From positions 1 through 64,000 of the forward strand of contig JAGVFW010000004.1 of the NCBI GenBank assembly GCA_020057405.1: a DNA stretch of 64,000 nt, written 5' to 3'. The position numbers were made by a program, and so were the translations under genes. Of the stretch, positions 1-64,000 are shown in pieces (positions within the stretch are counted from its first letter, which is position 1; each line of letters starts with the position of its first letter). The DNA is from an archaeon. Its GTDB lineage: Archaea; Micrarchaeota; Micrarchaeia; Norongarragalinales; UBA97. The notes under the pieces are model-generated. The model searched no databases and was not told the DNA's origin. It saw only the letters and a program-made list of their open reading frames with translations.

Positions 1-1244
1 ATGCCGGTTGGCGTGCGGACGGTGAAGTTGAGGTCGTAGACTTTCGCTACGCGGCCCTTCTCGATGAACACGATAGTGTCGATAACTTGCGGGATGACGC
101 CGAGGTCGACTTTGCCGAGGAAGCGCTGCACAGCGTCAATTGCCTTGGCCGCATGCACAACCCCAAGCATGCCGATGCCGGCCATGCGCAGGTCAGCGAA
201 CACACCAAAGTCAACGGGCTTGCGGATTTCGTCGTAGACGGTCTTGTCGGGCCGGACAAGCAAGAGGATGTCTGCCGTTTCCACAAAACTGCCCTCGAGG
301 GGACCGTATTGCGTGATGTGCTTGCCCACTTGCAGGTCGCGCGGCTGTTCAAGCGTCTTTACGACAGCGCCCTTGGCGGCGTAGTGCTCGGCTAGGGCGG
401 TGACGAACGTGCTCTTGCCGCTGCCAGGCGGGCCGGCGATGATAATTCCTTCTGCCTCGCCGTCAAAGCGCGCGCGCAGGCGCGGGGTGAGGGTGTACTG
501 GTCGAGCGTGAGCTTGACTAGGGGCTTGACAATCGTCGCCTCAGCGGCTTCGCTAAAGGGCGGCTTTGTAAAGACGAGACGGTAGTCGCCAACTTGCAGG
601 ACGGTTGCGCCTTCCTTGTCGATTTCGATAAAGCTGTTTGGCGCGCGCTTGCAGTACTCCACTGCCTCGCGGACTAGCGACTGGATTTCCTTTCGGGACA
701 AGTCCTTCTCGCCGATTTCCTTGACTTCAAACTCGCCGGGCATGCCCGCCTTGACTTTGGGCCTGCAGCCTTCCTTGAGATGCACGCTCATCGTGTTCTC
801 GTGGTGGCGGAAAAACTGCTCTAGCGAGAGTTTTGGCGCCTCGTGGACTGGCTCGAGATAAGTTACGTCAATGCCTTCGGCACTGGCGACTTCGCGCTGG
901 ACTTTATCGGTCGTTAAAAGCGTGCCGCCTGACTTTTTGGCAAGCTCGCGAATCATGGCGTCGATTTCGCCAAAGCGCGCGCGCTCGATTTCCTCGGTCT
1001 TGGGACGGACGCCCTCGAAGCTAATCTCAAGCTTGTCGCTTGATTTGGCCGCGTCAGAGAGCTTCTTTAGCTCCTGGAGGCCGGCGAACCCAGTTTCCCG
1101 GCCAACGTTGGCCTGGTACTCGAGTTCGGAGACGACTGCGTAGTGGACTACCACGCGAATTTTGGAAGCCGTTGCCTCCTTGTTGACCAGCTCGCTAATG
1201 CGGCCGTCAATGAGTACACCCGTATCGGGGACTAATACTTTCAT
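1..1244 (-). CDS. PIN domain + KH/PilT-type ATPase (truncated by window start)
   Basis: Translated by eye from ATG at 1244: MKVLVPDTGVLIDGRISELV (PIN) ... GIIIAGPPGSGKSTFVTALAEHYA (Walker A) ... no stop before position 1. Confidence 0.85.
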   Translation of the reverse strand, partial: MKVLVPDTGVLIDGRISELVNKEATASKIRVVVHYAVVSELEYQANVGRETGFAGLQELKKLSDAAKSSDKLEISFEGVRPKTEEIERARFGEIDAMIRELAKKSGGTLLTTDKVQREVASAEGIDVTYLEPVHEAPKLSLEQFFRHHENTMSVHLKEGCRPKVKAGMPGEFEVKEIGEKDLSRKEIQSLVREAVEYCKRAPNSFIEIDKEGATVLQVGDYRLVFTKPPFSEAAEATIVKPLVKLTLDQYTLTPRLRARFDGEAEGIIIAGPPGSGKSTFVTALAEHYAAKGAVVKTLEQPRDLQVGKHITQYGPLEGSFVETADILLLVRPDKTVYDEIRKPVDFGVFADLRMAGIGMLGVVHAAKAIDAVQRFLGKVDLGVIPQVIDTIVFIEKGRVAKVYDLNFTVRTPTG

Positions 1245-1393
1245 TTTACATACACCTTGTTTTCACTATTAAGCCGGAGAATTTATGCGTATTCAATTTA
1301 ACTGAAAAAGCAGTCGATTGCATCACAACTTTACAGTAAGATAATGGAAAAGGGGGCTTTTAACCCCCGCACTTGCTACGACAGTTGCCGAAG

Positions 1394-2569
1394 TTAGCAC
1401 TTGGTGATTTGCTGCGCCAAAGACGAGGAGGCTTTCACGCCGTAATCCGCTGCAAGTTGATTCAACAACTTTTGGCGAACTGAAGCCTTAAACCCGCCCG
1501 GATTAGAGAGGAACGTTCCGGTACCGAGAATATCCGTTGCTTTCACTAAATCAGGATATTTTTTGGCTACTGCCACTGCCGCATCCAAGTTTCGGAGGTT
1601 CGTATCCTCAGAGTCCGTTCCCACATAGAGCTGACTGGGAGTATTGACGCTGGCTGTAAAGACCGCCCTTGCAAGCTGGCCTGCAGCTGGACGATCAATC
1701 GCTATTTGCCCTGAAAAGAGGGCGTCAGGTATGCAAGTAGATTTCGAGCCGGCCCCATACCTTAAAACCTCGGCAACGAGTTGTGGCTGAATCGCGAGTA
1801 CGCCCCTAGCCCTCGTGCATGCTCCATATCTAGCTTCTCGGGTCGTCTTATCCAGTTGTTCGAAACTCAAGTACAAATCGCAGGGAATGGCCGCTCGTAC
1901 ATCGGCGTAGTGAATTTCTTTTGTCCGAGTAATAATTCCGTCAGCACAACCACCTATCTTCTTGCCTGATGCGTCTCGCGGACATTGTTTGAGCCAAATG
2001 TTTTTCGTTACCTTAAGCTCGTTTGCAGCCGCCTGTTTTTGATACTCTGCAAGCTGCTTTGCCTTCGCGGACTTGTCAAGAGCCGCTTGTTTAGCGCCAT
2101 TGGCAAGGTCAATCATGTCATACAGGGCACTAGTTGCACCGGGATGGCACGTGGTCCCGTCGAACTCCGCCCGGGTCTTTCCTTTCCCACCCTTGACATA
2201 AACCTGTTTTTGTGTAGCGCAAATGACCAAGTTCTGCGCTCTTAACTCCGTCGCGTGTTTCATGTTCGGATTCTTGCCAAGCAAGTATAGTGCAACGTCC
2301 TCGTTCTTGTAAATTCTAGCATAATAGGTGGGGTAATTGCTGGCCATCTGGATTGCAAGACCAGTGTTGGCGGCATCCCTACTGAAAAACTGGTTCAAAT
2401 GAGATAGGAAGGCGTCACCCGAGCTCGGGTAGAAGTTACCGTCAGTATAATACAAATAGCTCTTGGCTGGCTTGTAAGTCCAATCATCGTTTGCAGCGGA
2501 TACAAACATCGTGCTCGAAAGCACGAGCACGGCAGCCAGCAGAAAGATTTTGGAAGTGTTTATCATCAA
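1394..2569 (-). CDS. Exported hypothetical protein, paralogue of the next gene
   Basis: N-terminal signal peptide; shares YxRIYKNxDVA, NLVIC and VGGKGKTxAxxxGxxCxP with 2585..3661. Confidence 0.75.
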   Translation of the reverse strand: MMINTSKIFLLAAVLVLSSTMFVSAANDDWTYKPAKSYLYYTDGNFYPSSGDAFLSHLNQFFSRDAANTGLAIQMASNYPTYYARIYKNEDVALYLLGKNPNMKHATELRAQNLVICATQKQVYVKGGKGKTRAEFDGTTCHPGATSALYDMIDLANGAKQAALDKSAKAKQLAEYQKQAAANELKVTKNIWLKQCPRDASGKKIGGCADGIITRTKEIHYADVRAAIPCDLYLSFEQLDKTTREARYGACTRARGVLAIQPQLVAEVLRYGAGSKSTCIPDALFSGQIAIDRPAAGQLARAVFTASVNTPSQLYVGTDSEDTNLRNLDAAVAVAKKYPDLVKATDILGTGTFLSNPGGFKASVRQKLLNQLAADYGVKASSSLAQQITKC

Positions 2570-2584
2570 TATCTCCTCCGTTAC

Positions 2585-3661
2585 TCACGCGTTCTTAGCA
2601 TAGCAGTTTTGAAGCGAGGCAAGCAATTCTGCTTTTCGACTACCAGCGATATACCCGATATTGGAAGACAGGGTTTTTTGCGCAGACGCAATCGCAGTCG
2701 GTCGGGAAAAGGCAGGATATGACTTAAGCTTGTTTACAACATCATTAAGCTGACCCGTTTTAACACCAGTCGACTCTGCAGCTCGGTTCACTTTTCCAAT
2801 TTGGTTCGGATATCCCGAAGTTTCCAATAATACCGCATCTATGACTCTTGCTAGGTTTACTGTACTAAGGCCCGCTAAATTTTCTACGACAACCGCGTTC
2901 ACGACGCAAGTGTTGTCACTGCCGAGCAGCACGGTTTTGGCAGCGGGTACGGTCGAGAGAAGTTTGTCGCGTTGCTTCTCGCATTCCAATTGCTTATCGG
3001 ATTTGGTTTGTCCGTCAGCGTACAACCCGCAGGGGATGTTATTAAAAATCATTTGCCGATAGTTGCTCACCCGCGAAGCCGTGTAGGTAACCCAATAATT
3101 GCGCATGCTGTTCAGGTGAACTTGCCTCTGCCGTGCCGCCTCATCGCGGTTCTTTTGAGCCGCTTGGGCAAGAGCAATCATGGTGTAAAAAGCGGCCGTG
3201 GGCTCTGGCTTGCACTTCCCTTTTTCCCAGCTTGCCTCGGTTTTGCCCTTACCGCCGACTATGATTTTTCCGGAATCAAGTTTTTCACAAATAACGAGGT
3301 TAAATGAGTTCAGTCCAACTTCCTCACCGGACAATGCCTTGTAACCGCTTGCCTTTGCGTCAGCAAGCATTCCGGCGGCAACGTCCGAGTTCTTATATAT
3401 CCGGAAATATTCATCGGGAACAAACGAGTGGAAGCCGGTTAAATGAAGCCGCAAGTATTTGTTTTGCGTGCCGTCTCCGTCCGGAACACTTTTGAAGAAG
3501 GCGTCCAGCTCGGATAAGAATTCCGGATTACCGGGACTGATTTCCTTTTCATTGTGAAGTATGGCACTCTCGGATTCCGCATAGGTGGGCGTATTTAGGG
3601 CCGAAACTGGACTCAAGAGTAGGAGCAGGGCGAACGAAATCAGTACAACAATTCCTTTCAT
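2585..3661 (-). CDS. Exported hypothetical protein, paralogue of 1394..2569
   Basis: Signal peptide MKGIVVLISFALLLLLSPVSA; shared motifs with the neighbour. Confidence 0.75.
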   Translation of the reverse strand: MKGIVVLISFALLLLLSPVSALNTPTYAESESAILHNEKEISPGNPEFLSELDAFFKSVPDGDGTQNKYLRLHLTGFHSFVPDEYFRIYKNSDVAAGMLADAKASGYKALSGEEVGLNSFNLVICEKLDSGKIIVGGKGKTEASWEKGKCKPEPTAAFYTMIALAQAAQKNRDEAARQRQVHLNSMRNYWVTYTASRVSNYRQMIFNNIPCGLYADGQTKSDKQLECEKQRDKLLSTVPAAKTVLLGSDNTCVVNAVVVENLAGLSTVNLARVIDAVLLETSGYPNQIGKVNRAAESTGVKTGQLNDVVNKLKSYPAFSRPTAIASAQKTLSSNIGYIAGSRKAELLASLQNCYAKNA

Positions 3662-3664
3662 GGG

Positions 3665-5209
3665 TTAAACCACCTCGTCAGGATTCCAAATGGAATCCGA
3701 CTCTATAGTTGAAACTTGTTCAAATACGACGTGTGCAGCGTTTTCGCTCGAAACAGTCGTGGCTGAATCCTGATTTTCCAGGCTAACTTGATCGGGTTTA
3801 ACTACGGTCAAACGGATAGTATCCGAGCTGCCTTCAAGATAAGAGTCGAGGTAGTCAATGCCGCCGTCAACTTTAGCAACCTCGGTCATAGACGCAAAGA
3901 AAGCAGCTCCAATCGATAGCATGTTGCTGTCGTCAAAATAGGCATCATCCAACGAAGCAGTTTCCGTTTCCTCGGGATCAAGCGAAAGTTCTTCTGAATC
4001 CAAGTATTCTGGAAGAACATCCAGGGTCGAGTCGGGCCTTATCTCGTAGATAGTCGTGCCCGAAGGCGCATTCGCTATTACTTCCTCGATAAGGGCCGTT
4101 TTGTCTTGCTCCGAAGCATGGCTTTGAAGCGAAACGGGGCGAACAGTCGGAGGTACGGGAACTAGCCTTATCGTCTTGGAAGTATAGTAATTAGGATTCT
4201 CATCGGAGTTTCCAGTAGCAAACAATAAATCGAGTTTGCCAACTAGACCAGCATCAGAATCAACTGAATCTAAAGCCAGGCCGGCTTTGTCGAAAGTAAT
4301 TGTAACGGCATCTCCCTCAAAAGAGAGCGTTGCGGCTTCCCCAAACTCACCCTGATTTGCAAATTTCGCATCAAGAACGGCCTTAGAGCCTACCAGTTTG
4401 AGCGTGTTTTCTGAAAGCAATTCATCGACAGTGAAGGTGAATTGCTCGTTGAAATCGCCGTCAGTTGGTGCTTCAATCAAAATTTCGTCTGCCAAAGATG
4501 CGCTCCCGCCCGTTGATTGAGGAACTGAGTTAAGCGCCGAAAGGGCAGCGTCGAGGTTTGTTTGGAAGTCAATTTGGCCGTTGGCATCCTTGCGGTTGAG
4601 GAGGCCGTCAATAGTGCGGAAAAGGTTGCGATCCTGCTTTGAGCCAAGTTCTGAAAGCGCTTTAAGCAAATCGGTTTTGCCATCCCAAGAGGAATCAAGC
4701 AGCAGAACTACCGTGCTCTTGTCGGACTTGGTTGGAAGCACGAGGGCATATTCATTGCCTTGGGACTTCGACACTTTGAACTTGATAATCGGGTCTTCTT
4801 GGACTACCTCAAAGTTCTGCTCGGACTGTATTTGCGAAGCAGAGGAAGCCAGTCCCTTGTCAACGAAGACAACCAGCACAGAACCGACGGGAACATTGTC
4901 CGAGAAAGAAATCGTCTCAAACTGCGAGGATGCGGTGCGGGTGACGGACTGGCGCACTTCAACGTTTAGGGCACCTAACGTGACTGGGGAAACGAAAGAT
5001 TCCTCACCCGTTGACTGCCCGTCAGCTGAAGCGGCGTCGGCTTGCTGAACGTATTTCGTGGGAAACGCGGTTGCAACAGGATTGCTAGCGCCAATCGAAA
5101 CTTCGGACGGCTTTAGAGAAGAAAAGTAAACAGAAACGCCAAGTAGCGCAATAAGCAGAACTAACCCTAACCACGCGGGAAAACGGCTTGAATCCATTTT
5201 GTTTTCCAT
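3665..5209 (-). CDS. Membrane-anchored extracytoplasmic hypothetical protein
   Basis: N-terminal TM (FPAWLGLVLLIALLGVSVYFSS) followed by a long acidic Ser/Thr-rich ectodomain; 4-nt gap to the next gene. Confidence 0.7.
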   Translation of the reverse strand: MENKMDSSRFPAWLGLVLLIALLGVSVYFSSLKPSEVSIGASNPVATAFPTKYVQQADAASADGQSTGEESFVSPVTLGALNVEVRQSVTRTASSQFETISFSDNVPVGSVLVVFVDKGLASSASQIQSEQNFEVVQEDPIIKFKVSKSQGNEYALVLPTKSDKSTVVLLLDSSWDGKTDLLKALSELGSKQDRNLFRTIDGLLNRKDANGQIDFQTNLDAALSALNSVPQSTGGSASLADEILIEAPTDGDFNEQFTFTVDELLSENTLKLVGSKAVLDAKFANQGEFGEAATLSFEGDAVTITFDKAGLALDSVDSDAGLVGKLDLLFATGNSDENPNYYTSKTIRLVPVPPTVRPVSLQSHASEQDKTALIEEVIANAPSGTTIYEIRPDSTLDVLPEYLDSEELSLDPEETETASLDDAYFDDSNMLSIGAAFFASMTEVAKVDGGIDYLDSYLEGSSDTIRLTVVKPDQVSLENQDSATTVSSENAAHVVFEQVSTIESDSIWNPDEVV

Positions 5210-5331
5210 TTTCTTCGGGCACGATTACTTAAAAAAGTATGCACAATCCCTCCGAAAATCGGCTTAGACGATTGCCGATAACCTTTACGATAGTTTTTAA
5301 TGCTTGCGCGCTATGATGGTATTTGATACTA

Positions 5332-6036
5332 ATGGAACAGCTTAAAGTGAAGATTGCAGGCGAAATTTCGCTCTCCACCGACCCTGGCGCGGCGATGAAG
5401 AAGTGGCGCGAGGTCTTCAGCATCAGCCAAAGCGAGCTTGCAAAGCACCTCAAGATTACGCCAAGCACGGTTAGCGACTACGAGGGCAACAGGCGCAAGA
5501 GCCCCGGCATTGTCGTCATCAAGCGCTTTGTCGACGCCATCATCAACATCGACCTTACCCGCGGCGGCGAGCTCGTCAAGCGGTTCAATGAAGCCGAAGC
5601 GCCGCAGTCGTTTTTTGACGCAGTCAACTTCCCCAAGCCCATGAGCGGCGAGGATTTTGCCAAAATCATCAAGGCAAAGGCGGTTGCGGGCGAGGAAAAG
5701 CTTGCCGCAACGAGCCTGTACGGCGCGACCGTCATCGACAGCATCAAGGTCATACTAGAACTGCCTTACGAGAGCTTCATGAAAATCTATTCGACGACCA
5801 CGCAGCGCGCGCTCGTCTTTACCAACGTTAGCACGGGGCGCAGCCCGATGGTGGCAATCCGCGTCAGCCCAATCAAGCCCGCAGTCGTCGTGCTGCATGG
5901 CGTGAAGGCGGATAAAGTCGACAAGCTCGCAGTTCGCATTGCCGAGAGCGAAGGCATTCCGCTTCTTGCCACAAGCACGCCCATGGAAGAGATTCTCGCT
6001 GCGCTAAGGAATGGAAACGGCAAGGTAGAAGAGTAA
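5332..6036 (+). CDS. XRE-type HTH transcriptional regulator (COG1709-like)
   Basis: MKKWREVFSISQSELAKHLKITPSTVSDYEGNRRKSPG HTH; start taken at ATG 5332. Confidence 0.8.
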   Translation: MEQLKVKIAGEISLSTDPGAAMKKWREVFSISQSELAKHLKITPSTVSDYEGNRRKSPGIVVIKRFVDAIINIDLTRGGELVKRFNEAEAPQSFFDAVNFPKPMSGEDFAKIIKAKAVAGEEKLAATSLYGATVIDSIKVILELPYESFMKIYSTTTQRALVFTNVSTGRSPMVAIRVSPIKPAVVVLHGVKADKVDKLAVRIAESEGIPLLATSTPMEEILAALRNGNGKVEE

Positions 6037-6139
6037 GCCAATACCTTAGCCCACTACGCTAGTAGAGCAAAATCAGAGCCCGGCACGCTACTCTCGGAAT
6101 GCTTTAAAGGCGGGTTTAGCATATTGTTATTTGGGTGAA

Positions 6140-6358
6140 ATGCTAATGACCAGAAAGTTTACAGTTATTATTGAACGCGACGAAGCAGGCTTTCTAGTTG
6201 CAGACGTCCCCGAGCTCGAGGGATGCCACACCCAGGGCAAGACTCTCGACGAGCTGATCAAGAACACCAGGGAAGTAATCGACTTGTGCCTGGAAGAGCA
6301 AGGCAAGTCCTACAAGCCTTCCCTCGAATTTGTCGGCGTGCAAACCATCGAGGTGTAA
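6140..6358 (+). CDS. hicB: HicB-like antitoxin
   Basis: KFTVIIERDEAGFLVADVPELEGCHTQGKTLDELIKNTREVI; typical HicB fold motif. Confidence 0.8.
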   Translation: MLMTRKFTVIIERDEAGFLVADVPELEGCHTQGKTLDELIKNTREVIDLCLEEQGKSYKPSLEFVGVQTIEV

Positions 6359-6362
6359 GCAC

Positions 6363-6593
6363 TTGCCCAAACTCAGCCTGCTTTCTCCGCAAGAACTAAT
6401 TAAAATCCTCGAAAAACTCGGGTTCCAAAGGACGCGCCAGAAGGGAAGCCACCTCCGCTTCGCCCATCCAGACGGCCGGAAAACCACCGTACCCCTTCAT
6501 TCAGGAAGGGAAATCGGCCCCGGCTTGCTGAACAAGATAATCAAGAAAGACTTGCTCATAACTCGCGAAGAATTCGAGAAACTCCTCAAGTAA
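6363..6593 (+). CDS. hicA: HicA-like mRNA interferase toxin
   Basis: LSPQELIKILEKLGFQRTRQKGSHLRFAHPDGRKTTVPLHSGREIGPGLLNKII; start TTG proposed. Confidence 0.82.
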   Translation: MPKLSLLSPQELIKILEKLGFQRTRQKGSHLRFAHPDGRKTTVPLHSGREIGPGLLNKIIKKDLLITREEFEKLLK

Positions 6594-6675
6594 GAAAGTA
6601 ACCGCCTTTCTCAAAACCAGAGCTAATCGGCTATTTGTAGTTCCCGGCTCGTGGACACAGAGGCACGCCGAGAGC

Positions 6676-7905
6676 CTAAAGGGTCGGCGCGACTGCCCTA
6701 AAATCTTTCGTCAACTTTTTCTCAACAAGTTCCTTGGCTTTCCTAAAAGGCATTCCTTTGAGCGCAAGCTTTTCCGCACGCGCAGTATGCGTGGCTCTTT
6801 CACACAGCTGCGCCATTTTTTCAGCATCAGGCTTTGCCTTTGCAACTAAATCCGCCATCAGCACCGGCGCCTTCTCGCACTCGATAACGGCGTGCAGAAG
6901 CGATTTTTTCGTCCACTGCGAGTCCCTATTGTAGCCAGTGAAAGAAGACTTGCCCGCGTCAATTAGCTGAGTGAGGCAAGCGGCGGCGATTGAAGCCTTG
7001 GCTTTGGTGGCCTCAAGAAAGTCCGGGTTCTTCTTGTGCGGCATGATGCTGCTGCCAGTGCAGTATTCTTCCGGCAAGTGCACGAGCTCGAGGCCATCCA
7101 TCGAAAGCACAATCAGGCTCTCGGAAAGCTGGCTTAAGTGGTTCATTGCCTTTGCAAGGCAAAAACAAAAACTCGCTTCGGCCTCCCACCTCTGCTGCAC
7201 AACATCAAGGCTGTTGGAAAAGCTCTTTGCAAAACCAAGCGTCTTGGCAGTGGAGACAGGAGAAATTGGGAAGGAAGTGCCAAAGCCAGCGGCAGCGCCA
7301 AGTGGGCACTCATCGTAGAGTGCGACGAACACGTCGAACGATTTTGCGTCCCGCTCGAACGCAACAGCGTACGACTCAAGCCACTTACCCCAAGTGAAGG
7401 GCATTGCAATCCTGTGGTGCGAAAAACCCGGCATTGGCGTGCCTGAATGCTTTGAAGCCGTTTTTCGCAAGGCGCTTGCCAGGCCGGCTAGCGAAACGGC
7501 AAACTCTTTCGCCTTCGCTTTTAGAAACAGCCGCGTACTCGTTGAGACCAAATCGTTTCGGCTTCTTCCTGAATGCAACTTGAGGCCTGCGGGCGTTCGC
7601 TTGGTGACAAACGCCTCGACTGCGGAATGCGAATCCTCAAAACCGTCGAGGAGAAAAGCGTTTTTGGCAGCCAGTTTTGAAGCGGCCGCAAGGGCCTTCT
7701 TGAGCGACGCGAGCTCATGGCGTGAAATAATGCCCTGCTCCCAGAGCATTTGCGCGTGGGCGATGTTGACCTCAAGCTCATAAGGCAGCAAGAGCGAATC
7801 AAGGGCAGCAAACTCTTTTGTGTCCCAGCCTGCGCAGTAGGCAAGCACTTCACTCGAAGGCTTTTTCTTGAAGGCGGTTCCCCAAAGGTTGTTTTTCAAA
7901 GGCAA
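6676..7905 (-). CDS. argH: Argininosuccinate lyase
   Basis: GSSIMPHKKNPD signature; HSGRSRND; arg operon context; TTG start. Confidence 0.93.
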   Translation of the reverse strand: MPLKNNLWGTAFKKKPSSEVLAYCAGWDTKEFAALDSLLLPYELEVNIAHAQMLWEQGIISRHELASLKKALAAASKLAAKNAFLLDGFEDSHSAVEAFVTKRTPAGLKLHSGRSRNDLVSTSTRLFLKAKAKEFAVSLAGLASALRKTASKHSGTPMPGFSHHRIAMPFTWGKWLESYAVAFERDAKSFDVFVALYDECPLGAAAGFGTSFPISPVSTAKTLGFAKSFSNSLDVVQQRWEAEASFCFCLAKAMNHLSQLSESLIVLSMDGLELVHLPEEYCTGSSIMPHKKNPDFLEATKAKASIAAACLTQLIDAGKSSFTGYNRDSQWTKKSLLHAVIECEKAPVLMADLVAKAKPDAEKMAQLCERATHTARAEKLALKGMPFRKAKELVEKKLTKDFRAVAPTL

Positions 7906-7965
7906 TCACGACTTTAGCGCGCTTACTATGGCGTAGAGAAGCGCCAGGAAAAGCGAGCCAGTCAC
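7906..7965 (-). CDS. Possible 19-aa hydrophobic micropeptide between argF and argH
   Basis: MTGSLFLALLYAIVSALKS*; GTG start overlaps the argF stop (TAGTG), and its TGA abuts the argH TTG. Confidence 0.3.
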   Translation of the reverse strand: MTGSLFLALLYAIVSALKS

Positions 7966-8915
7966 TAGCAAGTTGCGAGCCTCGCGGGCATCGCTCCACT
8001 CCCCGTCCATGGCTTTTCGCCTCCTGCGATGAAGAGAAGCAGCGCTTTTTGCGAGTGAAGCCTGTTCTCCGCCTGCTGGAAAACCACGCTTGAGGGACCG
8101 TTGATTACCTCGCTTGCAACTTCCGCACCCTCAATGCACGGCAGGCAATGCATGAACACCGCACCCGGCACGGCCAGTTCCATCAACTCCTGCGTGACAG
8201 TAAAACCCTTGAACGCTTCGGCCCGCTTTTCGGATTCCGCCTCATCGCCCATGCTCACCCAAACATCAGTGTAGACCACGTCGGCGCCTGAAACGGCATC
8301 GGAGGGTGATTCGAACAACTCGAGTTTCCCGCCGTAGGACTTGCATTGGTTGACGATGGTTTCGGGAAGCCCGTAACCCCGAGGCGAGGCAACTCGCATT
8401 TCAAGCCCAAGCATGCACGCGCCAATGGCCAGCGACGCGCAGACGTTGTTGCCGTCGCCCACAAACGCGATTTTGGCGCTCGGGCCCGCAGTCTCAAGCA
8501 CGGTCTCTAGGTCGGCAAGCGCCTGGCACGGGTGCTCGATGTCGGAAAGCGCGTTTATCACAGGCACTGCCGAGTGCGCGGCAAACTCCTCAAGAAAAGA
8601 CTGGCTGAAAACCCGCGCTGCAACGAAGTCCGCGTACTTGGATACTACCTTGGCTGTGTGCGTCACGTTCTCATGGCCGCCCGAAAGGTGGCTTCCCGCC
8701 ATGTCTGCAAACGAACCGCCCAGCTGAGACACTGCAGCCTGAAGCGACAGCTTCGTGCGCGTGCTCGGCTTCTGCGAATAATACGCCAACATTTTCCCCG
8801 ACAGCGAGTGCGCAAAGGCCTGCGGGTTTTTCTTCACTGCAGCCGCCTTGTCAAGCACGAGGCGCAGCTCTGGCGGCGAGAGGTCGCCAATTTCAAGGAA
8901 ATTCCGGTAATGCAA
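7965..8915 (-). CDS. argF: Ornithine carbamoyltransferase
   Basis: SxKPSTRTKLS carbamoyl-P motif (QKPSTRTKLSLQ), VFMHCLP. Confidence 0.93.
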   Translation of the reverse strand: MHYRNFLEIGDLSPPELRLVLDKAAAVKKNPQAFAHSLSGKMLAYYSQKPSTRTKLSLQAAVSQLGGSFADMAGSHLSGGHENVTHTAKVVSKYADFVAARVFSQSFLEEFAAHSAVPVINALSDIEHPCQALADLETVLETAGPSAKIAFVGDGNNVCASLAIGACMLGLEMRVASPRGYGLPETIVNQCKSYGGKLELFESPSDAVSGADVVYTDVWVSMGDEAESEKRAEAFKGFTVTQELMELAVPGAVFMHCLPCIEGAEVASEVINGPSSVVFQQAENRLHSQKALLLFIAGGEKPWTGSGAMPARLATC

Positions 8916-8917
8916 CT

Positions 8918-10252
8918 TCAGGCACCTCCAGAAAGTGCCAGCGCCGCGCTTGGGTGAATTTTTTTCGCTGCGCCAAGACCGGCCGGGGCTTTAGCGCCCA
9001 TTGCTGCAAATGAAACCGTGCTTAGGGCATAGAGGTTGGCAAACCCCTTGCTGTCAAGCTGGTCAAAGGAACTGCCGGCATCGTAAGTGGCTGCAACCTT
9101 GCTGTAGAGACCGGTTGGCGAGCCCCTGGCGATTACCGCCGCGTTTCCCTTAAAGAGCTTCAAGAGCACCCAGCCGTTCACGTTGGCCTGCGTCGATAAG
9201 ATGAAGGCGTTGACCGCGTCCATTGCGGGCGAGTGCCAGAGCGCGGCGTAGCAGTACTCGGCGAACTTCTGGTCCATTGACGGCTTTAGCCAGTTAAGCT
9301 CCTTCGGCAGGCAAAGAAGCTCGAGGTCCTTGTGCGCCCTGAGTATGACCGTTGCTGCAGGGCATTCGTAAAACTCCCTGCTCTTGAGGCCTATCGTCCT
9401 GTCCTCAATCTGGTCGATGACGCCCACGCCGTGGTTGCCTGCAAAAGAATTGAGTCCCTTAACCAGCTCAACGCCCTCGAAAGAACCGCCGTTGAACTCC
9501 GCCTTCACCGGAATGCCTGCCTCAAAATGCAGTTTGACAAAACCAGGGGAATCCGGCGCGTCCTGCGGTGAAACGCACCATGAAAGCGCGTCCTGCGGCA
9601 CGGGCTCCGCCGAGTCCTCAATCGCACCGCCGCAAGCCGACCTGCCCCACAAGTTCGCGTCAACACTGTAAGGCAATTTCTTTGTCGCCGCAACGGGAAT
9701 GCCAGCCTCCTCGGCGTAGGCAATTTCCTCAGGCCGGTTTAGCGACCAGTCCCGCACAGGCGCAAGCACCTTGAAGCCGGGCGCAAGCGACTTTACCGAA
9801 ACATGGAACCGAAGGTAGTCGTTGCCCTTCCCAGTGCTCCCGTGCACTACCGCCGATGCACCTTCCGCAAGCGCAACGTCAACCAAATGCTTTGCAATAA
9901 GTGGCCGGCCGAGGGCAGTCGAGCACGGGTAATTTCCCTGGTAGAGGCAATTGGCCGCGATGGCCTTATTGACGTAACCAGAAATGAATTCCTCCTCGGC
10001 ATTGACGGCATACGCCTTTGAAGCGCCAAGTGAGAGCGCCTTCGCCTTCACTGCAGCAAGGCCCTGGCCGGCGTACTCGTCTTGCCCAAGCCCTACGGTA
10101 AGCGTGACGACCTCGACTCCAAGTTCCTGCAAGAGGCCAAGAAGCACTGAAGTGTCAAGCCCGCCACTGTAGGCAAGCACGACTTTCCCGCAGGACTCGT
10201 ACTCGCCAACGCCAGCCGCCTTAACTTTCTTGAGCAAACCCATTGGAAACAC
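8918..10252 (-). CDS. argG: Argininosuccinate synthase
   Basis: VLAYSGGLDTSVLLG, STGKGNDYLRF. Confidence 0.95.
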   Translation of the reverse strand: MFPMGLLKKVKAAGVGEYESCGKVVLAYSGGLDTSVLLGLLQELGVEVVTLTVGLGQDEYAGQGLAAVKAKALSLGASKAYAVNAEEEFISGYVNKAIAANCLYQGNYPCSTALGRPLIAKHLVDVALAEGASAVVHGSTGKGNDYLRFHVSVKSLAPGFKVLAPVRDWSLNRPEEIAYAEEAGIPVAATKKLPYSVDANLWGRSACGGAIEDSAEPVPQDALSWCVSPQDAPDSPGFVKLHFEAGIPVKAEFNGGSFEGVELVKGLNSFAGNHGVGVIDQIEDRTIGLKSREFYECPAATVILRAHKDLELLCLPKELNWLKPSMDQKFAEYCYAALWHSPAMDAVNAFILSTQANVNGWVLLKLFKGNAAVIARGSPTGLYSKVAATYDAGSSFDQLDSKGFANLYALSTVSFAAMGAKAPAGLGAAKKIHPSAALALSGGA

Positions 10253-10297
10253 CGCAATTAGAGTGCCGAAAAGCTAATATTAAACCTGTGACAAAAA

Positions 10298-10325
10298 TGA
10301 ATCAAAACAAACAATAAGTGATTCA
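10298..10325. promoter_or_regulatory. Inverted repeat TGAATCA-N14-TGATTCA in the argG/ACT divergent promoter
   Basis: Exact 7-bp inverted repeat read from the sequence. Confidence 0.5.
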
Positions 10326-10974
10326 AATGAAACAAAAGCAAAAGCAGGAATCGGTTGCCGCGAGGGTAGTGCGGGAAATCGAGCAGGACGCGCACTACAG
10401 AAAAGCAATCGAACTGGGCATCGCAAACCTGTCCGCAATAGCGGACATCGTGGCAACAAAGCTCGAGTGCAACCGCGAAGCTGCGAAAGTTGCCGTCGCC
10501 CGCTATGCCAAAAACCGCGTCCCGCATGCCGGCGAGAAGGCTGGCCATGTTTCAAGAGTGCTCAGGCAAAGCTCGGTATCGCTGCAGGACAGCGTTGCCG
10601 TGCTCGTAGTAGAAAACAGCGGGGCAACGGTGCCAAAAACCGCAGGACTTGAAGGCGACGACATCATCGCGGTAGTGTCAAGCAAGCGAAGCACCACGAT
10701 AACCTGCCGCGGAAACGCCGTGGCCGCTCTTGAAAAGAAATTCAAGGGAAGCATCCTGAAGTTCAGCCAAAATCTTTGTCTCGTCCAGCTTTCCTCGCCC
10801 GAAAGCATTGAGAACGTCCCTGGCGTGTTCGTCTCCGTCCTCGACGCAATCTACAGGCGGGGAATTAATGTGCTGGAAGCCTCTTCCTGCTACACCGACA
10901 CGAACATCATCGTAGAGCGAAGGGACGCGGTGAAGTGCTTCGAGGCGGTCGAGGAAGCCTGCGGAAAAAGCTAG
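10318..10974 (+). CDS. ACT-domain protein, candidate regulator divergent from argG
   Basis: C-terminal ACT-like repeat (ENVPGVFVSVLDAIYRRGINVLEASSCYTDTNIIV); divergent from argG. Confidence 0.65.
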   Translation: MIQMKQKQKQESVAARVVREIEQDAHYRKAIELGIANLSAIADIVATKLECNREAAKVAVARYAKNRVPHAGEKAGHVSRVLRQSSVSLQDSVAVLVVENSGATVPKTAGLEGDDIIAVVSSKRSTTITCRGNAVAALEKKFKGSILKFSQNLCLVQLSSPESIENVPGVFVSVLDAIYRRGINVLEASSCYTDTNIIVERRDAVKCFEAVEEACGKS

Positions 10975-11636
10975 TCCATCCGTACGCAGATTGTCGCGCG
11001 GAACATTCGCTTTCCTTGTCTTTGTCCAATTAGCGTGTTGCTGTGGGTGAAGTGCCTGCCAAGTGCGCCGATAACCTGGAGGGCGACCTTTCTGCTGCCG
11101 ACTGCAAAGTCGATTCCGTATTTGTTCTCCTCGTAGTCCGAGACGAATGACTCCTTCTCGCATTGCTTAATCAGCGTTTCCGCAACTTTGCGCAATCGCT
11201 CGGGAGTGCCGCTGCGCAGCTGGATTACGGCCTCTCGGTAACCGCCGCTCTTCATGTGGCAGTTGGTGCAAAGCGTCTTTTGGAGGCCGATGGTAATCGG
11301 AACCTGCTTTTTGATGTCGGTGGCGTCTGCCTCAAGCTCAATGTCGGCAGTGACTAAGACTCCGCCCTTAACAGCGCGCAGGGTAACTTGCTTTACGGAA
11401 ATAGGCAAGCGCGACTTGATTTTCGACGCGGCCCACTCGCCGAACTCTTCTTCGGAAAAACTTTTCCAAACGCCTGAGACAAAATGCTTGTTGCAACGCG
11501 TGCATCGCTTGAGCTCAAGTTTTTTGGGAACCTCGAAGAGTTGCTCGCGCTCGGAATAACATTCGACGCAAAAGGCCTTGACGAAAGGAAGTGCGGCGGA
11601 TTCGGTTTTCCCGCAGGCAGGGCAGGTTTTGTGCAT
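10971..11636 (-). CDS. NMD3-family protein (archaeal)
   Basis: MHKTCPACGKTES...FCVECY...KRCTRCNKHFVSGVW zinc-binding N-terminus typical of NMD3. Confidence 0.85.
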   Translation of the reverse strand: MHKTCPACGKTESAALPFVKAFCVECYSEREQLFEVPKKLELKRCTRCNKHFVSGVWKSFSEEEFGEWAASKIKSRLPISVKQVTLRAVKGGVLVTADIELEADATDIKKQVPITIGLQKTLCTNCHMKSGGYREAVIQLRSGTPERLRKVAETLIKQCEKESFVSDYEENKYGIDFAVGSRKVALQVIGALGRHFTHSNTLIGQRQGKRMFRATICVRMD

Positions 11637-11710
11637 AAGTAATGTTTGGGACAATAGCATCATTTATATGGGTTTGTCGATTAAGGTAAAAACTAGGAGG
11701 CGATCGGGAT

Positions 11711-11908
11711 ATGCCAATAGCAATGGAGGAAATGGACGAGCTAGCTGCAGTAAACAGCGAGCTGCGCTTCATCACTCTCGAGCTCATGAAAATCTCGGCG
11801 AGCCAGGACAAGAGCTTCGACAAAGTCCTCCGCGAGTTCGTCGGCAACGCCTTCAAGCTCAAGCGGACGCTAAACCGGAGCGAACTCCTCGCCCGGAGAA
11901 GGCACTAA
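11711..11908 (+). CDS. Small conserved-looking hypothetical protein (65 aa)
   Basis: ORF preceded by an AGGAGG Shine-Dalgarno. Confidence 0.6.
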   Translation: MPIAMEEMDELAAVNSELRFITLELMKISASQDKSFDKVLREFVGNAFKLKRTLNRSELLARRRH

Positions 11909-11933
11909 GCATTCGCACGACAGGTGGCGGCAA

Positions 11934-13742
11934 GTGGAATTGCGTGAAAAGTCACTAAAACCACCGGCCTTCCTGACCCCGCTGCCGTCATACAAAAAAC
12001 TTTTTGCCTATTTGCTGCTCTTCTCAGTCATAGCCGGTTTTGCCGTCAGGCTCTCGGCAATGCCAGCCGGCGACGCACTCGTATTTGGCGGCGCCGAAGG
12101 CTTCTTCTTAATCGCCCTACCGGCGTTTTTTGCCGCGGTCCTGGCCGCCTCGGTGATGGACCGAAGGCAATTTAGAAAAAGGCTCAAGTACTTCGCATTC
12201 ACCGCGTGCCTTGGCGCGATTCTCAACGCGGCAACATTCATTTTCGTATCGTACTTCCTCGCCCCCAACTCTCTTTCGGGAGAGCACGCCATACTATTGG
12301 CAAACGCGGCCGTCTTTGCGATTTGGATGATAGCACTCGTCATCGCCCTCTCTGCCCGCCTGCGGTACTTCTTCCTCGCGTTCTCACAACCCCTCTTAAC
12401 ACTCGCTTTCCTCGTGCTGTGGCGGCGGCTCGGCATCATTGAATCTACCGTGCTTCGCGACGCGTCAATCTGGCTCTTGCTGCCCAAGCTGGCGGTCGCT
12501 TCGGGAGTGCTGCTTTTTGCAATGTGGGCCGCGTCAAAGCTCATTAACGCACCCGCAAGAAACAACTTCGGCGTGAGCGCAACCCAGGCCGCTAGCCTCT
12601 TCTTCGCCCAGTGGGTGCAGGGAAGCAAGGGCCTCGAGCAAATCCTCGACGAGATGGGCGAAGACATTGAAACGACGATAGGCACCGTCGAATTCCGCGA
12701 CCTTGACGGGAAACGAAAAGCCGTGTTTTTGACGCCAAACGTGCACTTCGGGCCATTCGGCAACATAGGGGGAAGCGAATTTCCCGCAATTCTTTCAAAA
12801 GAATTGGGCCGCGAACTAGACTGCGAGGCATTCGTGTTCCACGGCACAGTCTACCACGACTTTAACCCCGTTTCAAGCGACAGCGTGCAGGACCTCAAGA
12901 AGGCGTTCAAACACTGCCTTGCCGCCGGCTCGCAAAACCGCTCCCGCACGGGCGCCCTCTTAACATCCAATTCAGGCGACGCGAGTGTCGACGGCTTTGC
13001 GTTTGGCAAAGGCGCGTTTCTCGCCCTATCGCCCCCGCCCTTCCCCGCAGGCGACTTTGACTTTGCCAGTGGCTACGCTTTGGCGCTAAAGGCGAGCCAA
13101 AAGTTAGGCACTACAATCATTTGCGACAGGCACACCGCCCAAAAGCGGGTGGCCAAGTGGAGCGTCGGAAGCAGGGAATTCTACGAATTCATGGACGCTG
13201 TTGAGAAACTCGAGGCGCCAAAGCAAAAGCCATTCGCCATCGGGGTTGCGGCAGACGCCTTGGATGGCTTTACGGTTAAAAACGGCATCGGAAAGGGCGG
13301 GCTCAAAGTCGCGGTGATCGAGATTGCGGGCAAACGCCACTGCCTAGCGGTTTTCGACGCAAACAACATGCTCCCGCCGTTGCGGGAAAAGCTCGTCGGC
13401 ACGCTTAGAAAACGGTTCGGCTTTGCATACTGCGATGTCTTTACGACTGACACTCACGCAGTCAACTCGGTCGAGACTGTGCATAACCCCCTGGGGGCCA
13501 ACATCAGCTGGCCCCAGCTTGAGGAAATACTCGTCAAGACGGCTGGCGCGGCGGATGCGGACGTGCAGGCGGCCACGGCAAGCGTAACCAGCCAAAGGTA
13601 CGCGACCAGAGTGCTTGGCGCGGGCAAGGCTGGCGAACTGGCAAGCACGATAAACGCAATCGTCGCAGTCGCCCGGATTGCCGCCCCGGCAGTGATTATA
13701 ATCTCCCTCGCACTAGCCCTGTTGGCACTCGTGCTGATTTAG
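11934..13742 (+). CDS. DUF2070-like membrane protein
   Basis: Multiple N-terminal TMs, soluble domain with HGTVYHDFNPVSS and ICDRHT, C-terminal TM. Confidence 0.75.
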   Translation: MELREKSLKPPAFLTPLPSYKKLFAYLLLFSVIAGFAVRLSAMPAGDALVFGGAEGFFLIALPAFFAAVLAASVMDRRQFRKRLKYFAFTACLGAILNAATFIFVSYFLAPNSLSGEHAILLANAAVFAIWMIALVIALSARLRYFFLAFSQPLLTLAFLVLWRRLGIIESTVLRDASIWLLLPKLAVASGVLLFAMWAASKLINAPARNNFGVSATQAASLFFAQWVQGSKGLEQILDEMGEDIETTIGTVEFRDLDGKRKAVFLTPNVHFGPFGNIGGSEFPAILSKELGRELDCEAFVFHGTVYHDFNPVSSDSVQDLKKAFKHCLAAGSQNRSRTGALLTSNSGDASVDGFAFGKGAFLALSPPPFPAGDFDFASGYALALKASQKLGTTIICDRHTAQKRVAKWSVGSREFYEFMDAVEKLEAPKQKPFAIGVAADALDGFTVKNGIGKGGLKVAVIEIAGKRHCLAVFDANNMLPPLREKLVGTLRKRFGFAYCDVFTTDTHAVNSVETVHNPLGANISWPQLEEILVKTAGAADADVQAATASVTSQRYATRVLGAGKAGELASTINAIVAVARIAAPAVIIISLALALLALVLI

Positions 13743-14902
13743 TGGACAAAATGAAGGCTGCATTCTTCACGGACACTTACCTGCCAAACGTCGACGGGGT
13801 AGTGCGCGCCATACTCAACTTCCGCGGCGAGCTAGAAAAGCGCGGCAACGAAGTCTACGTTTTCGCAAGCGGCACGAAGATAGACACTGCCGCCAACAAC
13901 GACAAGCGCGTGTTCTTCTACTCCAGCATCAAGTTCCCGCCCTATCCGCAGTACAAGCTGGCAGTCTTTCCCTACCACGCGGCCAAGGTGAAGGCACGCG
14001 ATACCGGCATTGAACTAGTCCACAGCCACGCCATCGCGAACATGGGCCTGGCGGCAATTGGCACGGCCAAGGCGCTCAATCTGCCCCTCGTCGGCACATT
14101 CCACACCCTCGTGCCAAAGGCAGTCCAGATTGTAGCCAAGCGCAACTGGAGCAAAAAAGCGGGCGAAGCGATTGCCTGGAAGCTCGTCGAGGCGTTCTAC
14201 ACTCCCTTTGACCTCGTCACTGCCCCCTCAAAAACCATTTGCGTAATGATGGAAGAGCACGGAATCAAAAACTGCACGCCAGTGCCAAACGGCATCGACC
14301 TTAACCGATTCAAGGAAAGCCTGGACCGCAACTGGGCACGAAAACCCCTCGGCCTGGCCCCAGACGAGAAGCTCATCTTGGTTGCCGGCCGCTTCAGCCG
14401 CGAGAAGAACGTCGACGTCGTCGTCAAGGCCTTCGACAGGGTGCTAAGAAAAGAGAAAGCCAAGCTCGTCATAAGCGGAGAGGGCCCGGCAAAGCAGGAA
14501 GTCATCTCGCTAGTCGAAAAAATGGGCTTGCAAAAGCACGTGCAGTTTTTGGGCTTTCTGCCAGAACAGGAATTGCCCCTCTACTACGCCGCTGCCGACG
14601 TCTTCGTCACGGCCTCGACTTTCGAAACCCAGGGCTTAACCGTCCTCGAGAGCATGGCGTGCGGCACCCCCGTTGTCGGCGCCAACAGCATGGCGATTCC
14701 GGAAACAATCAAGGACAAGCAAAATGGCCTGCTCTTCGCTCCAATGGAGGAAGATGACTGCGCTGAAAAAATCCTCGACATGCTGCAAATGCAGGCCAAG
14801 TACCGAAACACGATGCGCGAAAACGCGCGCAAGACAGCCGAAAGCTACTCCATCGCCAGGATGACCGACGTGCTGCTAAAAGCATACGCTAAAGTCCTCT
14901 AA
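13742..14902 (+). CDS. Glycosyltransferase family 4
   Basis: TDTYLPNVDGVV...HSH...LPVVGTFHT-like region; GRFSREKNVD; ESMACGTPVVG. Confidence 0.88.
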   Translation: MDKMKAAFFTDTYLPNVDGVVRAILNFRGELEKRGNEVYVFASGTKIDTAANNDKRVFFYSSIKFPPYPQYKLAVFPYHAAKVKARDTGIELVHSHAIANMGLAAIGTAKALNLPLVGTFHTLVPKAVQIVAKRNWSKKAGEAIAWKLVEAFYTPFDLVTAPSKTICVMMEEHGIKNCTPVPNGIDLNRFKESLDRNWARKPLGLAPDEKLILVAGRFSREKNVDVVVKAFDRVLRKEKAKLVISGEGPAKQEVISLVEKMGLQKHVQFLGFLPEQELPLYYAAADVFVTASTFETQGLTVLESMACGTPVVGANSMAIPETIKDKQNGLLFAPMEEDDCAEKILDMLQMQAKYRNTMRENARKTAESYSIARMTDVLLKAYAKVL

Positions 14903-14942
14903 GTGGACCTTGCTAGAAATGCTCCCGAACTTACTTCGCTAA

Positions 14943-15599
14943 TTAGTTGCAGCCAAGCTCGCTTGCAAGCTGCGCACGCGTCTTGACGCCCGTCAAGAGC
15001 TTGGAGTTGTCCACCACTAAGGCAGGTGCAGTGTTGACGCCAAAGCGCTTTTTCGCAAGCTCAATAGGCGCCAGGCCCAAGTCAGTTGCAAGCGTAATCA
15101 CCTGAAGCGACGGGCACTGGTTGCGAAGAGCGTCAAGCACCTCGCCCTGCACCAGGCAGTCGTTGCACGTGCGCATGGTCTCGGTGAAGAAGAGCGCAAG
15201 CCTGGAGTCCTTCTGGCCGCATTTCTGCTCTGCTTGCGTGGACTGGAGCCAAAGCTCGACGTTGTTCAAGTAATACTGCCTGCGCACTAGCTCGTAGTCA
15301 GCCAAGAGGTTTGCCCTTTCGAAATCGCGCAGGCGGTTGACAAGCGCGTAGCCCCGGTCGCGGCTCTTGCGGATGTTAAGCTGGAGTGCCTCACAGAACG
15401 CCTCTTCGTCCTGCTCGCCGAAAGTGTCGGCGTAGGACAAAAGCAAGCGCGTCTCCTCAGACTCCGCCTGATAAGAGCGCACCTGGCTCTCAACCGAGCC
15501 GAACTTGCTTGAGTCGTACTCCCGCGCAATGAGGTAGGAGACTAGGAGGAAGAAGAGGGCTAGGGCCGCCGCACCGACGTAAAACCGTTTGGTTACCAT
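14943..15599 (-). CDS. Membrane-anchored thioredoxin-fold protein
   Basis: N-terminal TM; CNDC active-site-like motif; TAPALVVD cis-Pro-like region. Confidence 0.6.
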   Translation of the reverse strand: MVTKRFYVGAAALALFFLLVSYLIAREYDSSKFGSVESQVRSYQAESEETRLLLSYADTFGEQDEEAFCEALQLNIRKSRDRGYALVNRLRDFERANLLADYELVRRQYYLNNVELWLQSTQAEQKCGQKDSRLALFFTETMRTCNDCLVQGEVLDALRNQCPSLQVITLATDLGLAPIELAKKRFGVNTAPALVVDNSKLLTGVKTRAQLASELGCN

Positions 15600-16882
15600 T
15601 CAAACTCACTCTGGGTTGCTTCGCGCAAGAGGCTGTCAAAATAAAAGAACGAATTTAGTGTAGGGTAAAACAAGATTATTAATCCGGCTGGAACGAGGTG
15701 CTCCAGGCGAAGCTTTACGTTGATGAGCTTGAGGCTTTGGAATAGGAAGTGCCACCACACGAGCACTGAAGCGACGAGAAAAACGCTTGCGGAATTGACT
15801 AGCAGGACTGACTCCGGATGCAGGACCGGCAATTCGCCTATGGCAAGCCATGCTGCAGTGATTTGCGCGGCATTAAGCACGCCGCTAAGCAAATTGAAGG
15901 CAATCACCGTCCACATCACCATCGTCGTCGCCACGTAAATCGTCGTGGTGGGGTAGGAAAAGACGCCAAAGTCGGAGTAATCCCGATTCAAGAACATGTG
16001 GAAGTAGAGCTTCAAGTTGTATATCGTGCCGCGGTACCACCTTATGCGCTGGCGGTGAAGCTTGGAAAGCGTGTCCGGCACTTCGGTAGGCACGTGCGTT
16101 TCCGTGCAGCACTCTATGGCGTAACCGTGCTTGTGCAGGTTGAGGCCAATTTCCATGTCCTCCGTCATGTTTTTTTCGTCAAAGCCGCCGATTTCGTTAA
16201 GCGCCGAGCGCTTGTATGCCGACATTGGCCCCGGCGTGACTAGAAGGCCGTTGATTTTGCCCATGGTCTTTGCGACAAAGCCAAACGCACTGTAGTATTC
16301 CAGCTGCTGCATTCGCTGGAGCAGGTTTTTCGGCTCAAACGCCGTGACGAAGACAGTGACTGCACCCACCTTGGGGCCAGCGTAGAAGTAGGGAACCATC
16401 TTCTCAAGCGCGTCTTTAGGCGGGTAAGTGTCGGAGTCAATTGCAACTACGATTTCGTTCTTGGCGAGCTTGATGCCGTAGTTTAGCGCACTTGCCTTTC
16501 CGCGTCCGCCCTTCTTCGTCACAACCCGAACGCCCATGCGGGCAGCGATTTTTGCCGAACTGTCGCTGCTTGAGTCGTCAATGAGGATGATTTCCTTCTT
16601 GCCTGCGTAGCGCATTCCCTTGATGTGGGTCAGGCACTTCTCAAGCGTGCGGCCGCTGTTGTAGCAGGGTACGATGATGGAGAGAGAGGGCCACTTTTTG
16701 GGAGCCGGCGGGTTCTTGTCTGGAACAGTTGCCGCGATGATGGCGTAGAAGGAAAAGCCAAAGAAGAAAATGGCACTTAGAAAGACGAGCACCCACATGG
16801 TCGCAAGTGGGTTGAGCCAGAAATAGTAGAGGCCGAGCGCAAACGCAAGCAACACCGCTGCGCCCTTCAAAGCGTTTTTCAA
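15593..16882 (-). CDS. Glycosyltransferase family 2, membrane-bound
   Basis: SLSIIVPCYNSGRTLEKCL, IDSDTYPPKDALE, QRIRWYRGT; start uncertain (ORF extends to 16978). Confidence 0.88.
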   Translation of the reverse strand: MKNALKGAAVLLAFALGLYYFWLNPLATMWVLVFLSAIFFFGFSFYAIIAATVPDKNPPAPKKWPSLSIIVPCYNSGRTLEKCLTHIKGMRYAGKKEIILIDDSSSDSSAKIAARMGVRVVTKKGGRGKASALNYGIKLAKNEIVVAIDSDTYPPKDALEKMVPYFYAGPKVGAVTVFVTAFEPKNLLQRMQQLEYYSAFGFVAKTMGKINGLLVTPGPMSAYKRSALNEIGGFDEKNMTEDMEIGLNLHKHGYAIECCTETHVPTEVPDTLSKLHRQRIRWYRGTIYNLKLYFHMFLNRDYSDFGVFSYPTTTIYVATTMVMWTVIAFNLLSGVLNAAQITAAWLAIGELPVLHPESVLLVNSASVFLVASVLVWWHFLFQSLKLINVKLRLEHLVPAGLIILFYPTLNSFFYFDSLLREATQSEFEW

Positions 16883-16895
16883 GAGAAACTCCGTT

Positions 16896-17609
16896 TTACC
16901 GCGGCGCGTAGTAGGACGCCGTTTTTCTGCCCTGGATGTACATGATGCTTGCTCGCGTCCAGTCCTGCATGAGTCCAACTAGGCCGAGCTTGTGCACGCG
17001 CCTGTCGCTCGTGGGCACGACGACGTGGAAAAAGAAGGCAACTCGGCCGCGCTTGGAAATGCGTTGCGTGAGGTCCATATCCTCGGCGCTGTGAGTCTCG
17101 GTGTCAAAGCCGTTAATCGCATCGAAATCCTTCTTGCGGTACGCAACGCAGCTGCCCGCGACATTCGGCCGGCCAAGAAAAACGGTGCTAGCCACAATCA
17201 TGTTGAGGAAATAGAAGAACGTCTTGCGCATTGGACCCAAGTGCTCGGGCATGATGTGGCACCCAACGCCGACTATCTTCGGGTCGTTGAAAATCGCGAG
17301 CATCCTGTCGTAAAAGTCTTTTGTCGGGAAAGTGTCGGCGTCGACAAACCAAAGGAGGTCGCCTTTTGCCATGGCAGCACCGGCGTTTCGGCCAGCGCCG
17401 ACGGTCTTCGCCTTGCCCTTCGCAAGCTTGGCGCCAAGCTTGCTTGCAATGAGAGTGGTGAAGTCAGTGCTGCCGCCGTCGGCGACGATAATCTCGACGT
17501 CTTTGGGCAGATAGGAACGCAGGTTGCGGATGGTCCTGCCGATGACGCGCTCTTCGTTAAGAGTGGGGATGACTACGCTCACTCGCAGCTTCTTTGGCAC
17601 GCTAGGCAT
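16896..17609 (-). CDS. Glycosyltransferase family 2
   Basis: VSVVIPTLNEERVIGRTI, VDADTFPTKDF; start ATG 17609. Confidence 0.87.
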   Translation of the reverse strand: MPSVPKKLRVSVVIPTLNEERVIGRTIRNLRSYLPKDVEIIVADGGSTDFTTLIASKLGAKLAKGKAKTVGAGRNAGAAMAKGDLLWFVDADTFPTKDFYDRMLAIFNDPKIVGVGCHIMPEHLGPMRKTFFYFLNMIVASTVFLGRPNVAGSCVAYRKKDFDAINGFDTETHSAEDMDLTQRISKRGRVAFFFHVVVPTSDRRVHKLGLVGLMQDWTRASIMYIQGRKTASYYAPR

Positions 17610-17651
17610 TAATCCGAGGCGGTTTAAAAACGATTGCTGCGTAGCAAATGC

Positions 17652-18992
17652 ATGAAAGTCCTGTTCATCAATGCCCTCTTCCACCCCTTCTCGGGAGGAG
17701 TTGAAAAGCACCTGCTCGAGATTTCAAAGTTCTTAGCCAAGCGCGGCATTGAAGTTCACGTGTTAACCGGCAGGCTCAAGGGCACGGCGGCAGAGGAAAC
17801 GATTAACGGCGTTTTCGTGCACCGCATAGAATGCACGGAATTTCATTTTCCCGGAATCTACCCCCCGCCAATGATTATCGCGCCCAACGCGTATAACGAG
17901 GTCCGCAAGCTCGACCAAAGGCACCACTTCGACGTCATCCACCTGGAGGACCGCTGGTTTACCGACTTCTCAATCGCCGCGTCATACGCCAAGACGGCCG
18001 GAAAGCCGCTCGTCATCACACTGCACAACGCGCGAACAGTCGGCATCGCGCCACACTACACTTTCGTCGGCGGTCTCTTCGACATTGCCGTCGGCCGCCA
18101 AGTGCTTGCAATGGCGGACAAGATTGTTTCAGTAAGCAAATGGGCCATCTCTGACCTTGGGAAAATCGGCCTCTCGCCAAAGCGCTTCGTCTACATCCCA
18201 AACGGCATTGACACTCGCGAAATCAAGCCCGGTTCTGCAGGCGACTTTAAGAAACGGCACGGCCTCGGGAGCGGGCCCATGGCGCTCTTTGTCGGCAGGC
18301 TCATCAAGCAAAAGGGCCTTGAATACCTGCTGCCCGCCTGGAAGGAAGTCGTGCGAGAACTGCCTACCGCGCGCCTCGTCATTGTCGGGAGGGGCAACGA
18401 GGAAGCCAACCTCAAGAAAATGGCGGCCAAGCTTGGCATCACGGGAAGCGTCTACTTCCCGGGCTACATCGAGGAGAGCGACCTGCGCGGCGCGCTGCAC
18501 GCGTGCGACACTTTCGTACTCCCTTCCCTTTGGGAAGTTTTACCGGTCGCAATACTTGAGGCAATGGCCGCGGCCAAGCCCATAGTGTGCACGGATGTCG
18601 GGGGCGACAGCGAACTCGTGACCAACGGCAAAAACGGCTTTCTGGTCCCGAAGCGCGACCCGCACGCACTCGCCAAGGCGCTTGTGAAAATGTTCTCCGA
18701 CGAGCGCATGGCAAAGAAGATGGGCGCGGCCTCAAGGAAGCGTGCAGTGAACGAATTCGACTGGCGCATAGTTGCGCGCCACACCCACGAGTTCTACAAA
18801 AAACTCCTTCACGACTTTAAGAGAGAAAAGAAGCCCGAGCCGTTTGAAATGGCTGCTGCGGACGTAAAAGAACTCAGCGTGGGTCTAAATGAAAGTGTGA
18901 GAAAGCGCCGAAGCTTGGCACGGCAGTTCTACGCCAAGTACGCCTTGCGCGTGAGAAAAGCCCTCGCGTTCCTGCGCCGACGCAGGAAATAG
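17652..18992 (+). CDS. Glycosyltransferase family 4
   Basis: HPFSGGVEKHLLEI, GRLIKQKGLEYLLPA, EAMAAAKPIVCTDVGG. Confidence 0.9.
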   Translation: MKVLFINALFHPFSGGVEKHLLEISKFLAKRGIEVHVLTGRLKGTAAEETINGVFVHRIECTEFHFPGIYPPPMIIAPNAYNEVRKLDQRHHFDVIHLEDRWFTDFSIAASYAKTAGKPLVITLHNARTVGIAPHYTFVGGLFDIAVGRQVLAMADKIVSVSKWAISDLGKIGLSPKRFVYIPNGIDTREIKPGSAGDFKKRHGLGSGPMALFVGRLIKQKGLEYLLPAWKEVVRELPTARLVIVGRGNEEANLKKMAAKLGITGSVYFPGYIEESDLRGALHACDTFVLPSLWEVLPVAILEAMAAAKPIVCTDVGGDSELVTNGKNGFLVPKRDPHALAKALVKMFSDERMAKKMGAASRKRAVNEFDWRIVARHTHEFYKKLLHDFKREKKPEPFEMAAADVKELSVGLNESVRKRRSLARQFYAKYALRVRKALAFLRRRRK

Positions 18993-19023
18993 CCAGCGCG
19001 TGATGGAGGGGCGCGAGGCGGAA

Positions 19024-20559
19024 TCACTCGTACTCTATCGTCGCCGGCGGCTTTTGGCTGATGTCGTAGAGCACGCGGTTGACGCCACGCACTTCGTTTG
19101 AAATGCGGCTGGCGGCGGATTCAAGCACTTTAGCCGGCAGTTTGACCCAGTCGGCAGTCATGCCGTCGACGCTCTGAACTGCGCGCAAGGCGATGATGTA
19201 TTCGTAAGTTCGCGCGTCGCCCTTGACTCCAACTGCCTTCACAGGCAAGAGCGCGGCAAACGCCTGCCACGTCTTGTCATACCAGCCTGACTTTCTTAGC
19301 TCATGGATGAAGACGGCATCAGCTTCCCGCAAGATTGCCAAACGCTCGTCAGTCACTTCACCGAGCACGCGAATGGCGAGCCCCGGGCCGGGGAACGGAT
19401 GGCGCCAGAGCATGTCCTTTGGCAAGCCAAGCGAGTGGCCGAGTGCGCGCACTTCGTCCTTGTAGAGGTCGCGCAGGGGCTCTACAATCTGGAAGTCGAG
19501 TTTTTCTGGGAGCGTAAGGTTGTGGTGGCTCTTGATTTTGGAGGCGTGCTTTGAGGGCTGGGCGCTCTCAATCCTATCGGGGTAAATCGTGCCCTGGGCG
19601 AGGAAGCGAATGTGCTCCTTTGACTCAAGGCGCTTTGCCTCGCGCTCGAAGACGCGGATGAAAGTGTGGCCGATGATTTTGCGTTTTTCCTCTGGGTCGG
19701 AAACGCCCTTGAGGCCGGAGAGGAAGTCCGCCGACGCATCGACGAAAACAACGTTTTTGAACCCGCGGCTTTTGAGCGCCGCAAGAACCTGCATTGCCTC
19801 GTCCTTTCTAAGCAGGCCGTGGTCGATGAAAACGGCGTAGAGGTTGTCCCCGATTGCACGGTGCAAAAGCGTTGCTGCAACAAGAGAGTCAACACCGCCG
19901 CTGACTCCGATGATGGCCTTCCCCTTTCCGATGGTGGCTTTTAGCTCACTGACGTACTTGCCGGCCAAGTCGCCGATTGTCCAGCTCTTTTTCTCGCCGC
20001 AAATGCCGTAGACGAAGTTCTCAAGAATCCTGCTGCCGTGGGGCGTGTGCACGACTTCGGGATGGAACTGCACGCCAAAGAGCTTGGACGCGTCGTTTGA
20101 CATGGCCGCAATCTTGCAGGTTGGCGTTGAGGCGGTTGCGACAAATCCGTGCGGGAGCTTCTCGACCTTGTCGCCGTGCGAGAACCACACGGTCTCGCGG
20201 CGCATTAGCCCCTTGAAGAGCTTGGTGGCGGCAGGCTTAACCGAAAGCTTTTGGCGGCCGAACTGCTTCTCCGAACTGCCCTTGACTGAACCGCCAAGCT
20301 CGTGCGCCATCAACTGCTGTCCGTAGCAAATGCCGAGAATGGGGATGCCTTGACGAAAGACGCGCGGGTCGGGCTTTGGCGCGCCCCGCTCGTAAACGCT
20401 CGAGGGACCGCCGGAGAGGATGATGCCCTTTGGCTTTAGCGCCAGGATTTTCGCAAGCGGCGTCTCGCCCGGAAGGATTTCTGAATAGACGCCAAGCTCG
20501 CGCACTCGGCGCGGGAGCAGGTGCGCGTACTGGCCGCCAAAGTTAAGGACGATTATCAT
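19024..20559 (-). CDS. guaA: GMP synthase (glutamine-hydrolysing), fused GATase + ATP-PPase
   Basis: ILGICYGQQLMAHELGG, IIGVSGGVDSLVAATLLH. Confidence 0.95.
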   Translation of the reverse strand: MIIVLNFGGQYAHLLPRRVRELGVYSEILPGETPLAKILALKPKGIILSGGPSSVYERGAPKPDPRVFRQGIPILGICYGQQLMAHELGGSVKGSSEKQFGRQKLSVKPAATKLFKGLMRRETVWFSHGDKVEKLPHGFVATASTPTCKIAAMSNDASKLFGVQFHPEVVHTPHGSRILENFVYGICGEKKSWTIGDLAGKYVSELKATIGKGKAIIGVSGGVDSLVAATLLHRAIGDNLYAVFIDHGLLRKDEAMQVLAALKSRGFKNVVFVDASADFLSGLKGVSDPEEKRKIIGHTFIRVFEREAKRLESKEHIRFLAQGTIYPDRIESAQPSKHASKIKSHHNLTLPEKLDFQIVEPLRDLYKDEVRALGHSLGLPKDMLWRHPFPGPGLAIRVLGEVTDERLAILREADAVFIHELRKSGWYDKTWQAFAALLPVKAVGVKGDARTYEYIIALRAVQSVDGMTADWVKLPAKVLESAASRISNEVRGVNRVLYDISQKPPATIEYE

Positions 20560-20614
20560 TGGTCGAATCCAGTAGGAAGAAAAGGCATTTAATTACTGCC
20601 TGCCTGCACCTTTC

Positions 20615-21202
20615 GTGGACGACAAAAAGACACTCGACTTTTTCTTCGAGCTGGGCATGCTAAAGCGCAACAAGCGCGAGGGCTGGCGCGTCTGCGGAGT
20701 TGAGGCGCCGGAAAGCATTGCCGACCACTCGCTGCGCGCGGCGCAAATCGGCTATGTGCTTGCGCTCATGGAAGGGTATTCCAAGCCTGATGAAGTTGCG
20801 GCAATTCTCGTGTTCCACGAGATAGGCGAGTGCCGGGTTGGCGACGCGCATAGCATTTCAAAGATGTACGGCCGGCTTGACGAGGAAAAGGCGGCAGTCG
20901 CCCAGCTAAAGCCGTTGGGCAAGGAAGGGAAGCGAATTTTCGGCCTGTGGGAGCAGGTGGAGCACAACACCACACAGGCAGGTAAAATAGCGAAGGACGC
21001 CGACTGGCTAGAGTGCGCCGTCACTGCAAGGGAATACATGGACACGGGTTTTGAGGGCGCCGAAGAGTGGATTGTGAGTGTCGAGGGCGCTGTGCGCACC
21101 AAGTCAGCCAAAAAACTCGCGAGTATGCTGCTTAAGGCAGACCCGAAGAACTGGTGGATTGCCATCAAGGGCGAGTGGCGAAAGACCCACCACAAAAAAT
21201 AA
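20615..21202 (+). CDS. HD-domain phosphohydrolase
   Basis: IADHSLRAAQIGYVLAL...LVFHEIGECRVGD. Confidence 0.82.
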   Translation: MDDKKTLDFFFELGMLKRNKREGWRVCGVEAPESIADHSLRAAQIGYVLALMEGYSKPDEVAAILVFHEIGECRVGDAHSISKMYGRLDEEKAAVAQLKPLGKEGKRIFGLWEQVEHNTTQAGKIAKDADWLECAVTAREYMDTGFEGAEEWIVSVEGAVRTKSAKKLASMLLKADPKNWWIAIKGEWRKTHHKK

Positions 21203-21208
21203 GGGCGG

Positions 21209-22465
21209 CTATATTACAACTGAATCGCCGAGCTTGGGCGCGGTCGCGTCGAATCCCTGTTCCGTTAGTTCGCTAGCAAAAGTGATGCAAGTCGCTTCGT
21301 CGCCGTGCACGCAGAACACTTTTTTCGGCTCGGCCTTCCGCACGAAGTCAAAGAGCTCCTTTCGGCCGGCGTGCGCCGAGAAGTCAAACACTTTTACGGG
21401 CAGGTTTATCTTGAACTTGATGCCGTGGTCGGAAATTATGCCCGTCTCGACGAGCGAGCGGCCGTTTGTGCCAGCGCCCTGGTAGCCGGGCATAAGCACC
21501 ATGCCGCGGCCGGCCGCGTTCATTGCCTTGATGTAGGAAAGCGCAGGCCCGCCGTCAAGCATGCCCGCAGTCGCAATGATGACGTTGCCTTTCCCGGCGC
21601 CAATTGCTTTTCTGGCTGAATTGTTTTCGACGAACTTGCAGGAGGCGAGGGCGGATGCCATTGCGTCGGGGTCGCTGACGTACTCCGGATAGTCGGCGAC
21701 AATCTGGCTTGCGGCGACGCCCATGCCGTCAACGAAAACGCGGGTGATGCCTTTTGCCCGTAGCGCCATCAGCACCTCTAGGGTGCGGCCGATTGCAAAA
21801 CACGGGATTAGCGCGTTTCCGGTCGTAATCGCCTCCTTGACGCAAACCGCCAGCTCGGTCTCGATGTCCTTTCGGGGAGGGTGGTTGCGCATGGCGTAAG
21901 TGCTCTCGATAATCATCGCGTCGGCACTCCTAGTGCCTGGCACGCAGCCGTTGTGCAGCCGCGTCTTGGCTGAATTGAAGTCGCCGGTGTAAAGGAGCTT
22001 CTGCTTTCCCGAGTTCACGATGACCTGCGCGCTTCCCGGAATGTGGCCGGCGTCGAAAAGCTCAAACGAAGTGCCGTCGAAAAACTCGTACTCCTCGGCA
22101 TAAGGTATCTGAACGGCGTGCTTGTTGGCTTCGCGGATTAGGGGCTCGGTGATGTAAGGCGATTCGCGGCGAAGGATTGCGACCTTGATTGCATCGCGCC
22201 ACAAAAGGTTTGAAGTGCGCAGCGTCGGGGGAGTGCAGTACCACGGTATGCGGCCCTTGTGGAAGAGCTGGGGGACGAATCCTGAGTGGTCCATGTGCGC
22301 GTGGCTAAGGATTGCAGCGTCAATCTTGCCTTTCGGGGGCATGGGAAAGCGGTCGCCCGCGAAAGTGGTCGTACCGGCGTCCAAGAGAAGCTTGAGGCTG
22401 CCGGTGTCGGCCTGGAACATGCTGCGGCCCACCTGCCGGCAGGCGCCGAGAAACGTCAGCTTCAA
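21209..22465 (-). CDS. Beta-CASP metallo-beta-lactamase-fold RNase/hydrolase
   Basis: LSHAHMDHSGFVPQL, STYAMRNHPPR, VHGDEA; start TTG 22465 proposed. Confidence 0.87.
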   Translation of the reverse strand: MKLTFLGACRQVGRSMFQADTGSLKLLLDAGTTTFAGDRFPMPPKGKIDAAILSHAHMDHSGFVPQLFHKGRIPWYCTPPTLRTSNLLWRDAIKVAILRRESPYITEPLIREANKHAVQIPYAEEYEFFDGTSFELFDAGHIPGSAQVIVNSGKQKLLYTGDFNSAKTRLHNGCVPGTRSADAMIIESTYAMRNHPPRKDIETELAVCVKEAITTGNALIPCFAIGRTLEVLMALRAKGITRVFVDGMGVAASQIVADYPEYVSDPDAMASALASCKFVENNSARKAIGAGKGNVIIATAGMLDGGPALSYIKAMNAAGRGMVLMPGYQGAGTNGRSLVETGIISDHGIKFKINLPVKVFDFSAHAGRKELFDFVRKAEPKKVFCVHGDEATCITFASELTEQGFDATAPKLGDSVVI

Positions 22466-22525
22466 CGGATAACCTGCCTTGATAAGCGCGGCAAGTATTT
22501 TAACGCTGCGGAAGTAGTATGTTTC

Positions 22526-23155
22526 ATGCTGCTCTCTTTTGCGCAAACGCGCTCGCTTCTCGAAAAATACGGGCTGCCGCTAGTTGAGACGGTGGTTGCA
22601 ACGGACGCGAGGCAGGCCGTCAGCGCAGCGCGAAAAATCGGCTACCCGCTTGTGCTGAAAGCAACGGGCGAGGGCATCAACCACAAGACCGAAAAGGGCT
22701 TGGTGTTCACGAGCATCTGGTGCGAGGAACAGCTTGAGAAGAACTTTCGGCAGCTAGCAATCGCGGCCGGTGGTGCGAGCGGAATCAGTTACCTGCTCCA
22801 GCGCCAGTTGTCGGGAGCCGAGCTTATCGTTGGCGGCAAGCGCGACCCGGCCTTCGGGCCGGTCCTCCTTTTCGGCACTGGTGGCATCTACGCAGAGCTA
22901 TTGGATGACGTGAGCACGCGCGTGTGCCCCGTTGGCAGGGAAGACGCAAGGCAAATGCTCTACGCAACGCACGCGGCCAAGTTCATCGCGGGATTCCGCT
23001 CGCGCCATATGGGCGAAGAGCCCATGGTGCAGATATTGCTTAAGGCCAGCCGCATGATGCTGGAAAACGAGTGGCTCTTGGAATTCGACTTTAATCCCGT
23101 GATTGCGGGCGAGACGGGTGCGACAATAGTTGACGCGAGGATAGTGAGCAAGTGA
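22526..23155 (+). CDS. ADP-forming acyl-CoA synthetase, beta (ATP-grasp) subunit
   Basis: LLEKYGLPLVETVVATDARQAVSAARKIGYPLVLKA, VGGKRDPAFGPVLLFGTGGIYAELL. Confidence 0.87.
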   Translation: MLLSFAQTRSLLEKYGLPLVETVVATDARQAVSAARKIGYPLVLKATGEGINHKTEKGLVFTSIWCEEQLEKNFRQLAIAAGGASGISYLLQRQLSGAELIVGGKRDPAFGPVLLFGTGGIYAELLDDVSTRVCPVGREDARQMLYATHAAKFIAGFRSRHMGEEPMVQILLKASRMMLENEWLLEFDFNPVIAGETGATIVDARIVSK

Positions 23156-24549
23156 TTTCAAAAGAATTTGCAGGGTTAAGCGCGCTTATGGAGCCAAGGA
23201 GCGTCGCAGTAGTCGGCGCTAGCCGCGACCCAAAGAGCGTCGGGTACGGCGTGCTAAAGAGCCTTCTTTCTGGTTGCGTGAAGAGGAGCCCGTGGGGCTG
23301 CCGCGGCTTTGGCGGGAAAGTCTATGCGGTCAACCCGCACGCAAAAACCGTGCTTGGGACAAAGTGCTACGCCAGCATCTCGCAAATCACTGGGGAAATT
23401 GACGTTGCGGTCATAAGCGTGCCGGCGGCTGTAGTGCCTCAAGTTGCGCAAGAGTGCGGGCAAAAGGGAGTAAAGGCACTCGTCGTCATCAGCGCGGGCT
23501 TTGGGGAAACTGGCGAAGAGGGAAAGGCCCTCGAGAGCCAGTTGATGGCAGCCTGCAAAAGGCACGGGATGCGGCTGCTTGGGCCAAATTGCCTCGGACT
23601 CTTGCGGCCCTCGCTTAACTATAACGCGTCCTTCGCCCTAAGCTCGCCCCCAGCAGGCGGGGTTGCGCTCGTTACGCAAAGCGGGGCGCTTGCAGACAGC
23701 GTAATCGACTGGGCGATTCAGGAAAAGTACGCCTTTAGTGCCATAGTCAGCCTTGGCAACGCGATTGACCTTGACGCGGCGGACTTTGTCAACTACTTGG
23801 CCAACGACCCGGCCACGAAAGTCATTACGCTTTACCTCGAGGGCGTGCGGGACGGCCGCAAGCTCATGTCCGCGGCCAGCCGCTCGGGCAAGCCCGTGCT
23901 CTTGCTAAAGGGCGGCAAGACGGCCGAGGGCGGAAAAGCCGTCGCCAGCCACACTGGTGCCCTTGCGGGCGACGGACGCGTGTTTGAAGGCGCGATGAGG
24001 CAGGCGGGAGTGCGCATGGCCGAGAGCCTCGAGGAACTTTTTGACTTGGCAAAAACTCTTGCGGAACAGCCGCGGGCGAGGGAAAACGCCATTGCGGTAA
24101 TCACCAACGGCGGGGGCCTCGGAGTGCTTGCAAGCGACTACTGCAAGGAATTCGGAGTCAACCTGCCAGCCCTTAAGGCAACCACGATTGCAAAGCTTGA
24201 CGCCAGCGGCTTGATGCACCCCGCGTACTCCAGGCGAAACCCGCTTGACCTCGTCGGCGATGCGCTGCCGCAGCGGTACGAGACGGCGCTAAACACGGTG
24301 CTTGCCGAGGACTACATCAGCGGGGCGATTGTGCTGCAGACGGTCCAGACGATGACTGACAGCAGGGGCGACGCCGAGGCCGTCGTCGCGGCCCGAAAGC
24401 GCTTTCCCGGCAAGCCCATAGTGTGCGTGTTCATGGGCGGCAAGTACGTGGCCCAAGGCGTCAACGTGCTACGCAAGGCAGGCGTGCCGGACTTCAACGA
24501 CCCGCGAAAGGCAGTGAAGGCAATGGCGGCCCTTTGCAGCGCGCCCTGA
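23152..24549 (+). CDS. ADP-forming acyl-CoA synthetase, alpha subunit
   Basis: RSVAVVGASRDPKSVGYGVLKSL, LGPNCLGL, SQSGALADSVIDWA, SHTGALAGD. Confidence 0.9.
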   Translation: MISKEFAGLSALMEPRSVAVVGASRDPKSVGYGVLKSLLSGCVKRSPWGCRGFGGKVYAVNPHAKTVLGTKCYASISQITGEIDVAVISVPAAVVPQVAQECGQKGVKALVVISAGFGETGEEGKALESQLMAACKRHGMRLLGPNCLGLLRPSLNYNASFALSSPPAGGVALVTQSGALADSVIDWAIQEKYAFSAIVSLGNAIDLDAADFVNYLANDPATKVITLYLEGVRDGRKLMSAASRSGKPVLLLKGGKTAEGGKAVASHTGALAGDGRVFEGAMRQAGVRMAESLEELFDLAKTLAEQPRARENAIAVITNGGGLGVLASDYCKEFGVNLPALKATTIAKLDASGLMHPAYSRRNPLDLVGDALPQRYETALNTVLAEDYISGAIVLQTVQTMTDSRGDAEAVVAARKRFPGKPIVCVFMGGKYVAQGVNVLRKAGVPDFNDPRKAVKAMAALCSAP

Positions 24550-24634
24550 GGCAACCTCTTATAAACCGGAGGCGGGTTATTGGTTTTGGGGACGCATTTG
24601 TTGGCGGCCCGAATTTTGGAGAAAGGTCGTTGCA

Positions 24635-25477
24635 TTGATTTACACTTTCACTAGCTTTGAAGAGTTCGACAAGCGCGTAAAGGAATCAGGCATCAAGGAC
24701 GACCTGCGGCCGCTTTTGTCACTTGACTTAAACTTCTTCGAGCGCTACCCCAATTATGTCGTGCTTAACCTGCGCGACTATTCCGACACTCCCAACAACT
24801 TACTTGTCCTAAGCGGCGACAATAGCTTTCTTTACAGCGGGCACGAAGTCCAACAGGACGCCCTGCGGCTATTCAAGTACACGGTCAAGAAGAAGCACGG
24901 CGAGAGCACGGCCTTGTGCCTTATTGTGCTGAAAAACGCACTCGCCAGCTACAACACCGAGTTCGAGAAAATCAACTCGGAAATAGACAGGCAAGAGGAA
25001 GTGCTAAGCGCCCAAGAAATCGAGAGCCTAGGCAAGCGGCTTAGAAAAGTCGGCAACAAGGTCGAGGACCTCGTTGACCTGCTAATCAAGCTTGAAGAGA
25101 GGGACGTGCACGAAGTCAACACGGCTTATGTGAGTTACGACTACGACGTGCTTGTCGCCAAGTCCCGCCACCTGCTAGACCGCATCAAGAGCCACTCGGG
25201 CCAGATTGTGGGCCTGCGCAACGAAGTGGAAATACGGTTTTCCCGCGAGTTAAACAGCCGCATCGAAGTGCTTAGCCACCAAGTCAAGGTCCTAACCGCA
25301 ATCACGATCCTACTCATGATTCCCAACATCATCGCCGGCCACTACGGCATGAACCTCAAGTACCTCAACTCCTTCGTTGATGTGAGCTCGCCCGAAGCCG
25401 AGTACTCGGTATTGGGAATGAGCGTCGGGCTAATTGCCCTGACCTACCTATTTCTCAAGTGGAAGAAATGGGTCTAG
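24635..25477 (+). CDS. corA: CorA-family divalent cation transporter
   Basis: C-terminal two TMs with YGMN motif. Confidence 0.88.
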   Translation: MIYTFTSFEEFDKRVKESGIKDDLRPLLSLDLNFFERYPNYVVLNLRDYSDTPNNLLVLSGDNSFLYSGHEVQQDALRLFKYTVKKKHGESTALCLIVLKNALASYNTEFEKINSEIDRQEEVLSAQEIESLGKRLRKVGNKVEDLVDLLIKLEERDVHEVNTAYVSYDYDVLVAKSRHLLDRIKSHSGQIVGLRNEVEIRFSRELNSRIEVLSHQVKVLTAITILLMIPNIIAGHYGMNLKYLNSFVDVSSPEAEYSVLGMSVGLIALTYLFLKWKKWV

Positions 25478-26682
25478 GCCTTTAGTACGCGCTCGAGGGC
25501 CGCGTCAACTTCCCCCTCGCTAAGCAATTCGAACAATTCTTCGACCGCGGCTTTCGGCATTTCTTCGCTCGTGATTTCCTTTTCCTTCAGCTTGTGCTTC
25601 AGTATCTCTGCAGCGACTTCACCGGCGCTCTTCTTCTCGGTGCGCATCCGGCGCAAAAACTCGATTTTTTCCTTGAGCTCCAGGCTGCCGAGTTCCTTGT
25701 CAAGCGCAAGCTTAAGCTTGTCGGCGTATTTTGCTTCAAGTGCGGTCGTGTCAACCGCCTGTGAGGAGAGGCCCTTGGCGAGCGTGCCGGTCAGCTTGAG
25801 CTTGACTTGGGGTGGCTGGCTGTTGTTCTTGCCCGCGATTTCGGCAAGCACCGCCTCGGCCTGCGAAAGCACTTGCTGTGCTGACGCGTCCTTAAACTGC
25901 AGCTCGCGGAAGAAAAACGGCCGCGAAGTGATTTCGACAAACTGCAGCGACTTTCGAGCCGTGTCAAACAAGTAGTAGCCCTTGGGGTTTGCCTCGGGCA
26001 GCTTCATTTGCGTCACCACAGTACTGCCGGGAATGATTAAGTGCTTGCCCCCCTGCCGCAGTTCCTGGCGCCAGTGGATGTGGCCGTTGATGTACAAGTC
26101 AAATCCGTCCGGCAAGTCAGCCATCGCCATCGCGCTTTCGTCCTGCGGAATCAGCTCGCGCACGCTCTGGTGGAACATGAAAACATTGAAGGCCCCCTCT
26201 ACGGGCTTAAAGTCCATCAGCTTTAGGGCCTGGGCCGCCATTTCCTCTGGCACCCCGCCCATCGCTTGTACGCAAACGCGCTCAATGTCGGCGCCCACGC
26301 GCTTTTCGACGAAGATTTTGCGCGCATGGGCGTTGACGAGGAGACCGGCGGTGTGGAAAAACTCGATGACGTTTGAGAGGCCCTTAGCCCGCCTCTCGTG
26401 GGTGCCGTAAATCGCGATTACGGGATTGTCGGTTCGCTCGAAGGAAACGTCATCGGACTCTAGAATGCGCTGGCGCGTGCCCGAACCTGCACCCTTTGCG
26501 TCCTGAAAAGCGATTGCAGCTTCGTGAAGCGTCTCTTGCCTGGGCACGCGAACATCAAAGAGGTCGCCGGGGGCCAGGATTACATCGGCGCGGCTGCGTG
26601 CGTCAACCATCGCCTCGCGCGCCTGCGGGAAAGCATCGGCGTTGTAGCCAAAGTGAAAGTCGCTTACAACCGCAATAATCAA
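25474..26682 (-). CDS. Metallophosphoesterase, Mre11/SbcD-like
   Basis: VSDFHFGYN, APGDLFDVRVP, YGTHE, NGHIHWRQE. Confidence 0.82.
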   Translation of the reverse strand: MIIAVVSDFHFGYNADAFPQAREAMVDARSRADVILAPGDLFDVRVPRQETLHEAAIAFQDAKGAGSGTRQRILESDDVSFERTDNPVIAIYGTHERRAKGLSNVIEFFHTAGLLVNAHARKIFVEKRVGADIERVCVQAMGGVPEEMAAQALKLMDFKPVEGAFNVFMFHQSVRELIPQDESAMAMADLPDGFDLYINGHIHWRQELRQGGKHLIIPGSTVVTQMKLPEANPKGYYLFDTARKSLQFVEITSRPFFFRELQFKDASAQQVLSQAEAVLAEIAGKNNSQPPQVKLKLTGTLAKGLSSQAVDTTALEAKYADKLKLALDKELGSLELKEKIEFLRRMRTEKKSAGEVAAEILKHKLKEKEITSEEMPKAAVEELFELLSEGEVDAALERVLKA

Positions 26683-26785
26683 AACAAAACCTCCCCCGGC
26701 AATTACGCGGCTTCATGCCCGCAAACCGTATTAAGAAGAGAACGGGTAATAAAAGCGCTGCTGCAGAAATGGGTGACTAAAGAGA

Positions 26786-27214
26786 GTGCAAAAGAAAATG
26801 ATTGAGTGGCTCACCTACGCCATCGGCGCAATGCTGTTCTTCTCCGCAGCCAACGTCATACTCAAGGCAATCCTCTCGCGGCCTGACGCCCAAGGCGTTG
26901 ACTTCCAGGTACTCGCAATCGCCGCAGTCGCCATTGTCACCGTCCTCGCTGCCGCCTACGCGCTCGGCTATCTGAAAATCTCGCAGCAAACCGCACTCAT
27001 GGCCCTTGCATTCATTGTCCTCGCCTCAGCCGGATTTGCCCTCATGCTCAAGGCCTTCACGCAAGGCAAGGCCGGGACAGTCGCTGCAGTCCTCTCGCTA
27101 AGCACGGTTGCCGTTGCAATCCTGGCGTACTTTTTCCTAGGCGAGCGGTTCACCACAAAAGAAATGATTGCAATGGCCCTAGCGACTGCCAGCCTCATTG
27201 CACTCGTAGTGTAA
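26786..27214 (+). CDS. EamA/DMT-type small membrane transporter (single half)
   Basis: 5 TMs; VLSLSTVAVAILAYFFLGERFTTKEMIAMALATASLIALVV. Confidence 0.72.
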   Translation: MQKKMIEWLTYAIGAMLFFSAANVILKAILSRPDAQGVDFQVLAIAAVAIVTVLAAAYALGYLKISQQTALMALAFIVLASAGFALMLKAFTQGKAGTVAAVLSLSTVAVAILAYFFLGERFTTKEMIAMALATASLIALVV

Positions 27215-27229
27215 GAAAATCGGAGCAGC

Positions 27230-28189
27230 TCAATTCTGGTTCTTCAGCTTGGCAAGCGTTTCTTCCACGCACTTCAAAAGCGCTTTCTCAGTAAGTTCGG
27301 GCTTGCCTTTTGCCCCACCGACGTTCTCGTGCCCGCCGCCGCTTCCCTTCATTGCCCTGCCGGCGGCTTCCATCACGCGGCCGACGCTTAAGCCGGTTAA
27401 AGTCTCGCGCTTGACTCCGCTAATGCGCCCCCGGCCGGCGTTGGCGACGAAGGCAACGTCGCAGCCTGCGCCAACGAGGGCTGTAGCGCACGCAAGCTCG
27501 AAGGCGCTTGAGAAGCAAGAGCCGACGACGAGGTCGCCTTGCCGCTCAACCTGCACCCGCTGGAGTGCCTTTAGCCTTGCGATGCGCTCACTTGCGTCCT
27601 CATGCTTTGCGACTAAGGCGAGCACTTGCGAATATGAGAGGCGCGTGAGCGACAGGAGGTGGCCGAATGCGGTGAAAGTTCCTTTGCCCGCGCTTTTGAA
27701 GAACGCGCTGTCGTGCAAAATGCCTGCAGCCAAGAGAAGAGCGGTTTTTTCGGACGGCTTTTTGCGGGCGGCTGCGAAAAGCTCGTAGACGACTTCGCAG
27801 CTGCTGCTTTTGGCTGACTCAATCAGCACGGCGTTGGAGGGAATGCGCTTGCTGTGCACGTGGTGGTCGATTAGCAGGCGCTTGCCCTTGAAGGCCAGTA
27901 CGGCATCCCTAAAGCCACCCAACAGGTCGGCGTTACTCACGTCACAAAAGACTATGTTGTCGTAGCCGGCTAGTTCGCCGGCTGCTAGAGTGCGGGGCAA
28001 TGGCAGCGACAGGCGCGTAAGAAGATGCCTTGCCGAGGCGGAGAGGCCGTCAACGGCAGCCACTTCGGAACGCGGCAAGAGCTGGGAGACGGCGATTGCG
28101 CTTGCGACCGCGTCGACGTCGCCCAAGGAATGGAATGTCACTAGCGTGCGGCCGCGCAATGCCTTAAGAGTGCCCAAGAATTCTTTCAT
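27230..28189 (-). CDS. DHH-family phosphoesterase
   Basis: SLGDVDAVASA, CDVSNADLL, IDHHVHSK, GSGGGHENVGGA. Confidence 0.87.
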   Translation of the reverse strand: MKEFLGTLKALRGRTLVTFHSLGDVDAVASAIAVSQLLPRSEVAAVDGLSASARHLLTRLSLPLPRTLAAGELAGYDNIVFCDVSNADLLGGFRDAVLAFKGKRLLIDHHVHSKRIPSNAVLIESAKSSSCEVVYELFAAARKKPSEKTALLLAAGILHDSAFFKSAGKGTFTAFGHLLSLTRLSYSQVLALVAKHEDASERIARLKALQRVQVERQGDLVVGSCFSSAFELACATALVGAGCDVAFVANAGRGRISGVKRETLTGLSVGRVMEAAGRAMKGSGGGHENVGGAKGKPELTEKALLKCVEETLAKLKNQN

Positions 28190-28243
28190 CGAAAAAAGCT
28201 AACGCTGAACCTCAATAAAAAAGCACGGATGCCTTGCGCCGCC

Positions 28244-28630
28244 TTAACGCCTTGAAGGGGGTTTTGGCGAAGCGCCGTCGCCGCCAAGCGAAAATCCTTT
28301 TTCGGCCTTGCGCAGCTTGTCCTGCAGCTCGAGCAGGCGGGAGCTTAGCTTCTCCTCTTGCTTGGCGAGCATGCCAGCGCGCAGTTCGAGCGTCTCCTTT
28401 TCAGAAGCGAGGTCTTTTTGCAGCTCGTCCTTTGATTTTGGCACGAGCACATTGCCAACGCTTTTGAAGAACTTGGCGTCGCCTGCGGCCTTGCCAAGCT
28501 CGTCGCCGACTTTTGACATCTCGGCCAGCTGTAGCTGAATTTGCTGCTTTTGCATCAGCACCATCTGGAGCTGCTGCTGGGCGTTCTGGAATTCGTTTAC
28601 GTCTTTTCTGGTTTCGTCACTCATTTCCAT
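28244..28630 (-). CDS. pfdB: Prefoldin beta subunit
   Basis: Coiled coil FQNAQQQLQMVLMQKQQIQLQLAEM, hairpin DAKFFKSVGNVLV. Confidence 0.87.
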   Translation of the reverse strand: MEMSDETRKDVNEFQNAQQQLQMVLMQKQQIQLQLAEMSKVGDELGKAAGDAKFFKSVGNVLVPKSKDELQKDLASEKETLELRAGMLAKQEEKLSSRLLELQDKLRKAEKGFSLGGDGASPKPPSRR

Positions 28631-28677
28631 CTAAAATCACCTGAATAACGAGATAAGGGCGAAAAAGGATTATTAAG

Positions 28678-28914
28678 CTACTTGCGGGTGGCCTTTGTCG
28701 AGTCCAGGAACACTTTTAAGTCACGGAACAGGCTCGTCGTGCGCGCCCGAAGCGCGGCAAAATCCTTGGCAGTAATCACTGCAGTAAAGGCGCTGCCCTT
28801 AGCCGCGTACCTTACTTGCGCGCGGGCGCTCTCGAGACCCTCCGGGGCAACAGCCTTTAGTGCCAGTTTTGCCTGGCTTGCGGACTCCATTGGAACTTCA
28901 ATCTCGGATTTCAT
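28678..28914 (-). CDS. KEOPS Pcc1-like subunit
   Basis: Size, SFTAVITAKDFAALRARTTSLFRDLKVFLDS, and position next to prefoldin. Confidence 0.7.
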   Translation of the reverse strand: MKSEIEVPMESASQAKLALKAVAPEGLESARAQVRYAAKGSAFTAVITAKDFAALRARTTSLFRDLKVFLDSTKATRK

Positions 28915-30512
28915 CGCCGCGCCCTCTTTTTGGAGGTTTTTTCGAGAGCCTCGATTTCGGCTAAGCGGTCAAGCTGGATTGAGAACTTTTCGACAAGCTG
29001 GCTGTAGTCCTGCTCGACGATTTCCTTGTTCTCGTAAGCGTTTTCAAGCGCGTTTAGCTGCGTGATAAGCACTTCCCTGACTTTTTGCGCGCGGGCACGT
29101 TCCTCGACTTGGGGTGCCTGCGTGATTATTGCGTCAAGCTTGGCTTCAATGACGGCCATGCCGCGCTCGAGTTCCTTGTTGATTTCCTCGTACATTCGGT
29201 TGCTGACTAGGCCGGCCTTCCATTCTTCGCGCAAGTGCCGCCAAGCAATCATCATCGTCTTGAGCTCGGTTGCTAGCCGACGGTAGCTTTCCCCGATAGA
29301 GTCCTCCGAAACGCCCATCAGTCCGCGCACCGCGCGCGTTGCAGTAAGGCTCGTGATAAGCACGGTGAGGATGATTACGACGATGGTGATGTTGAATATC
29401 GCCTCGGCCTCGGCCGCCGGGAACACGCCGCTTGCAGAGCGGGCGAGGATGATGGAGGCAAGGGCTGCCGATACGCTGCCGCGCGGGCCGCCAAGCCACG
29501 CGATTAGCGCTTTTTCCCTAAACGAGAAGCTGCGGTCGAAAACCATGCTGACGAAAATGGTGAGGGGGCGCACGATTAGCATGAAGGAGACGGCGATGAG
29601 GCTGCCAACGAACAGGTAGGGCGAGAGCTTGGCGAGCTGCACTTCTGCGCCAAGCACGAGGAAAATCACCGAGATTGCGAGGAAGTTAAGGTCATCCCAA
29701 AGGGAGAGCGTGCGCAGGCGGTTGATGCTGTCAACGCCGGGTCCCTGCAAAAACTGGCGGAAGATTAGGGCGGTGACGACGACGGTTATCACGCTGCTGA
29801 TGCCTAGCGTCTCTGACACGCTGTAGGAAACGAGGAGGATGACTAGCGAGGCGAGGACGAGGTTGCTCTCGATGCGGAACTGGCGGAACAGTTCGGCAAA
29901 TGCAAAGCCTATGACCGCACCGACTATAGTGCTGGCGGCCGCGATGTAAATGAACCGAAAAACGCCCTCGCTGATTGAAATGGAGCCGCCCGTTGCCAGG
30001 CCAAGCACTATCAGGAAGATTGTAATTGCGCTTGCGTCGTTAAGCGCGGTCTCGGCTTCAAGCACGGTCGAGAGGCGTTTGTTGATGTTGAGCTTTCGGA
30101 GGACTGGAATGATGGCGGCCGGGTCGGTGCTCGCCAGGATTGCGCCAAGCAAAAGGCTTGAGAGCCATGAGAGGCCGAGGAACAGGTGGGAAAAGAAGGC
30201 GAGGCCGCCGACGGTGACTACGACTGCTACGGTGTTTATCGAGAAAACCGTGAGCCAGATGCTCCTAAGCGCGCGGACGTCGGTCTTCATCCCGTCGTAA
30301 AACAAGATTATTGGAACTGCAAAAAGCGCGAGGGAATCGAGGCTGATGCCGAGTTCGGCTGGCTTAAGGAGACCGAGCACGTCGCCGCCCATAAGATAAC
30401 CGGTCAAGAGAAGCGGGAGGACTTCGGGAATGCGAAGGCTGCGGCCAACGCGCGCAGCGGCTACGCCGGCAACAATGATGAGAATCAACTGGTTGATTGC
30501 CAACTGCGACAT
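28911..30512 (-). CDS. Na+/H+ antiporter (NhaP/CPA1-like)
   Basis: 12-TM protein; GAILASTDPAAIIPVL; LNDASAITIF; C-terminal cytoplasmic coil. Confidence 0.88.
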   Translation of the reverse strand: MSQLAINQLILIIVAGVAAARVGRSLRIPEVLPLLLTGYLMGGDVLGLLKPAELGISLDSLALFAVPIILFYDGMKTDVRALRSIWLTVFSINTVAVVVTVGGLAFFSHLFLGLSWLSSLLLGAILASTDPAAIIPVLRKLNINKRLSTVLEAETALNDASAITIFLIVLGLATGGSISISEGVFRFIYIAAASTIVGAVIGFAFAELFRQFRIESNLVLASLVILLVSYSVSETLGISSVITVVVTALIFRQFLQGPGVDSINRLRTLSLWDDLNFLAISVIFLVLGAEVQLAKLSPYLFVGSLIAVSFMLIVRPLTIFVSMVFDRSFSFREKALIAWLGGPRGSVSAALASIILARSASGVFPAAEAEAIFNITIVVIILTVLITSLTATRAVRGLMGVSEDSIGESYRRLATELKTMMIAWRHLREEWKAGLVSNRMYEEINKELERGMAVIEAKLDAIITQAPQVEERARAQKVREVLITQLNALENAYENKEIVEQDYSQLVEKFSIQLDRLAEIEALEKTSKKRARR

Positions 30513-30514
30513 TA

Positions 30515-30973
30515 CTAGTCACCAGCCAGCCGCAGTATTTTAACCAGTGGGCCGACGGGACGGCCGTCGAGCGAAAAAGAGAGTGAGGAAGAGGATGCGC
30601 TCGCGATGAGTGAGGCATTGGCGTCGGGCTCGACCCCAAGGAGCTCCAGGATTTTGCTGCCCGTCGCGTCTGTTGCAACACCGCCGACTTGCTTGAAGAG
30701 GCGCGGCTTGTCCTCCGGGGCTATGATGCCGGAAAGAATCAGGCTAGGCCGCCATTCATTGCCCTCAAGGAAAGCGAACTTGCGCGGGTTGCCGTGGTCC
30801 TCGCCGATTAGGAGCACGCGGCTAATGCCAAGGGCGTCTGCGCGCTCGACGATTTCGGCAATGCTGCGCTTGCCACGGTTCTCGGACTTGGCTCCAAGCA
30901 AGGCAACGAGCCAATGGACTAGCCTGCGGGTGAGGACTGAAGGCTTTCGGGAGGTGGTAATGTAGAGTGCCAT
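30515..30973 (-). CDS. Brix-domain (Imp4-like) rRNA biogenesis protein
   Basis: ITTSRKPSVLTRRLVHWLVALLGAKSENRGKRSIAEIVERA. Confidence 0.82.
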   Translation of the reverse strand: MALYITTSRKPSVLTRRLVHWLVALLGAKSENRGKRSIAEIVERADALGISRVLLIGEDHGNPRKFAFLEGNEWRPSLILSGIIAPEDKPRLFKQVGGVATDATGSKILELLGVEPDANASLIASASSSSLSFSLDGRPVGPLVKILRLAGD

Positions 30974-30978
30974 TTCAA

Positions 30979-31068
30979 TCAACCGGGCCAGAACTCGCGT
31001 ACGAAGGCAAACACCGAGTAGGCGGCAAGGGCGACTACGGCGAGCCAAATTACTAGACGGAGCTTCAC
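30979..31068 (-). CDS. Possible 29-aa single-TM microprotein
   Basis: MKLRLVIWLAVVALAAYSVFAFVREFWPG* (GTG start), 5-nt gap to the Brix start. Confidence 0.35.
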   Translation of the reverse strand: MKLRLVIWLAVVALAAYSVFAFVREFWPG

Positions 31069-31096
31069 GCAAGGATTAGGCCGCCCTAGGCTTAAA

Positions 31097-33310
31097 TTAC
31101 TTGAGTGGGGGCTTGTAGAACCGCATCAGGCTCGCGTTCGTCGTCACGGAAACGCTGGAAAGCGCCATTGCCGCACCCGCAATAGCTGGGTTAAGCATAA
31201 AGCCGGTGAATGAATAGAGCACGCCTGCCGCAATTGGAACGCCGACAAGGTTGTAGGCAAAAGCCCAAAACAGGTTCTCCCGGATTTTGCCCATCGTGTA
31301 GCGGCTCAAGTCGATTGCGGTAATCACGTCACGCAAGTCGTTCTTCACAAGCACGATGTCGCCAGCCTCGATGGCCACGTCGGTGCCGCTGCCAATCGCG
31401 ATGCCCACATCAGCAGCCGCTAGCGCTGGCGCGTCGTTGATGCCGTCGCCAACGAAAGCCACTTTGCGGCCTTCAGCCTGGAGCTTGCGCACTTGCGCCT
31501 CCTTCTGTTCGGGAAGAACTTCGGCCAAAACCTCGTCAATTCCCGCTTGGCCGCCAATCGCTGCTGCAGTGCGCTTATTGTCGCCAGTAATCATGGCCAC
31601 GCGCAATCCCATCTTCTTGAGCTGCGTGACAGCAGCAGGAGTAGTGGACTTTATAGTGTCCGCAACCGCAAGAACTCCCGCAACTTTCCCGCCGACTGCA
31701 AGAAGCACTGCAGTCTTGCCTTGGCGCTCAAGTGAGGCGAGTGAGCGCTCTGCAGCCGCGTCCACGCGGACTTTGCCAAACGCCATCAGCTTGCGCGTGC
31801 CGACAAGCACCCGCCTGCCGGAAACCACGGCCTCGACTCCCTTGCCCGAATGAGACTTGAACTTCGAGACTGCCGCAGGCTTGATTCGTCGCGCCTTGAC
31901 GCCAAAAACAATTGCCTCGGCAACCGGATGTTCGGAGTGCATCTCGGCCCCGGCTGCAATCGACAAGAGCTGGTGTTGCGAAAAGCCGCCAAGCGCAACC
32001 ACATCGGTGAGCTTGGGCTTGCCCTCGGTGAGTGTGCCAGTCTTGTCAAACACCACCGTGTCGATATCGCGAGCCGACTGCAGCGCCTTTGATGTCTTGA
32101 AGAGAATGCCGTGCTCAGCACCAAGGCCTGTTCCCATCACGATTGCGGTTGGCGTTGCGAGGCCAAGGGCGCACGGGCAGGCGATGATGAGGACCGCAAC
32201 CGCTGCGGTAAAAGCAAACGGCAGGGTCGCTCCTGCAACGAAATACCAGTAGACAAACGCGAGGGCAGAAACTAGGGCAACCGCGGGCACAAAATACGCG
32301 CTCACCTTGTCAACGAGCTCCTGGATTGGCGCCTTGCTTGCCTGCGCGTCCTGTACCATCTTAATGATTTGGGCGAGCATGGTCTCGCTGCCAACCTTGG
32401 TTGCCTTAAAGCGCAGAAAACCGTTCTTGTTTATGGTCGCACCGATGACGGTGCCGCCCTTTTTCTTGAGAACAGGCATGCTTTCCCCAGTCACCATCGA
32501 CTCGTCAACCGCGCTCTCGCCATCGACGACGATACCGTCAACCGGAATTTTTTCGCCGGGCTTCACAAGGACAATGTCGCCAACGAGAACCTGCTCGATT
32601 GGCACTTCAACCTCGCGGCCCTTGCGCACAACACGGGCAGTCTTTGCCTGCATGCCAATGAGCTTCTTTATCGCCTCGCTCGTGCGACCGCGGGCGCGCG
32701 CTTCGAGGAGCTTGCCAAGCGCGATGAAGGTTAGAAGGAAGGTGGCGACCTCGTAGTAAAGCGCACCCGGGAAACCAAGCGTGGTTGCCACGCTGAAGGC
32801 AAAGGCGGCGCCAACGCCAATGGCAAGAAGCGAGTCCATCGACGGGCTGCCGACGAGAATCGCCTTCGCGCCGCGCACGAAAATCACGCGGTTGACCCAA
32901 AGCACGGCACTAGCGAGCAGCATCTGAGCGATTCCGGCAGAGGGCATTAGCTCCTCTGGCACGAAGGCCGGAACAATCCCCAGTTCGGACAAGAACATAG
33001 CAAAAAGCGGCAGGCTGAGCGCTAGCGAGAACTTGAAGCGGAAGGCGTAAGACGCGATTTCCTTCTCCCGCGCCTCCTTTTCCGTGTCCGTGCCTACTGG
33101 CCACGGCTCGGCGTCAAAGCCCGCGTCAATGACGGCATTGCGCAACTCGTCGAAGGAAGCAGAGCCTTCAACGTCGGCGCGGTCGCCGGCAACGAGGGCG
33201 CTGGAAACGCCTTTTACTGAGCGCAAGGACCGCTCAATTTTAGCCAAGTCGGCTTTTGCTGAAGCGCCCAGTATGTGTAAAACGAGTTTTCCTGCCATCG
33301 TAATTCTCAC
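31097..33310 (-). CDS. copA: Copper-type P1B ATPase
   Basis: [62 protein letters not shown]. Confidence 0.93.
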
Positions 33311-33513
33311 ACTGCCGTGTCGTAGCCAGCCTTCTTGACTGCCTCGCGTATCTGAGTAGGCGAAGCCGCACGCGGGTCGTAGTCAACAGCCATCTTGCCG
33401 GATGCGAAGCTCACGTCAACCCCGCTAACGCCGGCAACCTTGCCGACAGCCTTCTTAATGGTGGCCGCGCAGCTGGCGCAATCCATTCCGCTTACCTTGA
33501 AATTTGCTTTCAT
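33307..33513 (-). CDS. copZ: HMA copper chaperone
   Basis: [29 protein letters not shown]; start ATG 33513. Confidence 0.9.
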
Positions 33514-33788
33514 TGTCTCAACCCCCAATTGTAAGTAACTGCGATTAGCCAGCCGACGAAACCGCCGACGAGCAAGCCGAGTGCCGCCCCGACAAACAAT
33601 CCGCCAAAACCAAAGGCGGGGCTGCCAAATTGCATCATGCCGTAATACCGCGAACCGAATGCGCCGGCCATCATGCCCGACGCCCCCCATCCGAAAAGCC
33701 CCATGCCCGCGTGCAGCACGACGCCAGTCAAGGCACCTGAAATTGTGGCGGCCTTTTCATTCAATTTTCCGTACATCTTCATTCCCAT
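33510..33788 (-). CDS. Small Met/Gly-rich membrane protein (DUF5676-like C-terminus)
   Basis: MGMKMYGKLNEKAATISGALTGVV...[18 protein letters not shown]; start ATG 33788 proposed. Confidence 0.65.
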   Translation of the reverse strand: MGMKMYGKLNEKAATISGALTGVVLHAGMGLFGWGASGMMAGAFGSRYYGMMQFGSPAFGFGGLFVGAALGLLVGGFVGWLIAVTYNWGLRQ

Positions 33789-33801
33789 CAACCCCAAAAT
33801 T

Positions 33802-34722
33802 TTACGAAGCGCCGGCCCAGGCGAAAGCCGCGCGCGGGCCCCAGACGAGCAGGGCGCCGAAAACCGCGAACACCGCGACGTTCGCTGCAATCGACTTTGC
33901 CAATATCGGCACTGACGAAGGCAACACGCTGCCGCCCTCGCGCAACATCATGTACGAAAGGCCAAGCAGGACGAATATGCACGACGCAAACAGGAAAATC
34001 AGGAATAGCAGGACGTTGTCGTTAAAGAGCATCACCGAAAGCATCGCGCCCATTGTCCCGGACATTATGCCCGCCATCAGGCCTTCAAGGATGCCCATCA
34101 CGCCGTTGCGCGCCCCGGCAATTGCGCCCATGCCCATGCCAATAGCCATGCCGACGATCGAGCCAACGAGCATTCCGTTTGCCGCGCCCGAAAGCGCACC
34201 CGCCAAGAAGCCCGCCATCATTCCTATAGTCATGCCTATCATCATCCCACTCATGCACGAGAAGGGCTGCCTAAACGCGCGGAAGTGGATGAGTGCCGTG
34301 CTGCACGCGACAGTGCCCACCGCGGCGAGTGCCAGCAAGGGCACGAAGCGCGGGGAAACAATCTGCAGCACATAAGTTAAGAGAAACAAGCCAGCGAGCA
34401 TGATAAGAAGGGAAAACATCGACGACTCGGCAATGCGCCGCTCGGCGTCAAAGTCCGTCGAGTTCGACAAGAGCTTCCCCAAGAACGCCAGCGGCCTCGC
34501 CATCACGCCCCGGTTGGTGTCGTTCCCGTCAACGCCGTAACCCGCCTCAATCAAGGCCGCCTTTAGGTCGTCGAGTTGGGCGTCCGAATTGACTTCCACC
34601 ACGAGCCGTCCCATTGAATAGTCGATGTCCTTGACGCTAGCGCCAATTCTCTCGACAACCCGCGAGATGACGCGGGCGCACGAATCGCATTCAAGGCCAG
34701 TAAGCCTGAGTTCATGTTCCAA
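33802..34722 (-). CDS. HMA domain fused to a Met/Gly-rich polytopic membrane protein
   Basis: GLECDSCARVISRVVE (HMA) then CMSGMMIGMTIGMMAGFLAG...GMLVGSIVGMAIGMGMGAIAG. Confidence 0.8.
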   Translation of the reverse strand: MEHELRLTGLECDSCARVISRVVERIGASVKDIDYSMGRLVVEVNSDAQLDDLKAALIEAGYGVDGNDTNRGVMARPLAFLGKLLSNSTDFDAERRIAESSMFSLLIMLAGLFLLTYVLQIVSPRFVPLLALAAVGTVACSTALIHFRAFRQPFSCMSGMMIGMTIGMMAGFLAGALSGAANGMLVGSIVGMAIGMGMGAIAGARNGVMGILEGLMAGIMSGTMGAMLSVMLFNDNVLLFLIFLFASCIFVLLGLSYMMLREGGSVLPSSVPILAKSIAANVAVFAVFGALLVWGPRAAFAWAGAS

Positions 34723-34723
34723 T

Positions 34724-34930
34724 TCAATTCCCCCCGTTTACCTTGTAGCCCTCGGCCTCGATTGCCTTTCGGGCTGATTCAAACTTTGCCTCGTCATGCG
34801 CCTCGGCCTCCACAATCCCCGCGGCATAGTCGGCCCGCACTACTTTTAGCCCGGCGTCCTCGACGGCCATGGTCAAGAGCTTCTCGCAGCTCTTGCAGTG
34901 CATTCCTTCAACGTGAAAAGTTTTTCTCAT
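34724..34930 (-). CDS. HMA heavy-metal-binding protein
   Basis: VEGMHCKSCEKLLTMAVEDAG. Confidence 0.88.
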   Translation of the reverse strand: MRKTFHVEGMHCKSCEKLLTMAVEDAGLKVVRADYAAGIVEAEAHDEAKFESARKAIEAEGYKVNGGN

Positions 34931-35374
34931 TTAAACTGCCTCCAAAGTCTTATGCAAACCCCAGTACACCAGGGCTACCGAAGCGGCAGCCAGCACGGTG
35001 CCGTAAGCGGAAAGGAAGTAAAGCGACTGCGCGCCCACCAGCCACGCGAGAACCGGCGGGCAGTAGGGGCACGCGCTTGCGAGCAAGCCCACCGAACCCC
35101 CCGCGACCCCAGCCGCGCAGGTCTTTGGGGAAACGCGTTTCAGGTAAAGCCACGCTGCCGCGAGCAAGCCGCTGCCTGCCGCTGCCAGCACCATCAAGAC
35201 TGCAGCCACGGGCTCTATCCCAAGGGGGTTGGACTCCATCGTGCCAAGAATGAAGAAGTTGCCAAGCACCGCGTAGGCTGCCGCAAGCACTATGGTCACG
35301 ACCGCGAAGGCTGCCGCCGGCGCCTTGTGGGATAGTATCCTGCGCAGTTTCGCAAAGTCTTTCAAGCAACTCAA
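34931..35374 (-). CDS. Four-TM membrane protein with CPYCPP motif
   Basis: GGSVGLLASACPYCPPVLAWLVGA; position in the copper block. Confidence 0.72.
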   Translation of the reverse strand: MSCLKDFAKLRRILSHKAPAAAFAVVTIVLAAAYAVLGNFFILGTMESNPLGIEPVAAVLMVLAAAGSGLLAAAWLYLKRVSPKTCAAGVAGGSVGLLASACPYCPPVLAWLVGAQSLYFLSAYGTVLAAASVALVYWGLHKTLEAV

Positions 35375-35817
35375 CTCGCCTCAAGCACTCCCCGAAACAT
35401 CCTCATCGAGCAGCTGTATTCATATTTGCCTGGCTTGGGGGTGAATTCCGCCACCTGCTCCTCGCCGTTTCGCGAGACCAGCTGCACGCCGAAATCGCGC
35501 ATGATGAAGGCCCTTCCACAGCCCGCGCGGGGGTCTGCAGAGAAGTGCACCCTCACCGGCTCGTTGGCCCTTACTTTTACAGTAGGCTTGTCGTAAACGC
35601 CGGCGTCAAGCGCGCGCAAGTAAATGTCCTGCACGCCGCTAGAGCCCTGCGGGGTTGGCGTTATGCCCTGCTGTGCAGGCGCTTGGCTGGCGTCTTGAGC
35701 GTAGGTGGGCGCAGCCTTAAACGGCCTGGCACCAGCGGTACCCGCAACCATGAACAAGCCGACTACCACCATTACTCCCATGAGTAGCGTTATGAGCGCA
35801 AGATTGCCTTTCAACAT
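35371..35817 (-). CDS. Exported cupredoxin-like protein
   Basis: Signal/TM N-terminus; VRANEPVRVHFSADPRAGCGRAFIM...FTPKPGKYEYSCSMRMFRGVL (Cys/Met ligand loop); start ATG 35817. Confidence 0.78.
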   Translation of the reverse strand: MLKGNLALITLLMGVMVVVGLFMVAGTAGARPFKAAPTYAQDASQAPAQQGITPTPQGSSGVQDIYLRALDAGVYDKPTVKVRANEPVRVHFSADPRAGCGRAFIMRDFGVQLVSRNGEEQVAEFTPKPGKYEYSCSMRMFRGVLEAS

Positions 35818-35870
35818 TTTTCCAATCCCCCGCGGCCGCTTTCCGGCGAGCTTAAATTCTTTTCCACAGT

Positions 35871-35912
35871 ATTTCATTGACTGAAACAATACTTATAGAT
35901 TGGTGAAACAAT
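35871..35912. promoter_or_regulatory. Candidate operator: TTTCA-N5-TGAAA inverted repeat plus TGAAACAAT direct repeats in the divergent promoter
   Basis: TGAAACAAT at 35882-35890 and 35904-35912; ATTTCATTGACTGAAAC centred near 35879. Confidence 0.45.
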
Positions 35913-35938
35913 GTTTTGGAAGGACGGGGAGACGTTTC

Positions 35939-36430
35939 ATGGCCGGAAACTTTAGCTTGCGGCGGCGCGTGGGCCTAGCTGCGGCAGTGGCAGGCGCCTT
36001 TACGCTGCTGTTTACCGTACTCGTGTTTACCTACAGCTTCCCAGCAAGCACACCCGACTCGCTCAAGGTATTCATCATCTACCACTTCGAGTTCATGATA
36101 GCGATGGTTGGCCTCGGCGTCCTCGCCGGCGCGGCAATACTTTACCTGATGGGCGAGGAAGTCAAGCACCAGCACGAGGAATCAAAACTCAACGCCGAGC
36201 TCGCCCTCTCGCTCCTCCACAGCGACGAGCGCAAGGCAATCAAGCTGCTTTTGGAAAAAGACGGGGTTGCCGGCCAGGCGGAAGTCGCGCGCCTCGACGG
36301 GATGACGCGCCTCAAGGCGCACCGGACCGCCAAGAGCCTCTCCGCCCGCGGCCTCGTATCTCTGGAAAGAAACGGCAAGGCCGTCAACCTCAAGCTCGCC
36401 GACAACGTCCTGCAGGCGCTGGCGAAATAA
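35939..36430 (+). CDS. Membrane-anchored winged-helix transcriptional regulator
   Basis: Two N-terminal TMs followed by LLLEKDGVAGQAEVARLDGMTRLKAHRTAKSLSARGLVSLERNGK. Confidence 0.72.
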   Translation: MAGNFSLRRRVGLAAAVAGAFTLLFTVLVFTYSFPASTPDSLKVFIIYHFEFMIAMVGLGVLAGAAILYLMGEEVKHQHEESKLNAELALSLLHSDERKAIKLLLEKDGVAGQAEVARLDGMTRLKAHRTAKSLSARGLVSLERNGKAVNLKLADNVLQALAK

Positions 36431-36431
36431 G

Positions 36432-36698
36432 TTACTTGCGCGAGAGGTGGTTGTAGATTTTCGCGAACGCTGCGCCGGTGACGAGCCCGAAGGCAACCCA
36501 CGCAACGAGGCCGACCGCGAAGCCGCCGGCCGTGGGTAGTTGCGTCGCAAGCACCACGCCGTGAAACATTCCCCGTCCGAGTGCACTCAAAGTGTCAGGA
36601 AACGCGTAAGCAGCAGCCGAACAAATCGCATACCAACCGCCGAGCACTCCTGCCAATGAAACGCCAGCCGCCTTTGCATCCATTCCAGCCATACTCAA
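36432..36698 (-). CDS. DUF5676-like small membrane protein
   Basis: GMFHGVVL...GLVTGAAFAKIYNHLSRK. Confidence 0.68.
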   Translation of the reverse strand: MSMAGMDAKAAGVSLAGVLGGWYAICSAAAYAFPDTLSALGRGMFHGVVLATQLPTAGGFAVGLVAWVAFGLVTGAAFAKIYNHLSRK

Positions 36699-36802
36699 CC
36701 ACCCCGGTTCGCCGGCCTCAAGCGGCCGAACACAATCGCATCATGCCTGGGGCCGCCGCGCAAAAGCGGCCGGAGCACATCAAAACCTGCGCAGCCTGAG
36801 CG

Positions 36803-37567
36803 CTATGCCTTGAATTTTGCAGCTGCGCTGAACTTCGCCTTTGCCGAGGCAACGAAGCGGCCGGTGCCTTGCACACGGTCGGCGTAGCCGTCGGCCGCCA
36901 GCTCGTCGCCAGAAAGGTCGTTGAAGAACGACGGCCGGCTGAACGGGAGGAAGAGGCCGTAGAGAACCGACAAGACCTTGAAGCTTGGGCTCTTGCACGA
37001 AAGGTGGTAAAGCTCATGGAGCGCAACCGCCTCTTGCTCTTTGCGCGTGAGGAGCTCAAGGACGCCAACAGACACCACAATGGTTGGAGAAACCGCAGTC
37101 ATTGAATAAGCGACTGGCGCGTGCACTTGAAGGACCATCAGCCGCGGCGCCGGAATGCCTAGTTTGGCTGCCTCGGCGCGAACAAAAGCGGCGAGCGGAT
37201 TGGCGCGGTCAATAGGCGCGCAATTGAGCGTCCGCAAAGTCGGGATTAGCAGGTAATAGAATGTGAAGGCAAGCACTAGAGATACCGGAAACACTAGGAG
37301 GAAAGTTTGGGAAATGGTGACCGCGCACTCAAGCGAGTGGATTGCCGAACAGCTTAGGCTCAAGGCAAGCAAGGTCAGCGGAAAGGCAACTGCAAGCAGG
37401 TTGAGGAACATCAGGAGGCTCTTGCGCCTGAGATTTGCCTCCTTGCGCACCGCCGAGTAGAGCAGCAGGGCAACCATTATTGAAGAAATGAACAGGCCGA
37501 GCTTAAGCGGGTCGGCGACAAAAGCGCTGACGCCATCAAGCACGTGCTCAACCATCAGGTTGTCCAT
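36803..37567 (-). CDS. Membrane zinc metallopeptidase (M48/M56, BlaR1-like)
   Basis: N-terminal TMs; HELYHLS (HExxH); adjacent to a BlaI-like repressor. Confidence 0.82.
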   Translation of the reverse strand: MDNLMVEHVLDGVSAFVADPLKLGLFISSIMVALLLYSAVRKEANLRRKSLLMFLNLLAVAFPLTLLALSLSCSAIHSLECAVTISQTFLLVFPVSLVLAFTFYYLLIPTLRTLNCAPIDRANPLAAFVRAEAAKLGIPAPRLMVLQVHAPVAYSMTAVSPTIVVSVGVLELLTRKEQEAVALHELYHLSCKSPSFKVLSVLYGLFLPFSRPSFFNDLSGDELAADGYADRVQGTGRFVASAKAKFSAAAKFKA

Positions 37568-37579
37568 TTTGGTTTTTCC

Positions 37580-37963
37580 CTATTTATTATTACTGAATCG
37601 CTCGTTAAAATAGCTGACTGCTGTTGCCCCGAACATGGCCACCAGCCTGTCGGCGACAGTCGCCAAGACCTTCTTCTCCAACTCGTTCTTCGAGCCTGCA
37701 GGCGAGTACAAGTAGTATGTGCCACCCCGGCCCGTAAGCGCCCGCCGCGTGACTAGCCCCTTGTCAAAAAGCCGGTCGAGCAGCACTGCTACGCTAGTCA
37801 CCGCCGCCTTTGAGCGCAGCTTCAAGTGCACCTCGCGCACGCGCATTGGCGACTGGCTAGTGCAAAGCACGTCGAGGATTTCGCCCTCAAGCGGGCCGAG
37901 GAAAGAGTCGAAAGACTGCTTGCTACCGCCACGAGCGAGTCTGATGTTGTTCAGCCTTACCAT
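37580..37963 (-). CDS. BlaI/MecI/CopY-family winged-helix repressor
   Basis: FDSFLGPLEGEILDVLCTSQSPMRVREVHLKLRSKAAVTSVAVLLDRLFDKGLVTRR; start ATG 37963. Confidence 0.85.
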   Translation of the reverse strand: MVRLNNIRLARGGSKQSFDSFLGPLEGEILDVLCTSQSPMRVREVHLKLRSKAAVTSVAVLLDRLFDKGLVTRRALTGRGGTYYLYSPAGSKNELEKKVLATVADRLVAMFGATAVSYFNERFSNNK

Positions 37964-38012
37964 AACCATCCAACTCTTACATACACTTCTTGCACACACC
38001 ACTATTAAAGAC

Positions 38013-38059
38013 TTACTGCTTCAGTAAAGCTTATATATTAGCTATTACAAGATATGTAA
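38013..38059. promoter_or_regulatory. Two palindromes flanking a TATA-like box: TTACTG-CTT-CAGTAA and TTACA-AGATA-TGTAA
   Basis: 38013-38027 and 38045-38059, with CTTATATATTAGC between them; divergent blaI-like / 38118 gene promoter. Confidence 0.65.
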
Positions 38060-38117
38060 GACTTACAAGCGCGCGTTGCTTTGGCTTGGTTTGTTTGAAA
38101 AAAAAGGTGATGGGAAT

Positions 38118-38942
38118 ATGGGTGAATCGGGTTCGCACAATGATGAGGAAAAGACGCACCACGGAGGCGGGCTTCTTAGTTCCAACAAACTGTTTTACGC
38201 ACTCGCAATCGCAGTGTTTGCGGTCCTCGCCTTCAACCAAATACAGCTTTCTTCACTAAATGCCGCGGCTGCTTCACAGGCAATCCTGCTAAGCTCACAG
38301 CAGCAAATCGCGGCAGCGCAGTCCCAGGTGGCGGCACAAGCCCAGCCGGCGGCAGCGCAGGCCCAGGCAGCGGCCGCCCCGGTCCAGGCCGGTAGCACGG
38401 TAAACCTGCAGGAACTCGCAGACAAGGTGATTCCCCAGGGCGTGCCGGCAATCTACGGCACGGAGCTTGGCGTCACATATAGCGACCCCGTAAACAGCAT
38501 GAACACACTTGCTGCCCTCGACGACGGCAAGGGATTGCCTGACACTATCCAGAACCAGCGGTACGTAAGCATCGCATCACAGATGGCCTGCGAATACTGC
38601 TGCGGGGCAAATACGCTTATTGCCGGGGATGGCAGCGCGGCTTGCGGGTGCGCGCACAGCTACGCAATGAGGGGCCTGGCAAAGTACCTTGTTGTGAAGC
38701 ACGGTTCCGAATTCACTGACGAGCAGATTCTCGCGGAGCTGGGCAAGTGGAAGACGCTGTTCTTCCCCAAGCAAATCCTGACGAAAGCCATTGAGTTCTC
38801 TTCGGCTGGCAAGGACATCAGCATCATCGACCTTACCAGCAACGAGTTCCGCGGCTTTACGGCGCCGGCGCAGGCAGCGTCGGGCGGCCAGTCGGCAGTC
38901 GGCAGCATCGCCAACCTGCCAAACATGGTCGGCGGATGCTGA
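38118..38942 (+). CDS. Membrane-anchored Cys-rich exported protein with LPNMVGGC C-terminus
   Basis: Single N-terminal TM; Ala/Gln linker; MACEYCCGANTLIAGDGSAACGCAHSYAMRGLAKYL; ends NLPNMVGGC*; AAGGTG upstream of ATG. Confidence 0.85.
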   Translation: MGESGSHNDEEKTHHGGGLLSSNKLFYALAIAVFAVLAFNQIQLSSLNAAAASQAILLSSQQQIAAAQSQVAAQAQPAAAQAQAAAAPVQAGSTVNLQELADKVIPQGVPAIYGTELGVTYSDPVNSMNTLAALDDGKGLPDTIQNQRYVSIASQMACEYCCGANTLIAGDGSAACGCAHSYAMRGLAKYLVVKHGSEFTDEQILAELGKWKTLFFPKQILTKAIEFSSAGKDISIIDLTSNEFRGFTAPAQAASGGQSAVGSIANLPNMVGGC

Positions 38943-38945
38943 GGG

Positions 38946-39059
38946 ATGCGATGCAAGAAGTGCGGTAAGCAGTTCCTCGCGTGCTGCGGGGACGAAGCCG
39001 GGCAATGCCGCGAGTGCGACCCAACCCGGCGACAAAGTTCAAAAAAATGGGAGGAATGA
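38946..39059 (+). CDS. 37-aa zinc-ribbon-like microprotein
   Basis: MRCKKCGKQFLACCGDEAGQCRECDPTRRQSSKKWEE*; below the ORF-track size cutoff; paralogue of 40784..40912. Confidence 0.75.
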   Translation: MRCKKCGKQFLACCGDEAGQCRECDPTRRQSSKKWEE

Positions 39060-39063
39060 TTGA

Positions 39064-39387
39064 ATGGACAAAGGACTGGTAAACGGAATGCTGGTGCTCT
39101 TGCTGCTCGTAAGCGGCTTTGAGGCCATGGAGCTCAATTCGATTAAGGGAACGCTGTCCACACAACAGACGCAGGCACTACCCTTTGCGCTGGCATCTGC
39201 GCAAAGCGCGCAGTTAGTGCAGGCGGCCAGCTCAAGCGGCGGTGGCGAGACTTACGACCAGATGATGGCGCGCATGCACCCCGAACAGGCCGCACAGCAG
39301 CAGGCCCAGACGGCCCAAGCGGTAGCGGCTTCGGGTGGCGCGGCTAGTGCGCTGAACAACTTGCCCAACATGGTCGGCGGCTGCTAA
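39064..39387 (+). CDS. Small exported/membrane-anchored protein with LPNMVGGC C-terminus
   Basis: N-terminal TM; Gln/Ala-rich; ends ALNNLPNMVGGC*; preceded by GGGAGGAATGATTGA. Confidence 0.85.
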   Translation: MDKGLVNGMLVLLLLVSGFEAMELNSIKGTLSTQQTQALPFALASAQSAQLVQAASSSGGGETYDQMMARMHPEQAAQQQAQTAQAVAASGGAASALNNLPNMVGGC

Positions 39388-39462
39388 AGCCCCGGGGGGG
39401 CCCAATTTCCCTCTTTTTGGGGATTAACGCAAAGAACGAAAAAATTCGAGGTAGTGGAAACT

Positions 39463-40047
39463 ATGAAAATCGCTTTGGTCGCCCTTCTGGGCTTGTTGCT
39501 GGCAATCTCTGGCGCAGCTAGCGCTTACGCCGGCCCGCAGGTGGTGGTTTACAACAACGAGGCCTGCGGCCACTGCCAGCCGTACGTCAACGAGCTTACC
39601 GCCGGCCTCAAGGCAACAGGCTTTGGCGACATCGAAGTGAGGCAGTTCATCAACAACGAGAGCGTGCGCGCCGAGCTCTCCTCGCTGCAGGCCTCGCGGA
39701 AAGTGCCGCTTGAAATGCAGGGCCACCTTGTCGCGTCAGTTGAAGGCGGCAAGTACTTGTTCGAGGGCCACGTGCCGGTCGCACTCGTCACTGACTTCCT
39801 CAAGAACAAGGCCAAGGACTATCCTGGCGGCATTGTCGTAACCCTTGACTCAATGACAAGCGAGGGGCCGTACAAGGTCTTCGACGGCAGGCAAGTCCGC
39901 GAATTTTCTCCCGGCCAGCCCATAGGCTCTTCAGGCGGCCTGCAGGCAGAAGGTTCTGGAATCGGAGACTACGCCCTTCCTTTCCTGATTATCGCGGCGC
40001 CCCTCGCGCTTTTGGCCCTTGCGGCTAACGGTGGTAAAAATGAATAG
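39463..40047 (+). CDS. Exported thioredoxin-like protein with C-terminal TM anchor
   Basis: Signal peptide; VVVYNNEACGHCQPYV; C-terminal ALPFLIIAAPLALLALAANGG. Confidence 0.83.
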   Translation: MKIALVALLGLLLAISGAASAYAGPQVVVYNNEACGHCQPYVNELTAGLKATGFGDIEVRQFINNESVRAELSSLQASRKVPLEMQGHLVASVEGGKYLFEGHVPVALVTDFLKNKAKDYPGGIVVTLDSMTSEGPYKVFDGRQVREFSPGQPIGSSGGLQAEGSGIGDYALPFLIIAAPLALLALAANGGKNE

Positions 40048-40774
40048 GAAAAACTTGGCAATAATTGGCGTGGCCGCGTTTCTTGCGGCTACTATCCTGG
40101 CGTTTTCGGGAAGCCTCCTTGCAACGGTTCTAGTTGCGGGCTTCCTTGACGGCATCCACCCGTGCGGCATTGGCGTGCTGTTGTTCTTCGCTGCCTTCCT
40201 GCTCTCGATAAGGAAAGCGCGGCGCGACATACTGGTTGCCGGAGGCGTTTACATCGCAGGCGTGTTCCTCGCCTACCTGCTCATCGGCCTAAGTATAATG
40301 AAGGCCGCGACTTTCTTCCCTCCAATGTTCATGGGCCAACTTAGCGCGGTTCTCCTAGCGGCATTGGGGTTGCTTACCGCAAGGGATGCCCTCGCCGGCA
40401 CCCAAACGCTCAAACTCCCGTCCTTCTCGCGTCCCTGGATACAGGACCTCATCCAAAAAGCCACGCTACCGGCTGCCCTAGCGGCTGGAGTGGTAGTCGG
40501 GCTCTGCGCGTTTCCGTGCGCAGGCGGGATTTACGTAGCCATAATAGGTCTGCTTGCGTCGCGGGTGGACTTCGCGTCAAGCCTTTCTTACCTAGTCGCT
40601 TACAACCTCGCGTTCGTACTTCCACTGGTCTTCCTCTTGTTGGCCGCAACCAACCGGCGGATGGTGGAAAAACTCGAGGCCGCAGAGAGGGCCAACAGGA
40701 AGACGTACAAGCTTGTCTTCGCGGCCGTGCTGCTAGCGCTGGCCGTGGCAGTTTACCTTGGAACCGTGGGATGA
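40040..40774 (+). CDS. ccdA: CcdA/DsbD-type thiol transporter
   Basis: GFLDGIHPCGIGVLLFF and GLCAFPCAGGIYVAIIGLL; six TMs; overlaps the thioredoxin stop. Confidence 0.87.
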   Translation: MNRKNLAIIGVAAFLAATILAFSGSLLATVLVAGFLDGIHPCGIGVLLFFAAFLLSIRKARRDILVAGGVYIAGVFLAYLLIGLSIMKAATFFPPMFMGQLSAVLLAALGLLTARDALAGTQTLKLPSFSRPWIQDLIQKATLPAALAAGVVVGLCAFPCAGGIYVAIIGLLASRVDFASSLSYLVAYNLAFVLPLVFLLLAATNRRMVEKLEAAERANRKTYKLVFAAVLLALAVAVYLGTVG

Positions 40775-40783
40775 GAAACCCAA

Positions 40784-40912
40784 ATGCCAACCTGCAAATC
40801 GTGCAAAAAATATTACTGGCTCTGCGGAGACTACGAGAACTTGTGCGCGGAATGCATCCGGGCGCGGGTCAAGCGCAAGATCAGCGCAGCTAACGGAGGC
40901 TCACGCGGATGA
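40784..40912 (+). CDS. 42-aa zinc-ribbon-like microprotein
   Basis: MPTCKSCKKYYWLCGDYENLCAECIRARVKRKISAANGGSRG*; ATGA overlap with the next gene. Confidence 0.75.
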   Translation: MPTCKSCKKYYWLCGDYENLCAECIRARVKRKISAANGGSRG

Positions 40913-41499
40913 AGAAAACGCGAGCCCAACAACGTCCCGAGCGCATGAAGCAAGCGAAGGCCAAGCGGCGGCAGGGATGGCTCGAATGGATGGGAATAGC
41001 TCCCAACGCGGCGGCTGCAGCTGGTTTTGCAGGAATGCTTCTAGTGTACTTCGGCACGCTTAGCCTGTTCAACTCGCCCAGCCACGCGCTCGCGCAGTTT
41101 CGTGGCGACTGGTGGTGGGTGCTCGCGTTTGCCGCTGGAATGGCGGGCCAACTGTGGCTAAGCGTGAAAATCCACGCGAGCACGGCGGCCACGGGCGCTT
41201 CGGCCGGCACTTCAACAGGCACGATGATTGCCTGCTGCGCCCACCACATAACTGACTTAGCGCCACTTGCGGGCGCGGCTTTCCTGGCGGGCCTGTTCGA
41301 CAAGTACCAGCCGCTTTTCATCGGCATCGGCCTGCTTTCAAACGCAGTCGGCCTTTCGCTGCTTCTAAGCCACGCGCAAGAACAAGAGCTCAAAGTGCCG
41401 TTCGCCCGCTTGCTTGACTGGACCCGCGCGTGGAAGTTCGAGGCGGCAATAGGGGCGGGCCTGCTGGCAGCCCTGGCGTTCAAGCTTTACCTTGCGTGA
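40909..41499 (+). CDS. Membrane protein with CCAHH motif
   Basis: Multiple TMs; GTSTGTMIACCAHHITDLAPLAGAAFLAG. Confidence 0.8.
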   Translation: MKKTRAQQRPERMKQAKAKRRQGWLEWMGIAPNAAAAAGFAGMLLVYFGTLSLFNSPSHALAQFRGDWWWVLAFAAGMAGQLWLSVKIHASTAATGASAGTSTGTMIACCAHHITDLAPLAGAAFLAGLFDKYQPLFIGIGLLSNAVGLSLLLSHAQEQELKVPFARLLDWTRAWKFEAAIGAGLLAALAFKLYLA

Positions 41500-41532
41500 C
41501 AAAACTTGAAGAGAAAAAAAGAGGTGCGGAAA

Positions 41533-41874
41533 ATGGGTGAAGAACTGATGAAATACGCGATGGTGGCAATCGCCATTGCAACGCTGGCATTCGCAGTGTT
41601 TTCGTTTGGAACGCCTGCGGCGCAGCCTGTCGCAGGACAAGCAAACAACATTGCGCTACAGCAAAAACAGGTCTGGCAAGGAGTGTCGAGCACAAGCGCC
41701 TCTGCGGTCCAGACCCAGGCTTTGGACAATAGCCAATGCGGCGACTTGAACGACGACGCCAACGTCCAGCACTTGGGCCACCACCCTGGCCAATATGCAG
41801 CCTGCCTCAAGCAAGTTGACCCGGCGGTGCTAAAGAAGGCAACTGGCAAGACGCTCGGCCAGCTCATCGGGTAA
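41533..41874 (+). CDS. Small membrane-anchored exported protein
   Basis: N-terminal TM, two Cys, ends TLGQLIG; GAGGTG upstream of ATG 41533. Confidence 0.72.
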   Translation: MGEELMKYAMVAIAIATLAFAVFSFGTPAAQPVAGQANNIALQQKQVWQGVSSTSASAVQTQALDNSQCGDLNDDANVQHLGHHPGQYAACLKQVDPAVLKKATGKTLGQLIG

Positions 41875-41879
41875 GGCAC

Positions 41880-42878
41880 ATGGGTTTCGGCCGCGGCGGC
41901 TTGCCGGCATTCGCGTTTTTCGCAGCACTAGCCGTGCTTGCCGGAGCCGTGGTTTTTGCATTGGCGAGCCTGCAGCAGCAAAAACCCGCGGGTTTCGAGC
42001 AAGCGCAGGCATTGCAGGCCGACATTTCGGCAGGCGATGGGCGCGTCAATACCAAGCTACCAAATGCTTTTAGCGCGACGCCAAGGCCAGCCTCGTCCGC
42101 GGAACCTGCCGGGAAGTGGGATGGCCTTTACGAGGAAATCGCCCCGGCGGCGGGAGTGACGCTGCCGGCAAAGTGGGGCGACGCCGGCCCCAAGCTAGTC
42201 TCAAGCGGGGCGTTAAACTACTCGTTGTTCGCGGCCTCGATGAAGCGAAGCGGCCGGCCGCTCTTGAAGGAGCAGGAAAAAATACTGCTTGAAGGAAGCG
42301 AAGACAACATTACAATTAGCCGCGAAAATCGCCTCTTTGTCTTAAACGTCTTGTGGGCCCTTGGCTTGGCGAACAAGAATCCGGTCCTCACCCACGGGCC
42401 GCTCTCGAACACGCCTTCAGTGGCAATAGGGCAGTTCGCAAGCACTGGCGGCTGGAGCCTGGGCTCCCGCGATTCAGTCGAGCTTGTTTCGTCTTCAGGC
42501 ATCGTCAGCCTCACTCAAGAACAGCAGAAACTGGTTGAGCGCGTGGCGAAGGAAACCTATCGGCCTTGCTGCGACAATCCGACCTTCTTTCCCGACTGCA
42601 ACCACGGCATGGCCGCCCTTGGGCTTGCGGAACTGCTTGCTTCCCAAAACGCTTCAGAGGAACAAATTCTCGCAGCAGTGCTTTACGCCAACAGCTACTG
42701 GTTCCCGCAGGCTTACGCGGACATTGCCGAGCACTTCAAGGAAAATGGGATTGCGTGGAAGGACGTCGGGCCGGGAGTTGCGCTGGCCGCGAATTACTCA
42801 AGCGCAAGCGGCCATTCGCGCATACTCAGGCAACTAAAAGAAAAGCCCGCCTTGACGCCAGAGGCAAGCGGGTGCTGA
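41880..42878 (+). CDS. Membrane-anchored Cys/His-domain protein, C-terminal Cys
   Basis: N-terminal TM; YRPCCDNPTFFPDCNHGMAALGLAELL...EEQILAAV; ends EASGC*. Confidence 0.82.
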   Translation: MGFGRGGLPAFAFFAALAVLAGAVVFALASLQQQKPAGFEQAQALQADISAGDGRVNTKLPNAFSATPRPASSAEPAGKWDGLYEEIAPAAGVTLPAKWGDAGPKLVSSGALNYSLFAASMKRSGRPLLKEQEKILLEGSEDNITISRENRLFVLNVLWALGLANKNPVLTHGPLSNTPSVAIGQFASTGGWSLGSRDSVELVSSSGIVSLTQEQQKLVERVAKETYRPCCDNPTFFPDCNHGMAALGLAELLASQNASEEQILAAVLYANSYWFPQAYADIAEHFKENGIAWKDVGPGVALAANYSSASGHSRILRQLKEKPALTPEASGC

Positions 42879-42906
42879 CGGTAAATTGCATTGGAGGGGG
42901 AATTCA

Positions 42907-43116
42907 GTGGTTTTGGAAAAACTTTGGGAATCAGTGAAGAAGAACCATTTTGCGCAAATGGCAATCTGCTGCGCGCTGCCGATAGTGGTAATCTTCGCGC
43001 TTGAGGCGATGGGCTATACCGGCGGCTGGGTTTTTGCGATTGCCATAGCCGTTTGCGTGGGCTCGCACATCGTCATGTCTTACTTTGCTTCAAAGGAGGG
43101 GAAAACATGCCACTAG
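42907..43116 (+). CDS. Small membrane protein, DUF2933-like
   Basis: HFAQMAICCALPIVVIFALEAMGYTGG...GSHIVMSYFASKEGKTCH*; GTG start after GGAGGGGG. Confidence 0.7.
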   Translation: MVLEKLWESVKKNHFAQMAICCALPIVVIFALEAMGYTGGWVFAIAIAVCVGSHIVMSYFASKEGKTCH

Positions 43117-43232
43117 AACTTGGGAAGTATCGGCCGTGGGTTGAAAACGGCTTCTGGATACTGGTGTTCGCAGTCGTCTACATTGCCATGCAAAAGGTTA
43201 TGCACCCGGGCTGGACGCTCTTAGGGTACTAG
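43107..43232 (+). CDS. 41-aa single-TM microprotein
   Basis: MPLELGKYRPWVENGFWILVFAVVYIAMQKVMHPGWTLLGY*; preceded by GGAGGGGAAAAC. Confidence 0.65.
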   Translation: MPLELGKYRPWVENGFWILVFAVVYIAMQKVMHPGWTLLGY

Positions 43233-43248
43233 AAGGGGAGGTGGGAAA

Positions 43249-43290
43249 ATGCCTGAAAAGAAATCTAGGAAAAAACACGGTTGCTGCTAG
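43249..43290 (+). CDS. Possible 13-aa Cys-Cys-terminated micropeptide
   Basis: MPEKKSRKKHGCC*; strong GGGGAGGTGGGAAA upstream. Confidence 0.4.
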   Translation: MPEKKSRKKHGCC

Positions 43291-43306
43291 GGGCAAGGGA
43301 GGCCGC

Positions 43307-43335
43307 CCGCCTTCGTCACAAAACGGCGAAGGCGG
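43307..43335 (+). terminator. Hairpin after the Cys-rich operon
   Basis: CCGCCTTCG-N11-CGAAGGCGG exact 9-bp stem. Confidence 0.4.
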
Positions 43336-43428
43336 CTCCGGCCCAAGCCAATCCTGAGCTCTCGCACTCATCACCTATTTCACTCCCCACGCGTCCTCAA
43401 AGCTTTTTAGGCAAGCTGCACTAGCCTT

Positions 43429-44562
43429 GTGCGAGGTAAACGAGGCTTGGAGGAGAAACGCAACCCTACAGCGGTAATCATCGGCGCGAGCTTTGCGGGC
43501 ATCAACGCCGCCCTCACGCTAAAGCGCCTCGAGCCCGGCTTTGAAGTCATCGTGCTTGACAAGGACGACTGCTTCACCATGATGCCGGCCCTATACGAAA
43601 CGGCGGCCCGCGGCGAGGGCAACGCCGAAATCTCGGTTTCCCTTGCCTCGGTTGCCAAAAAACACGGCTTCACTTTCTTTCACGACGAGGCGGTTTTCGT
43701 CGATAGGAAAAAGCGGCGGGTGAACACGCGCAACGGAGAGAAAATTTCGTTTGACTACCTCGTGATTGCCATTGGCGCCCGGACCAACTACTATGCCGTC
43801 GAGGGCGTCGAGAAGCACGCGCTCAACCTCAAGCGCAGGCAAGACGGCGAGAAAATCAGCGAGCGGCTCAGGCTCGGCCTGCTTAGGGGAAAGCCGCTCA
43901 AAATTGTCGTGTGCGGTGGCGGCATGAGCGGCATCCAGTTTACAAGCGAGCTTGCCGACTGGCTCAAGGGCCAGGGAGGCGGGCACGAGATTCGGCTCTT
44001 CCACACCGCCCCGCGCCTGGCGTCCGAACTGCCAGAGGAATTCAGCGAACTGGCGAGAAAATCGCTTGAGCGCAAGAGCGTGAAAGTGATGCTTAACACG
44101 CCCGTGTCGCGGGTGATGAAAAAAGGAGTGGAGACCACCGCCGGGGCAAAGCACGACGCGGACCTGGTGCTTTGGTGCGGGGGGAACAAGCCGCCAGAGG
44201 CGCTTGCCAAGACGGGCTTGCCACTCGAGAACGGGTACGTGGCGACAAACGAGTTTCTTCAAAGCCCTGCTGAAGAGCGAATTTTCGCAGCTGGGGACTG
44301 CACGGCGGTTAAGACGCATGACGGGAAGCCCGCTTACCAGACTGTTTGGAACGCCGTGCTTGAAGGCAGGACGGCGGCGCAAAACATTTCCCGCCACTTT
44401 AGGGGCAGGCCACTTATACCCTACTCGGCATCGAACGTGCCCATAGTGTTCACGCTGGGGCGCAACTACGGCGTCCTCTACTACAAGGGCATCATGCTTA
44501 CGGGCCGCCTGGTCGCCTGGCTAAAGCGGTTCGTCGAGCGCACGTACCTAAACGCGCTTTGA
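43429..44562 (+). CDS. NADH dehydrogenase-like FAD/NAD(P) oxidoreductase (NDH-2 type)
   Basis: AVIIGASFAGINAALTLK, VVCGGGMSGIQFTSELA, ERIFAAGDCTA. Confidence 0.87.
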   Translation: MRGKRGLEEKRNPTAVIIGASFAGINAALTLKRLEPGFEVIVLDKDDCFTMMPALYETAARGEGNAEISVSLASVAKKHGFTFFHDEAVFVDRKKRRVNTRNGEKISFDYLVIAIGARTNYYAVEGVEKHALNLKRRQDGEKISERLRLGLLRGKPLKIVVCGGGMSGIQFTSELADWLKGQGGGHEIRLFHTAPRLASELPEEFSELARKSLERKSVKVMLNTPVSRVMKKGVETTAGAKHDADLVLWCGGNKPPEALAKTGLPLENGYVATNEFLQSPAEERIFAAGDCTAVKTHDGKPAYQTVWNAVLEGRTAAQNISRHFRGRPLIPYSASNVPIVFTLGRNYGVLYYKGIMLTGRLVAWLKRFVERTYLNAL

Positions 44563-44608
44563 GTCTGCTGCGCAAAATGTAATTAAGAGCGCGCTCGTGA
44601 TATTTTCC

Positions 44609-45562
44609 ATGGACTGGTTTACCCTCCTGCTCTCGGTTGCGGGCCTGGCGTTCTTTGAAATCATACTTAGCGTGGACAATGCCGTAATCAACGCGAGTGT
44701 GCTAAAGGGCATGTCCGATTGGGCGCGCCGGTGGTTTTTGGTTTGGGGCATTTTCATAGCCGTTTTCGTCGTGCGCGGCGTGCTGCCCTGGGCAATAGTG
44801 TTCTTCTCAAACCCGTCACTTGGCATCATAGGCTCGCTTACCGCGACTTTTAGCAGCGACCCGCAAGTCATCCACCAAATCGAGTCAAGCAAGCCCGCGC
44901 TCTTGAGCTTCTCGGGCATCTTCCTCGTCTTCCTTTTCTTCCACTGGCTCTTCATGGAAACAAAGAACTTCGGCCTGCGCGGCGAAGAGTTCATCCAGCG
45001 CCACGGCCTGTGGTTCTACACCATAGCGTCATTCATCTTGCTCGGCTACACTTGGTTTGCCATCCAAATCAATCCCATGATGGCATTTGGAGCGGTTGCC
45101 GGCTCGACGACTTTCTTCATCATGCACGGCTTCAAGCAAAACGCCGAAGCCAAGGAACACGAGCTGATGGAAGGCGGGACACGACTAAGCGACTGGAGCA
45201 AGCTTCTCTACCTCGAAGTCATCGACGCGAGCTTCTCAATTGACGGGGTGCTTGGCGCCTTCGCATTCACCTTCTCGATTCCCCTAATCATAGTCGGGAG
45301 CGGCATCGGAGCCATTGCCGTGCGCGAGTTGACCATCCACAACATAGACCGCGTGTCAAAATACAAGTACCTCAAAAACGGCGCGATGTACAGCGTCTTT
45401 ATCTTGGGCATCATCATGCTAGCAAACGCTTTTGGCGCCCATGTCCCCGAATGGCAGACGGCAGTAGTGCCGTTTGCCTGCATCGGCTACTTCTACTGGC
45501 GGTCAAAGAAAGAGATGGAATCCGAGCCGGATGAGAAAAAAGTAAGGACGGAAAAAGGCTAA
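44609..45562 (+). CDS. TerC/DUF475-family integral membrane protein
   Basis: FFEIILSVDNAVINASVLKGM, LEVIDASFSIDGVLGAFAF. Confidence 0.88.
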   Translation: MDWFTLLLSVAGLAFFEIILSVDNAVINASVLKGMSDWARRWFLVWGIFIAVFVVRGVLPWAIVFFSNPSLGIIGSLTATFSSDPQVIHQIESSKPALLSFSGIFLVFLFFHWLFMETKNFGLRGEEFIQRHGLWFYTIASFILLGYTWFAIQINPMMAFGAVAGSTTFFIMHGFKQNAEAKEHELMEGGTRLSDWSKLLYLEVIDASFSIDGVLGAFAFTFSIPLIIVGSGIGAIAVRELTIHNIDRVSKYKYLKNGAMYSVFILGIIMLANAFGAHVPEWQTAVVPFACIGYFYWRSKKEMESEPDEKKVRTEKG

Positions 45563-45897
45563 CCACGAGCCACCTTGTGCTTGTCGCCCTCCCGAACCAT
45601 GAGCAGGCCGGCGATTATCCTTAATGCCCAGCCGATTTCAAAAAAGAGGATGCCCTTGTCGGGAGAAATTATGACACTGCCTATTGACTCTAGAACCAGG
45701 TAGGCACCGGCTGCGGGGTAAAACCGCTTCGGGAGCCAGCCCCCGATAAGTAAGACGCCAACGAGGCCCCGCAACGCTCGGCCGAGGGTGAACACGTCGT
45801 ACTGGTCGGTGCTAATCGCAATCGAGACGAGCGCGTCAAGCACTATCCACGCGCCCAGAAACTGCAGCGCCAGCCGTTCTATTTTCATTTCAAGCAC
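45559..45897 (-). CDS. Small membrane protein, hypothetical
   Basis: Hydrophobic ORF, 4-nt convergent overlap with DUF475 gene. Confidence 0.6.
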   Translation of the reverse strand: MLEMKIERLALQFLGAWIVLDALVSIAISTDQYDVFTLGRALRGLVGVLLIGGWLPKRFYPAAGAYLVLESIGSVIISPDKGILFFEIGWALRIIAGLLMVREGDKHKVARG

Positions 45898-45902
45898 TGA
45901 AG

Positions 45903-46030
45903 CGCCGGGAGGGAGATTCGAACTCCCGAGCCCGTGAGGGCACTGGTTGTCTTGTTAGAAAGCCGAAATCCCGTTTGTAGGGCGTTAGGCTATTTCAAGA
46001 CCAGCGCGATAACCACTCTGCCATCCCGGC
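45903..46030 (-). tRNA. tRNA-Ser(TGA) with a 45-nt intron at 45949-45993
   Basis: Acceptor GCCGGGA/TCCCGGC, G73, long variable arm GCCC-TCAC-GGGC, T-arm GGGAG-TTCGAAT-CTCCC; exon GTCTTG pairs with intron CAAGAC (BHB); CCA not encoded. Confidence 0.92.
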
Positions 46031-46188
46031 GCGCGTATATAAATGCGGTCCGGACGGTAATAAAACTCGCGCCTGCGGCCCGCGCAAGATTAATAAGGGC
46101 AGCCTGCGAAAGGTGGCTTGAAACGAAAGTCGTTCGAAGGCACCGATAATACCACAATCCTTTCCCTCTCTTTTGAAGGTAGATTTTA

Positions 46189-47823
46189 GTGAAAAAAACC
46201 CTAGATTTATTCAGCCCCGCAAAACTCTCGCTCGCTTACTGGAAGCAGGACGCGATTGCGGGCGCTATTGTCGCCGTCGTGGCAATACCCCTTTGTTTGG
46301 CTCTTGCAATCGCTTCGGGCGTGCCACCAGTCTACGGCGTCTACACCTCAATCATCGCCGGCATCATCGTCGCCTTCTTCGGCGGCACCGAACTCGGCGT
46401 CGCGGGACCCGCAGCTGCGATGACGGTGCTGCTTTACGCGACCGTAACTAAATTCGGTTTTGAGGGCCTGATGCTGGCGGGTTTGATCGCCGGCCTCATA
46501 CAAATCGGCATGGGCATCACCGGCATCGGCCGCGTCGTCAAGTTCGTCCCCTACACAGTCATCGTCGGCTTCACCACAGGCATCGGCTTTCTAATCATCA
46601 TCGGCCAGGCTGCAAACTTCCTTGGCGTTAATCCAACCGGCGACGGCGTGCTTGAGAAGGCGGTTTCGCTAGTCACTCGCGTTGGCAGCACTGACTTGCC
46701 CACCCTGGGGCTTGCGGCAGGCACTCTTGCGCTCATCTTTGTCCTCCGCCGGCTCGTCCCCAAGGTACCGGCATCGTTTGCCGCACTCGTCATCGCGTCG
46801 GTCGCCGCAACCGCAGCCGGCTTGCACGTCAAGACAATAGGCACCGTGCCCGCCCAGCTTCCGTCAATCATGGTGCCGCCAGTCACTTTCGGCCTCCTTG
46901 GCGCAATCCTGCCGGCGGCGCTCGCTATCGCCTTGCTTGCAAGCATCGAAAGCCTGCTCTCGGCCGTGTCAGCCGACGGCATGATGGGCACCAAGCACAG
47001 TTCCAGCAAGGAGCTCGTCGGCCAGGGCATTGCAAACGTCATCCTGCCGTTCTTTGGCGCCATCCCCTCGACGGGCGTGATTGTGCGCACTGCGACAAAC
47101 ATCAAAAATGGAGGCAAGACACGGCTCTCCGCAATAATCCATTCACTCGTGCTCCTCCTCGTGCTCCTCTTGCTAAGCCCGCTTGCCTCCGCCATCCCGA
47201 TGGCGGTGCTGGCCGCAATTCTAGTCTACACCGCCCTGCACTTGATTTCAGTCGACGAAATCAAGCACTTCGCCGCCGACAGCAAGGGCGATTCCGCCGT
47301 CCTTGCAGCGACTGTGGGCGCAACAGTCTTTCTTGACTTGCCGACTGCAATCCTGATGGGCTTTACTTTGGCCGGCCTGGCGTTCATGAAGAAGATGAGT
47401 GAGACGGTCGAAGTGACGCTCGTGCCCCAGGCGGCCCCCGCAAGCGAGGCGACGACGCTGGCGCCGGACGTCGAAGGAATCGCAAGGACTTACCGCATTA
47501 GCGGGGCGCTCTTCTTCGGTTCTGCGGTAGAGCTTGAGAAAATCGCCGAGGAAACGCCGGAGAAGCAGACTCCCGCCCTTGTCCTTGACTTATTGCAGGT
47601 CGACTACGTCGACTCCTCCTCGCTCGCCATACTCGCCGGATTGGCCGAGAAGCACAAGAGGAAAGGCGAGGTCTACATTGCGGTGACGAACGCTACGGTG
47701 AAGCGAAAGATACTCAACTCCAGCGTGATGAAGTCCGTCGACCCCTACAACCTCGTCTCAAGCGTGCAGGAGGGGCTGACGAAGGCAAAGCAAAAGTACG
47801 GCGGGGCGGCAAAGTTCGGCTGA
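46189..47823 (+). CDS. SulP-family anion transporter with STAS domain
   Basis: Transmembrane core plus LVLDLLQVDYVDSSSLAILAGLAE. Confidence 0.92.
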   Translation: MKKTLDLFSPAKLSLAYWKQDAIAGAIVAVVAIPLCLALAIASGVPPVYGVYTSIIAGIIVAFFGGTELGVAGPAAAMTVLLYATVTKFGFEGLMLAGLIAGLIQIGMGITGIGRVVKFVPYTVIVGFTTGIGFLIIIGQAANFLGVNPTGDGVLEKAVSLVTRVGSTDLPTLGLAAGTLALIFVLRRLVPKVPASFAALVIASVAATAAGLHVKTIGTVPAQLPSIMVPPVTFGLLGAILPAALAIALLASIESLLSAVSADGMMGTKHSSSKELVGQGIANVILPFFGAIPSTGVIVRTATNIKNGGKTRLSAIIHSLVLLLVLLLLSPLASAIPMAVLAAILVYTALHLISVDEIKHFAADSKGDSAVLAATVGATVFLDLPTAILMGFTLAGLAFMKKMSETVEVTLVPQAAPASEATTLAPDVEGIARTYRISGALFFGSAVELEKIAEETPEKQTPALVLDLLQVDYVDSSSLAILAGLAEKHKRKGEVYIAVTNATVKRKILNSSVMKSVDPYNLVSSVQEGLTKAKQKYGGAAKFG

Positions 47824-47885
47824 GCCAAAGAAGCAAACCCCCTTTTTGCAGCAGTGTTAAAAGGTTAATTGGAATTAGTCTGGCT

Positions 47886-48221
47886 ATGGCTCAAAAACTT
47901 CGCGCTCAGACAATACAACAGGGGCTCCAAAGCTTCCACACCATAGCCAAAAAGAAGTGGGGCTGGAAGAGCGCGCACGTAGGGCCATTCAACCACGAGG
48001 GCGAGTGGCACGTAAAGCTGTTCATACCGCACGAAGGGCAGCTTGACAGGAATCAAGTGAAGGAAACACTAGTCCGGGCATTCTCAAGCACGGGAGCCGG
48101 GCTAACTGCAGATGATTTCCGCACTTCCCACTCAAGCGGCGGGTCCAACCTGTACACAGACAACGGAAAGCCCATCCAGCTAAGCTACTTAAGCTGGATA
48201 ATTGGCCGCAAGCAAAGTTAG
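47886..48221 (+). CDS. Hypothetical protein (111 aa)
   Basis: Isolated ORF with upstream AT-rich promoter region; no recognised motif. Confidence 0.5.
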   Translation: MAQKLRAQTIQQGLQSFHTIAKKKWGWKSAHVGPFNHEGEWHVKLFIPHEGQLDRNQVKETLVRAFSSTGAGLTADDFRTSHSSGGSNLYTDNGKPIQLSYLSWIIGRKQS

Positions 48222-48277
48222 GCAACGCTCGGCTAACGCTAAGTTGTTGGGAAATCAAAGCCGCTTATTTTAAGAAA

Positions 48278-48583
48278 TCAGTTCAGCGTCATCTGGACGT
48301 TGACTGAGGAGGGGATGCGGATGCGCATGACTTCGCGCAGCACTCTATCGTCGGCAAAAATCTCGATTAGCCTCTTGTGGACGCGCAGTTCCCACTTCTC
48401 GTAAGTGTCGGAACCGTCGCCGCACGGCGTCTTGCGCGTGCTGATTTTGAGCTTCTTTGTCGGGAGGGGCACGGGGCCGCGTAGCTCGACGCCGAGGCGC
48501 GTTGCAATGTCGCGGATTTGCTTGCAAACGTCCTCCAGGTCGGTTACGTCCTGGCTTTCAAGCCTGATGCGTGCCTTGCTCAT
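48278..48583 (-). CDS. rpsJ: Ribosomal protein S10
   Basis: GPVPLPTKKLKISTRKTPCGDGSDTYEKWELRVHKRLIEI. Confidence 0.95.
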   Translation of the reverse strand: MSKARIRLESQDVTDLEDVCKQIRDIATRLGVELRGPVPLPTKKLKISTRKTPCGDGSDTYEKWELRVHKRLIEIFADDRVLREVMRIRIPSSVNVQMTLN

Positions 48584-48641
48584 TTTTTCGATAACTCCAA
48601 ATCATAAAAGGAAAAATTGGGGGAAACCCCCCTTTCTCAAA

Positions 48642-49922
48642 CTACGCCATCTTCTTGGGGACTACCTCAAGGACGATGCCGGCGGCAACTGTCTGGCCCA
48701 TGTCGCGGATTGCGAAGCGGCCGAGCGCGGGGAAGTCTGCGTACTTCTCGACTACGACGGGCTTGGTGGGCTTGATCCTGATGATTGCCACATCACCCGT
48801 CTTGATGAAATCGGGGTTCTTCTGCGCGGTAAGGCCGGTCTTGGGGTCCTTCTTCTCCATTATCTCCACAATCTGGCACGCGAGTTGCGCGGTGTGGATG
48901 TGGAAGACGGGAGTGTAGTTCTTGCCGATTGCAGTCGGGTGGTTGAGCACGACGATTTGCGCCGTGAACTCCTCTGCGACCTGGGGCGGGTTTTTCGGGT
49001 CACCGAGCACGTTGCCGCGCATGATGTCCTTCTTGTCAACGCCTTTTAGCGCAAAGCCGACGTTGTCGCCGGGGATTGCTTGAGTGAGAATCTGGTGGTG
49101 CATCTCAATCGTCTTTACTTCACCAACTTTATTGGCGGGCATGACGATAACCTGCATGTTGGGCTTGAGAATGCCTGCCTCGACGCGGCCGACGGGCACG
49201 GTGCCCTGCCCCGTGATGGTGAAGACTTCCTGGATGGGCAGTCGGAGCGGCTTGTCGGTGGGCTTCTTGGGCTCAACGAGCATGTCGAAGGCCTCAACCA
49301 TTGTGGGGCCAGTATACCAAGTCATCTTCTCGCTCTTCTTGTTGATGTTGTCGCCCTGGTATGCCGAGTAGGGAATGAAGGGGATAGTGTCGGTCTTGTA
49401 ACCCATGGGCTTGAGCTTGGCGATAAGTTCGGCCTTGACTTTATCGTAAGGCGCCTGCTCGAAGTTCACCGCATCCATCTTGTTGACGCCGATGATGAAC
49501 TGGCTAACGCCAAGCACTTTGAGCAGGAAAGCGTGCTCGATGGTCTGGGCCTGGATGCCTTCCTTTGCCGAGCAGACGATGACTGCAGCGTCAGCCTGCG
49601 AAGCGCCGGTAATCATGTTCTTGATGAAGTCCTTGTGGCCGGGCGCGTCGATGATGGTGAAGTAGTACTTTGCCGTGTGGAAGTCCTTGTGGGCAATGTC
49701 GATGGTAACGCCGCGCTCGCGCTCTTCCTTGAGGCGGTCCATTGCGAATGCGAACTCGAAAGTCGCCTTGCCCATCTTTGCCGCCTCTTCCTTGAGCTTG
49801 CGCAAGTCCTGTTCTGAGAGAGCACCGGTGTCGTAGAGGATGCGACCAACAGTAGTCGATTTTCCGTGGTCGACGTGACCCGTGAAGATAAGATTCAAGT
49901 GTGGTTTGTCAGCCATTTCCAT
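48642..49922 (-). CDS. Elongation factor 1-alpha
   Basis: FTGHVDHGKSTTVGRILYDTG, DAPGHKDFIKNMITGASQAD, GVNKMD. Confidence 0.97.
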   Translation of the reverse strand: MEMADKPHLNLIFTGHVDHGKSTTVGRILYDTGALSEQDLRKLKEEAAKMGKATFEFAFAMDRLKEERERGVTIDIAHKDFHTAKYYFTIIDAPGHKDFIKNMITGASQADAAVIVCSAKEGIQAQTIEHAFLLKVLGVSQFIIGVNKMDAVNFEQAPYDKVKAELIAKLKPMGYKTDTIPFIPYSAYQGDNINKKSEKMTWYTGPTMVEAFDMLVEPKKPTDKPLRLPIQEVFTITGQGTVPVGRVEAGILKPNMQVIVMPANKVGEVKTIEMHHQILTQAIPGDNVGFALKGVDKKDIMRGNVLGDPKNPPQVAEEFTAQIVVLNHPTAIGKNYTPVFHIHTAQLACQIVEIMEKKDPKTGLTAQKNPDFIKTGDVAIIRIKPTKPVVVEKYADFPALGRFAIRDMGQTVAAGIVLEVVPKKMA

Positions 49923-50085
49923 CCCTCCAAATATTTGGCATTAATGCCAATCGTTGTTAATTGAACAAATCAACGGCAGCCCAAAAACAATGCTACCAAT
50001 AAACACAATCAGTCATTTTGAGCCTTTCGACCGGTATAGAGTATTTGGCACAAACGGCTTAAAAAGGCTTTCGACGACGGTGCGG

Positions 50086-50487
50086 CTATGCCTTGGCCTT
50101 TCCGTAATGCTCGCCAATTGCCTTGGCCAAGTCCTCAAGGGGACTCTTCTCGACAACGCCGATGTGAAGCTTGTCCGGATGCTTTTCAATAATCTCCTTG
50201 GCTGTTGCTGGCGAATGATCGTGCACAATTGCAAAAACATGGGGTAGCTTTCCACCGGGCCCTGCAACAAGCTTCAAAAGAGATAGGAACGCTTCCACTT
50301 CGCGAGTAAAGGCGGTATCAAAAGTCACGATGTCCGCCTTCGCGTGGTCGCGCTTGAGGTCTTCAAAGCGAAGCAAACTGCCGACTTCCTCGTGCTCAAC
50401 TCCTCGCCTAGTTAGTTGAGTGCCCAATCGGCGCGAGTCATCGGCACTGCCCCAGTGAAAAATTCTCAACGGACGTGACACGGCCAT
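50086..50487 (-). CDS. Hypothetical protein (133 aa)
   Basis: Alternating alpha/beta pattern; no confident family. Confidence 0.5.
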   Translation of the reverse strand: MAVSRPLRIFHWGSADDSRRLGTQLTRRGVEHEEVGSLLRFEDLKRDHAKADIVTFDTAFTREVEAFLSLLKLVAGPGGKLPHVFAIVHDHSPATAKEIIEKHPDKLHIGVVEKSPLEDLAKAIGEHYGKAKA

Positions 50488-50550
50488 TTCAATCAGACTA
50501 ATTTAGCACTTCTTGACGTATTTATACCAATTCCCGCCTAACTACTTTCA

Positions 50551-51456
50551 ATGAAACTACTGCACGCCCTGCCGCCCTACAACTTCCCAGGCGTCGAGGA
50601 ACAGAATTTTTCCAAGGCAAAATTTGTCATCCTTCCAGTGCCATACGACGGCACGGCGAGCTGGGGCAGCGGCGCGAAAGACGGGCCGCACGCAATCATC
50701 GCCGCAAGCCGCTTTCTTGAACTCTTTGACCACGAGCTTGGCAGAAAGCCAGCCGACGCCGGCTTCTTCACCCTCGACGAGCTCGAACCCGCAAGGGGCG
50801 ATGCGAAAGAGACGGTAAAGCGCGTGGCCGACGCGGTTTCCGAAATACTCGCGCGCAAAAAGACGCCAGTGACTCTTGGGGGCGACCACTCTATTGCAAT
50901 CGGCGCAATCCAGGCGGCTGCAAGCCACTTCGACAACTTAAGCGTAGTCGCTTTCGACGCGCACTTGGACGCCTGGGATGAGTTTGAGGGCAGCGACCAT
51001 TCGCACGCTTCAGTCGGCGCGAGGATTGCCGACATCACGCCCTCGGTCGCGAAAGAGAAAGTGAATGAAGTGATTATTGGCGCGCGCACTACGGGGAAAA
51101 ACGAGCTGGAGTTCTGCCGGAAGAACGGCGTGGAAATCGTTTGGGCCGAGGAAGCCAAAAAAGACATCCAAAAGGCAGTGAAGAAAATACTGCCGAAGCT
51201 AAGAAAGAACGTTTACATCACATTCGATTTTGACTGCCTTGACCCGGGAGTCATGCCCGCGGTCGGCACGCCGGAGCCCGAGGGACTGCAATTCAACGAG
51301 GCTGTCGAGGCGCTAAAGGCGATTGCGGCCAGCCGCAACATAGTGGGAATGGACTTCTGCGAACTCTCGCCAATGCCTGGGAACCGCGCGCCCGACTTCC
51401 TTGCTGCAAAACTGGTTTACAAGGCCGCCGGGCTGGCTTTGGGCAAGAAATTATAA
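50551..51456 (+). CDS. speB: Agmatinase / arginase-family ureohydrolase
   Basis: GGDHSIAIGAI, FDAHLDAWDEF, FDFDCLDPGVMPAVGTPEPEG. Confidence 0.92.
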   Translation: MKLLHALPPYNFPGVEEQNFSKAKFVILPVPYDGTASWGSGAKDGPHAIIAASRFLELFDHELGRKPADAGFFTLDELEPARGDAKETVKRVADAVSEILARKKTPVTLGGDHSIAIGAIQAAASHFDNLSVVAFDAHLDAWDEFEGSDHSHASVGARIADITPSVAKEKVNEVIIGARTTGKNELEFCRKNGVEIVWAEEAKKDIQKAVKKILPKLRKNVYITFDFDCLDPGVMPAVGTPEPEGLQFNEAVEALKAIAASRNIVGMDFCELSPMPGNRAPDFLAAKLVYKAAGLALGKKL

Positions 51457-51480
51457 GCTGCCAAGCGGACACTTCTTCTC

Positions 51481-52704
51481 ATGGCAGCACGAAAACCACG
51501 CAGAAAGCTAGCTGCGAAAATTGCAAAAGCTGCGCTCTTTCCGCTAAAGGCCGGAATGGCGGTCGGCCGCGGCCTCAAAAACGTGCACAACAACTTGGGT
51601 AAAACCAAGGCGGGCGACTTTGCCCGGAGGACTATTTACACTGGCGCGCTTTTGGCAGCTTTGCACGCGACCCCGCCGACGCTTGACGCCTATCACAGAT
51701 GGCAAGCCGACAGGCTTAACCCCGCGCCACCCGGAATCGTCAGGATGGTAAGTGAAAGCTATTCGCCTTACTCAGTCGTACTGCCGCACCCCAACACTAT
51801 GAGCTACTCGATTCCTGATCCGTTCAAGTTCACTTACGTCAATAATGCAAGCAGGTTGGTAAATGAAGAAATCAACAGCTTGGTGGACAAATATCGCAAA
51901 GACCCGCGGTACCGGCTTGCGGCAAAGCACATCAACGCGGCGTTCATCCACGGCATGATTTCAGCGGAAAGCCGCTACCACCCCGGCGCGTATTTTCCAA
52001 GCAACAACAAGAGCCCTACCGACGCGGGGTTAGGGCAAGTAACCCTATTGGGATTAAACCAGGCCAGGGACGACGGAGCGGTGCCAAAAAACGTCAAGCG
52101 CGTCGAGGAGCTAATGACATTACCGCATCCCGATGACTTCAAAATCGAAAAAAATGAAAGGAGCTACTATAACCCCAACCGGAAGCTTCTCCAAGCAATT
52201 TACGACCGCGAAATTGGATTGCTTGGCAAAACGCCGGGCCAACTTACGCGAGAGGAAGTTGGGGCAGTAAACGAGGAACGCATCCGCAACAACCTGCGCG
52301 CCTCAGTCCACGTTGCCTTTTCAAATGCGCAAGGGTTCCTTCAAAGAATTCAGGCCAAGACCAACCCCAAGGCCGACTTGAAGCGCTTCATTTACTTGTC
52401 ATACAAGGACGGCGGCGCCGGGACGGCAAAAGAGTATTTAGCAGAAGGAAAAAACATCCCCGGCGTTACAAGAATCGGAAGGAAATCGGCTCAAACGAGC
52501 CACGACAAAAGCTACACTAGCTTACGAGGCTTTGAAACCGAGCAAGCTGCAAAAAACCTGCGGTTCGTCATGCCCCCGCAAAAAGACTCGCGCCTGCCAC
52601 TGCCTGCAAATGCCATCGCCCTTGCGCCGTGGTTGGGTTTTAGGAGAAAGTGGGCAAAGCAGGTAAAGAAAGCAAGCAAACCGACAAAAGCTAAAGGCAA
52701 ATAG
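51481..52704 (+). CDS. Membrane-anchored protein with lytic-transglycosylase-like (SLT) motif
   Basis: HGMISAESRYHPGAYFPSNNKSPTDAGLGQVTLLGLNQ ... FIYLSYKDGGAGTAKEYL; N-terminal TM. Confidence 0.6.
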   Translation: MAARKPRRKLAAKIAKAALFPLKAGMAVGRGLKNVHNNLGKTKAGDFARRTIYTGALLAALHATPPTLDAYHRWQADRLNPAPPGIVRMVSESYSPYSVVLPHPNTMSYSIPDPFKFTYVNNASRLVNEEINSLVDKYRKDPRYRLAAKHINAAFIHGMISAESRYHPGAYFPSNNKSPTDAGLGQVTLLGLNQARDDGAVPKNVKRVEELMTLPHPDDFKIEKNERSYYNPNRKLLQAIYDREIGLLGKTPGQLTREEVGAVNEERIRNNLRASVHVAFSNAQGFLQRIQAKTNPKADLKRFIYLSYKDGGAGTAKEYLAEGKNIPGVTRIGRKSAQTSHDKSYTSLRGFETEQAAKNLRFVMPPQKDSRLPLPANAIALAPWLGFRRKWAKQVKKASKPTKAKGK

Positions 52705-52747
52705 AGCTCACGCTAATTCTCTAAAATCAAGGAACTTTCAGGCTAAT

Positions 52748-54934
52748 TTAGTCCAGGAAGTCGCGGGCGGTCGGAGCGATTTCAGGCTCGCCCTTGCGTT
52801 TGCGGATTGCGGCGATTATGGTCGCCTGCATGCTGTCTGGCAGCTTCTCGTAACCCTCGTACTCGTAGTACCACGCGGCCCTGCCTTGCGAAGCGCCGCG
52901 GATTTCCGACGCGAAGCCGAACATTGCGGAAACGGGAACTTTCGCGGTGACGGCAACTGCCTCGCCTTCCTGCTGGATGTCAAGCACTTGACCGCGCCTG
53001 CCCTGGATGGAATTGATGACTGAGCTCATGTACTCCTGGGGGGCGTTGACGAAAAGCTTCTGCTTTGGCTCCATGAGAACCGCCTTTGCCATCAGCATGC
53101 CCGCGTAGATTGGCCGCCGGATTGCGGGGTAAATCTGGGCAGGGCCGCGGTGGGCCGGGTCAACGTGGATGGTAGCGTCGGTCAACAGGACTTTCACGCC
53201 AACCACTTTCTCGCGCGCAAGAGGGCCGCGGTCGACAGCCTCGGAAAACGCGTCAATCATGAGTTCCTTGATGTCCATGAGGTACTGCACTCCCTTGGTC
53301 GCGTCGATGAAGATGTTGTCGCGGTGGATGCAGATGACCTTCTTTGCCTCGTCGCGGTCAAGGCCGGCCTTGATTAAGCGCTCGATTAAGTCCTTGCCCT
53401 TGGTCCTGTCGTCAATGTCGCCGTCTTTTATGGCCTTGACAACGCTTGCCTCAAGGGGCTTGACTTCAATCTTGAACTTGTTGTGCTTGTTAGGCGACTT
53501 GCCCTCGAGTTCCGGGCTCTCGCCGAGGATTGCCTCGTGGTAGACGACAATCGGCGCGCTCGTCTCAATCTCTACGCCGCGCTCCTTCTCAATCTTGTAC
53601 TCGATGATTTCAAGGTGGAGTTCGCCCATGCCGGAGAGAAGGTGCTCACCGGTTTCGGGATTGATTTCAACGCGGATGGTCGGATCCTCCTTGCTAAGGC
53701 GCTGGAGGATTTCAATGAGCTTGACTAAGTCACGCGGGTTCTTCGCCTCGATGCTCTTCGTCACGACCGGCTCGCTGTGGTGCTTGATTTGCTCGAAGGG
53801 AGCCATGTGGCCTTCAGAAGCGGTTTCGCCGGCGTAAATGTCGTGCAGGCCGATGAGCGCGACGATGTTGCCCGCGGGCACTTCGTCGATTAGCACGCGG
53901 TCCGGGCCCATGTAGATTGCGACGTTCTGGAGTTTCTCGCTCTTGAACTGGCCCGCTAGGTAAATGTCCTTGCCCTTTGCGACAGTGCCGGAGTAGAGCC
54001 GTCCGATGGCGACTTCGCCTGCGTGCTCGTCAACCTGCACTGCGGTGACCATGAAACAGACCGGCCCGTTGGGGTCGCACTCCATCATCGCTTTTCCGTG
54101 AACAGTAGACTGGTCGCCCTTCCAGATGACAGGAATGCGGTACTTTTGCGCGACTGACGGGTTGGGCAGGTGACGAACGGCAATCTCGAGAATGACTTCC
54201 TCAATGGGCGCCTTCTCACGAAGCGTCTTGTGGTCGCCGGCGGCGCAAAGCTCGTAGAGCTCCTGGAAGTTGAGGCCGTTCTTCTTCATGATGGGGTATG
54301 ACACTGCCCACTTGTTGAAGCCCGTGCCGAAGGCAACGTTGCCCTTCTCGACGCCAATCTTCCACTCGGCTTTAAACTCGGGCGGGCCGTAGTCCTCGAT
54401 GAGCTTGTTAACGCTGTTGATTATCTTGATGAAGCGCTCCTGCATGCCTTTTGAGTCGAGCTTGAGCTCGTTTATCAGGCGGTCAATCTTGTTGATGAAG
54501 AGAACGGGCTTGACCTTCTCTTTTAGCGCCTGGCGCAGAACCGTCTCAGTCTGGGGCATGACCTGCTCGACGCTGTCGACTACGAGGATGACGCCGTCGA
54601 CCGCGCGCATGGCGCGGGTGACGTGACCGCCGAAGTCAACGTGGCCCGGAGTGTCAATCATGTTGATGATGTAGTTCTCGCCCTCGTAGTCAAAGCCGAG
54701 GGAAATGTTAGCTGACTTGATCGTGATGCCGCGCGCCTGCTCCTGCGGGTCGTAGTCGAGAAGGCGCTGTTCTCCGGCCAACTCGCGGGAAATGAGGCCG
54801 GCAACGGCTAGGAGGGAGTCTGAGAGGGTGGTCTTGCCGTGGTCGACGTGGGCGACGATAGCCATGTTGCGAATGTGCTTGCTGTCGCGCATGAGCTTGC
54901 CGACTTCGCCAACGACGACTTCTTTTCGTGCCAT
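52748..54934 (-). CDS. Elongation factor 2
   Basis: IAHVDHGKTTLSDSLL, DTPGHVDFGGHVTRAMRAVDG, NKIDRL. Confidence 0.97.
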   Translation of the reverse strand: MARKEVVVGEVGKLMRDSKHIRNMAIVAHVDHGKTTLSDSLLAVAGLISRELAGEQRLLDYDPQEQARGITIKSANISLGFDYEGENYIINMIDTPGHVDFGGHVTRAMRAVDGVILVVDSVEQVMPQTETVLRQALKEKVKPVLFINKIDRLINELKLDSKGMQERFIKIINSVNKLIEDYGPPEFKAEWKIGVEKGNVAFGTGFNKWAVSYPIMKKNGLNFQELYELCAAGDHKTLREKAPIEEVILEIAVRHLPNPSVAQKYRIPVIWKGDQSTVHGKAMMECDPNGPVCFMVTAVQVDEHAGEVAIGRLYSGTVAKGKDIYLAGQFKSEKLQNVAIYMGPDRVLIDEVPAGNIVALIGLHDIYAGETASEGHMAPFEQIKHHSEPVVTKSIEAKNPRDLVKLIEILQRLSKEDPTIRVEINPETGEHLLSGMGELHLEIIEYKIEKERGVEIETSAPIVVYHEAILGESPELEGKSPNKHNKFKIEVKPLEASVVKAIKDGDIDDRTKGKDLIERLIKAGLDRDEAKKVICIHRDNIFIDATKGVQYLMDIKELMIDAFSEAVDRGPLAREKVVGVKVLLTDATIHVDPAHRGPAQIYPAIRRPIYAGMLMAKAVLMEPKQKLFVNAPQEYMSSVINSIQGRRGQVLDIQQEGEAVAVTAKVPVSAMFGFASEIRGASQGRAAWYYEYEGYEKLPDSMQATIIAAIRKRKGEPEIAPTARDFLD

Positions 54935-54982
54935 TTCAAATACACCCTAATTGCGAATTACCCCCGGGGGCAGTGCGCCGGA

Positions 54983-55660
54983 TTACCTTGCCGACCTTGC
55001 GACGCGCTCGGTCTCGTTCTTGCGCTTGACCGAGTAGCTGTTCTGGTCATTCGCCGCACCCAGCATGAGTTCGTCGGCAAGCGACTGGGCAAGGGTTGAC
55101 TTCTTGTTGAATGACTGCATGATGGAGGCAAGAGCGATGTTCTTTAGCGCGAGGTCAAGCCGCCTCTGTGCCGAGACGTCGACTGCAACTTGGTAGCTCG
55201 TGCCACCAAAGCGCACGCGGGTTGTCTCCTCGCGGGGCGCGCTGTTCTCAAGCGCCTGAACGAGCAACTGGATTGGGTTCTTCTTCGTCTTTTCTGCGAT
55301 GATTGCGAAAGCCGTGCGGATGACTTTTAGCACCTTGGATTTTTTGCCCTGGAGCTTTCCGTGCGTGCGGATGACTTTCCCGCCAAGCTTCTCGCCAGTA
55401 CCGCCGCGCATGAGCTTGTTAGCAAGCCGCTCGACGACGTTGACCTTTGCCTTTGCAAACGCCTTGTTCGCGTGGCGGGCAAAAGTGTGGGGAATTGAAA
55501 GCGGCTTTAGGGAAATGTACATCTCTAGGCCGGGGTCGGAGACGACCACGCCAACGTAAGTGTATTTTCCGAATAGCTTCTGTGAAGGCAGGTCGGATGC
55601 CTTTGCCTCTGGAGCCTTCTCTACGGCGGGCGCTTTTGGTGAAACGGTTTCTTCTGCCAT
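54983..55660 (-). CDS. rpsG: Ribosomal protein S7
   Basis: VVERLANKLMRGGTGEKLGGKVIRTHGKLQGKKSK; NSAPREETTRVRFGGTSYQVAVDVSAQRRLD. Confidence 0.95.
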   Translation of the reverse strand: MAEETVSPKAPAVEKAPEAKASDLPSQKLFGKYTYVGVVVSDPGLEMYISLKPLSIPHTFARHANKAFAKAKVNVVERLANKLMRGGTGEKLGGKVIRTHGKLQGKKSKVLKVIRTAFAIIAEKTKKNPIQLLVQALENSAPREETTRVRFGGTSYQVAVDVSAQRRLDLALKNIALASIMQSFNKKSTLAQSLADELMLGAANDQNSYSVKRKNETERVARSAR

Positions 55661-55667
55661 AAACTCA

Positions 55668-56096
55668 TTACCTCTTTGGCTTCTCCTTCTTGCCCTTGCG
55701 CAGCTGCTCGAGTGAGACGCCGTTGACGGCGACTACCCTGTAGCGGACGCCGGGAATTGAACCCATTTGGCCGCGCTGCGAGCCGCCCAGTCCCTCGATG
55801 GTCACTTCGTCGTGCTCGTCGATTTTCGTGATTGCCTTGTCGCGGGGAACGTGCGCAGTGACTTTCTTTGAATTCTTGAGAAGCTGGACGACGACACCCT
55901 TGATGATGCCCGAGTGGGGTTGCTTTTGCTCAATGCCGACTTTCTTGATGACAATGCCGCTAGCTCGGGACGCGCCTTCAAGAGGGTCGTACTTCGCCTT
56001 CAGGCCGAGAGCCTTGCGTTTCCACCACTTCTTGAGCCAGCGTTTCTTCTTGCGCGATTGCGAAAGAATCCTTGCAGCGAACTCGCCTTTTGCCAT
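55668..56096 (-). CDS. rpsL: Ribosomal protein S12
   Basis: DPLEGASRASGIVIKKVGIEQKQPHSGIIKGVVVQLLKN; GSIPGVRYRVVAVNGVSL. Confidence 0.95.
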   Translation of the reverse strand: MAKGEFAARILSQSRKKKRWLKKWWKRKALGLKAKYDPLEGASRASGIVIKKVGIEQKQPHSGIIKGVVVQLLKNSKKVTAHVPRDKAITKIDEHDEVTIEGLGGSQRGQMGSIPGVRYRVVAVNGVSLEQLRKGKKEKPKR

Positions 56097-56109
56097 CTTT
56101 TTTCACCAT

Positions 56110-56589
56110 TCAACTAATCTTAACGTCGTCAAGGCCGAAGCGCCTCTTCGCGAGCAAGCGCGCTTTTTTTATGCGCTCGCCCCCGCGGCCTATTGCCAGG
56201 CCCTTGTCCTTGACTTCAACTGAAACGAAAGCAATTTTCTTTCCCGACTGGTTTTCCTCGCGCACTTCAAGCACTTTTGCGGGCTTAAAGACATTTGAGA
56301 GAAACTCCTTGATGCCATCGGCGGCTTCAACGATTTCAACGTTGCGGCCGAAGGCGCTCTTGAGTCGGATGATGTTGCTTCCGTTCTTGCCAATCGCTTT
56401 TCCCAATTCGCCTTTTGTGACGACGAAAATCACCGAATCGTCGGTCAAAACGACATCAGTCGCTGAAGCGCCCGTGCGCGATGCGAGGATGCCAATCGAC
56501 TCCAACTCGGCGTTGGTCAAAAGCGCTGGCATTTCACACCCCCGCTCCGTCCGCGGCGTCAAGGATGTTCGAATCGCCAGCCTCGACAA
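56110..56589 (-). CDS. NusA-like KH-domain transcription factor
   Basis: VVTKGELGKAIGKNGSNIIRLKSAFGRNVEIVE; GLAIGRGGERIKKARLLAKRRFGLDDVKI. Confidence 0.9.
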   Translation of the reverse strand: MSRLAIRTSLTPRTERGCEMPALLTNAELESIGILASRTGASATDVVLTDDSVIFVVTKGELGKAIGKNGSNIIRLKSAFGRNVEIVEAADGIKEFLSNVFKPAKVLEVREENQSGKKIAFVSVEVKDKGLAIGRGGERIKKARLLAKRRFGLDDVKIS

Positions 56590-56842
56590 CGCTTAGCGCG
56601 CCAATTGTAAACGGCTTTCCGCACACCGTGCCCAATTCAAGGCCGGTGCCCGGGTAAAGGATGATGCGCACGCCGGAAATAGAGGCGTAGCGAAGGAGGT
56701 CCGCCTTTGCTTCGGGCGGGCAGTTAGTGGAGATGACTAGGACTTTTGCCGTGCCAAGCATGGCGCGCTTTAGGGCCTTGTGGCTGCCGAATTCTACTTT
56801 GCCAGTGTCAACTGCCGTTCTAATGGCGCGTTCAATGTCCAT
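56534..56842 (-). CDS. Ribosomal protein L30e
   Basis: MDIERAIRTAVDTGKVEFGSHKALKRAMLGTAKVLVISTNCPPEAKADL; start ATG 56842. Confidence 0.93.
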   Translation of the reverse strand: MDIERAIRTAVDTGKVEFGSHKALKRAMLGTAKVLVISTNCPPEAKADLLRYASISGVRIILYPGTGLELGTVCGKPFTIGALSVVEAGDSNILDAADGAGV

Positions 56843-56967
56843 GATAAATACCAAAATGGTTCTCTCTTTCGCGCAACCGCGCGAAAGCAACTCCCCACAC
56901 AATGAGGAATACTATTGTAAAACAATTAATGGGAAAAGTCGTTTATATGGCTTTTCCCGCTAGGGAC

Positions 56968-59900
56968 TTACTCGAGTTCCATCTCGAGCTTGACTGTGCC
57001 GGTTCCGCACGGGATGGTCTGGCCGATGATGATGTTTTCGGCGATGCCGCGAAGCAGGTCTTCCTCGCCGTAAACGCAGGCGCGAAGCAAGTGCTTTGCG
57101 GTCTCCTCGAAAGCGGCGCGGGCGAGCACTGATGCTTTTTCGCCTGCGAGACCGTGGCGGCCTACGCTTTTCACATTGCCGCGGTGCGTCATGGCATCCG
57201 CGATGAGCATGATGTGCTTGAGGCTGACGCGCAGGCCCTGCGCCTCGAGAACCTTGGTAATCTCGTTTACGATGGAGTTTCGTCCGGCTTCGACGCCGAG
57301 GACGCGGTAGGTCTCCATGATGTCGTTTGTCGTCGTCCTTGCAGCGTCGACTTCGGGCACTTTTAGCATTGCCTCGATGTTGCTGCCTTCGGTCGCAATC
57401 GTGTACTCGCCGCCCTTCTCGATGATGATGGCGCGGCTGATGCCGGGAACGCCGCGGAGAATAATCTCGCGGAGCTTGGTCGTGACTTTGCGCGTGTTTC
57501 GGATGTTGTCGGCCTTGGGCTTAATCGTGACACCCGAAGTAGTCTTCTCATAAGGCGCAATTTCCTTTACCTTGTCGATAATCTCCGACTCCTTTACGCC
57601 CTTGTCTTTTAGAAGCTTCTCGTCCCAAACCACGCGCATGCTCTTTCGGTCGAAGTTCTCGCGGATTTCGGCGACCTGCTCTAGGGTAAGCTGCTCGAGT
57701 TGAGCGGCGACCTTCTTGACTTTCTCGAAGTCTTTTGCGTACTCCTTCTTGAGGTAGACTTCCATGACCGGGCTCTTCGGCTTCTTCGTGGCGTCGACGA
57801 TTTCGACGAGGCGGGTGAAGCCCAGTTGCGCAAGGCTGGCGACACCGGCGTAGTGGAACGTTCGCAAGGTCATTTGAGTGCCGGGCTCGCCGATGGACTG
57901 GGCTGCAACGACACCGACGGGCTCGCCGTAGGCGACTGGCTCGCCGGTCGGGTAAATCGCGTCGTCACCGTACTTGAGCTGGATGAGCTTGCCCTCGCTG
58001 TCGGTGACGCTCATGTCCTCCTGGACGATCAAGTCTTGGAGCGCGTTGACGAGCCTGCGTTGCATGTAACCCGTCTTTGCGGGATTGACGCCCTTGTCGA
58101 CGACACTGTCACGGCCGCCTGCAGCGTGGAAGAAGTACTCTTGTGGCGTTAGTCCGCCAACGTAGCTGTTGTGAACAAAGCCACGCGCGCCGTCCGAGAG
58201 GTCGCCCTTGATGTAGTGCGGTAGGATGCGAGACTTGTAGCCGTTCCTTACGCGCTTGCCGCGAACTGCCTGCTGGCCGACGATGCCGGCCATTTGGACG
58301 ACATTGATGGGCTTGCCGCGTGCGCCCGACTCTGCCATGAGGAGTGCTGAATTGTAGACGAGGTCGGCGTGCTCGTAGGTGATGTTGGTGCGCTTGATGT
58401 TCTTCTTCATCGTCCCCCAAGCGTCGCCACGGACTGCCTCGAGAATGTTCATGACCTGCTCTTCCAGAGTCTCGCGCAAGGTCTTGCCGGGCTGGCGCGG
58501 GAGCTTGCCCGTGCGGTACTTGTGGATGAGTTTTCGCACTTCGGAACGCGCGGTCTTGTAAAGCGTGTCGATTTCCTCGCGCGCCTTATCCGTAATCTCG
58601 TAGTCGTCGAGGGAAAGCGAGAGGCCGAAGTCGGTGGTGATGCGGACTGAAATCTTCGTGATTGCATCAAGGTAGATGCGGGCGGCGTCGCTGCCGGCCT
58701 GCTTGAAGATGGCCTTGACGACACGGTCGCCCGCGCGGCCGTCGACGAATCCGCGGATTAGCTTGCCGTTCTTGATTTGGACAATTGAGTCGTGCTCGTC
58801 GCACTTGCCGCCAACGCAGGTCTTGCACTTGCTTGAGTAGGCGAGGTTCTTGGTCTCGAAGTTAAGTGAAGTGGGTAGTAGCAGGCTGAACATGTCGCGG
58901 CCGGCAATCTTTTCGCCGGGAAGCTCTGCGCCGTCAAAGCCGGCGTTGGCGAGAAGGTTGAATGCATGGTGCTTGTCGAACTTGATGTCTTTTTGAGTAA
59001 GCAAGTAGATGCCTGAAACGTGGTCGAGCTCGGGGACAATCATGGGCTCGCCGTTTCGGGGCGAGAGAATCTGGTCCTGCACGCGCATGAGCGTGACTGC
59101 TTCCGCCTGCGCCTCTTCGGTCTGGGGCACGTGGATGTTCATTTCGTCTCCATCGTAGTCGGCGTTGTATGGCCGGCAATCGGCTGCGTTGAAGCGAAGG
59201 GTCTTGCCAGGAAGCACGCGCACGCTGTGTGCCATCATGCTGACGCGGTGGAGCGAGGGTTGCCGGTTGAAGATGACGTTGTCGCCATCCATGAGCTGAC
59301 GCTCGACGATGTAGCCTGCGACGACTTCGGTAAGCACTTCGTCGACGTTAAGCGGCGTAATCTTCTTGCGCTTGCCGTCGGGGCGGATGATGTAGTTGAT
59401 TTTATCAGAGTGTTCCTTGATGAGCGCCTTTAGCGCCTCGAGGTTCCACTCGGTGACGGGAACAGGGACAGTAAGTTCCTTGGCCATGAGTTCGGGCACG
59501 CCAAGCTCGTTGATGCCAAGCTCAGGGTCGGGCGAGATGACCGTGCGTGCTGAGAAATTCACGCGCTTGCCGCTAAGGTTGTAGCGGAAGCGGCCTTCCT
59601 TGCCCTTGAGGCGCTGGAACAGCGTCTTTAGCTGCCTGCCGGAGCGGTGGCGCGCGGGGGGAATGCCTGCGGTCTCGTTGTCAAAGAAAGTGGCGACGTG
59701 GTACTGCAGGAGTTCCCACAAGTCCTCGATGATGAGTTGCGGTGCGCCTGCGTCGATGTTCTCGCCCAAGCGCTGGTTGATGCGGAGGATGTCGACAAGC
59801 TTGTGGGTGAGGTCGTCCTCGCTGCGCTCGCCGGTCTCAAGAGTGATTGAAGGGCGAACGGTGACTGGAGGGACGATGAGAACGGTTAGAACCATCCACT

Positions 59901-60411
59901 CTGGGCGGATTTTAACGCCAAAAGCGGCGAGGTCCTCGTCAGGAATGCGCTCGAGGCGCTCGCGGATTTCGTTCGGCAGTAGCCTGCGCTCGTCCTCGTA
60001 GTAAGTGGTGGGCTTGATGAACTTGATGATGCCCTGCTTCTCGCCGCAGTATGGGCATTCGCCCACGCGCTTGACTTTCTCAAGCGTGCCGTGGCCCTCG
60101 GAGAGGGCGCGCGAGCACTTGCGGCAAGTGGCTTTCAGGAGTTGGTAGCCGGTCTTGGCAAAACCGACGTGCGCGACTGGCCGAACTAGCTCGATGTGGC
60201 CGAAGTGGCCGCTGCAGCTCTTCATGCGGCCGCCGCAGGTCTTGCACTTGAGGCCCGGGTCGATGACGCCAAGGCGCTGGTCGGCGAGACCGCCCTCAAT
60301 GGGATAGCCGTCCTCGTCGTAAGTGTCGGGCACGGTAATCTTTACCGCGCTCATCTTGCGAACCTGCTCTGGCGAGAATAGTGAGAACTCAATGCTGCCG
60401 ATTACTTTCAT
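56968..60411 (-). CDS. rpoA: DNA-directed RNA polymerase subunit A, unsplit (A'+A'')
   Basis: One 1147-aa ORF with A' zinc region CKTCGGRMKSCSGHFGH, NADYDGDEMN, and A'' region GEPVGVVAAQSIGEPGTQMTLRTFHYAG. Confidence 0.95.
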   Translation of the reverse strand: MKVIGSIEFSLFSPEQVRKMSAVKITVPDTYDEDGYPIEGGLADQRLGVIDPGLKCKTCGGRMKSCSGHFGHIELVRPVAHVGFAKTGYQLLKATCRKCSRALSEGHGTLEKVKRVGECPYCGEKQGIIKFIKPTTYYEDERRLLPNEIRERLERIPDEDLAAFGVKIRPEWMVLTVLIVPPVTVRPSITLETGERSEDDLTHKLVDILRINQRLGENIDAGAPQLIIEDLWELLQYHVATFFDNETAGIPPARHRSGRQLKTLFQRLKGKEGRFRYNLSGKRVNFSARTVISPDPELGINELGVPELMAKELTVPVPVTEWNLEALKALIKEHSDKINYIIRPDGKRKKITPLNVDEVLTEVVAGYIVERQLMDGDNVIFNRQPSLHRVSMMAHSVRVLPGKTLRFNAADCRPYNADYDGDEMNIHVPQTEEAQAEAVTLMRVQDQILSPRNGEPMIVPELDHVSGIYLLTQKDIKFDKHHAFNLLANAGFDGAELPGEKIAGRDMFSLLLPTSLNFETKNLAYSSKCKTCVGGKCDEHDSIVQIKNGKLIRGFVDGRAGDRVVKAIFKQAGSDAARIYLDAITKISVRITTDFGLSLSLDDYEITDKAREEIDTLYKTARSEVRKLIHKYRTGKLPRQPGKTLRETLEEQVMNILEAVRGDAWGTMKKNIKRTNITYEHADLVYNSALLMAESGARGKPINVVQMAGIVGQQAVRGKRVRNGYKSRILPHYIKGDLSDGARGFVHNSYVGGLTPQEYFFHAAGGRDSVVDKGVNPAKTGYMQRRLVNALQDLIVQEDMSVTDSEGKLIQLKYGDDAIYPTGEPVAYGEPVGVVAAQSIGEPGTQMTLRTFHYAGVASLAQLGFTRLVEIVDATKKPKSPVMEVYLKKEYAKDFEKVKKVAAQLEQLTLEQVAEIRENFDRKSMRVVWDEKLLKDKGVKESEIIDKVKEIAPYEKTTSGVTIKPKADNIRNTRKVTTKLREIILRGVPGISRAIIIEKGGEYTIATEGSNIEAMLKVPEVDAARTTTNDIMETYRVLGVEAGRNSIVNEITKVLEAQGLRVSLKHIMLIADAMTHRGNVKSVGRHGLAGEKASVLARAAFEETAKHLLRACVYGEEDLLRGIAENIIIGQTIPCGTGTVKLEMELE

Positions 60412-60416
60412 GTTTC

Positions 60417-62225
60417 TCAGCTCCTCTCCCTAAGCTTCATCTTGGGGTTGATGCCAATGCTCTTCATCTCGTCGATGAGCAGCTTGAACGCGTAGCTCAT
60501 TTCAACTTCCTCGACGTCACTGCTCTCGCAAAGCGGGCAGTACTTGCGTTTCTTCACCTTGTCGAACACGCCGGTTGCGCCGCAAACGTTGCAGATTAGC
60601 TCGGTTGTCTTGTCTGAAGAGTCAATCATGCGCTCGCGAAGCAGTTGTGAAGCGCCAAAGCCGATGAAGCAGTCGCGCTCCATTTCTCCAAGACGCAAGC
60701 CACCCTCACGCGCGCGGCCTTCAGTCGGCTGGTGCGTAAGCATCTGGACCGGACCACGGCTGCGGGCGTGCATCTTGAGGCTGACTAGGTGGTGGAGGCG
60801 CTGGTAGTAATTGACGCCAATGAAAACTTTTGCGGCCATCTTGCGGCCGGTCGAGCCGTCGTAGAGGACTTCCTGGCCAGTCGGGAGGAAGCCTTTTGCG
60901 AGAAGTGCAGCCTCGAGCTCGCGCTGCTTGACGCCGGTGAATGCGGTGCCGTCCTTGGCCTCGCCGTCGTAGCAGGCGGCCTTGCCCGCAAGCATTTCAA
61001 GCAAGTGTCCAGCAGTCATGCGGCCGGGGATAGCGTGGGGGTTGAGGATGAGGTCGGGCACGACGCCGTCTTGGGTGAATGGCATGTCCTCCTGGCGCTG
61101 GACGAGGGCGATGACGCCCTTTTGGCCAAAGCGGGAGGCGAACTTGTCGCCGATTTCAGGAACGCAAGTGTTGCGCACACGCACCTTGATGAGGCGGTTG
61201 CCGCTGACGGTGTTGCTTGAAATGACTGCGTCGACGACTCCGCTTTCGTTGCTGCGCACAGTGACTGAGCTCTCGCGGCGCTTTTCGGTCTCAACGTCGA
61301 GTGCGCTGATTTCTTTTAGGAAGCGTGGCGGTGAGGTCTTGCCGACGAGGACTGAATCGCCTCCGACTGGAGTCTCGGGATTGATGATGCCGTCCTCGTC
61401 AAGGAGACCGTAGGACTCCTCGCCCATGTAGCCCTGGACGTATTCCTGCGGGACTTCAATGCGGTCGCGCTGGCCACCGGGGTAGCGGCGTTCTTCAGTA
61501 GTGTAAGTGCGGAGAAACGCGCTGCGTCCCATCGAGCGCTCGATTGCGCTTTGGTTGACGACCACAGCGTCGTTCATGTTGAAGCCCTTGTAGGAGAGGA
61601 TTGCGACGATGTAGTTCTGGCCGCTGGGGCGCCTGCCGTGCTGAAGCGCAGTGTAGGCGCGGGTCTGGACTAGGGGCTTTTGGGGATAGAAGAGAATGTG
61701 GCTGCGCGTGTCAGTGCGAAGCGCGTAAGAGCTGGTGTAGAGGCCGAGGCTTTGCTTGGTGTGCTGGGCCGCCATGAGCACGCGGGGGGCCATGTTGTGC
61801 TCGGGAAACGGGACTTGGGCGCTTGCGTATCCGAGCATGCCAAGCGGGTCGACCTCAATGTGCGTGGTGCGCTCGACAATGTTCTTTTCTTCCTGGGCGA
61901 CGTAAGCGTTTTCCTCTTCCTCAGCGTCGAGGTACTCGATTGCACCGGACTTGACTAAGTCATTCCAGTGAAGCTCGCCCTTGACGACCTTCTCGCGCAT
62001 TTCGGGGGTGACGACTGGCTTGCCGCTCTTGACGACAACTAGTGGCCGAACGGGCCTGCCCTCGTCGCTGTTGACGAAGAGCTCGTTTGACTTCTTGTAG
62101 TAGGAGACGCTCACATGGTGGTGGAGCTCGCCGTCGCGGCGCTTCTCGCGCAGCTCCTTTACGAGCTTCTCGCCGTTCTCGCTAAAGCCGACGAACCTGC
62201 CATTAAGGTAAACGGTTGTCTTCAT
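60417..62225 (-). CDS. DNA-directed RNA polymerase subunit B' (C-terminal half of B)
   Basis: GFNMNDAVVVNQSAIERSMGRSAFLRTY, GDKFASRFGQKGVIALV, CNVCGATGVF zinc site. Confidence 0.95.
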   Translation of the reverse strand: MKTTVYLNGRFVGFSENGEKLVKELREKRRDGELHHHVSVSYYKKSNELFVNSDEGRPVRPLVVVKSGKPVVTPEMREKVVKGELHWNDLVKSGAIEYLDAEEEENAYVAQEEKNIVERTTHIEVDPLGMLGYASAQVPFPEHNMAPRVLMAAQHTKQSLGLYTSSYALRTDTRSHILFYPQKPLVQTRAYTALQHGRRPSGQNYIVAILSYKGFNMNDAVVVNQSAIERSMGRSAFLRTYTTEERRYPGGQRDRIEVPQEYVQGYMGEESYGLLDEDGIINPETPVGGDSVLVGKTSPPRFLKEISALDVETEKRRESSVTVRSNESGVVDAVISSNTVSGNRLIKVRVRNTCVPEIGDKFASRFGQKGVIALVQRQEDMPFTQDGVVPDLILNPHAIPGRMTAGHLLEMLAGKAACYDGEAKDGTAFTGVKQRELEAALLAKGFLPTGQEVLYDGSTGRKMAAKVFIGVNYYQRLHHLVSLKMHARSRGPVQMLTHQPTEGRAREGGLRLGEMERDCFIGFGASQLLRERMIDSSDKTTELICNVCGATGVFDKVKKRKYCPLCESSDVEEVEMSYAFKLLIDEMKSIGINPKMKLRERS

Positions 62226-62227
62226 TT

Positions 62228-63694
62228 TTACTCAGTCCTCATGGTTACGCCCATCTTTCTGAGCGAATTCTCGATTGGGTCTTCGGGGACGCCGATAGTA
62301 ACTTCGCAGTAAATCGAGAGTGCCTTTACGAGACCGCAGTTGGGGCCTTCGGGCGTCTCGTTCGGGTCAAGCCTGCCGAAGTGAGTGCCGTTAAGGTCAC
62401 GGGCCTTGTAGTGCGGGTGCTTCTTCGCCAAAGGCGAAGTCACGCGGCGGATGAAGCTCATTGTAGAAATGTGGTTGTAGCGGTCTAGCGGCTGGCTGAT
62501 GCCGGAGTGCCCGCCGACCCAGTTGCCGGTTGCCATTGAGTACTTGATGCGCTCGGTTAAAGCATCAGGCCTAACGACGGTGAACATGCTCATCTTGCGG
62601 CCACGGACGTTAGCGCGCTCCATCTGGTATGCGACGTCTTTTACTAGGAACTGGAACGCGTAGCGGAAGAGCTCCTCCATGAGGGCTCCTGAAATCTTGA
62701 GGCGCTTGTTGGCGTAGTGGTCCTTGTCGTCGGGGCTGCGCTTCTTGTAGGCGACCAAGATTGCGCGCTCGGCCATCCTTGCAATGAAATAGCCCTTTGC
62801 GATGCGAGCGCCCTCGTCAATGCCGATGTGCGGCAGGAGGTAGCGGTCAAGGAGGAGTTCGGCGCGGCGCACTTGGTACTCCGTGGGCTGGCCGGGTGCG
62901 GCGCGCTTGCCGATGACCTCTAGTGCCTCGCGCTTGGTCTTGACTTCGTCAAGCTCGAGGTTGAGGTTGATGTCGTTAAGCACCAGGGGATTGTCTGAGA
63001 AGGCTTCCGAGATTTTCTCCTGCGAGAGGCCGAGCGCCTTCATCGTGAGAGTTAGTTCAAGCGGCTTTGAGTAACTCGGCATAGTCACTCCGAGCTTGCC
63101 CTCTAAAGAGCGGTCTACGGTGCAGCGGCCGCGGAATCCCAAACGCGTGCTGAAGATTTTTGCCTGCACAAGCTTGCCGTCCTTCTCGCGCGAGACAAGA
63201 ATGCGGTTGGGCGCCAAATCTTCAAGAGTCATGAGCGACTTTTCAGTGCCGTTGACGACGAAATAGCCGCCAGGGTCAAGCGGGTCCTCGCCGAGGGCAA
63301 TGAGTTCCTCTTCGCTCTTGCCGGTCAGGTAGCAAAGCTTGCTTTTGACCATCACGGGAAGCTCGCCGACGAAGACTTCCTCGGTGCGCTTCTCGCTTCC
63401 GTGGATAACGGGGGTGATTTCAAGAAATAGCGGGGCAGTGTATGACAAGTCGCGCACGCGCGCCTCTGAAGGATAGCAAATGCGAGAGCTGCCGTCAACT
63501 TCAATGACGCGGGGCTTCTCAACCCGAATCTTGCCGAGCTTGAGGACGAGACCCTCGATTTGAGGTTCGATGTACTCTTGGGCGTCAACGACTTTTTGGA
63601 GGCCCTCTTCGACGAACTTGTCGTAGCTATCGAGGTATTGCTTTACCAGGGAATTGCCGCGCAGATAATCTGCAGTTAGCTCTTCGTAAACCAT
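62228..63694 (-). CDS. DNA-directed RNA polymerase subunit B'' (N-terminal half of B)
   Basis: DPGGYFVVNGTEKSLMTLEDLAPN; ends VPEDPIENSLRKMGV. Confidence 0.95.
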   Translation of the reverse strand: MVYEELTADYLRGNSLVKQYLDSYDKFVEEGLQKVVDAQEYIEPQIEGLVLKLGKIRVEKPRVIEVDGSSRICYPSEARVRDLSYTAPLFLEITPVIHGSEKRTEEVFVGELPVMVKSKLCYLTGKSEEELIALGEDPLDPGGYFVVNGTEKSLMTLEDLAPNRILVSREKDGKLVQAKIFSTRLGFRGRCTVDRSLEGKLGVTMPSYSKPLELTLTMKALGLSQEKISEAFSDNPLVLNDINLNLELDEVKTKREALEVIGKRAAPGQPTEYQVRRAELLLDRYLLPHIGIDEGARIAKGYFIARMAERAILVAYKKRSPDDKDHYANKRLKISGALMEELFRYAFQFLVKDVAYQMERANVRGRKMSMFTVVRPDALTERIKYSMATGNWVGGHSGISQPLDRYNHISTMSFIRRVTSPLAKKHPHYKARDLNGTHFGRLDPNETPEGPNCGLVKALSIYCEVTIGVPEDPIENSLRKMGVTMRTE

Positions 63695-63722
63695 GTTAAC
63701 CCAACCCTTTCCGAGAAGGAAA

Positions 63723-63965
63723 TTAATCCTCGGATTCTACGACGAGCCGATAATATGGCTCAATTTTTTCAGTCACTGGACTAAGACGCTCGATGCGCAC
63801 GACGTCACCGGCACGCGCGTTAAGTGTGTTCAATCCAGGGTCTGACGAACTGATAATTGGAAGGCTCTCGACCGGCTTCTTAAGACTGTCCAGTAGTTTT
63901 CGCACTTCTTCTTCGCTCGCAATAATGTGTTTAGGCACTAGAATGTGGTTAGGGGCTTCTTCCAT
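63723..63965 (-). CDS. rpoH: DNA-directed RNA polymerase subunit H
   Basis: HILVPKHIIASEEEVRKLL; GLNTLNARAGDVVRIERLSPVTEKIEPYYRLVV. Confidence 0.95.
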   Translation of the reverse strand: MEEAPNHILVPKHIIASEEEVRKLLDSLKKPVESLPIISSSDPGLNTLNARAGDVVRIERLSPVTEKIEPYYRLVVESED

Positions 63966-64000
63966 AGAAATATACCACGCAGAATACGCTTTGAGGACAG

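Follow-up and report, generated by a model that had tools for sequence, protein, structure and literature searches.

The DNA analysed here (the window, 64,000 nucleotides), which belongs to a micrarchaeon, contains an operon of twelve genes which we read, with moderate confidence and from sequence, as a copper-induced, membrane-anchored relay that handles thiols and Cu(I) outside the cytoplasm of DPANN archaea. Its exported proteins are probably engaged in transferring electrons and/or copper(I) from cysteine to cysteine on the outer side of the cell membrane, and by analogy the operon may be an archaeal equivalent of the thiol relays that serve copper tolerance in bacteria. It is apparently both conserved and undescribed. 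The gene order kept in 10 relatives, the shared MVGGC ends and the enrichment of short ORFs ending in CC make it more than a chance arrangement.

Gene content of the operon

An earlier note on this DNA had claimed at least 11 tightly spaced ORFs on one strand. The region 38118-43290 contains 12, all on the plus strand:

o1, 38118-38942, +, core membrane-anchored CEYCCG/CGCxH (here CGCAH) protein with MVGGC end
o2, 38946-39059, +, zinc-ribbon-like CxxC microprotein; a similar ORF in most order relatives
o3, 39064-39387, +, TM helix, low-complexity linker and MVGGC tail
o4, 39463-40047, +, exported CGHC thioredoxin-fold protein with C-terminal anchor; DUF411/CopG relative
o5, 40040-40774, +, CcdA/DsbD-type membrane protein
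o6, 40784-40912, +, second zinc-ribbon-like microprotein; similar ORFs in loci L015 and L024
o7, 40909-41499, +, CCAHH membrane protein; homologue of x349; MerT/MerC-like by weak comparison
o8, 41533-41874, +, TM-anchored, exported; C...HLGHHPxxYxxC (conserved site C...HxxHHPxxxxxC)
o9, 41880-42878, +, anchored; CC...CNH (RPCCxNPxxFPDCNHG), SGC end; C-terminal domain homologous to o1
o10, 42907-43116, +, DUF2933-like membrane protein; ICCA...KTCH; Cys-His end
o11, 43107-43232, +, 41-aa single-TM protein; conserved in L015-L017 and L024
o12, 43249-43290, +, 13-aa Lys-rich microprotein MPEKKSRKKHGCC

Intergenic gaps range from -10 to +33 bases, with the exception of 75 bp 5' of o4, and purine-rich GGAGG/GAGGTG-type sites precede most starts. 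All Cys motifs listed by the earlier note are present; the o8 motif was not picked out by it. The FAD oxidoreductase and TerC genes downstream (43447-45562) have no matches in the relatives' loci and are not regarded as part of the operon.

The divergent copper island

Judged by the predicted products of its neighbours, the operon is one half of a divergent copper island. The other half, omitted from the span of the earlier note, comprises a divergent copper unit (31097-35817), a DUF5676 gene and a regulator pair:

31097-33298, -, CopA-type ATPase (Pfam) with Cu+ P1B-1 motifs CPC, YN(x4)P and M(x2)SS
33307-33513, -, HMA protein (Pfam), divergent copper unit
33510-33782, -, Gly/Met-rich membrane protein, divergent copper unit
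33802-34722, -, HMA-membrane protein, divergent copper unit
34724-34930, -, HMA protein, divergent copper unit
34931-35365, -, x349, CPYCPP membrane protein, divergent copper unit
35371-35817, -, cupredoxin, divergent copper unit
36432-36698, -, DUF5676 2-TM protein (PF18926; Pfam E=1.8e-15, above cut-off)
36803-37567, -, M48/HtpX-like membrane metalloprotease (HELYH; HtpX E=3.3e-8), BlaR1-like partner without sensor domain
37580-37969, -, BlaI-type winged-helix repressor (Penicillinase_R, PF03965, E=2.2e-11, 44.6 bits vs cut-off 22.6)
38013-38027, no strand, predicted operator 1, TTAC-N7-GTAA, TTACTGCTTCAGTAA
38045-38059, no strand, predicted operator 2, TTAC-N7-GTAA, TTACAAGATATGTAA

The metal is read as copper from these neighbour genes, with silver or mercury as alternatives. 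The regulator pair combines a Penicillinase_R wHTH domain with a neighbouring M48/M56 protease, as is characteristic of the BlaI/MecI type. The M48 protease is present in 10 order relatives, with HExxH in 18 of 19 family members, and no Cys occurs in the last 30 aa of any of 19 repressor homologues, where CopY would carry its C-terminal CxC. TTAC-N7-GTAA is found in 12 of 13 divergent spacers, and the window possesses just the two sites listed above. In one relative (G029), three of the four sites in the genome precede three island units, including the DUF5676-cupredoxin-HMA-CopA unit; in another (G018), four of six lie inside the island. As a genome-wide regulon marker the motif was rejected, there being no genome-wide enrichment over the reversed control; the only informative thing is where it stands, in the spacers and ahead of units of the island. 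This conserved, operator-like site links the units of the island.

Distribution

Operon and regulator pair recur, with gene order kept, in 10 of 60 relatives, and o1 was found in 14 of the 60. The o1 family as a whole occurs in at least 80 DPANN species. Of 61 genomes, 11 contain the operon, and close orthologues of o4 and o5 are present in these 11 and no others, so the genes do occur together elsewhere. Many o1 loci of Woesearchaeota show no close o5 relative, which implies that the relay there would need a distant CcdA or differ. Of 80 o1 loci, 27 have DUF5676 close by, and canonical DUF411 genes adjoin o1 in other DPANN groups.

The o4-o5 pair

Pairing of a CcdA-type protein with an extracytoplasmic thioredoxin-fold protein, as claimed earlier, is supported by o5, a probable member of this type, beside the exported o4; in some species, archaeon GW2011_AR10 among them, the two are fused into one CopG-like-CcdA protein. 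The window's o5 possesses HPC and FPC motifs and has weak matches only (SfLAP/ArsG); a fused o4-o5 homologue matches DsbD_TM with E=7.1e-6 (25.9 bits vs cut-off 27.1). The "CGHC thioredoxin" of the earlier note is indeed thioredoxin-fold, but is better placed as a relative of DUF411/CopG. It matches Pfam DUF411 at E=7.8e-5, below the curated cut-off, CopG (PDB 6wis) at E=0.0013, and canonical DUF411 proteins at 1e-10 (profile) and 99% (hhalign). All 10 aligned members of the family carry CGHC, CNHC or CSHC, and the CxCC copper-cluster motif of CopG is absent from all of them. By these comparisons we place o4 with DUF411/CopG, as a variant that carries CGHC. The earlier reading is supported in part: a real conserved system, the CcdA-type/thioredoxin-fold pairing and the copper link. 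The MVGGC and CC-H proteins, which it took for the clients, are candidates for that role.

The o1 and o9 proteins

Seven residues of o1 are invariant among 72 sequences (C158, C161, C162, C176, C178, H180 and C274). Its AF2 model has a core pLDDT of about 97, and the tail (261-274, pLDDT about 81-85) is modelled with more confidence than the linker before it (251-260, pLDDT 61). No known family was matched in Pfam, NCBIfam, PDB (by sequence) or plasmids, and a Foldseek search of viral structures returned nothing significant. The o9 protein likewise has an invariant Cys/His set. Its C-terminal domain aligns with the o1 core at an hhalign probability of 96.4%, reached by none of 300 shuffles; on this alignment the two form one homologous domain family and, being so, may be relay enzymes instead of clients. 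Fusions join o1 to a CPxC membrane domain (L027) and o9 to a rhodanese (L092).

The top PDB fold match of o1 in Foldseek is CcmH (2hl7, E=1.4, prob 0.23). Compared with 13 CcmH/NrfF sequences, o1 and o9 reach hhalign probabilities of 7-20%, with scores above all 300 shuffles; one of 93 real-protein decoys equals the o1 score and none that of o9. CcmH was not found with the model of o9 itself, and the LRCxxC motif of CcmH is absent, o1 having [SA]C[EF][YF]CCG and o9 RPCC. We keep CcmH homology as a weak lead.

Shared MVGGC tails

o1 and o3 are unrelated proteins with the same C-terminal MVGGC. Across the 80 loci this sequence ends 67 o1 and 53 o3 homologues, with QVGGC ending 6 and 7 more, respectively, and in these genomes the MVGGC tail is essentially confined to this locus. 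The o3 family ends in VGGC in 60 of 61 members, and 47 members are without any other Cys.

Remaining membrane proteins and the o12 microprotein

Invariant residues are C109, C110 and H112 in o7 (30 sequences), C69, H80, H83, H84, P85 and C91 in o8 (16 sequences), and C68 and H69 in o10. The hhalign probability between o7 and x349 is 94%. MerT and MerC rank top of 13 comparators (probabilities 4-54%), a match too weak for o7 to be called MerT. The DUF2933-like assignment of o10 holds at family level, 8 of 16 members matching PF11666 (best 7.2e-7) and the window copy falling below.

The 13-codon "HGCC" ORF, o12, had been noted as a peptide and is, by its pattern of change, a conserved microprotein: codon changes are synonymous and the flanks are not conserved. 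Short RBS-preceded ORFs (6-24 aa) with CC at their end occur 17 times in o1 loci (1.1 expected, a 15-fold enrichment), always on the operon strand. They sit before DUF5676, before CopA or between o1 and o3, and because of these different places a leader peptide of one gene is less likely.

Proposed function and alternatives

In the proposed relay, o5 would draw reducing equivalents from the cytoplasm and hand them to o4, and o4 would hold o1 and o9 with their cysteines in the reduced state. The latter two would bind Cu(I) and/or exchange disulfides via their CxxCC...CxCxH or CC...CNH sites, while the cysteine of the common MVGGC end, on o3 and on the o1 tail, would serve as a thiol ligand able to move. 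On the way from the outer face to CopA, the HMA proteins and the cupredoxin, o7, o8 and o10 would add more Cys/His sites, in the membrane or exported, and the BlaI-type repressor with its M48 protease would switch the units on via the TTAC-N7-GTAA sites. A joint, DPANN-specific reading is more speculative and we consider it unlikely: the MVGGC end of o1 may dock at its own CxxCC/CxCxH site, with o3 giving an identical end in trans, so that the Cu(I)/thiol relay would work with swappable ligands, and the 10-14-aa Lys-rich ...GCC microprotein may be a gene-encoded cytoplasmic Cu(I) chelator of cells with tiny genomes.

The same Cys/His sites could instead serve copper storage or sequestration and support of efflux, with o1, o3, o8, o9, o10 and o12 binding Cu(I) by Cys/His/Met and passing it to CopA or export, and o4/o5 just repairing oxidised thiols. 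The invariant Cys/His sets of o1, o7, o8, o9 and o10, the five products with terminal or near-terminal Cys, the o3 proteins, most of which lack Cys beyond the tail, and the CopA and HMA neighbours all agree with this, but o4 and o5 are found fused and the occurrence of both genes matches that of the operon exactly, which suggests that electron transfer is integral, and we consider storage unlikely. That the module loads copper into the cupredoxin of the island, which some DPANN have as a CuA-type domain called nosZ-like, appears distinctly improbable. CuA-type DPANN proteins are known (PMC10936187), the cupredoxin of L065 has the CxxxCxxxH CuA-type motif, and 19-24 of the 80 o1 loci have a cupredoxin nearby; most o1 loci, however, show none in the stretch examined (many stretches being short), and in the cupredoxin of the window the CuA motif is without its second Cys.

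A displaced cytochrome c maturation (Ccm) or Dsb system, to which the weak likeness of o1/o9 to CcmH in topology and profile and the CcmG/CcdA-like arrangement of CcdA with an anchored thioredoxin-fold protein would point, is very improbable. The heme lyase/handling families CcmC, CcmF and CcsA are found in none of the 14 genomes with o1 (controls exceed the cut-off in 8 of the 14), and PF03918 has no match in the window's genome. On these results a cytochrome c maturation system was rejected; a match to this characterised system had been raised earlier, but no cytochrome c assembly genes were found.

The proposed thiol/Cu(I) relay offers a testable function for families widespread in DPANN archaea, branches among the least understood. 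If true, archaea would have their own equivalent of the copper/thiol relays of bacteria, and a CcmH-like fold may be at work there outside heme chemistry. Two features are unusual and specific and lend themselves to simple tests: the MVGGC tail, nearly exclusive to this locus, and the conserved microprotein of 10-14 residues.

Comparison with known systems

Like MerT/MerC, o7 and x349 have a membrane segment with a CC or CPxC pair, but o7 has a CCAHH motif, probabilities are low and no mercury genes were seen in the island. The Penicillinase_R repressor with a metalloprotease recalls BlaI-BlaR1/CopY, and the inverted TTAC/GTAA operator resembles TACA/TGTA; its arrangement is TACA-N5-TGTA, not TACA-N2-TGTA, the repressor is without the C-terminal CxC of CopY and the protease without a sensor domain.

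CcmH/NrfF-CcmG-CcdA, the thioreduction branch of cytochrome c maturation (PMC3884852), has partners of the same kind and a three-helix CcmH domain weakly resembled by the o1/o9 cores. These cores differ in the missing LRCxxC and the extra CxCxH and MVGGC, and the island in having copper neighbours and no heme lyase. CopG/CutG (DUF411, PDB 6wis; PMC7558416, PMC8456105) is approached by o4 in profile, EGHVP motif and copper neighbourhood, whereas o4 has CGHC/CNHC/CSHC for CxCC, QGH for SCH, a C-terminal TM anchor and a CcdA partner or fusion.

In the Scs system of enterobacteria and Caulobacter, the DsbD-type membrane protein ScsB keeps the Cu(I)-binding thioredoxin-fold protein ScsC reduced, for copper tolerance (PMC8900818). 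Compared by architecture and literature, the operon would share with it a membrane reductant donor, an extracytoplasmic thioredoxin-fold protein and a part in copper tolerance. It differs in being archaeal, with a small CcdA-type o5 in place of the three-domain ScsB and a DUF411-related o4 in place of ScsC, and it adds the o1/o3/o9 families and the MVGGC tails.

Gene content and genomic context

The operon proposed in the earlier note at 38118-43290 is borne out: it comprises twelve ORFs on the same (+) strand (o1 to o12), mostly preceded by purine-rich ribosome-binding sites and with little or no spacing between them. The host genome is an archaeal MAG of 1.22 Mb. Genes divergent from the operon are:

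37969-36803, Penicillinase_R repressor and HtpX/M48-like protease
34931-35365 (-), CPYCPP membrane protein (x349)
further genes: DUF5676, cupredoxin, three HMA domains and a CopA-type ATPase

The CopA sequence contains CPC, YN(x4)P and M(x2)SS, which we take to be the motifs of P1B-1 Cu+ ATPases; because of these motifs and the divergent copper genes, the operon is one half of a copper island.

Conservation in DPANN archaea

The gene of the MVGGC-tailed o1 is present in 14 of 60 relatives. Ten of these, besides the window, keep most of o1, o3 (likewise MVGGC-tailed), o4 (CGHC thioredoxin-fold), o5, o7 (CCAHH membrane protein), o8 and o10 together with the repressor-protease pair, often accompanied by DUF5676, HMA, cupredoxin and CopA. 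Of 61 genomes, precisely these 11 (the ten relatives and the window's own) carry close orthologues of o4 (E <= 1e-70) and of o5 (E <= about 1e-53); their co-occurrence with the operon has a nominal Fisher value of ~1e-9, relatedness being ignored. A scan of 85,488 species yielded 194 relatives of o1, the best 80 of which are almost all labelled as DPANN (Micrarchaeota, Woesearchaeota, Aenigmatarchaeota, Diapherotrites, Nanoarchaeota, Pacearchaeota and Nanohaloarchaea), besides a few records with vague or doubtful labels. In the loci of these best 80, many of them on short contigs, o1 is neighboured by o3 (55-71 loci), the DUF411/o4 superfamily (about 40), CopA (38), o7 (32), DUF5676 (27) and cupredoxin (19-24).

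In 46 of the 80 DPANN loci (L082:3041-3574 and 45 others), a gene near o1 encodes an apparent membrane protein with the motif HCPLCTAG; neither the window nor any of the ten closest loci from Micrarchaeota (L028-L037) has this gene. In 37 loci of Woesearchaeota type (L095:7342-7845 and 36 others), a neighbour of o1 is a small protein with EWCISKHLLAASMRLMEVG that reads as helical, and small proteins and a regulator that read as YHS/TRASH-like and PadR-TRASH-like, respectively, recur near o1 in other DPANN. Locus L065 encodes a cupredoxin near o1 (14154-14561) whose CxxxCxxxH motif is of CuA type. It may correspond to the 'nosZ-like' protein that PMC10936187 describes in DPANN; for that gene, membership of a copper island may be a better reading than N2O reductase.

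Regulation

The site TTAC-N7-GTAA is found in 12 of 13 spacers between repressor and o1, with two copies in the window's spacer and none elsewhere in the 64 kb. Of the four sites in the genome of the relative G029, three lie before units of the island (o1, o7-o11 and DUF5676-cupredoxin-HMA-CopA), and in G018 sites are also located ahead of o9 (CC...CNH) and a homologue of x335. Whole-genome over-representation of the site was not found. CopY features a C-terminal CxC (PMC7253601), which the island repressor lacks, and the sites differ as well, with N5 between TACA and TGTA here and N2 in CopY. Since CxC is lacking, direct metal sensing is less likely than a BlaI-like mode in which the M48 protein brings about induction by proteolysis.

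Two kinds of regulator stand near o1, the repressor/protease pair in 18 loci and a TM-HTH protein directly upstream in 37, never together, an apparent regulator swap. This TM-anchored HTH protein (DUF7343-like) is present in the window (35939-36430) and in 50 o1 loci, mostly directly upstream of o1 where the pair is absent.

Protein families

MVGGC ends 67 o1 and 53 o3 proteins in the 80 loci, and QVGGC a further six and seven, respectively. Among 61 o3 proteins 60 end in VGGC, the tail cysteine being the only one in 47. The MVGGC-stop DNA pattern occurs 19 times in the window's genome and its relatives, 18 times as an o1 or o3 end; the 19th match, on inspection, overlaps a ribosomal-protein gene start region, and the reversed control has no match in the same genomes. 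Twelve genomes at a greater distance have 20 matches, and the positions of at least 19 of them fall inside the coordinates of o1 loci. The tail is thus system-specific and common to otherwise unrelated proteins. AlphaFold2 pLDDT of o1 is about 97 in the core, 81-85 in the tail (261-274) and 61 in the linker; as the predicted tail is more ordered than the linker, it possibly docks on the core.

The domain common to o1 and o9 (hhalign 96.4%, score 56.6 vs a shuffled maximum of 24.8) shows a weak resemblance to CcmH: its top PDB fold match is 2hl7, and its scores against the CcmH profile exceed those of all 300 shuffles, the CxxC, the helix and S/T-D-x-x-I being aligned in register. Of 93 decoys taken from real proteins, one equals the score of o1 and none that of o9. 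CcmH was not found with o9's own model, cytochrome c assembly proteins were sought and not found, and the CcmH-likeness is regarded as a lead. In locus L027, o1 is fused to a CPxC membrane domain. An o9 domain is fused to rhodanese in L092:14394-15581 (Pfam Rhodanese 4.5e-12), a hint that the o9 family may take part in persulfide or sulfur chemistry.

In profile comparisons, o4 is a DUF411/CopG relative: its Pfam DUF411 match (7.8e-5) is below cut-off, PDB 6wis (CopG) is matched at 0.0013 and a canonical-DUF411 profile at 1e-10 (hhalign 99%). It is not filed as CopG, because CGHC, CNHC or CSHC replaces the CxCC of the latter. The protein o5 is probably of CcdA/DsbD type; in L106, L064 and L055 its homologue forms one protein with an o4-like domain, and the L106 fusion matches DsbD_TM.

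Homology links the membrane proteins o7 and x349 (94%), for which MerT/MerC rank first, weakly, among 13 comparators. In some Woesearchaeota, the o7 homologues (L089:9250-10101, L080:8347-9246, L107:8395-8805) end in an additional THS...GHH domain with a weak DUF5643 match; near o1 this domain also exists as a gene of its own. Six C/H/P positions are invariant in o8, and o10, in the DUF2933 neighbourhood, always has a C-terminal Cys-His.

The HGCC microprotein o12 is conserved, as MGKGKSKGCC in several Woesearchaeota and MxxKKxKKxGGCC-like in Micrarchaeota. Such Lys-rich microproteins of 10-14 aa ending in Gly-Cys-Cys, unusually short for a conserved ORF, are located in DPANN copper islands at:

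window, 43249-43290 (+)
L040, 13136 and 15098
L045, 15527
L056, 16541
L074, 4781
L093, 14155

No other ending is as enriched as CC among the short ORFs that follow an RBS in o1 loci: 17 such ORFs lie on the operon strand against 1.1 expected, and none on the other strand (nominal p 8e-15, relatedness ignored). Codons differ synonymously and the flanks do not align.

Proposed mechanism and comparison with known systems

Gene set, conservation, context, invariant residues and fusions are matters of observation. Copper would induce the system, electrons would pass from o5 via o4 to o1/o9, the relay proteins would bind Cu(I), and tail docking would take part. Searches of an open-access library turned up neither MVGGC with this meaning nor this cluster. 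The nearest functional analogue of the proposed relay is ScsB-ScsC (PMC8900818); the system would work like known copper-stress thiol relays, with new families.
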